DNA of 45,808 nucleotides from an uncultured Eubacterium sp. (GTDB lineage: Bacteria; Bacillota; Clostridia; Lachnospirales; Lachnospiraceae): positions 1 through 45,808 of the forward strand of contig CAMEWO010000016.1 in assembly GCA_945946665.1 (NCBI GenBank), written 5' to 3'. This document shows positions 1 to 45,808 of the stretch, in pieces (position 1 is the first letter of the stretch; the number at the start of each line of letters is the position of its first letter). The position numbers and the translations under genes were made by a program. Under the pieces are notes generated by a model. The model was given only the letters and a program-made list of their open reading frames with translations. It was not told the DNA's origin and made no database searches.

Positions 1-55
1 AGTAAGTTCAAGTCAGAGGTATGGGACAACTGGAATTTAATTTTCCAATTGACCT
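1..55. repeat. Terminal inverted repeat, left copy
   Basis: The first 55 bases are the exact reverse complement of the last 55 bases (45754-45808); the match stops at base 56. Read outward from either contig end the sequence begins AGGTCAATTGG. A 55-base exact match at both ends is what a k-mer assembler leaves when two contig ends run into the same multicopy element, for example one end of an insertion sequence. No transposase is present inside the window, so the element itself is not identified. Confidence 0.9.
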
Positions 56-130
56 GATTACAGGGCGTTTCGCTTTATCAGCCTAAACATGTATTACGTA
101 TTAAGTTTTATATATATCTAACTACGACAG

Positions 131-1748
131 TTAATACTTCTCATCACAAAAATCGATAGTAATATCACGATGTGCAACTACTAATGCTGTTTTCCCATTA
201 ATCAATTTTTTAATTGCTGCTTGTATCTCTGTTTCATTATTATTGTCTAAGGCTGATGTGGCTTCATCCATTAAAAGTATGGGAGCATTTTTCACAAATG
301 CTCTGGCGAGTGCAATTCGTTGCCTTTCACCACCAGACAAATTGTTTCCTCCATCTTGAACAACTGTATCATATCCGTCCGGTAATCCTAAGATAAAATC
401 ATGTGCATTTGCCAACTTTGCTGCCTCTTCCACATCTGTGTCTGTGGATTTCAAATTACCTAATCTTATATTTTCTCTTATGGTATCTTGAAAAAAATAG
501 GTTTCTTTGAGGAACATAAGCGATATTGTCTCTTAATAGTTTTATATCTATGGAATTTATATCTCTGCCTCCAATATAAATCTTTTTCTCTAATACTGGA
601 TAAAGTCGAATTAGTAATTTTATCAGAGTACTTTTACCACATCCCGTCTGTCCAATAATAGCAGTACTCTTATTCTTCTCAAATTCTGCACTTACATTAT
701 TTATTACTTCTTTTCCACCATACCCAAATGATACATTTCTCAGTTCTATCTTTCCTGGAGAAAACTCTAAATCTCCTTGCATTTGCTCTTCGTTTTCTTC
801 CATATAATCAAATACTATTTGTGCTCTGGCAATACAGTTTATTAATTCTGGTATATATCTCCCAAGCTCTAAAAAATTATAGCTAAATGTTCCATATAAT
901 GTATATATTCCCGCTACTTCTCCAATGCTGCACCACTCTCTTTCAACAAATAAAACTGCAATCAATAAAAAACCTAATGAAAACACCATGTCAAAAAAGG
1001 TATTCCAACAATTCAGTCTTGCGATATTATTCCAATATTTTTTCGCCACATTTGCACTCTTTTCGTTTTCTTCATTATACTGATCTAATAAAAGTCTTGC
1101 ACCCGGATAGATTCTAATGTAATCCCGTCCATTAACCGTATCCATAAATTTTTGCACTAATTTACTCTTTGATATTGATGTTTCTTTAGCAGATTTTTTC
1201 ATTTTCGGAATATATCTATTATTAATAATCAATGATACAATATTGATTATTACCATACAAATAGCTAATGCCGGACACATAATTATCATCGGTATGATAT
1301 AAACAATTACTGACATCAATGGTGTTGTTACTCGTCTTAATCTTGAAGTGAATATTTGACTTGCAGTATCTGCGTCATTCATAAGTTTTGAAACAATTTC
1401 TCCTGTATGATGCTTATCAAAATAATCCATAGGTAGTTTCAACAATTTCTCAATCATCATTCTCTGTACTACGGCATTTCCCCTTTTAGCATAAATATCA
1501 TACAACGCACCGAATACAAAAAATATGGCTAATGCTATTACATTTGCAGCAATACAAGTAATCAACAATTCAATAATGCCTTCCATACTCCCTATTTGTG
1601 CCATATCCATAAGTTTGTTTACAAAATAAGATAAGGTCAAATATAAAAAGTTATCTCCAACCATATGTATTATCATTGCAAATAGAAATAGCGGTAATGC
1701 CCGACCCATTATTTTTAAAAACCGAAAAAATATTTTGCTATATCTCAT
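131..1748 (-). pseudogene. ABC exporter-type ATPase/permease, frameshifted and C-terminally truncated
   Basis: Second gene of a tandem ABC pair. The N-terminal part (1748 down to about 490) has the six-helix type I exporter membrane domain, Walker A (GQTGCGKST) and a Q-loop ending AYVPQ. The frame is then lost at a run of seven T (A7 at 491-497 on the + strand). Six T would join it to the second fragment, which carries the LSGGERQR signature, Walker B (ILLMDEATSALD) and the H-loop (VVAHRD). The product then stops at 131, about 30-40 residues earlier than normal, 75 bases from the contig-end repeat. The start at 1748 follows GGAGG and overlaps the end of the upstream ABC gene by 11 bases, indicating translational coupling. 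Either a sequencing error in the homopolymer or real decay is possible; the short C-terminus favours decay. Confidence 0.85.
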
Positions 1749-3399
1749 CACACACCTCCATCTTCCATAACTTTTTGTACACACCATCTAACACAACAAG
1801 ATTCTTATGCTGCCCCTGTTCTATAATTTTCCCACTATCTACTACAAAAATTTTATCAACATTTTGTATCAATGATAGTTTGTGTGATATCAATATTATC
1901 GTTTTCTTTCCTCTCAACTGTTCAAGAGTATTTAATATTATTTTTTCGGTTTCAGAATCTACAGATGCTGTTGGTTCATCAAATAACAATACTTCTGCTC
2001 CGGATACTAAAGCCCTGGCTATACATATTCGTTGTTTCTCGCCACCAGATAATCCTACGCCATTTTCTCCAACAATCGTATTATACTTATCTTCCAGATT
2101 TACTATCTTGTCATGAATTCCTGCAGCTATTGCTGCGTTAACAATATCATCCTCCGTTGCCCCAAAACGACCTATACCAATGTTTTCTGCAATTGTTCCT
2201 GCGAAGATAAACGGATTCCGAGGTACAATTGCACAATTTTTATTTATACTGCACTTACCATCGTATTCGTCTTCCAATCCAGATAGCAGCTTAAATATTG
2301 TTGACTTACCCTGTCCAGACATGCCAACAAAGGCATATGTTTTATTGTTCTCTAAACTGAAACTTATATTTTTTAATACTTCTTTTTCTTCTGTATATCT
2401 AAAACTTACATCCTTCAATACAATTTTATTTTTAATTAATTCTTTGGTAGATTTCTCTTTTCTAATTGGTGCATTCAATATCTGGTTTATTCTATCAATA
2501 GATACCTTTTTTTCTTTTGCATCTGTAATTAAAAACGGGAGTTGCTTCATATTCGATATTATTTTGTTAATAAGAACAATATATGCTGTCATCTCACCAA
2601 TAGATATTTTGCTTCTCAAAACCAGTATTAATGCTATCAATGGACATATCATATTGGGAATACAAAAAAGTATTCTTTGCAAAGTTTGTGAAAAGTGCAT
2701 AATCCATGCTCTTTTATATTCATTGTCCAATATCTCATTTATTTTATTTTCAATTTTTGCCATAAAAACCGAAGATAAATTGTAACTTTTTATAACTTCA
2801 ATTCCATTAACACAATCTACCGTCTGCTCTACCAATTTATCTATTTTCCCACGTCTCTTTTGTGCAAGACGCTTCAAAATATTACCCCAAAATGTCATAA
2901 TAACGATAATAACAGGGTATAAGCTGGCAGTTATTAATAACATGTATATATTCTTAGTGCCAACATAAATTGCTACAAAAACAATTGAAATCACAGCATT
3001 AGTGAGATCATGTATAGTATTGGACGTATATTTTTCTATCTCACTAATATCTGAAGTTATTTTAGCAAGTAGCTTACCAGTACTTTCTTTTAACCAAAAC
3101 TCATTCTTTACTTTAAGCACATGCTGTACAATTGCATACTGCGTTTCCTTTACTACACTTACACTATACTTTCCAATACACTTACTTCTCACAAAAGATG
3201 CTATTGTAGCAATTAAAATAGCCGGTACCACACAATAAATAGTTTTATCAACATCTGTAGTAGAATATGTTATGAATATATCTATTTGCTCTGCTACAAC
3301 ACCAGTACCAAAAACTACACTGCATGATATAATTACCGAACACACGCTGCCTACAATAAGCCAAAAAACATTTTTTCTAAATATTTCCTCTACCTTCAT
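1738..3399 (-). CDS. ABC transporter, exporter-type fused permease/ATPase
   Basis: A complete half-transporter of about 553 residues. It has an N-terminal six-helix membrane domain (roughly residues 10-300) followed by a nucleotide-binding domain with Walker A (GMSGQGKST), signature LSGGEKQR, Walker B (VLLFDEPTAS) and H-loop (LISHK). It should pair with the downstream half-transporter as a heterodimer in the cytoplasmic membrane. The ATG at 3399 is preferred over an upstream TTG (3426) because GGGAG lies about 8 bases before it. A divergent AraC-family regulator sits 114 bases away. AraC regulator plus tandem exporter-fold ABC genes resembles siderophore or peptide transport loci such as YbtPQ, but the substrate cannot be read from the sequence. 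The block is visibly more AT-rich than the genes after 6 kb, suggesting acquisition. Confidence 0.9.
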   Translation of the reverse strand: MKVEEIFRKNVFWLIVGSVCSVIISCSVVFGTGVVAEQIDIFITYSTTDVDKTIYCVVPAILIATIASFVRSKCIGKYSVSVVKETQYAIVQHVLKVKNEFWLKESTGKLLAKITSDISEIEKYTSNTIHDLTNAVISIVFVAIYVGTKNIYMLLITASLYPVIIVIMTFWGNILKRLAQKRRGKIDKLVEQTVDCVNGIEVIKSYNLSSVFMAKIENKINEILDNEYKRAWIMHFSQTLQRILFCIPNMICPLIALILVLRSKISIGEMTAYIVLINKIISNMKQLPFLITDAKEKKVSIDRINQILNAPIRKEKSTKELIKNKIVLKDVSFRYTEEKEVLKNISFSLENNKTYAFVGMSGQGKSTIFKLLSGLEDEYDGKCSINKNCAIVPRNPFIFAGTIAENIGIGRFGATEDDIVNAAIAAGIHDKIVNLEDKYNTIVGENGVGLSGGEKQRICIARALVSGAEVLLFDEPTASVDSETEKIILNTLEQLRGKKTIILISHKLSLIQNVDKIFVVDSGKIIEQGQHKNLVVLDGVYKKLWKMEVCDEI

Positions 3400-3512
3400 C
3401 TTTTTTTCTCCCGTTTTTATAGACAAATTATCACATTTTCTCTCCGTATTCTTGTAATTATTTGATAAAATGTTATATTATCTATAAAAATATGCTCAAA
3501 AGAGGAATTCTC

Positions 3513-4343
3513 ATGCCACTACCATTAAAACCAGGATATAATTTTTATATAGACCGTCAAAGTAAACCTTCAGACTATGAAATGAAACAATTAGAGGTTT
3601 ATAGAGACTATTATGGCATAAGCTACACCGTAAGTGGACACCGTAAATTCATTATGCCTCATATGATAGGTTTTCTTAACAATGGAAGTGTTGGTATGAC
3701 TCCAAAAAACATATACCACCGTACTTCTTTTGTGGATAATACACCATATGAACGATTTGTTCTTAAATTTACGGATAACGCCGTAAACCCATTATTAGAT
3801 ATTATAGGTATTAAGCAATTTGAAGAACTGTACAGCTATCCTGTCTATAATTTTACCCCTGATATACAAATGAAAATTTACAGTATTTTTTGTGATATGC
3901 TTTATGAATATGAACATTATAAGAAAGAATCCGACTTAATTTTAAGAGGGATGCTATATAACCTAATTATGACAATAATAAGGTTTCATCAACCATCCAA
4001 TCCAACCGATATTGAATTATCAAAAGCAGATACTTCAATTTTAAAAGCAATAAAATATATGGAAAATAACTTTTTAAATGACCCATCGCTAACAGAAACC
4101 GCTGCATATATTAATTTTTCCCCTGCTCATTTTTCAAGATTGTTTAAAAAAGTAATAGGCGTTTCATATTCTGAGTATTTAAACTATATCCGAGTGGAGA
4201 TGGGACGTAATTTATTATTAACTACCAACCTGTCAATTGGAGAAATCGCACAACTATCTGGCTTTAATAACAGTAATTACTTCTGCAATGTTATGAAAAA
4301 GATTCTTGGCGACAACCCTAGTAAAATTCGTAGGCTCAAATAA
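3513..4343 (+). CDS. AraC family transcriptional regulator
   Basis: A protein of 276 residues. The N-terminal ~165 residues form a cupin-like sensor region and the C-terminal ~100 residues carry two helix-turn-helix units (LTETAAYINFSPAHFSRLF and IGEIAQLSGFNNSNYFCNVM), the normal AraC/XylS arrangement. The start at 3513 is chosen because GAGGA lies seven bases upstream; in-frame upstream ATGs lack a ribosome site. It is divergent from the ABC transporter pair, so it probably activates or represses those genes in response to the transported compound. The shared 114-base intergenic region is very AT-rich and holds TTGATA-17-TAAAAA on the + strand as a possible weak promoter. Confidence 0.9.
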   Translation: MPLPLKPGYNFYIDRQSKPSDYEMKQLEVYRDYYGISYTVSGHRKFIMPHMIGFLNNGSVGMTPKNIYHRTSFVDNTPYERFVLKFTDNAVNPLLDIIGIKQFEELYSYPVYNFTPDIQMKIYSIFCDMLYEYEHYKKESDLILRGMLYNLIMTIIRFHQPSNPTDIELSKADTSILKAIKYMENNFLNDPSLTETAAYINFSPAHFSRLFKKVIGVSYSEYLNYIRVEMGRNLLLTTNLSIGEIAQLSGFNNSNYFCNVMKKILGDNPSKIRRLK

Positions 4344-4390
4344 ACTTTATATATAATTGACTCTTTGTAACTTGCACTTGCGTTCGCATA

Positions 4391-4425
4391 AAAATAAGCC
4401 CCAGAAATTCAGCATTTCCGGAGCC
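4391..4425 (-). terminator. Degenerate terminator homologous to the gdhA terminator
   Basis: An imperfect hairpin with stem core GAAAT/ATTTC flanked by GC/CC pairs, followed on the minus strand by CTTATTTTT. It lies downstream of the PBECR4 gene. Sequence and layout match the gdhA terminator at 5964-6000, so it appears to be a diverged copy of it. Confidence 0.6.
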
Positions 4426-4466
4426 TGCCCTTATTAATTATTCACTTAAAATATGCTATTTATCCG

Positions 4467-4515
4467 TTAATCAAAAATTAGCATACATCCAGAGCTAACA
4501 TAGTAGCTTCTAAGG
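4467..4515 (-). pseudogene. Remnant of a gdhA 3' end
   Basis: Read on the minus strand this piece encodes ATMLALDVC followed by a stop and then GATTAACGG. The end of the intact gdhA encodes NAMLAQGVC, a stop and then GATTAACAG. About 31 of 41 aligned bases agree without gaps, and each copy is followed by the same kind of terminator hairpin. Similarity fades upstream of this tail. It is therefore best read as a leftover of a duplicated or recombined gdhA 3' end. Together with the intact copy at about 6050-6095 it brackets the antitoxin/RNA/PBECR4 module. Confidence 0.6.
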
Positions 4516-4605
4516 TGTCCGCAGATTTGCCGGAGTTTTGAGGGCGTTTGTATATCACGTGTATAGAATGATTGTCGGAGAATTTCGGTTATTATCAAAT
4601 TTAAA

Positions 4606-5253
4606 TCATACTTCAAAAATATCTGATTCATTTTCTTTTTTCTGTTCAACAGAATAATTAGGATGTTGATATATCGTAATTCTATTCCCAGAAACAATCT
4701 TATCTTTTAACATCCAATACAAATTCTGCCCTCCATATGCAGTATTTTTCTTAACTCCAAATGAAACAATACAACAGGGAGACTGCAATCCCTTCCTATG
4801 CTTTAAGAAAATATACACAATTTTACTAGAATGTTTTAATTTGCTTTCAATTATGTAATCACATCGAATCATGGAATTATTTTGAGGGCCGTCTTTGGGT
4901 GAATATATTCGAATAAAATTATCTACATCCAAATATTGTTCTATATGTCTAAATTCAGAAATACGTTCCTCGATATCCTTCTCATCATTATCTTTGCCCT
5001 TATAATGTTCACTGCCAGCCAAATACGCATCCGTAATAGGATGTTTTTCTGAAAGAATCCAATCAATCGTTTTCTTCTTATTTTTCGGAATATTTATATC
5101 ATCTAAATATTGTAATCCAACCAAATGATGAAAATCTTTCAAATCAAAATCCAGGGTCAAAACTTTCACACCACGTTTCGCAACATGAAATACATATTTA
5201 GTTGTAGAAACCAAGTGAAGAAAATTTTGTGCACATTGTTGAATTTTATCCAT
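4606..5253 (-). CDS. PBECR4-type nuclease-fold protein
   Basis: A soluble protein of about 216 residues without signal peptide or membrane segments. The central FHHLVGLQYLDDI motif and the later YIIESK, VYIFLK and CCIVSFGVK strands, plus a GQNLYWMLKDKI tail, match what I recall of the PBECR4 family (phage-Barnase-EndoU-ColicinE5/D-RelE-like nuclease 4); this is recognition from memory. Members are proposed RNA-cleaving toxins or effectors of mobile elements. The ATG at 5253 is chosen because GGGG lies 7 bases upstream. Longer in-frame starts would run into the terminator hairpin at 5279-5306. The gene follows a promoter-RNA-terminator unit and an orphan Phd/YefM gene. No catalytic residues have been verified, so nuclease activity is an inference. 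Confidence 0.65.
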   Translation of the reverse strand: MDKIQQCAQNFLHLVSTTKYVFHVAKRGVKVLTLDFDLKDFHHLVGLQYLDDINIPKNKKKTIDWILSEKHPITDAYLAGSEHYKGKDNDEKDIEERISEFRHIEQYLDVDNFIRIYSPKDGPQNNSMIRCDYIIESKLKHSSKIVYIFLKHRKGLQSPCCIVSFGVKKNTAYGGQNLYWMLKDKIVSGNRITIYQHPNYSVEQKKENESDIFEV

Positions 5254-5278
5254 ACGTATCCCCATTACATCCATATAG

Positions 5279-5306
5279 TAAAAAGCCTTGCAAAACTGCA
5301 AGGCTT
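5279..5306 (-). terminator. Intrinsic terminator between the structured RNA and the PBECR4 gene
   Basis: A perfect 10-bp stem AAGCCTTGCA/TGCAAGGCTT with a four-base loop, followed on the minus strand by TTTTT. It ends the RNA transcribed from 5460 and lies about 26 bases before the PBECR4 start, so expression of that gene would need read-through. Confidence 0.85.
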
Positions 5307-5460
5307 AATAATCAAATATACAACTTTCTTTCACTTTCGCTAGATGGATTATGGTAAGTTGCCACCTTTGTGAGCCTCCATGTTCACCGCTTTCCATCAC
5401 GGCTCGCACTTCACAGACGAAAACATTTTTACGAGTCTGCTTCTCGAGAAGTTACCTTCT
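5280..5460 (-). ncRNA. Candidate structured small RNA upstream of the PBECR4 gene
   Basis: A free-standing transcription unit of about 180 nt: near-consensus promoter (5467-5495), start near 5460, structured body 5353-5456 and a strong terminator. The body can fold into a junction. P1 pairs GGTAA (5456-5452) with TTACC (5357-5353). P2 is the self-complementary CTTCTCGAGAAG (5451-5440). P3 pairs CAGAC (5439-5435) with GTCTG (5418-5414) and extends with AAAA/TTTT. P4 pairs GTG-C-GAGCC (5409-5401) with GGCTCAC (5376-5370). No plausible reading frame with a ribosome site occupies it. Parts recall T-box leaders, but the terminator arm does not contain a T-box, so I do not call it one. Its position just upstream of a toxin-like gene resembles type III toxin-antitoxin layouts; this is inference. 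Confidence 0.6.
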
Positions 5461-5466
5461 AATAGT

Positions 5467-5495
5467 ATATTATACACTTCTATTAAAATTGTCAA
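5467..5495 (-). promoter_or_regulatory. Near-consensus sigma-A promoter of the structured RNA
   Basis: On the minus strand TTGACA (5495-5490), 17 bases, TAATAT (5472-5467). Transcription would start near 5460, directly before the first paired segment of the RNA. The alternative TATAAT at 5474-5469 has a 15-base spacer. Confidence 0.8.
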
Positions 5496-5542
5496 TCTGG
5501 AATTTTTTTCAAGCCACCCACAACAAACTATTTCATCATAGG

Positions 5543-5791
5543 CTATACCTCGACAGATTTCTTCAGTTCATACAAACTCATCCAAGCACTTTCATCCCTA
5601 ACTGCCTCTTCTGCTTCCTGTAGTTTCATGAGTAGCTTCTTTTCGGCTTTTTCACGCTCATAGTCCTCAATAACCATAACCACAAACTTGCCCCTACCAT
5701 TTTGGGTCAAAAACACAGGTTCTCCAACCTGACAATTTTTCAGTACTTCATTATAATTTCGTAAATCTGATACAGGTAATATATTCGGCAT
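5543..5791 (-). CDS. Orphan type II antitoxin, Phd/YefM family
   Basis: An 82-residue protein beginning MPNILPVSDLRNYNEVL, the typical N-terminal DNA-binding segment of Phd/YefM antitoxins. It continues with GEPVFLTQNGRGKFVVM, the conserved core strand, and ends in a charged C-terminal tail that normally wraps the toxin. The ATG at 5791 fits the family start; an in-frame ATG at 5827 would add 12 residues, and neither has a strong ribosome site. The expected RelE/ParE/Doc toxin gene is absent on both sides. The next downstream feature is the structured RNA and then the PBECR4 protein. It may be a leftover of a degraded toxin pair, or may act with the neighbouring module. Confidence 0.85.
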   Translation of the reverse strand: MPNILPVSDLRNYNEVLKNCQVGEPVFLTQNGRGKFVVMVIEDYEREKAEKKLLMKLQEAEEAVRDESAWMSLYELKKSVEV

Positions 5792-5846
5792 AAAATCAAC
5801 TTTCTTTCCTTGATATAGTTTCTTCATTTATATATATTGTACGCAA

Positions 5847-5888
5847 GAAAGCTGTAAAACTCAACGTGTAATTTTACAGCTTTCTTTA
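5847..5888. promoter_or_regulatory. Perfect 15-bp inverted repeat upstream of the antitoxin gene
   Basis: AAGAAAGCTGTAAAA (5847-5861) and its exact complement (5874-5888) flank a 12-base loop. On the + strand it is followed by TAATATACC rather than a clean T-run, and on the minus strand by no T-run. It sits about 55 bases before the Phd/YefM start. Either an operator for the antitoxin or a weak bidirectional terminator is possible. Confidence 0.5.
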
Positions 5889-5963
5889 ATATACCTTCTA
5901 TTTATGAATAATCTGACAATTCATGTTCATTATCAAATGATGAATTGGTCTTCATCAACATAT

Positions 5964-6000
5964 AAAGAAAAGCCCCGGAAATTCAACATTTCCAGGACTT
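5964..6000 (-). terminator. gdhA intrinsic terminator
   Basis: On the minus strand CCTGGAAAT, a five-base loop, ATTTCCGGGG and then CTTTTCTTT, about 50 bases after the gdhA stop codon. A diverged copy lies at 4391-4425. Confidence 0.8.
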
Positions 6001-6051
6001 CTCCATATTATCTTTATCTTAGATTTCTATTAATTAGCTGTTAATCGCAGA

Positions 6052-7404
<1,353 letters not shown>

Positions 7405-7434
7405 TTAACGCCTTTAGCGATTTAATATGCTAAT

Positions 7435-7463
7435 ATTATAAAGTCATGCATTAATAATATCAA
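7435..7463 (-). promoter_or_regulatory. gdhA promoter
   Basis: On the minus strand TTGATA (7463-7458), a 17-base spacer and TATAAT (7440-7435), about 50 bases before the gdhA start codon. Confidence 0.75.
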
Positions 7464-7507
7464 GATTTTTTTAGTATTTTTTAATATTTCCCAATTCCAT
7501 TATTAAC

Positions 7508-7535
7508 TTGTTATTTCCATAAAATGTAGTATAAT
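7508..7535 (+). promoter_or_regulatory. Promoter of the LCP gene
   Basis: TTGTTA (7508-7513), a 16-base spacer and TATAAT (7530-7535), about 50 bases upstream of the start codon. Confidence 0.7.
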
Positions 7536-7585
7536 AAGTTGTACTATTTTCTCAGTAATGAGAATGAACGTGAATGGAGATTGAT

Positions 7586-9226
7586 ATGTCTAATTTTTTT
7601 TCAAAAACTAATAGAGACATTTCCTTAGTATTCAAAAAAAAGTCTACTCTCAACAAGAAGATGCAGAAACGAAGAAGACGCGGATTCGGAGCAATATTTG
7701 GACTGATTCTTGTGCTTATTCAGCTTGTTGCCACAGTCCTGTTCTCTATGGAGCTGATAAAGCTCAATGTTCTTCCAATGAATTATCTCATTGGTGTCAT
7801 TGTAATACTTGGGCTTCTTGTTCTGTATGATTTTACCGCCCAGTTTAACAGGGCTCACATCCTGGGTAAATTTCTGTCTGTATTTCTGACGATCGTTATG
7901 GTTTTCGGATTTTTGGCAGGGGGAAAGATTAATTCAACATTTAACAAGATTACAGGTGAGACAATTACATCTTCCGAAGTAATTGAAATTGTTGTTCTTG
8001 CAGAGGATAAGGCAGCATCTGTTGGAGATACTCTTAACTATTCTTACGGATATAACAGCAATATTGAAGGAAGCTCTGTCAAGAAAGCATTATCACAGAT
8101 AGAGAGTTCATATTCATGTACGCTGGCATCCCATGGTTACAGCAACTGGGATGATGTAATCAATAAACTGTACGAGAATAAGGAAATTAAAGCCATTGCA
8201 GTAAGCTCCAGCATTAAGACATCTCTTAATGAGGATTATGAATCATTTGGCGAGAAAACCAAGGTTATAGATTCAATAAGGATTACTAAGCAGATAAGTG
8301 TTCCAAAGGGTACTGCAGTTGCCAAGAATGCTCCGTTTATAGTATATGTTTCTGGTAATGACGGATACGGAAGTATATCTGATATGGGCAAGAGCGATGT
8401 TAACCTTCTTGCTGTAATCAATCCTGAAACAAGACAGGTACTTCTCATATCTACTCCTAGAGACTATAGGATTACTATTTCAAAAGTACTTGATGATGGC
8501 ACAGTTATCTCCGGCAAGGATAAACTTACCCACGCCGGTAATTCAGGCGTACAATACTCTATGAAGGCCTTATCAGACCTTTATGGCATTGATATTGACT
8601 ATTACTTCAAGATCAACTTTACCGGATGCGTTAAGCTTGTAGATGCCCTTGGTGGAATTACAATTAATTCATCTGTTGAATTCACCAACGGATGGGAAGC
8701 ATCTGAGAATACCTATCACTTCGTTGTAGGACCTAATGAATGTGACGGTGAGAAAACCCTTGCATTTGTAAGAGAAAGAAAAGCATTTTCAGCCGGCGAT
8801 ATACAGCGAGGCAAGAACCAGCAGGCAGCCATAACAGGAATGATTGAGAAAGCTACATCTCCAGCCATTCTTGCAAGCTACACATCAGTTCTTGATGCTG
8901 TAAGCAATATGATGATAACCAACATGCCAACTGAAACAATAACAGGTCTGATAAAGAGTCAGATTGCCGATTCCACCCCATGGAATGTCCAGTCATACTC
9001 AGTAGGGGCCACCGCTTCCGGAACAATGTATCTTGAGCTGTACGATTTCTATGCATCATGCCTTACACCTAACTATGATGATATCAATATAGCCATCAAG
9101 CTTATCAACAAGATACAGAACGATGAGGTCTTCAATGTAGATGAATACGTAGAAAGCTGCAAGACCCCAGAGACAACAACAACTACTTCTTCAACCAATA
9201 CAACAACCGGAGCCACAACCCACTAG
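7586..9226 (+). CDS. LytR-CpsA-Psr family cell-wall glycopolymer ligase
   Basis: A 546-residue membrane protein. A basic cytoplasmic N-terminus is followed by three hydrophobic helices (about residues 30-110), an uncharacterised extracytoplasmic domain (about 130-250) and the LCP catalytic domain (about 260-480). Key LCP motifs are visible: STPRDY, DKLTHAG, and the arginine-rich RERKAFSAGDIQRGKNQQ segment that binds the polyprenyl-phosphate donor. Such enzymes attach teichoic-acid-like or capsule polymers to peptidoglycan outside the membrane. The C-terminus ends in a threonine-rich tail. The start at 7586 is preferred because GGAG lies 8 bases before it; an in-frame ATG at 7574 lacks this. 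It is monocistronic and convergent with the HAD gene, with a giant palindrome between them. Confidence 0.92.
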   Translation: MSNFFSKTNRDISLVFKKKSTLNKKMQKRRRRGFGAIFGLILVLIQLVATVLFSMELIKLNVLPMNYLIGVIVILGLLVLYDFTAQFNRAHILGKFLSVFLTIVMVFGFLAGGKINSTFNKITGETITSSEVIEIVVLAEDKAASVGDTLNYSYGYNSNIEGSSVKKALSQIESSYSCTLASHGYSNWDDVINKLYENKEIKAIAVSSSIKTSLNEDYESFGEKTKVIDSIRITKQISVPKGTAVAKNAPFIVYVSGNDGYGSISDMGKSDVNLLAVINPETRQVLLISTPRDYRITISKVLDDGTVISGKDKLTHAGNSGVQYSMKALSDLYGIDIDYYFKINFTGCVKLVDALGGITINSSVEFTNGWEASENTYHFVVGPNECDGEKTLAFVRERKAFSAGDIQRGKNQQAAITGMIEKATSPAILASYTSVLDAVSNMMITNMPTETITGLIKSQIADSTPWNVQSYSVGATASGTMYLELYDFYASCLTPNYDDINIAIKLINKIQNDEVFNVDEYVESCKTPETTTTTSSTNTTTGATTH

Positions 9227-9295
9227 CCCCAGGTATGTATTAGAAAGATTTTTTATTTTTATAATGAGTTGTTTAAGAAGAAACCACGTAAACTT

Positions 9296-9790
9296 GCGAT
9301 TTGGAGTATAAACAGCCTACACTATGGCGGCCCTGGCTGCACACTCAAACAAAAAAGTCACATTAGAAGAAATCTTAGCGCTGCGGCGTGTATGGATTAC
9401 ACTTCGCAAGCAACAGACTACACTATGGCGGCTTGGGTTGCACACTCAAACAAAAAAGTCACATTAGAAGAAATCTTAGCGCTGTGGCGTGTATGGATTA
9501 CACTTCGCCAACAACTGCACGAATGTCTGAGCCCCGGTCAGGGGCGAGTTGTCGGGCAGTTGTTGAAATAAGCGAGTGTAATTCATATACGCCACAACGC
9601 TTAGATTCTCTTCGTAGTGACTTTTTTTGTTTGAGTGTGCAACCCAAGCCACCATAGTGTAGGCTGTTGCTTTAATAAGCGAGTGTAATTCATATACGTC
9701 ACAACGCTTAGATTCTCTTCGTAGTGACTTTTTTTGTTTGAGCGTGCAGTCAGGACCACTATAGTGTAGGCTGTTTATACGCCAAATCGC
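9296..9790. repeat. Giant nested palindrome, copy 1
   Basis: The 588-base gap between convergent genes is nearly all one imperfect palindrome. The outer ends match (GCGATTTGGAGTATAAACAG versus the complement of CTGTTTATACGCCAAATCGC). Each arm holds two tandem ~100-base units with the common core CTATGGCGGC, CACTCAAACAAAAAAGTCAC, and an AATCTTAGCGCTG to GATTACACTTCG stretch; the right arm holds the same units inverted and diverged. The centre is a smaller hairpin, AACAACTGC (9510-9518) with GCAGTTGTT (9556-9564), enclosing GAGCCCC...GGGGCGAGTT. Short reading frames in the arms are by-products of the repeat. Function is unknown; a MITE-like or structured-RNA origin is possible. Confidence 0.9.
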
Positions 9791-9814
9791 CACACTCCAC
9801 GTCTTTCTTATATT

Positions 9815-10624
9815 CTATAAAAAATATTTCTCCAATACATACGCCACTCCATTAGCATCGTTAGAAGGCACTATTACATCCGCCGCCTCTTTAACCTCCG
9901 GATAGGCATTCTCCATTGCTACTCCAAGTCCTGCATACTTAATCATGGATATATCATTCATGCCGTCACCACAGGCAACCAGTTCTTCCCTCTGTATTCC
10001 AATAATTTTCAACAGTTCATCAAGAGAAGAATCCTTCCCCACATTCTTAGGAACAACCTCAAGGAAGAAATCCATTGAGAAAAACAGATCCAGCACATCT
10101 GAATACATCCCTTCCAGTTCTTCCTTTGCAGGAAGAAGCTTCTCATGAGGTCCTACAAGAAGTACCTTTGCCTCAGGGAAATCTACAAATGAAGGAATAT
10201 CATCCACCTGCATTATCTTTGCACTGTTGCAGAAAGCCTCTCTCTTAACATACTCATCCTCTGCTCTCTCTGATATTACCAGATCATTGTAATATGTCAG
10301 AGGAGACACATCGTACTTCCTTGCCACCTTACATATATCTTCCATACATTCCATAGGAACATTCTTAGAGTAAACCAGTTTCTCTTCTTTGCAATCCCAG
10401 ATATTACCACCATTATAGGCAAGGACATATCCTCCACGCTCTTTTAATTCAAGCTTTTCTGCCACTGGAAGCACCCCAAATAATGGACGGCCCGAAGCAA
10501 GTATTACTGCCACACCCTTATCAATTGCCTTCCAGACAGCTTCCCTGTTAGCTTCAGGAATCTCCTTGTTGCTGTCCACCAGTGTACCATCAAGATCAAG
10601 GGATATCGCCTTGTATTTTTTCAT
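9815..10624 (-). CDS. Cof-type HAD-superfamily phosphatase (subclass IIB)
   Basis: A 269-residue soluble enzyme. HAD motif I is DLDGT near the N-terminus with the nucleophilic aspartate, motif II is ASGR, motif III is the lysine in KNVGKDSSL, and motif IV is GDGMNDISM. The middle ~100 residues form the C2B cap typical of Cof/YidA-like sugar-phosphate or flavin-phosphate phosphatases. The natural substrate cannot be deduced. The start at 10624 is chosen because GGAG lies six bases upstream; the in-frame ATG at 10636 overlaps that site. The gene is convergent with the LCP gene across the palindrome. Confidence 0.93.
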   Translation of the reverse strand: MKKYKAISLDLDGTLVDSNKEIPEANREAVWKAIDKGVAVILASGRPLFGVLPVAEKLELKERGGYVLAYNGGNIWDCKEEKLVYSKNVPMECMEDICKVARKYDVSPLTYYNDLVISERAEDEYVKREAFCNSAKIMQVDDIPSFVDFPEAKVLLVGPHEKLLPAKEELEGMYSDVLDLFFSMDFFLEVVPKNVGKDSSLDELLKIIGIQREELVACGDGMNDISMIKYAGLGVAMENAYPEVKEAADVIVPSNDANGVAYVLEKYFL

Positions 10625-10759
10625 ATTAATCTCCATTCTGCTTCAAATTTTTATGTAATTATACTTATATTTTTCATTTTAAGCAACTGCAAGTACACCA
10701 ATTTCTAAATAACTACACCAAATAACTTGACTATTTTGGGGTTTCACATGACAAAAAGC

Positions 10760-12466
10760 CTAGTTAATCCTTAATTGTATAAATGAATCCATGATATTAG
10801 CCTTTCCGTAGCCTGATACAGGGTCTGGATAAGTCACACCCTCCTGAAGAGCATTAACATTTCTGACGGCACCCCTGGCTAATATTGATTTAACCTGGTT
10901 ATTTCCCATCAGCCTGTCATTTCCGTCTGTTACTCCCCACTGAAGGAGCAGGGCTGCCATTCCGGCAACATGGGCTGCTGCAACACTTGTTCCGCTCATC
11001 ACTCTTATGGGGCCTTCTGCAGACTGGACACTTTCCCCTTCTACAGGCCATGATACATTTACCCCAGGTGCAACCACATCAGGCTTTACTGACCCATTGG
11101 CACTGTAACCTCTTCCCGAATCAATGTCAGGGCCTCCTGTCACATGATTGTAACTGCCTATACTTATCACCCTTTCATCCGCAGCAGGCTCCAGAAGTGT
11201 CGTAAATGGGTCGGAGTCCAGAAAAAATGTCTCTGAGTTCATAAGTTTTTTGATTGGAAGCCACATATTAAATGAACCCTGTATTGTCGTAAGGCTGTAA
11301 ACATTTATTCTCCATATTCCCTGGGCAGGAGAGATGAATTTAATAAAAATTAGTTCAAATCCCGATAATTCCTCAACAACCTGATAATCCACTGTTACTG
11401 TTGTCTTTTCCAGCAAAAATCTATATGAAAAATCCGTCCTGTTTTTAGCAGGAATTCTTGGAACGCTCTCCCCTGATGGAGATAAGAATGAGACTGACAA
11501 AACATCTATTGTACTGGCCCACAGCTCCACCACAAATCCCAGCTCACCCTTGCCCACATTTACCTCACAGACGTATGGATTAACATTTGAAACAGCTGTG
11601 CCAGATATATGTGTTCTGCTATTTGCTTCATTTCCCATTGCAGTAACCACCACCACATTAGTTCTTAAAGCAGCATCAGACAGCACACTTGCAAATGGCG
11701 TAGCCCCTGTTCTCGGTCCGCTTCCCGTACACTGACTAACCAGAATAACAAGAGGCTTGTTATTTTTAATGGCATAATCTAAAAGGAAACGGACACCAAG
11801 CATCATGTCCGTCTCCTCATATACATTATTTTTATCATCCACCAGAAAGAAATTCTTAAGATACTTCTTGGCAGGCTTTAACTTTACCACAGCCAGCTCC
11901 GATTCTGGTGCTGCTGCCGCTGCAATTCCTGCCACAAATGTGCCATGTCCTGTCTCATCCACCTCAGGCACTATTGCCCTGTAGTCCTCTCCTTCTTCGA
12001 AGGCTGCCAGAGCCTTATTAATAGTCTCCCTTGTATATACCTTTCCAAATAATGCTGAATTGTCCCCTGTCTGGTTTTCCCAAGCACTCTGATCCCACAA
12101 AGTTCCAATTCTGGTACTTACTGGATTTTCCTTAAATACACTGTTCGTGTAGTCTATACCAGTATCAATAATCCCAATTACAATCCCTCTGCCCTTAACA
12201 TCTAAAAAAGGCTGGCTTAAAGCAGCACTTATTCCAGAACTGTCAAAGCTTGAGGAGTCTACAGTAGTATACAGCTTGGGAATAGAGTGGTATTTCAAAT
12301 CAGCTACCGACAAGGTTCTTCCAGGTGGCAGCATTCCATATCCCACAGACCAGTTTTCATCTATTCTGACAGTACATCCTCCTATATTTTCATCCTCAAA
12401 TGAAAGATTATTCCCGAATATGAAATCCATGAAGGATTCATCTATTGCCATCTGCCCACAATCCAT
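10760..12466 (-). CDS. Cytosolic S8 subtilisin-like protease, CspB-like
   Basis: A 568-residue subtilase with an intact triad: Asp101 (IIDTGID), His174 (DETGHGTFVAG) and Ser494 (MSGTSVAAAHVAG), plus the oxyanion asparagine in AMGNEAN. A long insertion of about 130 residues between the oxyanion region and the serine forms a jelly-roll-like domain, as in the Csp germination proteases of Clostridia. There is no signal peptide. The N-terminal ~90 residues may be a pro-region. The start is preceded by a modest AGG. Csp-like proteases are often kept in Lachnospiraceae that are not known to sporulate, and their role there is unclear. It is monocistronic or follows the ClpX gene, 65 bases away. Confidence 0.88.
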   Translation of the reverse strand: MDCGQMAIDESFMDFIFGNNLSFEDENIGGCTVRIDENWSVGYGMLPPGRTLSVADLKYHSIPKLYTTVDSSSFDSSGISAALSQPFLDVKGRGIVIGIIDTGIDYTNSVFKENPVSTRIGTLWDQSAWENQTGDNSALFGKVYTRETINKALAAFEEGEDYRAIVPEVDETGHGTFVAGIAAAAAPESELAVVKLKPAKKYLKNFFLVDDKNNVYEETDMMLGVRFLLDYAIKNNKPLVILVSQCTGSGPRTGATPFASVLSDAALRTNVVVVTAMGNEANSRTHISGTAVSNVNPYVCEVNVGKGELGFVVELWASTIDVLSVSFLSPSGESVPRIPAKNRTDFSYRFLLEKTTVTVDYQVVEELSGFELIFIKFISPAQGIWRINVYSLTTIQGSFNMWLPIKKLMNSETFFLDSDPFTTLLEPAADERVISIGSYNHVTGGPDIDSGRGYSANGSVKPDVVAPGVNVSWPVEGESVQSAEGPIRVMSGTSVAAAHVAGMAALLLQWGVTDGNDRLMGNNQVKSILARGAVRNVNALQEGVTYPDPVSGYGKANIMDSFIQLRIN

Positions 12467-12531
12467 ATGATACCTGCAATATATACATTTAGTTTATTAT
12501 ATGATTAGAATGGCTGTTGAAAGACCACATT

Positions 12532-14052
12532 TTAAGCACCTGCTGAACCAATCAGCGGAACCTCTAGTCCACGCATCTCAATCCTTGGGGCACCTTTTCC
12601 GTTAATATAATCTGCTGTAATTGTAACCTTGCCTATGTTGCCATCCTTAGGAATCTCATACATAATATCCAGCATATATTCCTCAAGGATTGACCTTAAT
12701 GCTCTTGCACCTGTATCCTTTTCCATAGCCTTCTCTGCTATAATTCCAAGTGCATCATCGTCGAATTCCAGATTAACCTCATCCATGGCAAGAAGCTTCT
12801 TGTACTGCTTTAATATGGCATTCTTAGGTTCCTTAAGAATAGATACAAGCATTTCCTTAGTCAGCCTCTGCAATGAGCATACTACAGGCAGTCTTCCTAA
12901 GAATTCCGGTATCATTCCAAAGTTTCTTAAATCCTCCATGGTTACCTTATCGCACAGATTCTTATCCTCATCATACTTATCCTTAAGGTCAGCATTGAAT
13001 CCGATAGAGCTCTGCTTATTAAGCCTCTCCTTAATGATATCATCAAGCCCAGGAAATGCACCTCCACATATAAACAGAATATTCTTGGTATTCACAGTGA
13101 CAAGGGGAACCATTGCATTCTTACTGTTTGCTCCAACCGGAACCTCTACATTACTTCCCTCAAGAAGCTTAAGCATTCCCTGCTGAACAGATTCACCACT
13201 GACATCACGGCTTCTGGTTTCCTTCTTCTTAGCAATCTTGTCAATTTCATCAACAAATATAATTCCATGCTCCGCCTTCTCAACATCATTATCTGCTGCT
13301 GCTAAAAGCTTGGAAACAACACTTTCAATATCATCACCAATATAACCTGCCTCTGTAAGCGAAGTTGCATCAGCTATAGCCAGAGGAACCTGAAGAATTC
13401 TTGCAAGAGTCTTAACGAGATATGTCTTACCGCTTCCTGTTGGGCCAATCATAAGAATATTAGATTTTTCAATCTCAACATCATCTACATTCTCAGCCAC
13501 TCTCTTGTAATGGTTATACACTGCAACAGAAAGAACCTTCTTTGCCTTATCCTGTCCAACAACAAACTCATCAAGCTTCTCTTTAATGTGATGAGGTGCC
13601 GGTATCGATTTCAAATCAATGACAGGCTCTGACTTTTCCTTTTTCTTCTTAACCTTCTGCCTGTCTGGTGTTCCATAATTATCCATGAAATCCCCAAACA
13701 TCATTCCATTAAGGTTATTCATATTAGGCATGTTTGGCATGTTAGGAATGTTCATATTCTTAATCATGTCATCATAACTCATGCCACTTCCATTAATAGA
13801 ATCCAGGGTTCTCTGCATACAGTCAGTACACACATATATATTCCCCGGCATGCTTATCATCTTGCCAGCCTTACTCTCTGTCCTGCGGCAAATGTAACAC
13901 ACCTTCTCATATTCATCACAATCATGCTTACTGTTCTCAGCCTTGCTGCTATTCTGTGTATTTCCTGTCTTACTGTCCCCAGAAGCATTAGCTCCGCTAT
14001 TATCACTGCCACCTGTTATTTCATTGTCATCCACTTCTCTATAATCAGACAT
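12532..14052 (-). CDS. clpX: ClpX-family AAA+ unfoldase, long paralogue
   Basis: A 506-residue ATP-dependent unfoldase. Zinc-finger cysteines C52, C55, C75 and C78 are followed by a linker with repeated NMPNMP, then the AAA+ core: Walker A GPTGSGKT (203-210), pore loop GYIG (236-239), Walker B IIFVDEID (264-271), the RDVSGE pore-2 region, arginine finger FLGRLP (R387) and sensor 2 GARALRSI. The IGF loop (350-352) that docks on ClpP is present, so it should feed ClpP. It is longer than the usual ~420 residues because of an acidic Ser/Asn/Gly-rich N-terminal 45 residues, the linker and other insertions. No clpP or lon gene is nearby, so it may be a second ClpX with altered adaptor use. The giant palindromes lie just upstream. 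Confidence 0.88.
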   Translation of the reverse strand: MSDYREVDDNEITGGSDNSGANASGDSKTGNTQNSSKAENSKHDCDEYEKVCYICRRTESKAGKMISMPGNIYVCTDCMQRTLDSINGSGMSYDDMIKNMNIPNMPNMPNMNNLNGMMFGDFMDNYGTPDRQKVKKKKEKSEPVIDLKSIPAPHHIKEKLDEFVVGQDKAKKVLSVAVYNHYKRVAENVDDVEIEKSNILMIGPTGSGKTYLVKTLARILQVPLAIADATSLTEAGYIGDDIESVVSKLLAAADNDVEKAEHGIIFVDEIDKIAKKKETRSRDVSGESVQQGMLKLLEGSNVEVPVGANSKNAMVPLVTVNTKNILFICGGAFPGLDDIIKERLNKQSSIGFNADLKDKYDEDKNLCDKVTMEDLRNFGMIPEFLGRLPVVCSLQRLTKEMLVSILKEPKNAILKQYKKLLAMDEVNLEFDDDALGIIAEKAMEKDTGARALRSILEEYMLDIMYEIPKDGNIGKVTITADYINGKGAPRIEMRGLEVPLIGSAGA

Positions 14053-14237
14053 AATCCATCCTCATTTCCGGGAATCAATTTAGAAAGAGCTATACAACAC
14101 TTTCAATTCCCTTTATCCTAAACTAAAACATCAAAAAAGATATCTATTAGTATAACTATTTCACACTAATAAGGCAATTAAAATATTATAAACATTTACA
14201 CAACACTCCATTTCGCCAGTCAGATGTCATAAACCAC

Positions 14238-14656
14238 ATGCGCCTGCGTAACTAAATAAAAAAATCACGACAAAGAATCTTAATGCTGTTGCAAATATGA
14301 ATTACACTTCTCTAGCAACTGCCTTCACTATGGCGGCCCTAGGCTGCACACTTAAATAGAAAAAGTCACGACGAAGAGAATCTAAGCGTTGCGACGCATA
14401 TGAATTACACTCGCTTATTTCAACAACTGCCCGACAACTCGCCCTTAGCAGGGCTCAGACATTCGTGCAGTTGTTGGCGAAGTGTAATCCATACACGCCG
14501 CAGCGCTAAGATTTCTTCTAATGTGACCTTTTTCTATTTAAGTGTGCAGCCTAGGGCCGCCATAGTGAAGGCAGTTGCTAGAGAAGCGTAATTCATATAT
14601 GCCCCAATTCGTAGATTCACTTCGTCGTGACCTTTTACTTAGATACACAGGTGCAT
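14238..14656. repeat. Giant nested palindrome, copy 2A
   Basis: An imperfect palindrome of about 420 bases in the 1065-base gap between clpX and htrA. It uses the same unit family as 9296-9790. The centre has AACAACTGC (14422-14430) and GCAGTTGTT (14467-14475), but the core GAGCCCTGCTAAGGGCGAGTT is in the opposite orientation to copy 1. The arms pair GCAACTGCCTTCACTATGGC with its complement further right. No gene is present. Confidence 0.88.
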
Positions 14657-14693
14657 ACGACTTATTGTAGCCTCAGGTTTATGTGGCGGTGGA

Positions 14694-15101
14694 TTTAAAT
14701 AGAAAATTAATTAAGAAGAAATCTAAGTGTTGCGGTATATGTGTGTTACACTAGCCTGCTACAGCAACTGTCTTCGCTATAGTGGCCCTGACTGTACGCT
14801 CAAACAAAAAAGTCACATTAGAAGAAATCTTAGCGGTGAGGCGTGTATGGATTACACTTCGCCACCAATGGGGCAACTGTCCGAGCCCCGAGCAGGGGCG
14901 AGTTTTGACCCATTGGTGAAATAAGCGAGTGTAATTCATATGCGTCACAGCGCTTAGATTCTCTTCGTCGTGACTTTTTTGTTTGAGCGTACAGTCAGGG
15001 CCACTATAGCGAAGACAGTTGCTGTAGCAGGCTAGTGTAACACACATATACCGCAACGCTTAGATTCTCTTCGTCGTGACTTTTTTATTTAGATACACAG
15101 G
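14694..15101. repeat. Giant nested palindrome, copy 2B
   Basis: A third palindrome of about 410 bases directly next to copy 2A, reaching to 17 bases from the htrA stop codon. The arms include TGCTACAGCAACTGTCTTCG paired with the complement at about 15010-15030. The central stem is CACCAATGGG (14863-14872) with CCCATTGGTG (14909-14918), a different sequence from the other copies but still fully paired, while the inner core GAGCCCC...GGGGCGAGTT is kept. This is a compensatory change. No gene is present. Confidence 0.88.
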
Positions 15102-15117
15102 CAAATTTAATTACCGT

Positions 15118-16659
15118 CTAGTTTCTCTTGCCAAGAGTTACATCGACTGATTTCAGAACATACTGGTTGCCTTCCAGATGATAATACTCAACAGCTACAG
15201 TCTCTCCTGTCTTATAATAAGTAAGCAGGCTCTGCAGACTTGACATTGATGTAATTGACTGGTCATCAAAGCTTACAATAATATCATATTTACCAAGTCC
15301 GGCTTTATCTGCTGCTGAACCTTCCTCAACTGTCCTTATCTGGATTCCCTGTGGATATCCATAGTAAGATGACATCTGGCTTGTAATATCAATAGCAGCT
15401 ATTCCAAGAAATCCCTGTTCTTCAGTTGCAACCTTAGTTCTTGTCTTTCTGTTCATAAGCGAATCAATAAGATCCCTTACATTAGAGATAGGAATAGAAT
15501 AAGCCATTCCCTCTACTCCATCTTCAGATGTCTTGGCAAAATTAATACCAATTACCTTGCCGTCAGCATCCAGAAGCGCTCCACCACTGTTTCCAGAATT
15601 GATGGCTGCATTTGTCATAAATAATCCGTCAAATGTTACGTTATTCACAGTAATCGACCTGTCAAGGGCACTGATTATACCATTAGTCACAGACTGTCCT
15701 TCTCCAAGTGCATTACCAATAGCAACTACATCCTGTCCTACAACCACATCCTCTGAATCTCCAAGCTCTGCTATTGCTATTGAAGATAAGGTTGAAGAAG
15801 AAATATCATTTAAAGCTACTGCAACCACTGCTACATCCTTATCTGACTTTGAGCCCTTCACTGTAGCACCTACTGACTGGTTATCCACAAATGTGCAGCT
15901 TAAGTTTTCAACTGATTCTATTACATGGGCATTAGTAAGAATTAATAACTCTGTATCATTCTTTCCTACAATTATTCCCGTTCCGCTTGTATTTGCCTTA
16001 TAGCTCTGTCCATACCCGAATATTGACTGTTGTGTTACAGTTGTTTCACCTGAAAGCTGAACCATTGCAGGTATGGCAGCCTTTGCAACTGAGGTCACAT
16101 TCATGGTTCCTGTTGAAGCTGCTTTATCATACTCTGTTATGCCATAAGAATTACCTGTTGAAACTGTAGGAATCTCAATGTTACCATTTTCTGATGATGT
16201 AACTGGATTAATCTTATTAGCCGCGTAATTCACACCATACATTGTTCCGCCTGCAACCACACCGAAAAGAACTGCCGCAAGAACAAGTGAAAGGATTTTC
16301 TTTCCCTTTCCAGAAGACTTCTTATCCCCTTGTTCTCTGTTCTTATTTGCCTTGTATTCTTCATATCCAGCTCTGCTTCCTACATTGTTATATGAATATC
16401 TGTACTGTCCGTTCTGATTATACCCATACTGGTTGTTACCATACTGATTGTTACCGTACTGGTTATTTCCATACTGGTTATTTCCATACTGGCCATAGCC
16501 TGTATTTTGTTCACCATAATTATTATTGGCGTTATAGCCATTGTTGTCGAAATTACCGCTGCCATTATTATCAGCGCCATTATCATTACTGTAATACTGA
16601 TTTGATGAGGAGCCCTCATATCCGTCCTCTGAATTGTTATATGGATTCTCGTCGTACAT
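15118..16659 (-). CDS. Membrane-anchored HtrA/DegP-type serine protease with QYGNN-repeat tail
   Basis: A 513-residue protein. A cytoplasmic N-terminal ~110 residues rich in Asn, Tyr, Gly and Gln contains tandem QYGNN repeats (about residues 57-80). One membrane helix follows (about 121-146), then a trypsin-like domain with His245 (LTNAHVI), Asp275 (DKDVAVV) and Ser358 (INSGNSGGAL), and one C-terminal PDZ domain (about 415-510). It should act outside the membrane on misfolded or envelope proteins. The start follows AAGGAG with 9-base spacing. The low-complexity tail is not part of the classical family and its role is unknown. The gene lies alone between the pgm terminator and the palindromes. 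Confidence 0.93.
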   Translation of the reverse strand: MYDENPYNNSEDGYEGSSSNQYYSNDNGADNNGSGNFDNNGYNANNNYGEQNTGYGQYGNNQYGNNQYGNNQYGNNQYGYNQNGQYRYSYNNVGSRAGYEEYKANKNREQGDKKSSGKGKKILSLVLAAVLFGVVAGGTMYGVNYAANKINPVTSSENGNIEIPTVSTGNSYGITEYDKAASTGTMNVTSVAKAAIPAMVQLSGETTVTQQSIFGYGQSYKANTSGTGIIVGKNDTELLILTNAHVIESVENLSCTFVDNQSVGATVKGSKSDKDVAVVAVALNDISSSTLSSIAIAELGDSEDVVVGQDVVAIGNALGEGQSVTNGIISALDRSITVNNVTFDGLFMTNAAINSGNSGGALLDADGKVIGINFAKTSEDGVEGMAYSIPISNVRDLIDSLMNRKTRTKVATEEQGFLGIAAIDITSQMSSYYGYPQGIQIRTVEEGSAADKAGLGKYDIIVSFDDQSITSMSSLQSLLTYYKTGETVAVEYYHLEGNQYVLKSVDVTLGKRN

Positions 16660-16738
16660 TGTAAAATTCTCCTTTCCACTTTCTCTAATTGTTATTATGT
16701 CATTTCCTTAATCTGATATATTCAAAGAAGTGTATTTT

Positions 16739-16794
16739 CAAAAAAATGAACACACTTCATTGCTATGACTGTATGTTAACAATGAAATGTGTTC
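16739..16794 (-). terminator. Terminator of the phosphoglucomutase gene
   Basis: GAACACACTTCATTG (16748-16762) pairs with CAATGAAATGTGTTC (16780-16794) with one mismatch. On the minus strand the hairpin is followed by a run of seven T. Confidence 0.85.
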
Positions 16795-16830
16795 ACATTG
16801 TGTTCTATTTGTTAAAAAAGACTGAACTGA

Positions 16831-18558
16831 CTACTGTCCTACAATCTCCATAACAGCTTTCTTTAATGCCTCTTCCTTAACAGCCGCATCCTCAAGGCTT
16901 GTTCCCTTAACTCCCATATAGAACTTAATCTTAGGCTCAGTTCCAGATGGTCTAGCGCAACACCATGCGTTATCTGAAAGCTCATAATACAGAACGTTAG
17001 ATGAAGGAAGACCAGTAGGATGTTTCTCGCCAGTTGCCATAACCACAGTTTCATCCTTCTTGTAATCTCTTGCCTCAATAACATCCCAGTCACCAAACTT
17101 TTTAGGAGTGTTATTTCTTAAATCATCCATCATCTGGGCAATCTTTCCTGCGCCTTCAGCGCCCTTCATGGTAATTGCAACCTGTCCTTCCTTGTAATAA
17201 CCATATTTCTCATAAATGTTAATCATCTGATCCCATAATGTGATGCCCTTTGATTTGTAATATGCAGCAGCCTCACACAGAGCCATAACAGCAACAGGAG
17301 CATCCTTATCTCTTGCATGAGTACCAACAAGACATCCGTAGCTCTCCTCAAATCCGAACTCATACTCATATGTGTTCTGCTGTTCAAATAACTTAATCTG
17401 CTCACCAATAAACTTAAATCCTGTGAGAACCTCTATCAGCTTAAGATTGTACTCCTTGGCAATAGCCTTTGCCATATCTGTTGATACAATTGTAGTAACA
17501 AATGCACCATTAGAGTGAAGCAGTCCCTTCTCCTTACGCTGTGATAAAATGTACTCTGCAATAAGCATGGCAGACATGTTACCTGTAAATGAAACATACT
17601 CTCCTGTCTTAGTATCCTTTGCATAGATACCAAGTCTGTCTGCATCAGGGTCTGTTGCAAGGATGATATCTGCATCAACCTCCTTGGCCAGCTTCAGAGC
17701 CAGTGTGAATGCCTTTGGATCTTCAGGGTTAGGATAGTCAAGAGTTGTGAAATCTGGATCTGGCTTCTCCTGCTCAGGTACAACATACACATGTTTAAAT
17801 CCTAATTCCTTTAACACTCTTCTTACAGGAACGTTACCTGTTCCGTGGAAAGGAGTATATACAATCTTAATATCGTCAGCAACTGATTTGATTACATCTC
17901 CGTTAATGCTCATCTTCTTCAAAGCTGCAATATACTTATCATCCATATCATATCCGATGACATTATACAATCCGCATGCCCTGGCCTCATCAATATCCAT
18001 TGTCTTAACAGTATTGTAATCTGTTACAGCCTTAACCTCAGAAATAATCTGTGTATCCTTAGGAGCAGTAATCTGTGCGCCATCCTCCCAATATACCTTA
18101 TATCCATTATATTCTGGTGGATTGTGGCTTGCTGTTACCACGATACCTGCTATACAGTGAAGTTCTCTTAAAGCAAATGAAAGCTCTGGTGTTGGCCGAA
18201 GTGATGGGAAGATATATGCCTTAATACCATTTGCAGCCAGGCAAAGTGCAGCCTCATTGGCAAATTCAGGAGACATTCTTCTTGAATCGTAAGCGATAGC
18301 AACTCCCCTGTCAGCCCCATTCTCTTTAATAATAAAGTTAGCCAGACCCTGGGTAGCCTTCCTTACAGTATAGATGTTCATTCTATTAGTTCCATTGCCT
18401 ATTACGCCTCTGAGACCACCTGTACCGAATTCCAGATCCTTATAAAATCTGTCTTCAATCTCTTTCTCATCTGAAGCGATAGACTTTAACTCGGCTCTTG
18501 TTGCTTCATCAAAATATTCGTTGTCGCACCAGGCCTTATAAGTTTCCATATAACCCAT
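16831..18558 (-). CDS. pgcA: Phosphoglucomutase/phosphomannomutase (alpha-D-phosphohexomutase)
   Basis: A 575-residue four-domain phospho-sugar mutase interconverting hexose 1- and 6-phosphates. The phosphoserine loop is TASHNPPEYNG with Ser144, the metal loop is DPDADR, the sugar loop is GFEESYG, and the C-terminal phosphate-binding loop is RPSGTEPK. The length of about 575 fits the PgcA/YhxB type rather than GlmM (about 450). Product glucose-1-phosphate would feed UDP-glucose and envelope glycan synthesis. AGAGG lies about 8 bases before the ATG. A promoter (18607-18635) lies in the gap after HPr, and a terminator follows, so it can be transcribed alone. Confidence 0.94.
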   Translation of the reverse strand: MGYMETYKAWCDNEYFDEATRAELKSIASDEKEIEDRFYKDLEFGTGGLRGVIGNGTNRMNIYTVRKATQGLANFIIKENGADRGVAIAYDSRRMSPEFANEAALCLAANGIKAYIFPSLRPTPELSFALRELHCIAGIVVTASHNPPEYNGYKVYWEDGAQITAPKDTQIISEVKAVTDYNTVKTMDIDEARACGLYNVIGYDMDDKYIAALKKMSINGDVIKSVADDIKIVYTPFHGTGNVPVRRVLKELGFKHVYVVPEQEKPDPDFTTLDYPNPEDPKAFTLALKLAKEVDADIILATDPDADRLGIYAKDTKTGEYVSFTGNMSAMLIAEYILSQRKEKGLLHSNGAFVTTIVSTDMAKAIAKEYNLKLIEVLTGFKFIGEQIKLFEQQNTYEYEFGFEESYGCLVGTHARDKDAPVAVMALCEAAAYYKSKGITLWDQMINIYEKYGYYKEGQVAITMKGAEGAGKIAQMMDDLRNNTPKKFGDWDVIEARDYKKDETVVMATGEKHPTGLPSSNVLYYELSDNAWCCARPSGTEPKIKFYMGVKGTSLEDAAVKEEALKKAVMEIVGQ

Positions 18559-18606
18559 ATCCTATACCTCTTTTCTGTTATTTTAATCACTAAACTTGAT
18601 ACAATA

Positions 18607-18635
18607 ATTATAATATATTAATCTGTTTAAATCAA
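18607..18635 (-). promoter_or_regulatory. Promoter of the phosphoglucomutase gene
   Basis: On the minus strand TTGATT (18635-18630), a 17-base spacer and TATAAT (18612-18607). The -35 box overlaps the HPr stop codon. Confidence 0.65.
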
Positions 18636-18901
18636 TCATCCTTTAGGGCGTTAATAAAGGCCTGTGCCACCGCCTCAAGCGCTTCCTTCTCATCCTCACC
18701 ATCAGCCCTTAAATTAATCGTTTCACCACATTTAACACCAGATGCCAGAATTGAAATAATACTTTTTCCATTGGCAGACTTTCCCTCGCCATAACCAAAA
18801 GTGACTGTACTCTTATACTTAACTGCCTCTTCACACATGGCACCAGCTGGTCTTAAATGTATTCCCAGCAAGCTGTCTATTGTAATATTCCTGCTTACCA
18901 T
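18632..18901 (-). CDS. ptsH: HPr family phosphocarrier
   Basis: An 89-residue protein with the HPr active-site motif GIHLRPAG, placing the phospho-accepting histidine at residue 15. The regulatory-serine region NGKSIISILASGVKCG puts the serine at about residue 47. Both sites are kept, so it can in principle take part in PTS phosphotransfer and in HPr kinase/CcpA signalling. A strong AGGAGG lies before the ATG. It is the last gene of the c-di-AMP cluster, 47 bases after cdaR, with no PTS enzyme I next to it. A Crh-like regulatory paralogue is an alternative, but the histidine at position 15 argues against that. Confidence 0.9.
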   Translation of the reverse strand: MVSRNITIDSLLGIHLRPAGAMCEEAVKYKSTVTFGYGEGKSANGKSIISILASGVKCGETINLRADGEDEKEALEAVAQAFINALKDD

Positions 18902-18948
18902 GATATCCTCCTTTTCACTTTCGATTTTACTGTTACCATTCCGTCATT

Positions 18949-20340
18949 CTATGGTGCCGTTGTACCTGAAACCCCTGCACCTGCCTGAATTGATGAATCT
19001 CCTGCTGCACCGGTAGTTGCCTGCTGGCCTGACGAATTATCTGTTCCACCATTCACTACCTGTCCTGATGTACTGCCTGCTGTACCACTAGTTGCCTGCT
19101 GGTCCCTCTCAATTATGACCTTAACTCTGTAGACTCCGTCAACACTATACCCTTCCGGAACAACAACATTTACTGTAACAATATGCTCTCCTACTGACAG
19201 AGTTGCCAGATTAACAGACAAACTTATGTCGTTGCTGTCAATCTCCCTGCTCTCTCCCTCGTTGTTCTTAACTGATATATTAAGAGTTCTCACTGAGGTA
19301 TCCAGCGCAGCCTTTAACCCTGCTGCCAGATTGTTAAGCCTTATCTGGGATACAGGCACCTCAATCTCTTTGCTGTTCTCACTTACTATCCTTGCAGTAA
19401 CTGTTATAGATGAATCTGAAGAAAATGAAACCGACGCATCAACATAATCCGCCAGATTAACAGACACAACCTTGTCTGATGCCAAACCTGTAACATCTAT
19501 AGCACTGGATGGAATAGTGATTTCATTAATTCCTTCCACCACACTAACAGGTCCGGTTATTTCAATTTCATTTTCAGAAAGTTCAATACCCCTTACCAGA
19601 TAATTCACCGAAGGATTTCCATTATAACCAGCAGATACTATTCTGACGGTCTTCTGCTTACTGATACTTACTGTACAATCTGCATCTCCTCTTGACAGGA
19701 CAAGAGTATCATCCTCAATTACAGAGCCATCATTGGCTAATAGTCTTATAGGAACATTTTCTGAAAAATCCTTATTCCGTCCCGAAGTATTAAGAGTAAC
19801 CCTTGCACTGGCAATTTTGCCAACAGCTGACGATGAACCAGTCACTTTAACTACATCAGGAAAAATGCTGACATTGCTAATAATACATCCATCTTCAGGA
19901 TTGCCATCTGTATCATATTTTACAGTGAACTCCTTAGTAAGCCTGTTCTCAATCTGAAGCCTTACAGCTGTAGTTCTTGGGATAACTTCTACGTTATTCA
20001 GTTCCCGTCCATCCTTAACTACTTTAACATTAATATCTACATAATCGGCAAATGCTGTTATCTTGCTTAAATCTGCTGTAGCCACAATATCACTGGACTT
20101 CAATTCAGTGATAATACTCTTAGGGCCTCTTATATACACGTTAATTCTGCTTCCGTCCACAACCTCATAGGTATAATCATTATCAGTAAGGCTTTCCGTG
20201 TTTTGAAGTTCAACAGCCACATTACTGATAGTCACACTTGTAGTGGGGTCATAGATATTTACAATAACTGTCCACAGAACAAGGGCACCTACTGCAGAAA
20301 GAATCTTCAGAGAAAAATTTTTAAATATTTTTTCCTTCAT
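18949..20340 (-). CDS. cdaR: YbbR-domain protein, CdaA regulator
   Basis: A 463-residue protein with one N-terminal membrane helix (ILSAVGALVLWTVIVNIY) and an extracytoplasmic array of about four YbbR-like beta domains. It ends in a long Gly/Ser/Thr/Gln-rich low-complexity tail of about 50 residues. CdaR binds the membrane diadenylate cyclase CdaA and modulates its activity. The ATG at 20340 is chosen because GAGGAAG lies upstream. It overlaps the cdaA coding end by about 20 bases, so the two are translationally coupled. The disordered tail is longer than usual and might reach the cell wall. Confidence 0.92.
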   Translation of the reverse strand: MKEKIFKNFSLKILSAVGALVLWTVIVNIYDPTTSVTISNVAVELQNTESLTDNDYTYEVVDGSRINVYIRGPKSIITELKSSDIVATADLSKITAFADYVDINVKVVKDGRELNNVEVIPRTTAVRLQIENRLTKEFTVKYDTDGNPEDGCIISNVSIFPDVVKVTGSSSAVGKIASARVTLNTSGRNKDFSENVPIRLLANDGSVIEDDTLVLSRGDADCTVSISKQKTVRIVSAGYNGNPSVNYLVRGIELSENEIEITGPVSVVEGINEITIPSSAIDVTGLASDKVVSVNLADYVDASVSFSSDSSITVTARIVSENSKEIEVPVSQIRLNNLAAGLKAALDTSVRTLNISVKNNEGESREIDSNDISLSVNLATLSVGEHIVTVNVVVPEGYSVDGVYRVKVIIERDQQATSGTAGSTSGQVVNGGTDNSSGQQATTGAAGDSSIQAGAGVSGTTAP

Positions 20341-21193
20341 TCTTAAATCTTCCTCTCCATATCTTGAATGACTTAACATCAATATTCTTCATTCTTAAGT
20401 ACTCCAGCTTGTTGCGGAGAGATTCTTCATCAATATCCCTGATGAGTTCTCCTCCAACTGCCACTGAAACAGCTCCTGTCTCCTCTGACACAATAATTGT
20501 CAGACTGTCAGTCACCTCACTTATACCAACACCGGCACGATGTCTTGTTCCCAGTTCCTTACTTAAATTGTTATCAGTAAGGGGGAGATAACATGTTGCT
20601 GAAACAACTCTGTTTCCACGTATAATAACTGCACCATCATGCAGAGGTGTGTTATGTTCAAATATATTAATCAATAACTGGCTTGTCACAACACCATCAA
20701 CTTCTATACCAGTTTTTATATACTCCTCAAGCATCATATCCTGCTCAATTACAATAAGAGCACCTGTTTTAACAGCTCCCATCTCATACACAGCACGCAG
20801 AATTTCATTAATGGTCCTGGTACTGTATCTCTCTCCCCTGTGGGAATCTCCAACACTTAAGAAGCCGAACCACACTCTCTTTCTTCCCAGCTGTTCCAGA
20901 GCTCTTCTAAGTTCTGGCTGGAAGATAATAACCAGTGCAATAATGCCCACACTGATAGTTTTACCCGCAATCCAGAGTATTGTTCTAAGATTAAGAAGAT
21001 AAGCTACGATAGCAAATCCGACAATTACAACAATACCTTTAAGCAACGCCCATGCCTTAGTATCCTTAATCCATACCAGTACATTATATATAACTACTGC
21101 CATTAGGAGTATTTCAATTATATCTGTCCAGGCAATGCTGGGCATATAAAACTTTGTCAGGTATTCCTGGGCAAAGTTGCTTACTGTACTCAT
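20321..21193 (-). CDS. cdaA: Diadenylate cyclase CdaA (c-di-AMP synthase)
   Basis: A 290-residue enzyme making cyclic di-AMP from two ATP. Three N-terminal membrane helices (about residues 20-95) precede the DAC domain, with its two signature motifs LHDGAVII and GTRHRAGVG. In Firmicutes this second messenger controls potassium and osmolyte uptake and wall homeostasis. Gene order cdaA-cdaR is the conserved one. The usual third gene glmM is not present; HPr and a PgcA-type mutase follow instead. Confidence 0.96.
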   Translation of the reverse strand: MSTVSNFAQEYLTKFYMPSIAWTDIIEILLMAVVIYNVLVWIKDTKAWALLKGIVVIVGFAIVAYLLNLRTILWIAGKTISVGIIALVIIFQPELRRALEQLGRKRVWFGFLSVGDSHRGERYSTRTINEILRAVYEMGAVKTGALIVIEQDMMLEEYIKTGIEVDGVVTSQLLINIFEHNTPLHDGAVIIRGNRVVSATCYLPLTDNNLSKELGTRHRAGVGISEVTDSLTIIVSEETGAVSVAVGGELIRDIDEESLRNKLEYLRMKNIDVKSFKIWRGRFKNEGKNI

Positions 21194-21235
21194 ATTACCT
21201 GCTACCTCCTGTTAATAATTACAACCTACCCTCAA

Positions 21236-22255
21236 TTATTTGTCAAATGTTATGGAATCATCATCATCGTCATCAAATTCCATAGGTCTTGGAGACCTTC
21301 TTACCGGCTGGGTTTCCGCTTTCTTTGTCTTCTTTCCGTTAATCTGCTTAACTCTCACATCTTCATTGACAACTGTAACTTTAGGTACAGCTTTCACATA
21401 ATAATAATACTCATCATCCTCAAACTGGACATACTCCGTTCTCTTATAATCCACACTGAACAGAAGAACCTTGCATACATATCCACCCACAATACCGATA
21501 ATAAGTCCAAGAATCAGTGACACAATTCCGAACTTTGCGTGGAGAGCAAGAATTCCAACAATATATATCAGGAATTCCACAACAGCTCCAGCTATAAGAG
21601 CATAAGTCCAGGCATTGTCAATTGTCATTTTCTTAATGCAGGCTATCACAATAATTGTAACTACAGCCGCAAGAACCATTACAATAAACGCCCTGTCATT
21701 AACAAAGCTTTCTGCCAGATAGGAAATATGCTGCACAGTGTCTGTAACAGAGGAATTAGTAAGAGCCGCCTCATATTCACTGGCAGTCTTAACAATTACA
21801 TACACCAGCATTCCAAATGATACAGGAACAATTGATGATGCACCCAAGCCTATTCCGATAATAATTGGAACAGCCGCATATAATTTAAGTCCACACATCA
21901 TTACTGTTATAATAATTATATATCCCATCTTAGGTGCAAATCTTAAATACAGAAGGTACATGACCACCAGCACGCACAGTGCTATCACCGCCAATTCCGC
22001 AGATATTGCATACAAATGAGCCATCATAAACAATGAAATCACCAGAATCATAAGCTGTCCAGGCAAAAATGCACACAGAACAGACAACAGAATTGATAAA
22101 AATGGGTTGTTGAGCTTTGACATATATCCAATGCTTGCATTAAGCAGAATGAACGAAAGCAAAGCCAGTAAAAATTTAACTGCCGGTCTTATATACACGT
22201 TGTAACTGGCATAGACCTTTTTCATCTTTTCTCTAAGCTCTAATAAATAATACAT
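21236..22255 (-). CDS. Polytopic membrane protein of unknown function
   Basis: A 339-residue protein with about eight hydrophobic segments between residues 25 and 270. A cytoplasmic-looking C-terminal tail is rich in lysine and then in aspartate (six consecutive Asp near the end). GGAGG precedes the ATG. I do not recognise the family. It lies 42 bases upstream of cdaA and 14 bases downstream of another membrane protein, so it is very probably co-transcribed with the c-di-AMP genes. A partner or target of that pathway is plausible but unproven. Confidence 0.8.
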   Translation of the reverse strand: MYYLLELREKMKKVYASYNVYIRPAVKFLLALLSFILLNASIGYMSKLNNPFLSILLSVLCAFLPGQLMILVISLFMMAHLYAISAELAVIALCVLVVMYLLYLRFAPKMGYIIIITVMMCGLKLYAAVPIIIGIGLGASSIVPVSFGMLVYVIVKTASEYEAALTNSSVTDTVQHISYLAESFVNDRAFIVMVLAAVVTIIVIACIKKMTIDNAWTYALIAGAVVEFLIYIVGILALHAKFGIVSLILGLIIGIVGGYVCKVLLFSVDYKRTEYVQFEDDEYYYYVKAVPKVTVVNEDVRVKQINGKKTKKAETQPVRRSPRPMEFDDDDDDSITFDK

Positions 22256-22269
22256 ACTTCCTCCAACTA

Positions 22270-22647
22270 TTACTTCTTTTTTCTCTGAAGATTATAGAAG
22301 CGTTCCAGCTTATTAAGCCTCATTACATATTTCTTAATTCCGCTTCTGGTCTTATCATACTGATAAGCACTGTATATTCCTGAAATAACCGCATATACAA
22401 TCAGTGCCAGCACATAATACACAATTATTTTCTTTCCCAATGCTGCATAATCCATGCTGTTTATCTGCCTGATTATACTCTCTGTATTACACAACACAAC
22501 CATTAATGCAACAATGATAAATGCAAAAGTTGTGGCAATTGTACTCTTCAAAACAGCCAGTGAAACGTAATCACCCTTAAAATATTTGGCGGTACGAAGC
22601 ATTTTCTTACCTTCATTCTTCTCGTATATAGCCATCTTGGTCATCAT
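22270..22647 (-). CDS. Small membrane protein of unknown function
   Basis: About 125 residues with two membrane helices (LKSTIATTFAFIIVALMVVL and IIVYYVLALIVYAVISGIY) and a basic C-terminus. The ATG at 22647 is preferred because AAGG lies upstream; the frame is open to an ATG at 22734 without a ribosome site. It lies between the glycine/serine-rich envelope protein and the polytopic membrane protein in the same leftward cluster. No family recognised. Confidence 0.7.
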   Translation of the reverse strand: MMTKMAIYEKNEGKKMLRTAKYFKGDYVSLAVLKSTIATTFAFIIVALMVVLCNTESIIRQINSMDYAALGKKIIVYYVLALIVYAVISGIYSAYQYDKTRSGIKKYVMRLNKLERFYNLQRKKK

Positions 22648-22772
22648 CTTGACCTTATTCTCATTAAGCACTGTTTTCACCTCACATATATTGGCAGCTG
22701 CAAAAAGCCTCTGTAAATGCCTGCAAAATGCCATGATTACTATAGTTAAAGATAATTATACCACACATAGTA

Positions 22773-23726
22773 TTAATTGTATATTACAATTTGTGAATGG
22801 CCTCCATTAGAAGCCGCTACAACCCTGACTTTCTTATTATCTACCACAAATGTCTTATCCGTATTTGCTGTTACATATGTGTTCCAAACCGTAGAAGGAT
22901 TGTCCGGTATCATGCTTGCAATAACAGACTGGACATGGGAATCAAAATCCCGGCTTCTCTGCTTTATGTATATTATTGTCACATTAGGCTGTGTTACAAC
23001 TTCCCCGTAGTACTGTCCATCTTTTTCATATGCATATACATTGGAAGTAACCTGTGAAAATCCCTGTCCAGGCAGTATTTCACCAACACTGCTGCTGTCA
23101 AGTCCACCATTGCCACCTGAAGGATTAAGGTTAGACGAACTACCATTGTCAACTGTGCCCATACTGCCCCCTGAGCTGCTTCCGCCACTATTGCTGCTAC
23201 CGCCCTGGTTTCCAGAATTTCCGGTATTACCGGTATTAGCATTACCGCTGTCATTGCCTGAAGAATTACTTCCTGAACCATTATTTCCTGTTCCAGATGA
23301 AGAATTATTTCCGCTATTGCCTTGACCTGCAAGGTTTCCAGAATTCCCCTGGCTAACTGGATTACTTCCATCAACGGAATTCTCTCCGTAACCAGCATTG
23401 CCTTCAAGACCAGCATTGCCATCCAATCCAGTCTGGACACCATTTTCATCTAAACCTTCTCCACCATTTTGGTTATATATATCTGAATCAACTGCAGTTC
23501 CCTGAACAGATGTAACTCCTTCCACGTTCTCCAGTCCTGACAGATTTCCTGCTGTCTGTGTCTGAACCTGCTTATCAATTATTGAACCAGCATTGCTTAT
23601 GCTGACGTTCTTACTATCAGTTTCCTTCTTGCCGGTGCTGTTATTTAAAACCATAGCTATCACGCCTGCTGCCGCTAAAAGTACTACCACGCCTGCAATA
23701 AGAACCCATTTAGTTTTAATCTTCAT
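22773..23726 (-). CDS. Single-pass protein with Gly/Ser/Asn-rich linker
   Basis: A 317-residue protein. One N-terminal membrane helix (WVLIAGVVVLLAAAGVIAMV) is followed by about 190 residues of low-complexity Gly/Ser/Asn/Gln sequence and a compact C-terminal domain of about 90 residues starting near YAYEKDGQYYGEVV. The layout is that of a domain displayed outside the membrane on a flexible stalk. The family is not recognised. GAGAGG lies before the ATG. It is the first gene of the cluster that runs into cdaA. The gap before it is only 106 bases and is mostly the preceding terminator, so a promoter was not identified. Confidence 0.78.
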   Translation of the reverse strand: MKIKTKWVLIAGVVVLLAAAGVIAMVLNNSTGKKETDSKNVSISNAGSIIDKQVQTQTAGNLSGLENVEGVTSVQGTAVDSDIYNQNGGEGLDENGVQTGLDGNAGLEGNAGYGENSVDGSNPVSQGNSGNLAGQGNSGNNSSSGTGNNGSGSNSSGNDSGNANTGNTGNSGNQGGSSNSGGSSSGGSMGTVDNGSSSNLNPSGGNGGLDSSSVGEILPGQGFSQVTSNVYAYEKDGQYYGEVVTQPNVTIIYIKQRSRDFDSHVQSVIASMIPDNPSTVWNTYVTANTDKTFVVDNKKVRVVAASNGGHSQIVIYN

Positions 23727-23756
23727 TAATCCTCTCCATTGCCTGTATTTACAATA

Positions 23757-23822
23757 ATAAAAAGCGCCTGGCTGTGAACCTTCCGCATCATTAGTAAGGG
23801 CATTTCACACAGCCAGGTGCTT
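23757..23822 (-). terminator. Terminator of the PocR-chemoreceptor gene
   Basis: AAGCGCCTGGCTGTG (23762-23776) pairs with CACAGCCAGGTGCTT (23808-23822). On the minus strand the stem is followed by TTTTTATT. Confidence 0.85.
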
Positions 23823-23832
23823 AAAAATATCA

Positions 23833-24633
23833 TTAATCGTTCTTAGTACTCTTAATATTGATATTGTTAAGATTATTAATTGTCTCAGTAACCTCTCCCA
23901 ATACCTTCTTAATGTTAACGCTTGTTGTTGCCATACCCTGGGCAAGCTTCTGTACCTCTTCAGCTACAACAGCAAAACCTCGTCCTGCTTCACCAGCTCT
24001 TGCAGCCTCAATACTTGCGTTAAGAGCAAGTATTCTCTGTCTGCTGCTATATGTCTCAATCTGCTTGGTGTTCTGGTTTGCAATAACAATCTGGTCAGCA
24101 GCAAGATTAATACCATCTTTAAGAGAATCCATAATCTCCTGATTCATCTTCGTAGCATAGCTTGCTCTTACATACATATTGATAACATCGCCAAGAAGTG
24201 TAGCAGATGCCTCAATCTCTTCCCTTGTTTTCTTATTTACCTTGTGAAGAGCCTCTATATACTTATCCTCATCAATTCCCAGCTCTCTGGCAATCTGTCT
24301 GAACTTTTCTTCATCCGGTTCCTCTGGAAGAACCTGTCCACCAATAACACTTCCCAGAACAGTTCCATCATCCAGCGTAATTGGAATACCAAAATCCATA
24401 AGACCAGCATGACATGGATAAATGCCTTTTCCTTCACGGTCACACTTCTCACATCTTCTGCAGCCTTCTGCGCTTCCTCTTGTAAGATCAATACAAAACT
24501 CGGTAAAGTTATAACAGCCACTGATGTACTTTCCGTCTGCTCCCACAGCAACAGTGGCAAGTCCTGTACTCAATGCCCAGTTTCTCATAATCTCTTCAAA
24601 TTTACTCATATCACAAAAATCTTCTATCTTCAT
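23833..24633 (-). CDS. Soluble PocR-domain mini-chemoreceptor
   Basis: A 266-residue protein with no membrane helix. Residues 1-150 match a PocR-type sensory domain, with cysteine-rich GCRRCEKCD and [14 protein letters not shown] segments that may bind a small ligand or metal. The C-terminal ~100 residues contain the methyl-accepting hairpin tip ([20 protein letters not shown]) with only about 45 residues on each side. That is far shorter than in standard receptors. It could signal through CheA/CheW in a cytoplasmic array. It lies directly downstream of the pectate lyase gene but behind that gene's own terminator. GGAGGG precedes the start. Confidence 0.85.
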
Positions 24634-24762
24634 GGTACTTCTCCCTCCAGTAACAATGTATTTTCACATAAATTAATCTACGCAAATTATAGCAATATAC
24701 AGTACAAAAGTCAAACAAAATGGGCATATCCCACAAAATTTTCTAATATATTTTCAGGCAGT

Positions 24763-24797
24763 AAAAAAGCCATCCCACTATCCCTAGTGAGATGGCT
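24763..24797 (-). terminator. Terminator of the pectate lyase gene
   Basis: AGCCATCCCACTA (24768-24780) pairs with TAGTGAGATGGCT (24785-24797) with one mismatch. On the minus strand it is followed by six T. Confidence 0.85.
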
Positions 24798-24844
24798 CCA
24801 TATCAATCATGCAGTCTGACTCCTGCCCGACTACTATTGTCTAA

Positions 24845-27800
24845 TTATGCTGCACCATTACCGCTTTTTTTCTTCTTTGTGTAGAAGACTGCACCAGCTC
24901 CGGCTGCAACAACAACAAGAATTACTACAACAATTATTCCTACTGGTGAACTGCCACCCTTAACTGCTGTAAGCTCCCCAGCTTCAGGAATGTCTCTTGA
25001 TACATTAAACTCTGCAAGGACTGTCTCCATTGCATACTTGCTGTTATCAAAATCAGCACCAACATTCTTTGGAGCAGTTGCAGAAAGCTTAAGGAGAGTT
25101 CCCATTTTAATTGTTCCGTCATCATTACGTGCTGGAAGTGAACCAGTCTTTAAGTTTCTGAACCAGTCAGCGTTAGGAGTATTACCCTTCTTTGCCTGTG
25201 CGTTGGCTGCGGCAATCTCGTTCCAGAAGTGATTATCCTTGAGATCCTTTTCATTGCTGCCTGTAAGCTTAAGCTGCTCGACTACATCAGCCTTAGTATC
25301 CTTGAAGGAAATGTTTCTCTCAGCCTTGAATGCAGTATCAATTCCATTGTTTGAATAGAGTGCATAGTTATATGAACCGTTATTGTATGCTGTACAGTCG
25401 TATACTTCAATATCAGGACATGAGTTAGAATCAAATCCCTTAGCCTTATTGTCATATGCAAAGCTGTTCATAACAACATGGTGTCCTGAAAGAGCAGAAC
25501 CACCCATCTTAAATCCATTACCATTACCTGCTTCCTTACCATTAGAGAGGTAACCATTCTTGTATGCAATAGAATTAATAACCTTTACAGCACCAATTGG
25601 TCCTGTTGCTGTCTTGGCGAAGCAGTCCCATCCATCATCCGCATTGTTGTATGCAATACATCCATAGAATACATTGCCTTCACCAGTTGTAAGCTTGGCT
25701 GCAAAACCATCTGCATCCTCCATTGCCGCATCTGAATTATCGAATGATGTACAGTTAAGAATCAGATTGTTCTTAGGCCACTTACTTGATGGGTCTGTTG
25801 ACTGTCCGCTAATCTGGATACCAGTATTACCATTCTTATAAGTCTTAACAAGCTCTAATACATTGTTATTACCGGCTACCTGAATACCTTTCTGTCCATC
25901 AGCAGTGTTAGTTACACTAATTCCCTTGATATACCAGTAATCTCCCCAGAGAACTAATCCTCTTCCCTCTCCCTTAAAATCAAATACAGCCGAATTCTTG
26001 GTATCAGAAGGATCTGACAGAAGATAAATTCTGTTCTCGCTTGTACCATCAATACCATTCTCAATGGTAATTCTCTCTCTTAATTCGTATGTACCTGCCT
26101 TACAGATAATCTGCTGGCCTGGCTGAACGTAAGCAACCGCTGTCTTAAGGTCAAGAGGGCTTGCCTCTGTACCTTTACCCTCAGCAGTTCCCTCTGGTGA
26201 AACAATAATCTTCTCACCTGGGTTGCCATATGATTTACATGTTACTGTCTTCTCTATAGTAGCCTTATCGTATGACTCCATCTCCATGTTGTCACCAGGC
26301 TTATAATTTGCATCTGGTGTGAATACAGCCTTAATCTTATTCTCACCTGCAGAAAGCTTAACTGCAGTTACAAGATCCTCACCAGCCTTTACAGCTGCAT
26401 CCTTAACTACTGTCTTGCTGCCCTTCTTTATTGTAACCTTACCATCTGCGTTGGCAGAGAATGTAAGATTATAGTTTTTGCTTCCTGATGTAGAAGCAGA
26501 TGAAATCCTATAGTTAGCTGCAACCTTCTCAACAGGCTTACCTTCATCAGGAGCATCTGTTGCAGGATCAGATGTTGTAAACTTGATATCTTTAACTGTT
26601 ACGTTACAACCTCTTGCTGCTGCAAAACCTACATATACATTGTCCTTATCAATCTTTAAAAGTTCATCCTTGCCATAGAGTGTCTGGATATTCTCATTGC
26701 CATCAGCATCCTTGTAGATTACACGGTATCCTGTGTTATCCATCTTAACCCTGAATGTGTAAGAATCACCTTTCTTAATCTGAAGCTTTGTATCGAAAGC
26801 TCCACTGCTCATGTTAACCTGACCTGTCTTAGGTGTCTCTGTTGTGGATGTTACACCTGAGAAGAATCTGTATCCGATACCATCCTTAATACTCTTTGTT
26901 GCTCCGTCATCATTAGTATACTGTACCTTTGAAGCAATAAATGTAGCTGAATTAGTATAGAAAGCGCTTGAATTAACGCCATTCTCACCAACACTGTCTC
27001 GTACTATAATAGCGAAACCTTCCTGCCCATCTGGAGTAGGATTCAAATAATCGATTGTAAACGTTCCTGAAATCTCAAAGTTTTCCTTCTTAGGCTCAAT
27101 CTTTGTATAGTAATAAGAAATACCATCATATGGGTCACTGGCATTGAGCTTACCACCCTTCTTATCTATACTTCCATCCGCTTTAGATGTACAAGAAAAA
27201 ATCTTTAATCCGTCGTAGATGTTGCCCTCGATTCTGTTAGCTTCATCACTTGTTGATGTACCAAATCTCGCTGCAACCCAGTCACGCTCTGCCTCATTTC
27301 TTACAAGGCATCCTAAAGCTTCACCTGGCTCAGACTCATCATCTCCACGCTTTGCAACAACCTTGAAATCATACTTAGTTCCCTTAGTAAGAGGTGTGCT
27401 GTATGATAACTCCTTACCTGTTGAATCAGCCTTAACATTAGTAAGCAGCTTGTATTCCTCACTGCCTGTTTTGCTGTATACATCATAGCTTTCTGCCTCT
27501 GGAACACTTGACCATATAACCTTCATCTGGCCATTGCTGTTCTCAGTCATGGCACGTACATCAGGTGTTGCCAGTGGAAGAGTGAAATCTGCCGAAATCT
27601 CATTAGACTTCTTAACTTCCTGCTCATCCTTACGTGATGCCTCTGATGTAAATGTATATGTTCCTGAAGCTGTAGGAGTAAACACTGCTGTTGCTGTATC
27701 ACCCTTCTTTGCAATGCTCTCTCTTGCAACTTCTTTACCATTCCTGTCAGACATAATGATATCTAACTTATCACATGCGTCGGCTAATCTTGAACCAATC

Positions 27801-28429
27801 TTCATATTAGCTGAAACTGTAATTGTACCATCCTCAGCCACTGCTGATGTAAGTGAAGGTGTCATGACAGAACTCCATGGATTCCTGACAATCTGCTCTA
27901 ACTCACCTTCAGCTACTGATACATAATAAATATTAATACCAGCTCTTGTTGAAGCAAGGTAGTATGTACCAGCTTCCTCAATCTCGTAAACCTGCTCTTC
28001 AAGGATGCTTCCACCAACCTTAGCTGGCTGCTCTGATACTAATGTACCGTCATCCTTATACAAACCCAGTGAACGTACCTCATCACCAGAACTCATAAAA
28101 TAAGCAGATACTTTAGCTGCATCTGTTGTCTTGAATACCACACTTCTGGAAGTATATGAACCAGCTCCATTAAGCTTAAGTCTTCTCGTTACTTCAATAC
28201 CGCTTTCCAGTGTCTTGGTATTGGCATCAACGGTAGAACCTGCTGTCAGTGTGAATCCATTGACCTCCTTATTCGCAGAGATATTACCCTCTGAGAGATC
28301 GGTGGCATTAAGTTTAATCTCTGTAGCTGCCTTTGCAACAGTTAACCCTCCCAGATTAACAGGCAAAATTCCTGCCACCATGATTATTGCAGCAAACACT
28401 GCAAAAAATCGTTTAGCGTTTCGTTTCAT
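24845..28429 (-). CDS. Membrane-anchored multidomain pectate lyase, PL9-like
   Basis: A 1194-residue exported protein. The signal peptide probably ends after VAKA near residue 35. A fibronectin type III domain lies at about 285-375 and a beta-sandwich (concanavalin-like) region at about 380-620. The right-handed parallel beta-helix of family 9 pectate lyases spans about 733-1130. Likely catalytic and calcium residues are in DADGFAAKL (Asp905, Asp907, Lys912) and NNADDGWD (Asp931, Asp932, Asp935), by analogy with Pel9A. A C-terminal membrane helix (about 1160-1183) followed by KKKK anchors it to the cell surface without an LPXTG motif. It would cleave homogalacturonan by beta-elimination. It is transcribed alone from its own promoter with a strong AGGAGG. 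Confidence 0.88.
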   Translation of the reverse strand: MKRNAKRFFAVFAAIIMVAGILPVNLGGLTVAKAATEIKLNATDLSEGNISANKEVNGFTLTAGSTVDANTKTLESGIEVTRRLKLNGAGSYTSRSVVFKTTDAAKVSAYFMSSGDEVRSLGLYKDDGTLVSEQPAKVGGSILEEQVYEIEEAGTYYLASTRAGINIYYVSVAEGELEQIVRNPWSSVMTPSLTSAVAEDGTITVSANMKIGSRLADACDKLDIIMSDRNGKEVARESIAKKGDTATAVFTPTASGTYTFTSEASRKDEQEVKKSNEISADFTLPLATPDVRAMTENSNGQMKVIWSSVPEAESYDVYSKTGSEEYKLLTNVKADSTGKELSYSTPLTKGTKYDFKVVAKRGDDESEPGEALGCLVRNEAERDWVAARFGTSTSDEANRIEGNIYDGLKIFSCTSKADGSIDKKGGKLNASDPYDGISYYYTKIEPKKENFEISGTFTIDYLNPTPDGQEGFAIIVRDSVGENGVNSSAFYTNSATFIASKVQYTNDDGATKSIKDGIGYRFFSGVTSTTETPKTGQVNMSSGAFDTKLQIKKGDSYTFRVKMDNTGYRVIYKDADGNENIQTLYGKDELLKIDKDNVYVGFAAARGCNVTVKDIKFTTSDPATDAPDEGKPVEKVAANYRISSASTSGSKNYNLTFSANADGKVTIKKGSKTVVKDAAVKAGEDLVTAVKLSAGENKIKAVFTPDANYKPGDNMEMESYDKATIEKTVTCKSYGNPGEKIIVSPEGTAEGKGTEASPLDLKTAVAYVQPGQQIICKAGTYELRERITIENGIDGTSENRIYLLSDPSDTKNSAVFDFKGEGRGLVLWGDYWYIKGISVTNTADGQKGIQVAGNNNVLELVKTYKNGNTGIQISGQSTDPSSKWPKNNLILNCTSFDNSDAAMEDADGFAAKLTTGEGNVFYGCIAYNNADDGWDCFAKTATGPIGAVKVINSIAYKNGYLSNGKEAGNGNGFKMGGSALSGHHVVMNSFAYDNKAKGFDSNSCPDIEVYDCTAYNNGSYNYALYSNNGIDTAFKAERNISFKDTKADVVEQLKLTGSNEKDLKDNHFWNEIAAANAQAKKGNTPNADWFRNLKTGSLPARNDDGTIKMGTLLKLSATAPKNVGADFDNSKYAMETVLAEFNVSRDIPEAGELTAVKGGSSPVGIIVVVILVVVAAGAGAVFYTKKKKSGNGAA

Positions 28430-28493
28430 CTTGAAAACCCTCCTATATTGTTCACATCATTAACCATACCCATAGTTAATGTCGCATAAAGGA

Positions 28494-28522
28494 ATTATAA
28501 AACATCTATAGAAATTATGCAA
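28494..28522 (-). promoter_or_regulatory. Pectate lyase promoter
   Basis: On the minus strand TTGCAT (28522-28517), a 17-base spacer and TATAAT (28499-28494), about 65 bases before the start codon. Confidence 0.7.
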
Positions 28523-28524
28523 CC

Positions 28525-28552
28525 TGCACAACCTTTATATTATAATTGTGCA
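28525..28552. promoter_or_regulatory. Candidate operator upstream of the pectate lyase promoter
   Basis: The inverted repeat TGCACAA (28525-28531) / TTGTGCA (28546-28552) with a 14-base spacer abuts the -35 box on its upstream side, a typical activator position. The binding protein is unknown. Confidence 0.45.
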
Positions 28553-28589
28553 AAGAAATCCTTTGTTTATTTAACAACCTTCCACCCGT

Positions 28590-28654
28590 AAAAAACAATG
28601 GGGCTGCCACCTCACGAATTTTCATTCGTTAAAGCGACAGCCCCATTGTTTTTC
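28590..28654 (-). terminator. Terminator of the fab/acc operon
   Basis: AACAATGGGGCTG pairs with CAGCCCCATTGTT, with an inner CGAAT/ATTCG stem. T-runs occur on both strands, so it can act in either direction. It lies just after the marR stop codon and closes the fatty-acid operon. Confidence 0.9.
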
Positions 28655-28663
28655 ATTAAATAA

Positions 28664-29119
28664 TTACATTTTCTTATTACAGTCAATATTAATCTCCGGC
28701 ATAAGCTCTTTGTCTATTATCTCAAGAACCCTGTCCAGAGTTTCTAGTTCTTCCTTATCAAACCTCTCCCGGATTCTGTCCATTACAACCTGCATATAAC
28801 CATAGCTTATATTGTAATAATTGATATATTTTTCCGTAGCCTCAAGATGGTATTCCCTCTTGTCATCCTTTGACTGCACTTTCCTAAGATATCCTTTTTT
28901 CACAAGGCTGTTAACCTTATAAGCCGCATTAGGCGAAGATATATTAGCCAGATTGGCAAATTCGGCCACAGTGGGATTATCAAGGGCATATATCATTTCC
29001 ATGCAGAAGGTCTCAACGGTAGTCAGGGTTGCCTCCCTATCCTGAAATCTTTCAAATACCTTCTGATAAAAATGCATTTTAAATTTAGTATATATATTGA
29101 CAAATGACTGCTGAAACAT
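28664..29119 (-). CDS. MarR family regulator, FabT-like
   Basis: A 151-residue protein with the MarR winged helix-turn-helix: recognition region NISSPNAAYKVNSLVKKGYL and wing QSKDDKREYHLEAT. It is the last gene of the fatty-acid operon, 59 bases after fabZ. In streptococci and lactococci the homologous FabT, with acyl-ACP as co-repressor, represses the fab genes. The same role is likely here, acting on the tandem palindromes at the acpP promoter. Unlike the usual fabT, it sits at the distal end of the operon rather than near the front. The name FabT is an inference from family and context. Confidence 0.85.
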   Translation of the reverse strand: MFQQSFVNIYTKFKMHFYQKVFERFQDREATLTTVETFCMEMIYALDNPTVAEFANLANISSPNAAYKVNSLVKKGYLRKVQSKDDKREYHLEATEKYINYYNISYGYMQVVMDRIRERFDKEELETLDRVLEIIDKELMPEINIDCNKKM

Positions 29120-29178
29120 AACCGTGCCTCCTTAATTATGTAAGCCAGTATATCAAGTTTATTTTTCAAATGCAAATA

Positions 29179-29604
29179 TTACTGGATTGCAAATGTAAGC
29201 TCGGCTGTTACAGCAAGCTGGTCACCCACATAAGCCTCTGCCTTTCCAATGCCCACAGGTCCCTTTGATGATATAATCTCACATTTAAGTGTAAGCACAT
29301 CACCTGGAATTACCTGACGCTTAAAACGTGCCTGTTTGATTCCGCCAAAATATGCAATCTTACCCTTATTTTTCTCTTCGGCAAGAAGGGCAACAGCCCC
29401 TGTCTGGGCAAGTGCCTCAATTATAAGTACTCCAGGCATTACATGCTTCTGTGGAAAATGTCCCATAAACTGGCTTTCATTGGCAGAAACACATTTTATT
29501 CCTGTTGCGCTTTTTCCCGGCTCACACTCTGTTATTCTGTCCACTAGAAGAAAAGGATAACGGTGAGGGAGAATCTCCTGTATCTGATTAGAATTAAGTT
29601 CCAT
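29179..29604 (-). CDS. fabZ: 3-hydroxyacyl-ACP dehydratase
   Basis: A 141-residue hot-dog-fold enzyme that dehydrates beta-hydroxyacyl-ACP. Catalytic histidine is in [12 protein letters not shown] and glutamate in [14 protein letters not shown]. The start follows GGCGGAG and lies two bases after the fabF stop codon. No separate FabM or FabN isomerase gene is in the operon, so how unsaturated chains are made is open. Confidence 0.96.
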
Positions 29605-29606
29605 AA

Positions 29607-30839
29607 TTACTCCGCCTTTCTGAAAAGAATTGTTGCGTTATGTCCGCCAAAGCCAAGGGAATTAGACATTGCACAGTTTATTTCAGCATTTCTTGCCTTA
29701 TTTGGCACAATGTCAAGGTCACACTCCTCATCCTTAACCTGGTAATTAACTGTTGGAGGTACTATATTATTCTTTACAGCCAGTGTAGTTATAACTGCCT
29801 CAACTGCACCACTTGCGCCAAGCATATGTCCTGTCATTGATTTGGTTGAGCTTACCATAAGTTTATATGCATGTTCTCCAAATGCGCGCTTAATGGCTCT
29901 TGTCTCTCCCTTATCATTTAATACAGTACTTGTTCCATGGGCATTAATATAATTAACTTCCTCTGGCTTAACACCTGCATCCTTCATGGCATTTTCCATA
30001 CATGCTGCTGCCATGCTGCCATCCTCAAGTGGAGCTGTTACATGGTTTGCATCACAGGTTGCACCATATCCTGCTATTTCACAGTATATCTTTGCGCCTC
30101 TTTTCTTAGCATGCTCATACTCTTCCAGAATAAGTATTCCTGCACCCTCGCCCATTACGAATCCGCCTCTTTCGGCGTCAAATGGGATTGAAGCCCTGGA
30201 TGGGTCTGTTGCTGTACTTAACGCTTTCATGGCTGAAAATCCGCCAATTCCAAATGGAGTAATGCTTGCCTCAGAGCCTCCGCATACACATATATCACTG
30301 TATCCGTCTCTTATATGTCTGAAGCCGTCACCAATGGCATTAGTAGCACTGGCACAGGCTGTAACAACGCTTGTACACATTCCATGAAGTCCGAACCTGA
30401 TAGCAATATGTCCTGCTGCCATATTAGATATTGACATTGGGATAAAGTGAGGTGATACCTTATCATATCCCTTCTCCTCACCCCTTAAGCACTCTCTCTG
30501 GATTGTAGTAAGACCACCGATACCACTGGATACTATACAGCTGCATCTCATTGTGTCTTCCTTACTGAAATCAATTCCTGAATCATTAACTGCTTCTGTG
30601 GCTGCTCCCAGTGCATATACTGTGTAGTCATCCATTTTTCTTAATTCTGGCTTAGAGGCAACTGTCTCCTTATCAAAATTCTTAACCTCTCCTGCCAGGG
30701 TAACAAGCCTGTCTGTTGTGTCATAATGTGTTATCTTGTCAATTCCACATTTACCAGCTTTAACAGACTCCCACATTTCCTCTGTGCTGTTACCAATTGG
30801 TGTGATTGCTCCAAGTCCTGTAATTACAACTCTTCTCAT
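29607..30839 (-). CDS. fabF: 3-oxoacyl-ACP synthase II
   Basis: A 410-residue thiolase-fold elongating condensing enzyme. The triad is visible: cysteine in [13 protein letters not shown], first histidine in [11 protein letters not shown] and second histidine in [14 protein letters not shown]. Full family length. Its ATG overlaps the fabG stop codon, indicating coupling. Confidence 0.97.
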
Positions 30840-31579
30840 ATTGCCATTCCTCCATCAACACATAAAACCTGTCCTGTAATATATTTTGCGCCATCTCCTG
30901 CAAGAAATGCTACTGTTTCAGCTATATCCTCCGGCTTTCCCATCTCTTTGAATGGTATGCTTTCCATAATCTTTTCTCTGGCTGCATCATTAATTACTGC
31001 TGTCATATCAGTTTCAATCATTCCCGGTGCCACAGCATTTACTGTAATATGTCTTGATGCCACCTCTCTTGCAAGGGATTTAGTCATTCCTATTACAGCC
31101 GCCTTGCTGGCAGAGTAGTTTACCTGTCCTGCATTACCCATAACACCTACAACAGAACTCATGTTAATTATTCTGCCGTACCTGTTTTTAAGCATGTATT
31201 TTGACACACCTCTCATCATGTAAAATGTTCCTTTAAGGTTAACATCTAAGACAGCGTCCAGGTCCTCATCCTTCATTCTTCCAAGAAGATTGTCTCTTGT
31301 AATTCCTGCGTTATTCACAAGAACATCAATTCTTCCTCCAAAGAATTCTACAGCTTTTTCAATCAGCATCTGGCACTCATCTGATTTGCTTATGTCAGCC
31401 TTGACAGCCAGAACCCTCACATTCTTTGCTTCACACAGCTTAACTGTCTCCTCTGCTGCCTCACTGCCTGACTGGTAGTTAAACACAATATCCATGCCAC
31501 AACTTGCCAGCTTCACACATATTGCCCTTCCAATTCCACGGCTTCCTCCCGTTACAAGGGCGAATCTTTTTTCACTCAT
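30836..31579 (-). CDS. fabG: 3-oxoacyl-ACP reductase
   Basis: A 247-residue short-chain dehydrogenase. NADPH-binding motif is TGGSRGIGRAI, then NNAGITRD, catalytic serine in NMSSVVGVMGN and YSASK with Tyr/Lys. The ATG at 31579 is chosen because GGAG lies about 8 bases before it; an in-frame ATG at 31591 overlaps that site. It reduces 3-oxoacyl-ACP in each elongation round. Confidence 0.96.
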   Translation of the reverse strand: MSEKRFALVTGGSRGIGRAICVKLASCGMDIVFNYQSGSEAAEETVKLCEAKNVRVLAVKADISKSDECQMLIEKAVEFFGGRIDVLVNNAGITRDNLLGRMKDEDLDAVLDVNLKGTFYMMRGVSKYMLKNRYGRIINMSSVVGVMGNAGQVNYSASKAAVIGMTKSLAREVASRHITVNAVAPGMIETDMTAVINDAAREKIMESIPFKEMGKPEDIAETVAFLAGDGAKYITGQVLCVDGGMAI

Positions 31580-31597
31580 ACTATTCTCCATTCCACA

Positions 31598-32518
31598 TTA
31601 ACCAATAAGCTTTTTGAAATCTTCCACAGAGTCAATACTTGCCACAGAAACTTCCACTCCCATAGCCTTGGCTGTTTTTCTTAAGAATCCAGATACAGCA
31701 TTGCCTGGACCTATTTCAATGAATCTGTCCCCGCCTGCATTAATCAATGCCCTCAAATCAGATTCAAGCTGTACACTGTTACATACCTGCTTCTCCAGAT
31801 TATCCACCAGATTCTCACCATTATAGAGACTTCCTGTGACATTTAATGCTACAGGAATCTGTGGCTTGTTAAGTTCTGTTTTTTCGAGATACTCTCTTAA
31901 TGCTGCCCCTGCTGGCTCCATGTATTTCGTATGGAAAGGACCGCTGACATTAAGGCGGACACATCTCTTTGCTCCTCTTGCCTTAAGCCTTTCTTCTGTA
32001 TCTGTCACTGCATTCTCATCACCACATATTACATACTGTCCTGGACAGTTGTAATTTGCCACTGTTACGAATCCATTGCTGCATGCATCGCACTCTTCTT
32101 TAACAACACCCGGTTCCAGTCCAAGGATTGCACTCATGCTGCACTGACAGCCCTTTGCAGCCTCCATCATCACTCTGCCTCTGAAAGCTGTTATATTCAC
32201 ATATGTATCTGCATCAAATACCCCTGCTGCATATAATGCGCCATATTCTCCCAGGCTTAAGCCACAGGCAGCATCAGGTTTGATACCATTTTCAAGAAGA
32301 AGCTTTGTAACACCTGCTGCATGAACTGCCATGCACCCCTGGGTGTACTCAGTCTGTGAAAGCTTCTCTAATGGTCCGTTAAACATAAGCTCCTTGAAAT
32401 CGAAGTCCAGTTTTACTGAATCTACAAAATCTCTGTAGGTTTCATAGTTGTCGTAGAAATCTTTGCCCATTCCTACCTTCTGGCTTCCCTGTCCTGCATA
32501 TAAAAATACTGTACTCAT
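31598..32518 (-). CDS. fabD: Malonyl-CoA:ACP transacylase
   Basis: A 306-residue acyltransferase. N-terminal YAGQGSQKVGMG, nucleophile elbow GLSLGEYGAL with the active serine, and the GPFHTKYM segment with the active histidine. It loads malonyl groups onto ACP. Its start overlaps the stop of the upstream flavin enzyme gene by four bases. Confidence 0.96.
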   Translation of the reverse strand: MSTVFLYAGQGSQKVGMGKDFYDNYETYRDFVDSVKLDFDFKELMFNGPLEKLSQTEYTQGCMAVHAAGVTKLLLENGIKPDAACGLSLGEYGALYAAGVFDADTYVNITAFRGRVMMEAAKGCQCSMSAILGLEPGVVKEECDACSNGFVTVANYNCPGQYVICGDENAVTDTEERLKARGAKRCVRLNVSGPFHTKYMEPAGAALREYLEKTELNKPQIPVALNVTGSLYNGENLVDNLEKQVCNSVQLESDLRALINAGGDRFIEIGPGNAVSGFLRKTAKAMGVEVSVASIDSVEDFKKLIG

Positions 32519-33561
32519 GCCATTGCCTCCTTGTACTCTCCTAGAATCTCTGATATAAGTTCTTTAACTGAAACCTTTTCTTTAATCCTGTATGCATTGC
32601 TTCCTGTAAAGAACAGACCATTTTCCCAGTCTCCCTTCACTGCTGCGATTAACGCCCTGCTGATACAGTAAGGAATTGAATCATCCTTCGGACATGCTGT
32701 AAGACACCCGTTACATTTCAATGCTGTAAACTTAAGTCCCTGTTTTAATGCTTTAAGAAGTGGACTGTTGATTGCCCTTGCCGGCATTCCTACAGGACTT
32801 TTAATAATAAGAATATCTTCTTTTCCAGCATTAATTATTGCATCCTTGAATACATCGCTGGCATCGCATTCATCAGTTGCTATAAAACGTGTTCCAATCT
32901 GAACTCCACTGGCACCCAGCTTCATGTAATGTGCCATATCTTTTCCATCAAATACGCCTCCGGCAACAAATACCGGAATATCCCCTGCTTCCTTAAGCAC
33001 GTCACTTAATATGTCATCATTGCTCTGGGCAGTTCCATTAAGCAGTTCCTCCTCTGAAAATCCCAGATGGCCTCCTGCCATATTGCCTTCAATAACAATC
33101 ATATCAGGCTTAACCTGATAATGTCTCATATAATGCTTAATCAGTATTCTTGCTGCCCTTCCGCTGGAAACGATTGGGGCACAGAGCGTATCTGTTCCCT
33201 TGGTGTAAGCAGGAAGATCCAGTGGAAGTCCCGCTCCTGATATGATAATATCCGCACCGGCATCTACAGCACACCGGCATGTCTTCTCATAATTCGACAC
33301 TGCAGTCATAATGTTCACAGCCACAAGTCCGTTGCCCTCTGATATGATTTTTGCTTTCTTTATCTCATTCTCAAGGGCACGCAGATTGGCATTAAGAGGG
33401 TTTGTTTCAAAATCCTTCTCCCGGTATCCTGCATTTACAGAGCTTATAACACCTACGCCTCCGCATTTTGCTACAGCTCCTGCAAGCCCTGACAGAGAAA
33501 CTCCTACACCCATTCCTCCCTGAATTATGGGAACAGAAAAATGTTTATTCTTAATATTCAT
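32515..33561 (-). CDS. FMN-dependent nitronate monooxygenase-like protein (second FabK-like enzyme)
   Basis: A 348-residue TIM-barrel flavoprotein related to FabK and nitronate monooxygenase: N-terminal PIIQGGMGVGVS, VIEGNMAGGHLG, FVAGGVFDG and GVQIGTRFIATDEC flavin-binding motifs. Unlike its neighbour FabK, it has a C-terminal cysteine motif, CNGCLTACPKDDSIPYC, common in clostridial members. The ATG at 33561 is chosen for its upstream GAGG. Its place between fabK and fabD suggests a role in lipid synthesis or protection, such as a second enoyl reductase or a chain-isomerising activity. The substrate is not known. Confidence 0.85.
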   Translation of the reverse strand: MNIKNKHFSVPIIQGGMGVGVSLSGLAGAVAKCGGVGVISSVNAGYREKDFETNPLNANLRALENEIKKAKIISEGNGLVAVNIMTAVSNYEKTCRCAVDAGADIIISGAGLPLDLPAYTKGTDTLCAPIVSSGRAARILIKHYMRHYQVKPDMIVIEGNMAGGHLGFSEEELLNGTAQSNDDILSDVLKEAGDIPVFVAGGVFDGKDMAHYMKLGASGVQIGTRFIATDECDASDVFKDAIINAGKEDILIIKSPVGMPARAINSPLLKALKQGLKFTALKCNGCLTACPKDDSIPYCISRALIAAVKGDWENGLFFTGSNAYRIKEKVSVKELISEILGEYKEAMA

Positions 33562-33593
33562 AAATATCCTCATTTCTCACATGGAAGTTTCCA

Positions 33594-34526
33594 TTATTCT
33601 GCGTCAGCAAGCTGCTTTCTTAACTTATCATAGCCTTCATACATACTCTTAAATATCTCAGCAACAGGCTTTATCTCATCAATCTGACCTACAACCTGGC
33701 CTGCCATAAGAGAACCTGTCTTCACATCTCCCTCGAATACAGCTCTTCTAAGTGAACCTAAAGTGAATTTCTCAAGTTCCATCTTGTCAGCCCCGGCCTT
33801 TTCCTGCTTAACATATTCTCTTGCCATAGTATTCTTAATAATTCTTACAGGTGTACCTGCTATTCTTCCTGTTACAACTGTGTCATTATCCTTAGCCTTA
33901 AGAACCGCTTCTTTATAAGCAGGATGAATCGGACATTCTGTACTGGCAAGAAGGCATGTTCCCAGCTGTACACCAACTGCTCCTAATGCAAATGCAGCAA
34001 GAAGCTGTCTTCCGTCTGCGATTCCACCGGCAGCAATTACAGGAATTGATACTGAGTCTACAACCTTAGGGACAAGAGCCATAGTAGTCATCTCTCCAAC
34101 ATGTCCGCCGCTTTCAGTACCTTCAGCAACTACTGCATCAGCTCCACACTGTTCCATTCTCTTTGCAAGAATTGAACTTGAGACAACAGGAATTACCATA
34201 AGTCCATGTTCTTTCCACAAAGGCATGAACTGTGCCGGATTACCTGCTCCTGTAGTTACAATCTTAACTCCCTCTTCCACAATCATCTCTGCCATCTGTG
34301 GGGCATCAGGATTCATAAGCATAAGATTTACACCAAATGGCTTATCTGTTAAGGTCTTGCATTTTCTTATATTCTCCCTTAGCATCTCTGTGTTCATTCC
34401 GCCGGCACCAATAAGTCCTAATCCTCCGGCGTTACTTACTGCTGCTGCAAATTCTCCTGTGGCAATATTTGCCATACCACCCTGTATAAATGGATACTTA
34501 ATACCCAGCATTTTATCAAGTCTCAT
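33594..34526 (-). CDS. fabK: Enoyl-ACP reductase II
   Basis: A 310-residue FMN-dependent enoyl-ACP reductase. Motifs are PFIQGGMANIA, GLGLIGAGG, EGTESGGHVGEM with the catalytic histidine region, IAAGGIADGRQ and GVQLGTCLLAS. This is the triclosan-insensitive reductase type of streptococci and clostridia, and no FabI is in the operon. The start follows GGAG. It reduces the double bond in the last step of each elongation cycle. Confidence 0.95.
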   Translation of the reverse strand: MRLDKMLGIKYPFIQGGMANIATGEFAAAVSNAGGLGLIGAGGMNTEMLRENIRKCKTLTDKPFGVNLMLMNPDAPQMAEMIVEEGVKIVTTGAGNPAQFMPLWKEHGLMVIPVVSSSILAKRMEQCGADAVVAEGTESGGHVGEMTTMALVPKVVDSVSIPVIAAGGIADGRQLLAAFALGAVGVQLGTCLLASTECPIHPAYKEAVLKAKDNDTVVTGRIAGTPVRIIKNTMAREYVKQEKAGADKMELEKFTLGSLRRAVFEGDVKTGSLMAGQVVGQIDEIKPVAEIFKSMYEGYDKLRKQLADAE

Positions 34527-34561
34527 TTTAATCTCCTATTCTAATGAAAGTTAAACCTGCG

Positions 34562-35497
34562 TTATACCTGGAACAATGCGCTGCTCCATGTAAGTCCTGC
34601 CCCGAAGCCAACACATATTATTTTCATGCCTTTTTTCAATTTACCTTCCTGCCACAGTTCATCCAGTGCTATAGGAATACTTGCAGCAGATGTGTTGCCA
34701 TAACGGTCAATATTGACATAAAACTTATCCTCATGGCCTTTAAAATGTTTTGTCACATGCTGGATAATACGGCTGTTTGCCTGATGGCACACGCAGTAAT
34801 CAATATCATCCATAGTAAGCCCTGCATCTTCAAGTATCTGGTTTACTGCCTGATTAAGCACTGTGACTGCAAACCTGAATACCTCCTGTCCGTTCATGGT
34901 TATATATGAACTTTCTTCCCCTACGCCTTTGCAGGCTATAAGTTCATTGTTACCCCGTGACCAGCATCTCTGATAATAAATATTATCGCTCTCAGCAAGT
35001 ATTGCTGCTCCTGCTCCGTCTCCAAACAGGATACATGTGGAGCGGTCACTATAATCCATTATTTTTGACATTTTCTCACTGCCTACAAGAAGTATGTATT
35101 TCTTGCCAAGAGTTGGAAGAAGTCCTCTTGCCACGCTTAATCCGTGAAGAAATCCTGTGCAGGCAGAACTTAAGTCAAATGCCGTTATTTCCTGGTCAAG
35201 TCCCAATTCTTTCTGTACCATGCACGCAACTGACGGAAACACATAATCTCCTGTAGATGTAGCGACAATAACTGCTCCAATTTCATTTTTATCAATTCCT
35301 GCATTCTCCAATGCTTTTGATGATGCCTCTACAGCCAGTGAAACACAGGTTTCTTCCTCACATTTGTATCTGTTCTTTATTCCTGTTCTGGCAGTAATCC
35401 ATTCATCATTGGTATCAACTATTCTGCTTAAGTCATCATTGCTTACAACCTGCTTTGGCAGTGCCCTTCCTGTGGATACAATCTGAATGCCATTCAC
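34562..35497 (-). CDS. fabH: 3-oxoacyl-ACP synthase III
   Basis: A 311-residue initiating condensing enzyme. Active cysteine is C113 in SSACTGFLHG, histidine in VCHQANSRII and asparagine in YGNTSAAS. The coding frame begins with GTG (protein M-N-G-I-Q), about 10 bases after GGAG; a nearby ATG is out of frame. It condenses acetyl- or branched acyl-CoA with malonyl-ACP to start chains. Confidence 0.95.
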   Translation of the reverse strand: MNGIQIVSTGRALPKQVVSNDDLSRIVDTNDEWITARTGIKNRYKCEEETCVSLAVEASSKALENAGIDKNEIGAVIVATSTGDYVFPSVACMVQKELGLDQEITAFDLSSACTGFLHGLSVARGLLPTLGKKYILLVGSEKMSKIMDYSDRSTCILFGDGAGAAILAESDNIYYQRCWSRGNNELIACKGVGEESSYITMNGQEVFRFAVTVLNQAVNQILEDAGLTMDDIDYCVCHQANSRIIQHVTKHFKGHEDKFYVNIDRYGNTSAASIPIALDELWQEGKLKKGMKIICVGFGAGLTWSSALFQV

Positions 35498-35521
35498 TTT
35501 TTAATCTCTCCTGTTAAATTA

Positions 35522-36316
35522 TTATTTTCCCTTTGTTTTAGGAACATCTATGGTCCTGTATTTTTCATATCTTAATTTTACAAGGTCATCAGGTTTAATC
35601 TTTGAAAGCCTTCCCAGTTCTCTGGTAAGCATTCTGTCTATCGCTGCAAAACATCTGCTTCCCTCTGGAATAATTCCATCAATCAGACCATATCCTTTAA
35701 GTTCCTGGGCTGTAATCTTCATTATCTTACATGCCTCCGGAGCTTTCTTCGGGTCCTTGTACATAATAGATGCAAATCCTTCTGGAGAAAGGATGGAATA
35801 CACTGCATTTTCCAGCATCCACACTCTGTCAGCTACTGCTATTGCCAGAGCTCCTCCGCTGCTTCCTTCTCCTGTTATAATTGTAATTGAAGGAACTGTA
35901 AGCCTGCTCATATATGCAATGCTTTCTGCTATTGCATTGCTCTGACCGTTGCTTTCCGCCTCCATTCCCGGATATGCACCAGGTGTATCAACCAGCGTAA
36001 TTACAGGTCTGCCGAATTTTTCTGCCTGCTCCATAAGACGTACCGCTTTCCTGTATCCTTCTGGTGATGTCATTCCAAAATTGTATAATATGTTATCTTC
36101 TGTATTCTTGCCTTTTCTGTGTCCTATTACTGTCACAGGCATTCCGTGAAACAGACCAATTCCCCCTACAATGCTCTTGTCATCTTTGTAAAGCCTGTCA
36201 CCATGCATTTCAATAAAATCATCAAACAGAGCCTCTATATATTCTGTGATATTAGGTCTGTCCTGTTTTCTTGCTGTAAGCACCTTCTCATATGGTGTCA
36301 GTGTATTCTTATCCAT
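35522..36316 (-). CDS. accA: Acetyl-CoA carboxylase carboxyltransferase, alpha subunit
   Basis: A 264-residue crotonase-fold subunit. Characteristic segments are FIEMHGDRLYKDDKSIVGGI, GHRKGKNTED, GMTSPEGYRKA, DTPGAYPGMEAES and GEGSSGGALAI. With AccD it transfers carboxylate from biotin to acetyl-CoA. It overlaps the end of accD by 8 bases. It is shorter than the E. coli form because it lacks the long N-terminal extension. Confidence 0.95.
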   Translation of the reverse strand: MDKNTLTPYEKVLTARKQDRPNITEYIEALFDDFIEMHGDRLYKDDKSIVGGIGLFHGMPVTVIGHRKGKNTEDNILYNFGMTSPEGYRKAVRLMEQAEKFGRPVITLVDTPGAYPGMEAESNGQSNAIAESIAYMSRLTVPSITIITGEGSSGGALAIAVADRVWMLENAVYSILSPEGFASIMYKDPKKAPEACKIMKITAQELKGYGLIDGIIPEGSRCFAAIDRMLTRELGRLSKIKPDDLVKLRYEKYRTIDVPKTKGK

Positions 36317-37178
36317 CGACCTGTATACCTCCTGACTCCTTGTGCATACCCAGTAATAATCCCAGTGTTTTCTTCATATCTTTTCGCTCTATAATCATAT
36401 CTATCATTCCATGTTCAAGCAGGAATTCTGAATGCTGGAAATCTGGCGGAAGCTTCTGTCCAATAGTCTGCTCAATTACCCTCGGTCCGGCAAAGCATAT
36501 TAATGCGTCCGGTTCTGCAATTATTATATCTCCAAGGCTGGCAAAGCTGGCGCTTACGCCTCCTGTGGTAGGATTGGTAAGATAGGATATGAACAATCCT
36601 CCATTGTCCTTAAACTTCTGGATTGCAGCTGAAGTTTTAGCCATCTGCATAAGAGAAAACAATCCTTCCTGCATTCTGGCACCGCCACTGGCTGAGAATA
36701 TTATCAGAGGCAGTTTTCTCTTCATGGCATATTCTGCCAGTCTTGCAATCTTCTCCCCTACAACAGTACCCATGCTTCCCATAAGAAATCTGCTGTCAAG
36801 AACAGCCACAGCTGCTTTATAATTATTAATCCTGCATGTACCTGTCACTACAGCATCCCGCTGTCCTGTCTTTCTTCTGTTAATCTCCAGCTTTTTCTCA
36901 TATTCAGGAAAATCTATGGGATTCCGGCTTTTTAAGGATGCATACATCTCCTTAAAGCTGTCCTCATCACTAATCATATTTATCCTGTCCATTGGCGGAA
37001 TACTTATGTAATATCCACATTTCGGACATATGAATCTGTTGTTTTTCAGTTCATCATAATCAAGCTGGCTGTCACACTCAGGGCATTTACTTTTCTTTAC
37101 TGGCTCTTTCCCACTTCTTAAATTCATTAGTGAGTTCCATCTGAGCTTTCTCCGTACAAATACATCACTGATTGTCAT
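36309..37178 (-). CDS. accD: Acetyl-CoA carboxylase carboxyltransferase, beta subunit
   Basis: A 289-residue subunit. A four-cysteine zinc ribbon (CPEC...CPKC, about residues 33-55) precedes the carboxyltransferase core with SASGGARMQEG, LTNPTTGGVSASFA and GPRVIEQT. The start ATG overlaps the accC stop codon (ATGA). It works with AccA in malonyl-CoA formation. Confidence 0.96.
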   Translation of the reverse strand: MTISDVFVRRKLRWNSLMNLRSGKEPVKKSKCPECDSQLDYDELKNNRFICPKCGYYISIPPMDRINMISDEDSFKEMYASLKSRNPIDFPEYEKKLEINRRKTGQRDAVVTGTCRINNYKAAVAVLDSRFLMGSMGTVVGEKIARLAEYAMKRKLPLIIFSASGGARMQEGLFSLMQMAKTSAAIQKFKDNGGLFISYLTNPTTGGVSASFASLGDIIIAEPDALICFAGPRVIEQTIGQKLPPDFQHSEFLLEHGMIDMIIERKDMKKTLGLLLGMHKESGGIQVDG

Positions 37179-38530
37179 GCTTCTTTAATCCCTTCCTCCA
37201 TCCACTTGTCTATGGTCTCATGATTCTTTTCCCAGAATCCTGTATTGTAACTTCCTTTAATAAAATCAGGGTGATATGTAAGAAGATGCATGAACTCAAG
37301 GTTTGTATTAATTCCTTCAATAATCAGTTCCTCAAGAGCCCGGCGCATTCTCCTCACCGCCTCAAGTCTTGTTGAACCTGTGACTATTATCTTTGCAATC
37401 ATTGAATCATAGTAAGGGCTTACCTCATATCCGTCATATATATGGCTTTCCACTCTCACTCCGAATCCACCTGGAAAATGCACGAAGTTGATTACTCCTG
37501 GTGTCATTGCATTAATCCTGCACTCTATAGCATGTTTTTTAATTTCAATATCACTCTGTTCAATACCTGTTTTCATTCCTGCCGCAATTCTTATCTGCTG
37601 TCTTATCAGGTCAATTCCTGTAATTTCTTCAGTTACAGGATGTTCAACCTGTATACGGGTGTTCATTTCAATAAAATAGAAATTACCCTCTGCATCCACA
37701 ACAAATTCGATTGTTCCAGCACTGTAATATCCTGCTGCCTCTGCAGCTTTAACAGCAATGTGCCCCATCTTTTCTCTTGTCTCATCGTTAAGAAATGGTG
37801 ATGGAGCCTCCTCTAAAAGCTTCTGGTTGTTCCTCTGGATTGAGCAGTCACGCTCTCCAAGATATACTGTATTCCCCTGTTTATCAGCCAGAATCTGGAA
37901 TTCGATATGTCTTGGATTTAATATAAGCTTTTCCATGTACATGTCATCATTGCCAAATGCAGCCTTAGCCTCAGCTTTGGCTGTCTCAAAGGCATTGACG
38001 ATTTCATCTTTACTGAAAGCTTTTCTCATTCCCTTGCCTCCACCGCCGGCTGAAGCTTTAATAAGAACGGGATATCCGATTCTGTCAGCTTCTTCCACCG
38101 CTTCTTTAGCTGTTTTCACAATTCCTTTGGAACCAGGCACAACAGGAATATCATTCTCTATCATCAATTTTCTTGCCGCCTGCTTATCACCCATTTTTCT
38201 AATTATTTCAGAGGATGGGCCTATGAAGCAGATATTGTTTTCCTCACATTTCTTCACGAAATCAGGGTTTTCTGACAAAAATCCAAATCCAGGATGAATA
38301 GCATCACAGTTCATCTTAATAGCTGTCTCAATTATGGCATCCTGGTTAAGATAACTGTCTGCTGCCTTTGCAGGGCCTATACATACTGCATAATTTGCCA
38401 CCATAACAGGAAGAGACTGGGCATCTGCCCCTGAATATACAATAACAGTTTCTATATCCATCTCTCTGCAGCATCTTATAATACGCACTGCAATCTCGCC
38501 CCTGTTGGCAACTAATATCCTTTTAAACAT
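37175..38530 (-). CDS. accC: Biotin carboxylase subunit of acetyl-CoA carboxylase
   Basis: A 451-residue ATP-grasp enzyme that carboxylates the biotin on AccB. Signatures are ANRGEIAVRIIRCC, HPGFGFLSEN, the ATP loop ASAGGGGKGMR and EMNTRIQVEHPVTE. Full family length. The start follows GAGGAGTAT, which is the end of the repeat element lying between accB and accC. Confidence 0.97.
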   Translation of the reverse strand: MFKRILVANRGEIAVRIIRCCREMDIETVIVYSGADAQSLPVMVANYAVCIGPAKAADSYLNQDAIIETAIKMNCDAIHPGFGFLSENPDFVKKCEENNICFIGPSSEIIRKMGDKQAARKLMIENDIPVVPGSKGIVKTAKEAVEEADRIGYPVLIKASAGGGGKGMRKAFSKDEIVNAFETAKAEAKAAFGNDDMYMEKLILNPRHIEFQILADKQGNTVYLGERDCSIQRNNQKLLEEAPSPFLNDETREKMGHIAVKAAEAAGYYSAGTIEFVVDAEGNFYFIEMNTRIQVEHPVTEEITGIDLIRQQIRIAAGMKTGIEQSDIEIKKHAIECRINAMTPGVINFVHFPGGFGVRVESHIYDGYEVSPYYDSMIAKIIVTGSTRLEAVRRMRRALEELIIEGINTNLEFMHLLTYHPDFIKGSYNTGFWEKNHETIDKWMEEGIKEA

Positions 38531-38540
38531 ATACTCCTCA

Positions 38541-38674
38541 TTCCGCAGACGCTTTTTCGTCGGAGGAATCGCGAGTCAAATTTCAGATTTGGCTCTGCGA
38601 TAAGTGCTACTTTGTGGCGCCTGCGGCACAAATAGCCGTGTGAAAAATATGCTATCAGGCATCTTTTTCACACT
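38541..38674. repeat. Hairpin-rich intergenic repeat between accB and accC
   Basis: The accB-accC gap shares blocks with the acpP-accB gap: GCAGACGC near the downstream gene, and TTTGTGGCG with GCACAAATAGCC. An internal hairpin (ATCGCGAG... with ...CTCTGCGAT) and a second one (GTGTGAAAAA with TTTTTCACAC, 38638-38674) make it a small structured element within the operon. It may tune transcript stability or subunit ratio. Confidence 0.6.
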
Positions 38675-38685
38675 ATCCTCATTCC

Positions 38686-39138
38686 TTACTTCATGGTAAA
38701 TAGAACCTGACCATACTGAACCATATTTCCATCTGTGGCATCAATGCTTAATATAACGCCATCCTGTGGAGCAACTACTTCGTTCATCAGTTTCATTGCC
38801 TCAATTATTCCAACTACATCACCCTTTTTAACCTGCTGTCCAACCTTTACATAAGGCTGTTCATCAGGACCTGGTGCCTGATAGAATGTACCAACAAGAG
38901 GTGCCTTAATCTGAATAGCATCCCCAGCAGATGCATTATCTGTTACCTGTTCAGCCTGAGTCTGTGTGTTTCCTGCCACAACATTATTTAATCCTGAATC
39001 ATTATTTAATCCTGAAGGAACAGCAATGCTGCTGTACTTTTTCAGGCTGAGCTGCGTTCCATTCAGATTAAGCACCATCTCACAGCATGCTGATGCGTCA
39101 AATTTATCCAGAAGTTCGTAAACATCTTTTAAATCCAT
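38686..39138 (-). CDS. accB: Biotin carboxyl carrier protein of acetyl-CoA carboxylase
   Basis: A 150-residue carrier. An N-terminal dimerisation-type helix region is followed by a variable Ala/Gln/Asn-rich linker (about 50-80) and a C-terminal biotinyl domain with the biotin-attachment lysine in EAMKLMNEV. The ATG at 39138 is chosen because GAGGA lies six bases upstream. Confidence 0.96.
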   Translation of the reverse strand: MDLKDVYELLDKFDASACCEMVLNLNGTQLSLKKYSSIAVPSGLNNDSGLNNVVAGNTQTQAEQVTDNASAGDAIQIKAPLVGTFYQAPGPDEQPYVKVGQQVKKGDVVGIIEAMKLMNEVVAPQDGVILSIDATDGNMVQYGQVLFTMK

Positions 39139-39150
39139 ATTAATCCTCAT

Positions 39151-39217
39151 TCTGCAGACGCTTTTGCATGATAAAGGCTATTTGTGGCGTCTGCAGCACA
39201 AATAGCCTGATTTTTTT
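39151..39217. repeat. Hairpin-rich intergenic repeat between acpP and accB
   Basis: AGGCTATTTGTG (39175-39186) is exactly complementary to CACAAATAGCCT (39197-39208), and GCAGACGC (39154-39161) is complementary to GCGTCTGC (39187-39194). A T-run follows on the + strand only. The same blocks recur between accB and accC. On the transcribed strand it cannot act as a standard terminator. Confidence 0.65.
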
Positions 39218-39235
39218 CTTTATTAATGTATGATT

Positions 39236-39466
39236 CTAAGCTACATGGCTGTCAATGTATTCAACAATATTCTTTACAGACTCAAAGCTGCCAAGAGCTG
39301 ACTCCTCGATTGTGATTCCATAAGCTTCCTCAAGAGCCATAACAAGCTCCATAGAGTCAAGAGAATCAATATTTAAATCCTCCTTAAGCTTAGCATCCAT
39401 TGTAATCTCGCTCTCGTCGCAGTTGATTGTGTCCACAATGATTTCTTTTACCTTTTCAAATGTCAT
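39236..39466 (-). CDS. acpP: Acyl carrier protein
   Basis: A 76-residue acidic carrier with the phosphopantetheine serine at position 35 in NIDSLDSMELVM. GGAGG lies before the ATG. It is the first gene of the fatty-acid operon, with a leader of about 150 bases. Confidence 0.97.
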   Translation of the reverse strand: MTFEKVKEIIVDTINCDESEITMDAKLKEDLNIDSLDSMELVMALEEAYGITIEESALGSFESVKNIVEYIDSHVA

Positions 39467-39595
39467 GATAATCCTCCATTCAGTGTGGGGTCCTCATTCT
39501 TCTTCTGAATCTCAATGCATTTCAGCTCTCAAAGCTTTTCAGCATTTTATAAATGTGAATCCCACGCCATCTTTCTTGTTTTTAAAATTATTTAC

Positions 39596-39623
39596 TTAAA
39601 TATATTTAACTAAATATATTTGA
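39596..39623. promoter_or_regulatory. Tandem palindromic operators at the acpP start site
   Basis: Two copies of the palindrome AAATATATTT (39598-39607 and 39612-39621) lie 14 bases apart; the first extends to the perfect palindrome TTAAATATATTTAA. They cover the predicted transcription start of the fab operon, a repressing position. The operon-encoded MarR/FabT-like protein is the obvious candidate ligand, by analogy with FabT boxes. Confidence 0.6.
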
Positions 39624-39627
39624 ACCA

Positions 39628-39686
39628 ATTATATCAAAACCTTTACACTTGTCAACATTTTTATTTGAATTTATTTTTTTTTTTTT
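39628..39686 (-). promoter_or_regulatory. Promoter of the fatty-acid operon with an upstream A-tract
   Basis: On the minus strand TTGACA (39655-39650), a 16-base spacer and TATAAT (39633-39628). A run of 13 A (T13 at 39674-39686 on the + strand) lies about 20 bases upstream of the -35 box and may act as an UP element. All operon genes to marR can be transcribed from here. Confidence 0.85.
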
Positions 39687-39690
39687 ATTT

Positions 39691-39730
39691 GCAAGTAGTC
39701 CTTTGAAGATGCCCCAAAATCACTACTTGC
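39691..39730. other. Hairpin upstream of the fab promoter
   Basis: GCAAGTAGT (39691-39699) pairs with ACTACTTGC (39722-39730). No T-run follows on either strand, so it is not a normal terminator. It lies between the chrA terminator and the fab promoter; its function is unknown. Confidence 0.5.
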
Positions 39731-39745
39731 AGAATCAAGATAACA

Positions 39746-39792
39746 TAAGAAAAGCACGTAACATCGGAGAACAACCCCGAAACGCTACGTGC
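39746..39792 (-). terminator. Terminator of the chromate-type transporter pair
   Basis: On the minus strand GCACGTAGCG pairs at its base with TACGTGC, with an inner CGGGG/CTCCG helix, followed by TTTTCTT. Confidence 0.75.
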
Positions 39793-39849
39793 AAAACAAT
39801 CAACACTTTAGATGAATCACAAACAAAAACAGTTACAATGCTAAATCAC

Positions 39850-40425
39850 TCACCCAATCAGATTAATCACTGTATATACAATGGTTCCTACAACACCACT
39901 GCCAAGAATTATGGTTATGGCGTTCATCTTGAATTTCCTTAAAAGAAACAGAGCCACAGCAAATATTACAAATTCCACTATCCTGAAGTTCTCTACCACA
40001 AGATTCTGGATTTCTGACTGAAAGAGAGCAAGCATAAGAATAGATGCTCCGGCAGAAGCTATCAGGGCAACTACTGCTGGTCTCATAGCTGAGAGCACCA
40101 CCTGGACTCCTTTTACAGACCTGTATTTGTAGTAGAAGTGGGCAAGGATAAGACAGATACAGAAAGATGGAATTATGCATCCCACAGAGCATATAATCAC
40201 TCCAGGAATCCCTGCCACTCTCATCCCCACAAATGTTGCAGAATTAATGGAAATTGGTCCCGGCGTCATCTCTGCCACCGTAATTAAATCAGAGAATTCC
40301 TCCAGGGTCATCATTCCATATATATCTACAATCTGTTCCTGAATCAGTGGAATTGCCGCATATCCTCCGCCTACACTGAACAATCCCACCTGGATAAATG
40401 CAAAAAACAACTTAAGAAGAATCAT
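39850..40425 (-). CDS. Chromate transporter family half-protein, second subunit
   Basis: A 191-residue membrane protein with one CHR domain and about five or six helices. The signature is FSVGGGYAAIPLIQ followed by ITVAEMTPGPISINSATFVG. Full-length ChrA has two such halves; here they are separate genes overlapping by four bases, so they should form a heterodimer. The transported ion need not be chromate; many gut bacteria carry these without known metal resistance. Confidence 0.92.
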   Translation of the reverse strand: MILLKLFFAFIQVGLFSVGGGYAAIPLIQEQIVDIYGMMTLEEFSDLITVAEMTPGPISINSATFVGMRVAGIPGVIICSVGCIIPSFCICLILAHFYYKYRSVKGVQVVLSAMRPAVVALIASAGASILMLALFQSEIQNLVVENFRIVEFVIFAVALFLLRKFKMNAITIILGSGVVGTIVYTVINLIG

Positions 40426-40997
40426 CTGTCAAGCCTTCCTTTCTTCCCCATAGTGAAAGCTAAATCAATAAGTCCTATGCAAAGGCACACAATAATAACT
40501 ACCATGGCACTGACATCAAGAAAATATGTGGCAACAAATGCAATTACCATCATGGCAATATAGAGTATCCTTTTTGTTTTTATAACATTCCCTGCCAGAT
40601 TAATAACTACATCAAATATAACCGCAGCAACACCGGCACGCATAACCTGCAATGCTGTAGCAATATATGGATTGGTGCGGAACTGGTTATAAAATAAAGA
40701 AATAATTGAAATAATTACCATTGGAGGAATAATTGTTCCAAGAATTGCTGTCAGTGAACCAACAACACCTGCCATTCTGTATCCTATTATTACTGATGCA
40801 TTAACAGGAAGAGGTCCTGGGCAGGACTGTGTAATAGCAGTTACATCAAGCATCTCATCTTCATCCAGCCATTTCAGTTCCTCCACATATCTTTTTTTCA
40901 TAAGTGATACAATAACGAATCCTCCCCCAAATGTACATGCACTTAATACAAACATGGACTTAAACAATGTCCACAGCTTACTGTAATCTTTTTTCAT
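40422..40997 (-). CDS. Chromate transporter family half-protein, first subunit
   Basis: A 191-residue membrane protein with one CHR domain: ACTFGGGFVIVSLM then VTAITQSCPGPLPVNASVIIG, and several hydrophobic helices. GAGGAG lies before the ATG. It is the first gene of the pair and partners the next protein. Three GCAATAT direct repeats lie 50-90 bases upstream of the start and may be a regulator site. Confidence 0.92.
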   Translation of the reverse strand: MKKDYSKLWTLFKSMFVLSACTFGGGFVIVSLMKKRYVEELKWLDEDEMLDVTAITQSCPGPLPVNASVIIGYRMAGVVGSLTAILGTIIPPMVIISIISLFYNQFRTNPYIATALQVMRAGVAAVIFDVVINLAGNVIKTKRILYIAMMVIAFVATYFLDVSAMVVIIVCLCIGLIDLAFTMGKKGRLDR

Positions 40998-41050
40998 ATT
41001 AGCTCCTCATTTTATATTACATTTTTAATCCATAACCATATTACAAAAAT

Positions 41051-41082
41051 ATATTGCAAATTATATTGCCTAATAATATTGC
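41051..41082. promoter_or_regulatory. Direct repeats upstream of the chromate-type transporter
   Basis: ATATTGC occurs three times at 41051-41057, 41063-41069 and 41076-41082, with 12-13 base periodicity, in the 353-base gap between the transporter pair and the chemoreceptor. The regular spacing suggests a protein-binding array, but the AT-rich context makes chance recurrence possible. The rest of this gap holds the chemoreceptor promoter and nothing else recognisable. Confidence 0.35.
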
Positions 41083-41217
41083 ATATTTTTTGCTTATTGC
41101 TTAATCACAAACTCTATCCCAAAATCTATTGTTTGTAAATATTTTTTCTTTATTCTTTCATTCCTCATTTTAATCAAAAAATAAATGTCGAAAAATGTAA
41201 AAATTTGAAAGTTTTAC

Positions 41218-41246
41218 TTGTTATTAGATTAGTGTGAATGTAAAAT
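41218..41246 (+). promoter_or_regulatory. Promoter of the membrane chemoreceptor
   Basis: TTGTTA (41218-41223), a 17-base spacer and TAAAAT (41241-41246), about 105 bases before the start. Between it and the gene lies the partly palindromic TTAAATCGTATCGCGATTAA. Confidence 0.5.
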
Positions 41247-41350
41247 ATATGTATTGCGAGATATGCGAAATGACTGTGAAACATTCCTGCATTCTTTATT
41301 ATTAATTACTTAAATCGTATCGCGATTAACGTTACGGAATGGAGGTTTTT

Positions 41351-42814
41351 ATGACAAAAGATCAACTTAAACGGGCAAACAGTGTTGTCTTTCCAGCACT
41401 TATGCTTATCACAGGCTATATGGCCTTTTCTGAAGGAGCTGTCCTTCTTGCAGGAAAGGGAAATGTATACACCCTTATCCAGCTTATTTTTTCCCTTCTT
41501 GGAATTGCAGTTTCTATTTTCATATTCACAACCTGTAAGGACAAAAGATTCTGCCCTGTTGTAATGCTTCTTTCGGCTGTTATTCCATATGTTGCAACCT
41601 GTCTGTTTGGAGATTTAAGCGTTACATATGCCTATGGCTTTGTAATCCTGCTTGTTTCCATGGCTTACCTTAACATGAGGATTGCCGTTATGGAGAATAT
41701 TATCATATTTATAAGCAACCTGCTCCGTGTACTTTTCAGAATAAACACAATGACTCTTGAAAATGCACAGGAGAGACTTATACCACTGTTTATCATAGGT
41801 CTTGGTGCTTATTCAACTGTTATGATTACAAGACTTCTTATCCGCATCAACTCAGAGAACATGACTAAGATAACCTCTGATGCAGAATTGAAAACAGAAA
41901 TCTCCAACAAAATGAGCAAGATTGCAGATAATATCACAAAAGACTTTGACAAGACAATGAATATGTTCACTGAACTAAAGAAGAGCATAGACACATGCAA
42001 CTTTGCCATGAAAAACATTGCTGACAGCACAGAGAATACAGCGGAAGCTATTCAGAGACAGGCTGATATGTGTATTAACATCCAGACCAGCACAGACATT
42101 GCAAGCAGGAAATCTAATGACATGATTGATTCTTCAGCTAATGCCCAGGCAATGGTATCTGAGGGTTCTAATGTCGTTAAAGCTCTTAAAGAGCAGGCAA
42201 ACAGCGTTCAGGAAGCAAGCCGGATTACTGTTGATGTCATCCAGAAGCTTACTAACAGAGTTTCTGAGGTTGGCAGCTTTGCCGGAAGTATTCTTAATAT
42301 TTCAAGCCAGACTAATCTTCTTGCACTTAACGCTTCCATCGAAGCTGCAAGAGCCGGTGAGGCAGGTAAAGGTTTTGCTGTGGTAGCCGAAGAAATCAGA
42401 CAACTCTCAGAGCAGACCAAGGATGCTTCAACACACATTACAAGTATTATTGATGAATTAAATCTTGACACCCAGCGTGCCAATGACAGCGTTTCATTAT
42501 CTGTTGAATCAGTGAAGAAACAGAGCGAACTTATTGAAGCTACTAAAGAAAAGTTTGAACAGGTTAATATTGAAGTTAATACTCTCTCTGAAAACATCAA
42601 AGCCACAGAGAAAGTATTCTCAGAGATTCTTAAAGCAACATCAACTATCTCTGAAAATATTACTAATCTGTCAGCTACCAGTGAAGAAGTTGCTTCCACA
42701 TCTTCTGAGGGAATGAAGCTTACAGAAACAACAGTTAAGGATATGGAAAACTGTGAGACAACTCTTAAGACAATTTACGATTTAACCCAGGAGTTAGGAC
42801 ATATAATCCAGTAA
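41351..42814 (+). CDS. Methyl-accepting chemotaxis-type protein with integral-membrane sensor
   Basis: A 487-residue receptor. The N-terminal ~170 residues contain about five or six hydrophobic helices with almost no extracellular loop, so the sensor is membrane-embedded. The cytoplasmic part is a long coiled-coil signalling domain with the conserved tip [20 protein letters not shown] at about residues 325-345. No HAMP domain is evident. The ATG at 41351 is preferred because GGAGG lies 10 bases upstream; an in-frame ATG at 41339 overlaps that site. It is monocistronic. It may sense membrane state or small hydrophobic ligands; this is inference. Confidence 0.92.
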
Positions 42815-42856
42815 CATGCTGAATGCTAATTACTGATTACCAGATTTGATTACAGG

Positions 42857-42901
42857 TAAAAAAGAAGGATGATGGCAATATCAAGCCATCATCCTTTTTT
42901 T
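42857..42901. terminator. Bidirectional terminator between chemoreceptor and symporter
   Basis: GGATGATGGC (42867-42876) pairs with GCCATCATCC (42885-42894), with an A-run before and seven T after. It serves both convergent genes. Confidence 0.9.
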
Positions 42902-42904
42902 ACA

Positions 42905-44269
42905 CTATAATGTGTTAATACCAAATGCATTCAGAATTGAACTGATAAGAATGAGAATTATAAGTATTGGAGAAACGTACTTGATAAGAATCTCATATAC
43001 TTTCTTACTCTTAAAACTATGTGATGATCTTTCAACTTCATCAATAACTGTCTTAGGTTTAACAACAAATCCTACAAACAGGCATGTGAGCAGTGCAACT
43101 ACTGGCATAAGGATACTGTTAGATACAAAGTCAAACATATCAAGAATTGACATTCCCTTAATACTGATGCCGCTTAATACGCCAAATCCCAGTGATGATG
43201 GAATAGCCATAACAATTGTATATATGGTTACACATATCGTAATAAATCTTCTGCTCTTATTAGTCTTGTCCACGAAAATGGAAACAACTGTCTCCATAAG
43301 TGAGATGGCAGATGTGAGGGCTGCAAACAATACCAGAATGAAGAATACTGCTCCAATTATATGACCTCCTGCCATACCGTCAAACACCTTTGGAAGTGTA
43401 ATAAACATAAGTGTTGGTCCAGCCTTAAGTGATGCCTCATTGCCACCTGAAAATACGAATACAGCAGGAACAATCATAAGTCCTGCAAGAAATGCTATTC
43501 CTGTATCAAATATTTCAATATTACGGACACTGTGCTCAATGTTGGCATCCTTTTTAAGGTATGAGCCATATGTGATCATAATGCCCATAGCCAGGGACAT
43601 TGAGTAAAACAGCTGTCCCAATGCTGCCAGAAATGCATTGGCACTTATCTTTGACAAATCAGGCTTAAGATAATAAGCAATTCCTGCCCCCGCTCCCGGT
43701 CTTGTCACGACAAATACTGCAATAACCACTGAAAGAATAACAAGAAGCGGCATAAGAACCTTGCTTATATTCTCGATTCCCTTGTTAACCCCAAGAAGAA
43801 TTACAACCATGGTTGCAAGAATAAATATACCAAGCCAGAGAATCGGCTCTCCTGTCTGTGATATAAATCCTCCAAAATACTCGTCAGCAGCAGCTGCACT
43901 TCCGCTTCCTGTAACAAATGCCCACGCATACTTTACTACCCAGCCACCAATTACACAGTAATACGGAAGAATAATAATTGGCACCGCACTTGCCAGCACA
44001 CCGATAAATCCTGATTTCCTGTCAAGGTCAGAAAAAGCATAGAGAGCACTCTTTCCCGTTTTACGTCCAATAGCAATCTCCGTAATCATCAGTGCAAAAC
44101 CAAATGTTATTGTAAGTATAAGATATATAAGCAGGAAACTCCCCCCACCGTATTTAGCTGCCAGATATGGAAAACGCCACAGGTTTCCCAGACCTACCGC
44201 TGATCCGGCTGCTGCAAGCACAAATCCGATTCTGCTTGAGAAACCACTTTTCTGTTTCTTTTCATTCAT
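42905..44269 (-). CDS. Neurotransmitter:sodium symporter family amino-acid transporter
   Basis: A 454-residue LeuT-fold transporter with about eleven helices. The N-terminal sodium and substrate signature is AAGSAVGLGNLWRFPYLA, and YGGGSFLLIY follows. It should couple sodium entry to uptake of an amino acid or derivative. The ATG at 44269 follows GGGAGG with about 10-base spacing; an upstream in-frame ATG at 44314 lies in the leader hairpin. It is divergent from an M20 amidohydrolase, suggesting import followed by hydrolysis of an N-acylated amino acid or peptide, which is an inference. Confidence 0.92.
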   Translation of the reverse strand: MNEKKQKSGFSSRIGFVLAAAGSAVGLGNLWRFPYLAAKYGGGSFLLIYLILTITFGFALMITEIAIGRKTGKSALYAFSDLDRKSGFIGVLASAVPIIILPYYCVIGGWVVKYAWAFVTGSGSAAAADEYFGGFISQTGEPILWLGIFILATMVVILLGVNKGIENISKVLMPLLVILSVVIAVFVVTRPGAGAGIAYYLKPDLSKISANAFLAALGQLFYSMSLAMGIMITYGSYLKKDANIEHSVRNIEIFDTGIAFLAGLMIVPAVFVFSGGNEASLKAGPTLMFITLPKVFDGMAGGHIIGAVFFILVLFAALTSAISLMETVVSIFVDKTNKSRRFITICVTIYTIVMAIPSSLGFGVLSGISIKGMSILDMFDFVSNSILMPVVALLTCLFVGFVVKPKTVIDEVERSSHSFKSKKVYEILIKYVSPILIILILISSILNAFGINTL

Positions 44270-44302
44270 CAAATAATCCTCCCAAAAAATAATCATGCCC
44301 AT

Positions 44303-44341
44303 GGCAAAAAACAACTACCAGACTGAAAAATAATCTGGTAG
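44303..44341 (-). terminator. Terminator-like hairpin in the symporter leader
   Basis: On the minus strand CTACCAGA (44341-44334) pairs with TCTGGTAG (44322-44315), followed by TTGTTTTTTG. It lies between the predicted start site (about 44399) and the symporter ATG, so it could act as an attenuator. Confidence 0.6.
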
Positions 44342-44368
44342 CTAATTAAACTTAAGTATAGTAATCAT
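44342..44368 (-). other. Possible leader-peptide frame (MITILKFN)
   Basis: An ATG-initiated frame of eight codons ends with TAG exactly where the leader hairpin begins. A ribosome stopping here would cover the hairpin base. No good ribosome site precedes it, so it is tentative. Confidence 0.25.
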
Positions 44369-44405
44369 TCTGGTGTAAAAAATAATAAATAAATGCAATG
44401 AAGCT

Positions 44406-44434
44406 ATTATATATTATTATTTTCTTATAATCAA
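44406..44434 (-). promoter_or_regulatory. Symporter promoter
   Basis: On the minus strand TTGATT (44434-44429), a 17-base spacer and TATAAT (44411-44406). Confidence 0.7.
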
Positions 44435-44454
44435 CTTATTTTATTGTTAATTTG

Positions 44455-44483
44455 TTGAATTTGAGGATTTAAAATATTACAAT
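44455..44483 (+). promoter_or_regulatory. Amidohydrolase promoter
   Basis: TTGAAT (44455-44460), a 17-base spacer and TACAAT (44478-44483), about 33 bases before the start codon. Confidence 0.55.
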
Positions 44484-44515
44484 AACCTTAATTACAAAGA
44501 AGTGAGGTGCTGACT

Positions 44516-45733
44516 ATGAATTCAGAACAGTTATTACAGGAGGCAGAAAGCCTTAAAGAAACAATCATATCTGACAGACGTTTCCTTCACACCCATGCTG
44601 AAACAGGATTTGATTTAACGGAAACCAAAGCATATGTTAAGAAAAAGCTTGAAGAAATGGGCTACGAGCCAAAGGATTGTGGAAAGGCAGGTCTGATTGC
44701 ACTTGCAGGTGGCAAGAAAGAAGGAAAAGTTTTCCTTATCCGTGGCGATATGGATGCTCTTCCCTTTAAAGAAGAAGCTGATATTGATTTTCCATGTACA
44801 AACGGCAAGATGCATGCCTGCGGACACGATATGCATACTTCAATGATGCTGGGTGCTGCAAGATTATTAAAACAGCATGAAGACGAAATAAATGGAACAA
44901 TTAAACTTATGTTCCAGCCTGCTGAGGAGATATTTGAAGGTTCCCACGACATGATTGAAGCAGGTCTTCTTGAGAATCCACATGTTGATGGCGCCCTTAT
45001 GATTCATGTAATGGCAGGAATGCCATTTGAAGCAGGAACAGTAATTGTATCTGCCCCTGGAGTCAGCGCTCCTGCAGCAGATTATTTTGAAATAAAGGTT
45101 CAGGGAACAGGATGCCATGGTTCAATGCCTAATGCCGGTGTAGACCCACTTAACGCAGCAGCCCATATTCTTATTGCCCTTGAGGAAATCAATGCAAGGG
45201 AACTTGCCATGAACGAGAAGGCTGTGCTGACAATCGGCACATTCCATGGCGGTGCCGCTGCAAATGTAATTCCTGACAATGCAGTTCTTGGCGGAAGCAT
45301 CCGTACATTTGACGAAGAAACAAGAAGCTTCATCAAGAAACGTATGGAGGAGATTGCAGAAAGCATTGCAACAGCATTCCGTGCCAAAGCTGATGTTGTC
45401 TTCGGAAGCGGCTGCCCTACTCTTGTAAACAACAAGGAACTGTCTGGATGTGCTGATAAATATGTGAAAGAGCTTTTAGGACCAGCCCATGCATTTTCCG
45501 TTGCCCAGCTTGCTGCCATGGGTGGTGGTTCATCAAAATCAGCAGGCTCTGAAGATTTTGCTTACGTCAGCCAGGAGGTTCCTTCAGTTATGCTTGCACT
45601 TGCAGCAGGAAGTCCTGAAAATGGATACAAGTATCCACAACATCATCCAAAGGTTAAATTTGACGAAGCAGCACTTACGAAGGGAAGTGCCGTTTATGCA
45701 TACACAGCAATGCGCTGGCTTGAAGAACATTAA
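44516..45733 (+). CDS. M20D family amidohydrolase
   Basis: A 405-residue metal-dependent hydrolase related to hippurate hydrolase and aminoacylases. Metal-binding motifs are MHACGHDMHTSMML, FQPAEE and the C-terminal GSEDFAYV; the lid domain lies at about 185-300. It should cleave N-acyl amino acids or similar amides in the cytoplasm. The ATG at 44516 is preferred, 8 bases after GAGG; an in-frame GTG lies at 44507. It is divergent from the sodium symporter, which may bring in its substrate. It ends 20 bases before the contig-end repeat. Confidence 0.93.
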   Translation: MNSEQLLQEAESLKETIISDRRFLHTHAETGFDLTETKAYVKKKLEEMGYEPKDCGKAGLIALAGGKKEGKVFLIRGDMDALPFKEEADIDFPCTNGKMHACGHDMHTSMMLGAARLLKQHEDEINGTIKLMFQPAEEIFEGSHDMIEAGLLENPHVDGALMIHVMAGMPFEAGTVIVSAPGVSAPAADYFEIKVQGTGCHGSMPNAGVDPLNAAAHILIALEEINARELAMNEKAVLTIGTFHGGAAANVIPDNAVLGGSIRTFDEETRSFIKKRMEEIAESIATAFRAKADVVFGSGCPTLVNNKELSGCADKYVKELLGPAHAFSVAQLAAMGGGSSKSAGSEDFAYVSQEVPSVMLALAAGSPENGYKYPQHHPKVKFDEAALTKGSAVYAYTAMRWLEEH

Positions 45734-45753
45734 AAACCGTCAGAAAGTTTTAT

Positions 45754-45808
45754 AGGTCAATTGGAAAATTAAATTCCAGTTGTCCCATACCTCTGACTTG
45801 AACTTACT
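45754..45808. repeat. Terminal inverted repeat, right copy
   Basis: Exact reverse complement of bases 1-55. It starts AGGTCAATTGG, 20 bases after the amidohydrolase stop codon, and presumably continues beyond the window. Confidence 0.9.

What the first reader, a model, noticed from the sequence alone, without database searches (positions are those of the whole stretch)
4391..5888. Promoter-structured RNA-terminator unit next to a PBECR4-type toxin-like gene and an orphan antitoxin
A near-consensus promoter drives a ~180-nt RNA that can fold into a closed multi-helix junction and ends at a strong terminator about 26 bases before a nuclease-fold gene. This is the layout of type III toxin-antitoxin loci, where an RNA neutralises the toxin and limits read-through sets toxin dose. 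I know of no described RNA partner for PBECR4 proteins. The Phd/YefM gene beside it has no cognate toxin, so a mixed protein/RNA control module is also possible. The toxin assignment and any RNA-protein contact are inference.
Basis: partly seen in the sequence, partly recalled or inferred. Interest (0 to 1): 0.78.

Follow-up and report, generated by a model that had tools for sequence, protein, structure and literature searches.

The report
Drum RNA paired with PBECR4 toxin-like gene
A small folded RNA of unknown role, known to databases as "drum", often sits just in front of one family of toxin-like genes, so the pair probably works as an RNA-controlled bacterial toxin switch, which gives this orphan RNA a testable job.

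Summary
The layout is real, all on the minus strand: promoter-like site (5495-5467), ~180-nt RNA, terminator (5306-5283), PBECR4 gene (5253-4606). The RNA matches the orphan Rfam family drum (RF02958) just under the curated score (42.8 vs 43 bits). With that independent model, 30 of 48 drum copies in two genome samples lie directly before PBECR4; it also precedes PBECR4 on Enterococcus and Streptococcus plasmids, in Treponema and on a viral contig. Most PBECR4 genes without drum carry other RNAs in the same place, including tandem repeats not in Rfam. Covariation supports pseudoknots in drum and in the repeats, as in type III antitoxins. In a tree of 55 intact PBECR4 proteins RNA type follows protein clade (6 changes; shuffled mean 29). 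RNA without toxin is common; intact toxin without RNA is rare (L118, and the distant L174). Best reading: type III-like toxin-antitoxin modules whose protein shows no sequence match to the ToxN-type families. Toxicity, nuclease activity and RNA binding are untested, and no solved structure matched. The Phd/YefM gene is not part of the unit. I found no paper making this link; the paper that described drum was not available to me.

The parts
5467..5495 (-). sigma-70-type promoter-like site of the RNA (TTGACA-17-TAATAT)
   Evidence: consensus scan; inside the block shared with L022
5420..5463 (-). 5' part of the RNA, upstream of the Rfam drum model; expected 5' end near 5460
   Evidence: 43 of 44 bases shared with L022; in many other drum loci this stretch can form a GACAG..CUGUC-like hairpin, seen by eye
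5316..5419 (-). drum RNA (RF02958), whole model 1-112
   Evidence: 42.8 bits, gathering 43, E 3.1e-6; alignment
5393..5398 (-). P2-loop strand of a long-range pseudoknot helix (GAUGGA), pairs with 5348-5343 (UCCAUC)
   Evidence: coordinates; helix 3: 94.2% of cells paired, all 6 pairs with double changes
5343..5348 (-). partner strand of the long-range pseudoknot helix
5356..5361 (-). loop strand of the H-type pseudoknot (CAACUU), pairs with 5326-5321 (AAGUUG) after the A-rich GAAAGAAA
   Evidence: coordinates; helix 5: 74.6% of cells paired, 6 of 7 pairs with double changes
5321..5326 (-). partner strand of the H-type pseudoknot
5283..5306 (-). intrinsic terminator between RNA and gene
4606..5253 (-). 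PBECR4-domain protein (215 aa), predicted toxin
   Evidence: PF18813 E 4.2e-13; dN/dS 0.087 against L022

Best explanation
The unit is a type III-like toxin-antitoxin module. One promoter makes an abundant pseudoknotted RNA (drum) that mostly stops at the terminator; a minority of transcripts read through and give a little PBECR4 protein. The RNA is proposed to bind PBECR4 and keep it inactive; loss of the RNA supply (plasmid or locus loss, transcription shut-off by a phage) would free the protein, which is then proposed to cut RNA and stop growth. Shown by computation: the layout, the covarying helices, the drum-PBECR4 association, its match with protein clades, and movement as one block. Inferred: the transcript itself, read-through, toxicity, nuclease activity, direct RNA-protein binding, neutralisation and the trigger.
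For: (1) With Rfam's own model 26 drum copies were found in 22 of 250 genomes of the family, 19 of the 26 followed by a PBECR4 match within 150 nt on the same strand; a class-wide sample of 391 genomes gave 22 further copies, 11 followed by PBECR4. 20 of 22 drum genomes hold PBECR4, against 24 of 228 without drum. (2) Same order in 4 of 4 plasmid loci scanned (5 fetched, 21 matching records), in Treponema L120 and L121 and on viral contig L127. (3) Most PBECR4 genes without drum have other RNAs in the same place; of 55 intact PBECR4 genes 48 have a terminator-like hairpin in the 190 nt upstream of the match, against 8 of 39 window ORFs of 150 codons or more (this control includes the PBECR4 ORF itself), Fisher 6e-11. 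(4) Covariation: drum 86.2% of cells paired, 67.7% shuffled, 37-43% slid; repeat class 93.2%, shuffled 82.6%, slid 23-50%. (5) RNA class follows protein clade: 6 changes, shuffled mean 29.0, 0 of 200 as low. (6) Window and L022 share promoter to gene end (5507-4620, 88.9%) with unrelated flanks. (7) RNA is kept where the toxin is cut or gone. (8) dN/dS 0.087, while the RNA differs at 6 of 148 sites.
Against: No toxicity, binding or transcript data. The window's drum is 0.2 bits under the gathering score. Drum is a single unit here, not tandem repeats as in classical type III. The hairpin stem of drum's H-type pseudoknot is conserved but shows no double changes (helix 4), so only its crossing helix is backed by covariation. 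13 of 48 drum copies have no PBECR4 trace and are not at contig ends; of the 14 repeat-class RNAs not used to train the model 8 stand alone, so these RNAs can exist without the gene. L118 is an intact-looking PBECR4 whose RNA is displaced (by eye). Ligilactobacillus plasmid PBECR4 L174 follows a protein gene by 4 nt, with no RNA seen. 7 of 55 intact genes gave no terminator by my detector and 4 of 55 have no recognised RNA class. No PDB structure matches either model. The threonine of the last strands, kept in most drum-type proteins, is W in the window protein.
Confidence: 0.77

Rival explanations
1. Drum is a cis-acting leader: a riboswitch- or attenuator-like element whose pseudoknots control read-through into PBECR4, without neutralising the protein.
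For: RNA and terminator lie directly upstream of the gene on the same strand; AbiF in C. difficile was described with an upstream RNA and a possible 'riboswitch-like' control (PMC12373285, passages).
Against: Drum and repeat-class RNAs persist where the gene is deleted or absent. One protein family has several different RNA types that follow its clades. Both points fit a protein partner better than a ligand sensor.
Confidence: 0.1
2. Drum is an independent regulatory sRNA that happens to be mobilised beside PBECR4.
For: Rfam lists drum as sRNA; solitary copies exist, among them five alike in one genus (L072, L074-L077).
Against: Adjacency in 30 of 48 copies, also in Treponema and on plasmids; shared block from promoter to gene end.
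Confidence: 0.05
3. A mixed control module in which Phd/YefM is the protein antitoxin of PBECR4.
For: Phd/YefM gene 5543-5827 lies upstream on the same strand.
Against: Found in no held locus outside the window's own genome; near-copy L022 and gdhA-linked L102 lack it.
Confidence: 0.02
4. The RNA is a working subunit: an RNA-PBECR4 particle that senses phage and becomes active, a defence effector rather than an addiction pair.
For: Plasmid copy beside AbiH (L131); phage phi1605 carries an RNA-PBECR4 unit (by eye).
Against: No PADLOC family match; no phage data.
Confidence: 0.06

Closest known systems
Type III toxin-antitoxin systems (ToxIN, CptIN, TenpIN)
   Same: One promoter, pseudoknotted RNA, intrinsic terminator, toxin gene; class B pseudoknots have a one-base loop 1 and an A-rich loop 2, as the review says of CptI (PMC5086642, passages).
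   Different: The protein matches PBECR4 and no other toxin family in Pfam up to E 10 (8 proteins), with no PDB sequence match worth the name; drum is single-unit; no Rfam match to the class B RNAs.
Rfam RF02958 drum RNA
   Same: Window RNA matches the whole model; drum has a measured k-turn (PMC8191799, passages).
   Different: The passages seen give drum no function. Rfam's consensus already holds three of the crossing pairs; the P2-loop helix, the crossing hairpin stem and the PBECR4 link are from this work. The 2017 discovery paper (recalled) was not held, so its text was not checked.
AbiF with its upstream abiF RNA (RF03085)
   Same: Upstream structured RNA with terminator before an abortive-infection gene (PMC12373285, passages).
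   Different: Different protein and RNA families.
PBECR domains of polyvalent phage proteins
   Same: The domain clade from which the Pfam name comes, predicted BECR-fold RNases (PMC5512222, 12 passages).
   Different: There mostly parts of large phage proteins, also solo; no RNA partner in the passages seen.

Membership tests
Type III toxin-antitoxin system | single promoter upstream of the RNA | tested here: met
   consensus site 5495-5467; prediction only, no transcript data
Type III toxin-antitoxin system | intrinsic terminator between RNA and toxin gene | tested here: met
   5306-5283; 48 of 55 intact PBECR4 genes vs 8 of 39 control ORFs
Type III toxin-antitoxin system | antitoxin RNA made of repeats | tested here: not met
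   drum in the window is one unit; class B RNAs of other PBECR4 genes have two units, class D two by eye
Type III toxin-antitoxin system | RNA folds as H-type pseudoknot | tested here: met
   crossing helices covary; drum's hairpin stem is conserved without double changes; structure inferred, not solved
[quoted passage not shown]
   PF18813 is the only toxin family found
[quoted passage not shown]
   needs experiment
Rfam RF02958 drum | score at or above gathering threshold | tested here: inconclusive
   42.8 vs 43 bits; sister copies L022 44.4 and L102 43
Rfam RF02958 drum | conserved helices and pairing | tested here: met
   window keeps both crossing helices, 6 bp each (coordinates); some P1 and P2 positions are unpaired
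PBECR4 (PF18813) | profile match over curated cut-off | tested here: met
   50.5 vs 27 bits
PBECR4 (PF18813) | active-site His in a helix and a C-terminal S/T | tested here: inconclusive
   H43 invariant in 23 of 23 aligned; the T of the last strands is W in the window; other conserved Ser remain
BECR nuclease fold | structural match to a solved BECR protein | tested here: inconclusive
   models pTM 0.72 and 0.87; no PDB hit under E 0.001

The most novel reading that the evidence does not exclude
PBECR4 proteins and at least four families of pseudoknotted RNAs (drum, a tandem-repeat family with ring-closing pairing, and two smaller types judged by eye) form a new superfamily of RNA-protein conflict modules in which the RNA can be exchanged while the protein family stays. 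The RNA may be a sensor subunit, and solitary RNAs scattered in genomes may immunise cells against incoming PBECR4 modules.
Probability: 0.3. Interest if true: 0.92.

Novelty: new variant of a known kind. Interest (0 to 1): 0.82.

Why it matters
It gives a concrete, testable function to drum, an orphan structured RNA with a studied k-turn but no role in the passages I saw, and gives PBECR4 proteins a partner. If true, type III-like RNA control extends beyond the ToxN/CptN/TenpN proteins to another toxin family, with new RNA families, one of them a two-unit pseudoknot ring.

Tried and rejected
Single-sequence folding does not support the RNA (z -1.17): it cannot see pseudoknots. Rfam at the gathering threshold found nothing in the window; only the permissive search showed drum. 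A search of viral contigs with the window protein found no relative; phage records gave none for the drum-type protein L027 nor the class D protein L100, and two for the class B protein L028. Structure comparison: no PDB match for either model; two unnamed viral proteins in BFVD at TM 0.60-0.67, not followed. A phylum-wide PBECR4 search found 3 of 299 genomes, two of them already known. Looking for an empty site in the genus (21 genomes with the gdhA region, 8 read) gave none that is clean: seven have other DNA beyond gdhA, and L165 keeps pieces of both flanks about 4 kb apart with other DNA between. My first terminator detector was strict (38 of 55 intact, 3 of 39 controls); the relaxed one gave 48 of 55 and 8 of 39. 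The repeat-class model R1 was trained on RNAs next to PBECR4, so its 15 of 25 adjacency in 250 genomes is not independent; of the 14 copies not used in training 4 are adjacent, 2 carry PBECR4 remnants and 8 stand alone. In the shuffle control of class B one measure did not exceed chance (further pair types, 229 of 500 shuffles as high).

Rows left out: of 84 distinct PBECR4 places I examined 79; five were left out of the counts (G125:C5, G111:C3, G205:C32, G086:C15, all beside drum, and G265:C39 with two internal stops, not fetched). My rule for 'intact' may call some divergent complete genes damaged (L143, for instance). Three identical rows were dropped from the drum alignment (66 to 63). 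Of 18 two-unit class B loci, L092 was left out as a near copy of L091, and L092 and L133 are not in A9. The named loci L109 and L116 lie on contigs of the same lengths as contigs of the samples (G060, G149), so they are not independent of them.

Full report
What is there. On the minus strand of the window run a promoter-like site (5495-5467), an RNA of about 180 nt, a terminator-like hairpin (5306-5283) and an ORF of 215 codons (5253-4606). The ORF matches Pfam PBECR4 at 50.5 bits (cut-off 27). The RNA matches the whole of Rfam family RF02958, drum, at 42.8 bits against a gathering score of 43, E 3.1e-6. It is the only drum match in this genome at E 0.001. Alone, the sequence folds no better than shuffled copies, so the case for structure rests on relatives.

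Association. I searched 250 genomes of the family with RF02958 and with PF18813. Drum was in 22 genomes, 26 copies; PBECR4 in 44 genomes. Twenty of the 22 drum genomes hold PBECR4, against 24 of the 228 without drum. In 19 of the 26 copies a PBECR4 match lies within 150 nt downstream on the same strand. A class-wide sample of 391 genomes gave 22 further copies, 11 followed by PBECR4. In all, 30 of 48. Of the other 18, three carry a PBECR4 remnant (L009 and L066 by tblastn; L067 by eye), two end at a contig edge (L006, L078) and 13 show no trace. Beyond these samples, the print shows the RNA upstream in 16 of 19 loci from genome contigs, by eye (in L126 the gene is cut; two loci are Treponema); the exceptions are L118 (RNA displaced), L123 (RNA lost, gene cut) and L124 (contig begins inside the gene). 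The permissive Rfam search, run on 11 loci, confirmed drum in L117, L120, L121, L122, L125, viral contig L127 and the plasmid loci L128-L131, and not in L123. Two of the four plasmids scanned are E. faecalis, one E. faecium, one S. suis.

Other RNAs in the same place. Most PBECR4 genes without drum are not without RNA. Upstream of them lie a promoter-like site, another RNA and usually a terminator. I sorted these as A' (a shorter drum-like form; L096 and L097 reach 34 bits with RF02958), B (two tandem units of 50-65 nt), C and D. No Rfam family matches the class B loci at E up to 1. Each B unit has the form GUUG-G-[4 nt]-CAAC-A-rich linker, and the four loop bases pair with four bases after the linker: an H-type pseudoknot. 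In 17 of 17 two-unit RNAs tested (18 found, one near copy left out) the unit-1 loop pairs fully with the strand that starts unit 2 (permuted mean 5.5), the unit-2 loop with the strand that starts unit 1 (13.5), and the 3' end with the 5' hairpin loop (12.4); none of 2000 permutations reached 17 in any of the three tests. In alignment A9 of 16, 93.2% of cells pair against 82.6% shuffled and 23-50% slid. The RNA thus looks closed into a ring. Pseudoknots for C and D are by eye only.

Drum structure. On an alignment of 63 drum RNAs the structure with pseudoknots has 86.2% of cells paired (67.7% shuffled, 37-43% slid), covariation 0.574 against 0.233. The P2 loop pairs with a strand downstream (94.2% paired, all six pairs with double changes), and a hairpin loop pairs with the strand just after the A-rich GAAAGAAAA (74.6% paired, six of seven pairs with double changes). 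The short hairpin stem that this crosses is conserved but shows no double change. The window keeps both crossing helices, six pairs each. Rfam's consensus has three of the crossing pairs. Papers: one passage each in CaCoFold, Rfam 14 and CaCoFold-R3D mentions drum; a k-turn study measured its folding (passages); none of these passages gives a function.

Co-evolution. A tree of the 55 intact PBECR4 proteins puts A (21 rows), B (17), C (2) and D (5) each on one side of a branch, with supports 99/96, 99/87, 95/93 and 100/99; all labels together need 6 changes, the least possible being 5, against a shuffled mean of 29.0. A' needs two changes and four rows stay unclassified. Some genomes hold units of two classes (G086, G131, G171, G214, G299, damaged units included), so host ancestry alone does not explain it.

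Asymmetry. Of 79 PBECR4 places examined (84 found) 55 are intact by my rule. Of these, 51 have a recognised RNA class, 47 automatically and four by eye, and the other four (L052, L101, L104, L139) a terminator-like hairpin. Copies in which I saw no RNA (L056, L088, L144, L149) are cut short. RNA with a cut or absent toxin is common. Outside this set L118 looks intact without its RNA, and in Ligilactobacillus plasmid L174 an intact PBECR4 follows a helix-turn-helix-like coiled-coil protein by 4 nt with no RNA seen; distant PBECR4 genes may have other partners. L175, from a Streptococcus phage, was not assessed for RNA.

A unit that moves. The window unit and L022, from another genus, share a block from 5507 to 4620 (promoter to gene end) at 88.9%, with unrelated flanks. 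Within it the drum part is 94% and the RNA 5' part 98% identical, the gene 87%. The protein is under purifying selection (pS 0.40, pN 0.047, ratio 0.087). L102 has a relative of the unit beside the same gdhA gene, without Phd/YefM. A 72% direct repeat of the gdhA 3' end flanks the region.

Protein. AlphaFold models: window pLDDT 72.6, pTM 0.72; Hungatella homologue L116 93.4, pTM 0.87. Foldseek finds no PDB match under E 0.001 for either; weak hits include HigB2 and YoeB/ParE and a PfiAT toxin-antitoxin complex, which I do not count as evidence. The nuclease assignment rests on the Pfam profile and on the paper that defined PBECR domains (PMC5512222, passages). H43 is invariant in 23 of 23 aligned proteins.

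Interpretation. The review of type III systems (PMC5086642, passages) describes one promoter, an RNA of repeats, an intrinsic terminator and an endoribonuclease toxin, with H-type pseudoknot antitoxins; CptI has a one-base loop 1 and an A-rich loop 2, as class B does. The window unit shares layout and pseudoknot but not the repeats or the toxin family. I therefore say that it works like a type III system and do not file it as a member. Function is inferred; the deciding experiment is toxicity with and without the RNA. Searches for PBECR4, RF02958, drum RNA, BECR and type III systems with related terms were read as listings, with the passages named above; none of what I saw states this link. 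The library holds only open-licence papers.

Noticed in passing
window 4388-4503 and 5962-6077: Direct repeat (117 columns, 72%) of the gdhA 3' end and its terminator flanks the Phd-drum-PBECR4 region; genus relative L165 also has a second copy of that terminator stretch.
   Followed up: partly
L072, L074-L077: Five closely alike solitary drum copies with a strong terminator and no PBECR4, four of them in one genome: a spreading RNA-only element?
   Followed up: no
L174:1242-2274: Ligilactobacillus plasmid PBECR4 preceded by a helix-turn-helix-like coiled-coil protein and no RNA that I could see; possible protein antitoxin.
   Followed up: partly
L173:1480-2412: Erysipelothrix phage phi1605 carries, by eye, a class-B-like RNA with terminator before a PBECR4 frame that its annotation covers only in part.
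   Followed up: partly
L131:2341-4492: Drum-PBECR4 unit beside an AbiH gene on E. faecalis plasmid pKUB3006-2.
   Followed up: no
L189: Class B RNA followed by what looks like an extra pseudoknot unit, beside an N-terminally cut PBECR4.
   Followed up: no
window 9269-9793: Overlapping ORFs with repeated segments (LHYGGLGCTLKQKSHIRRNLSA), probably a repeat and not genes.
   Followed up: no
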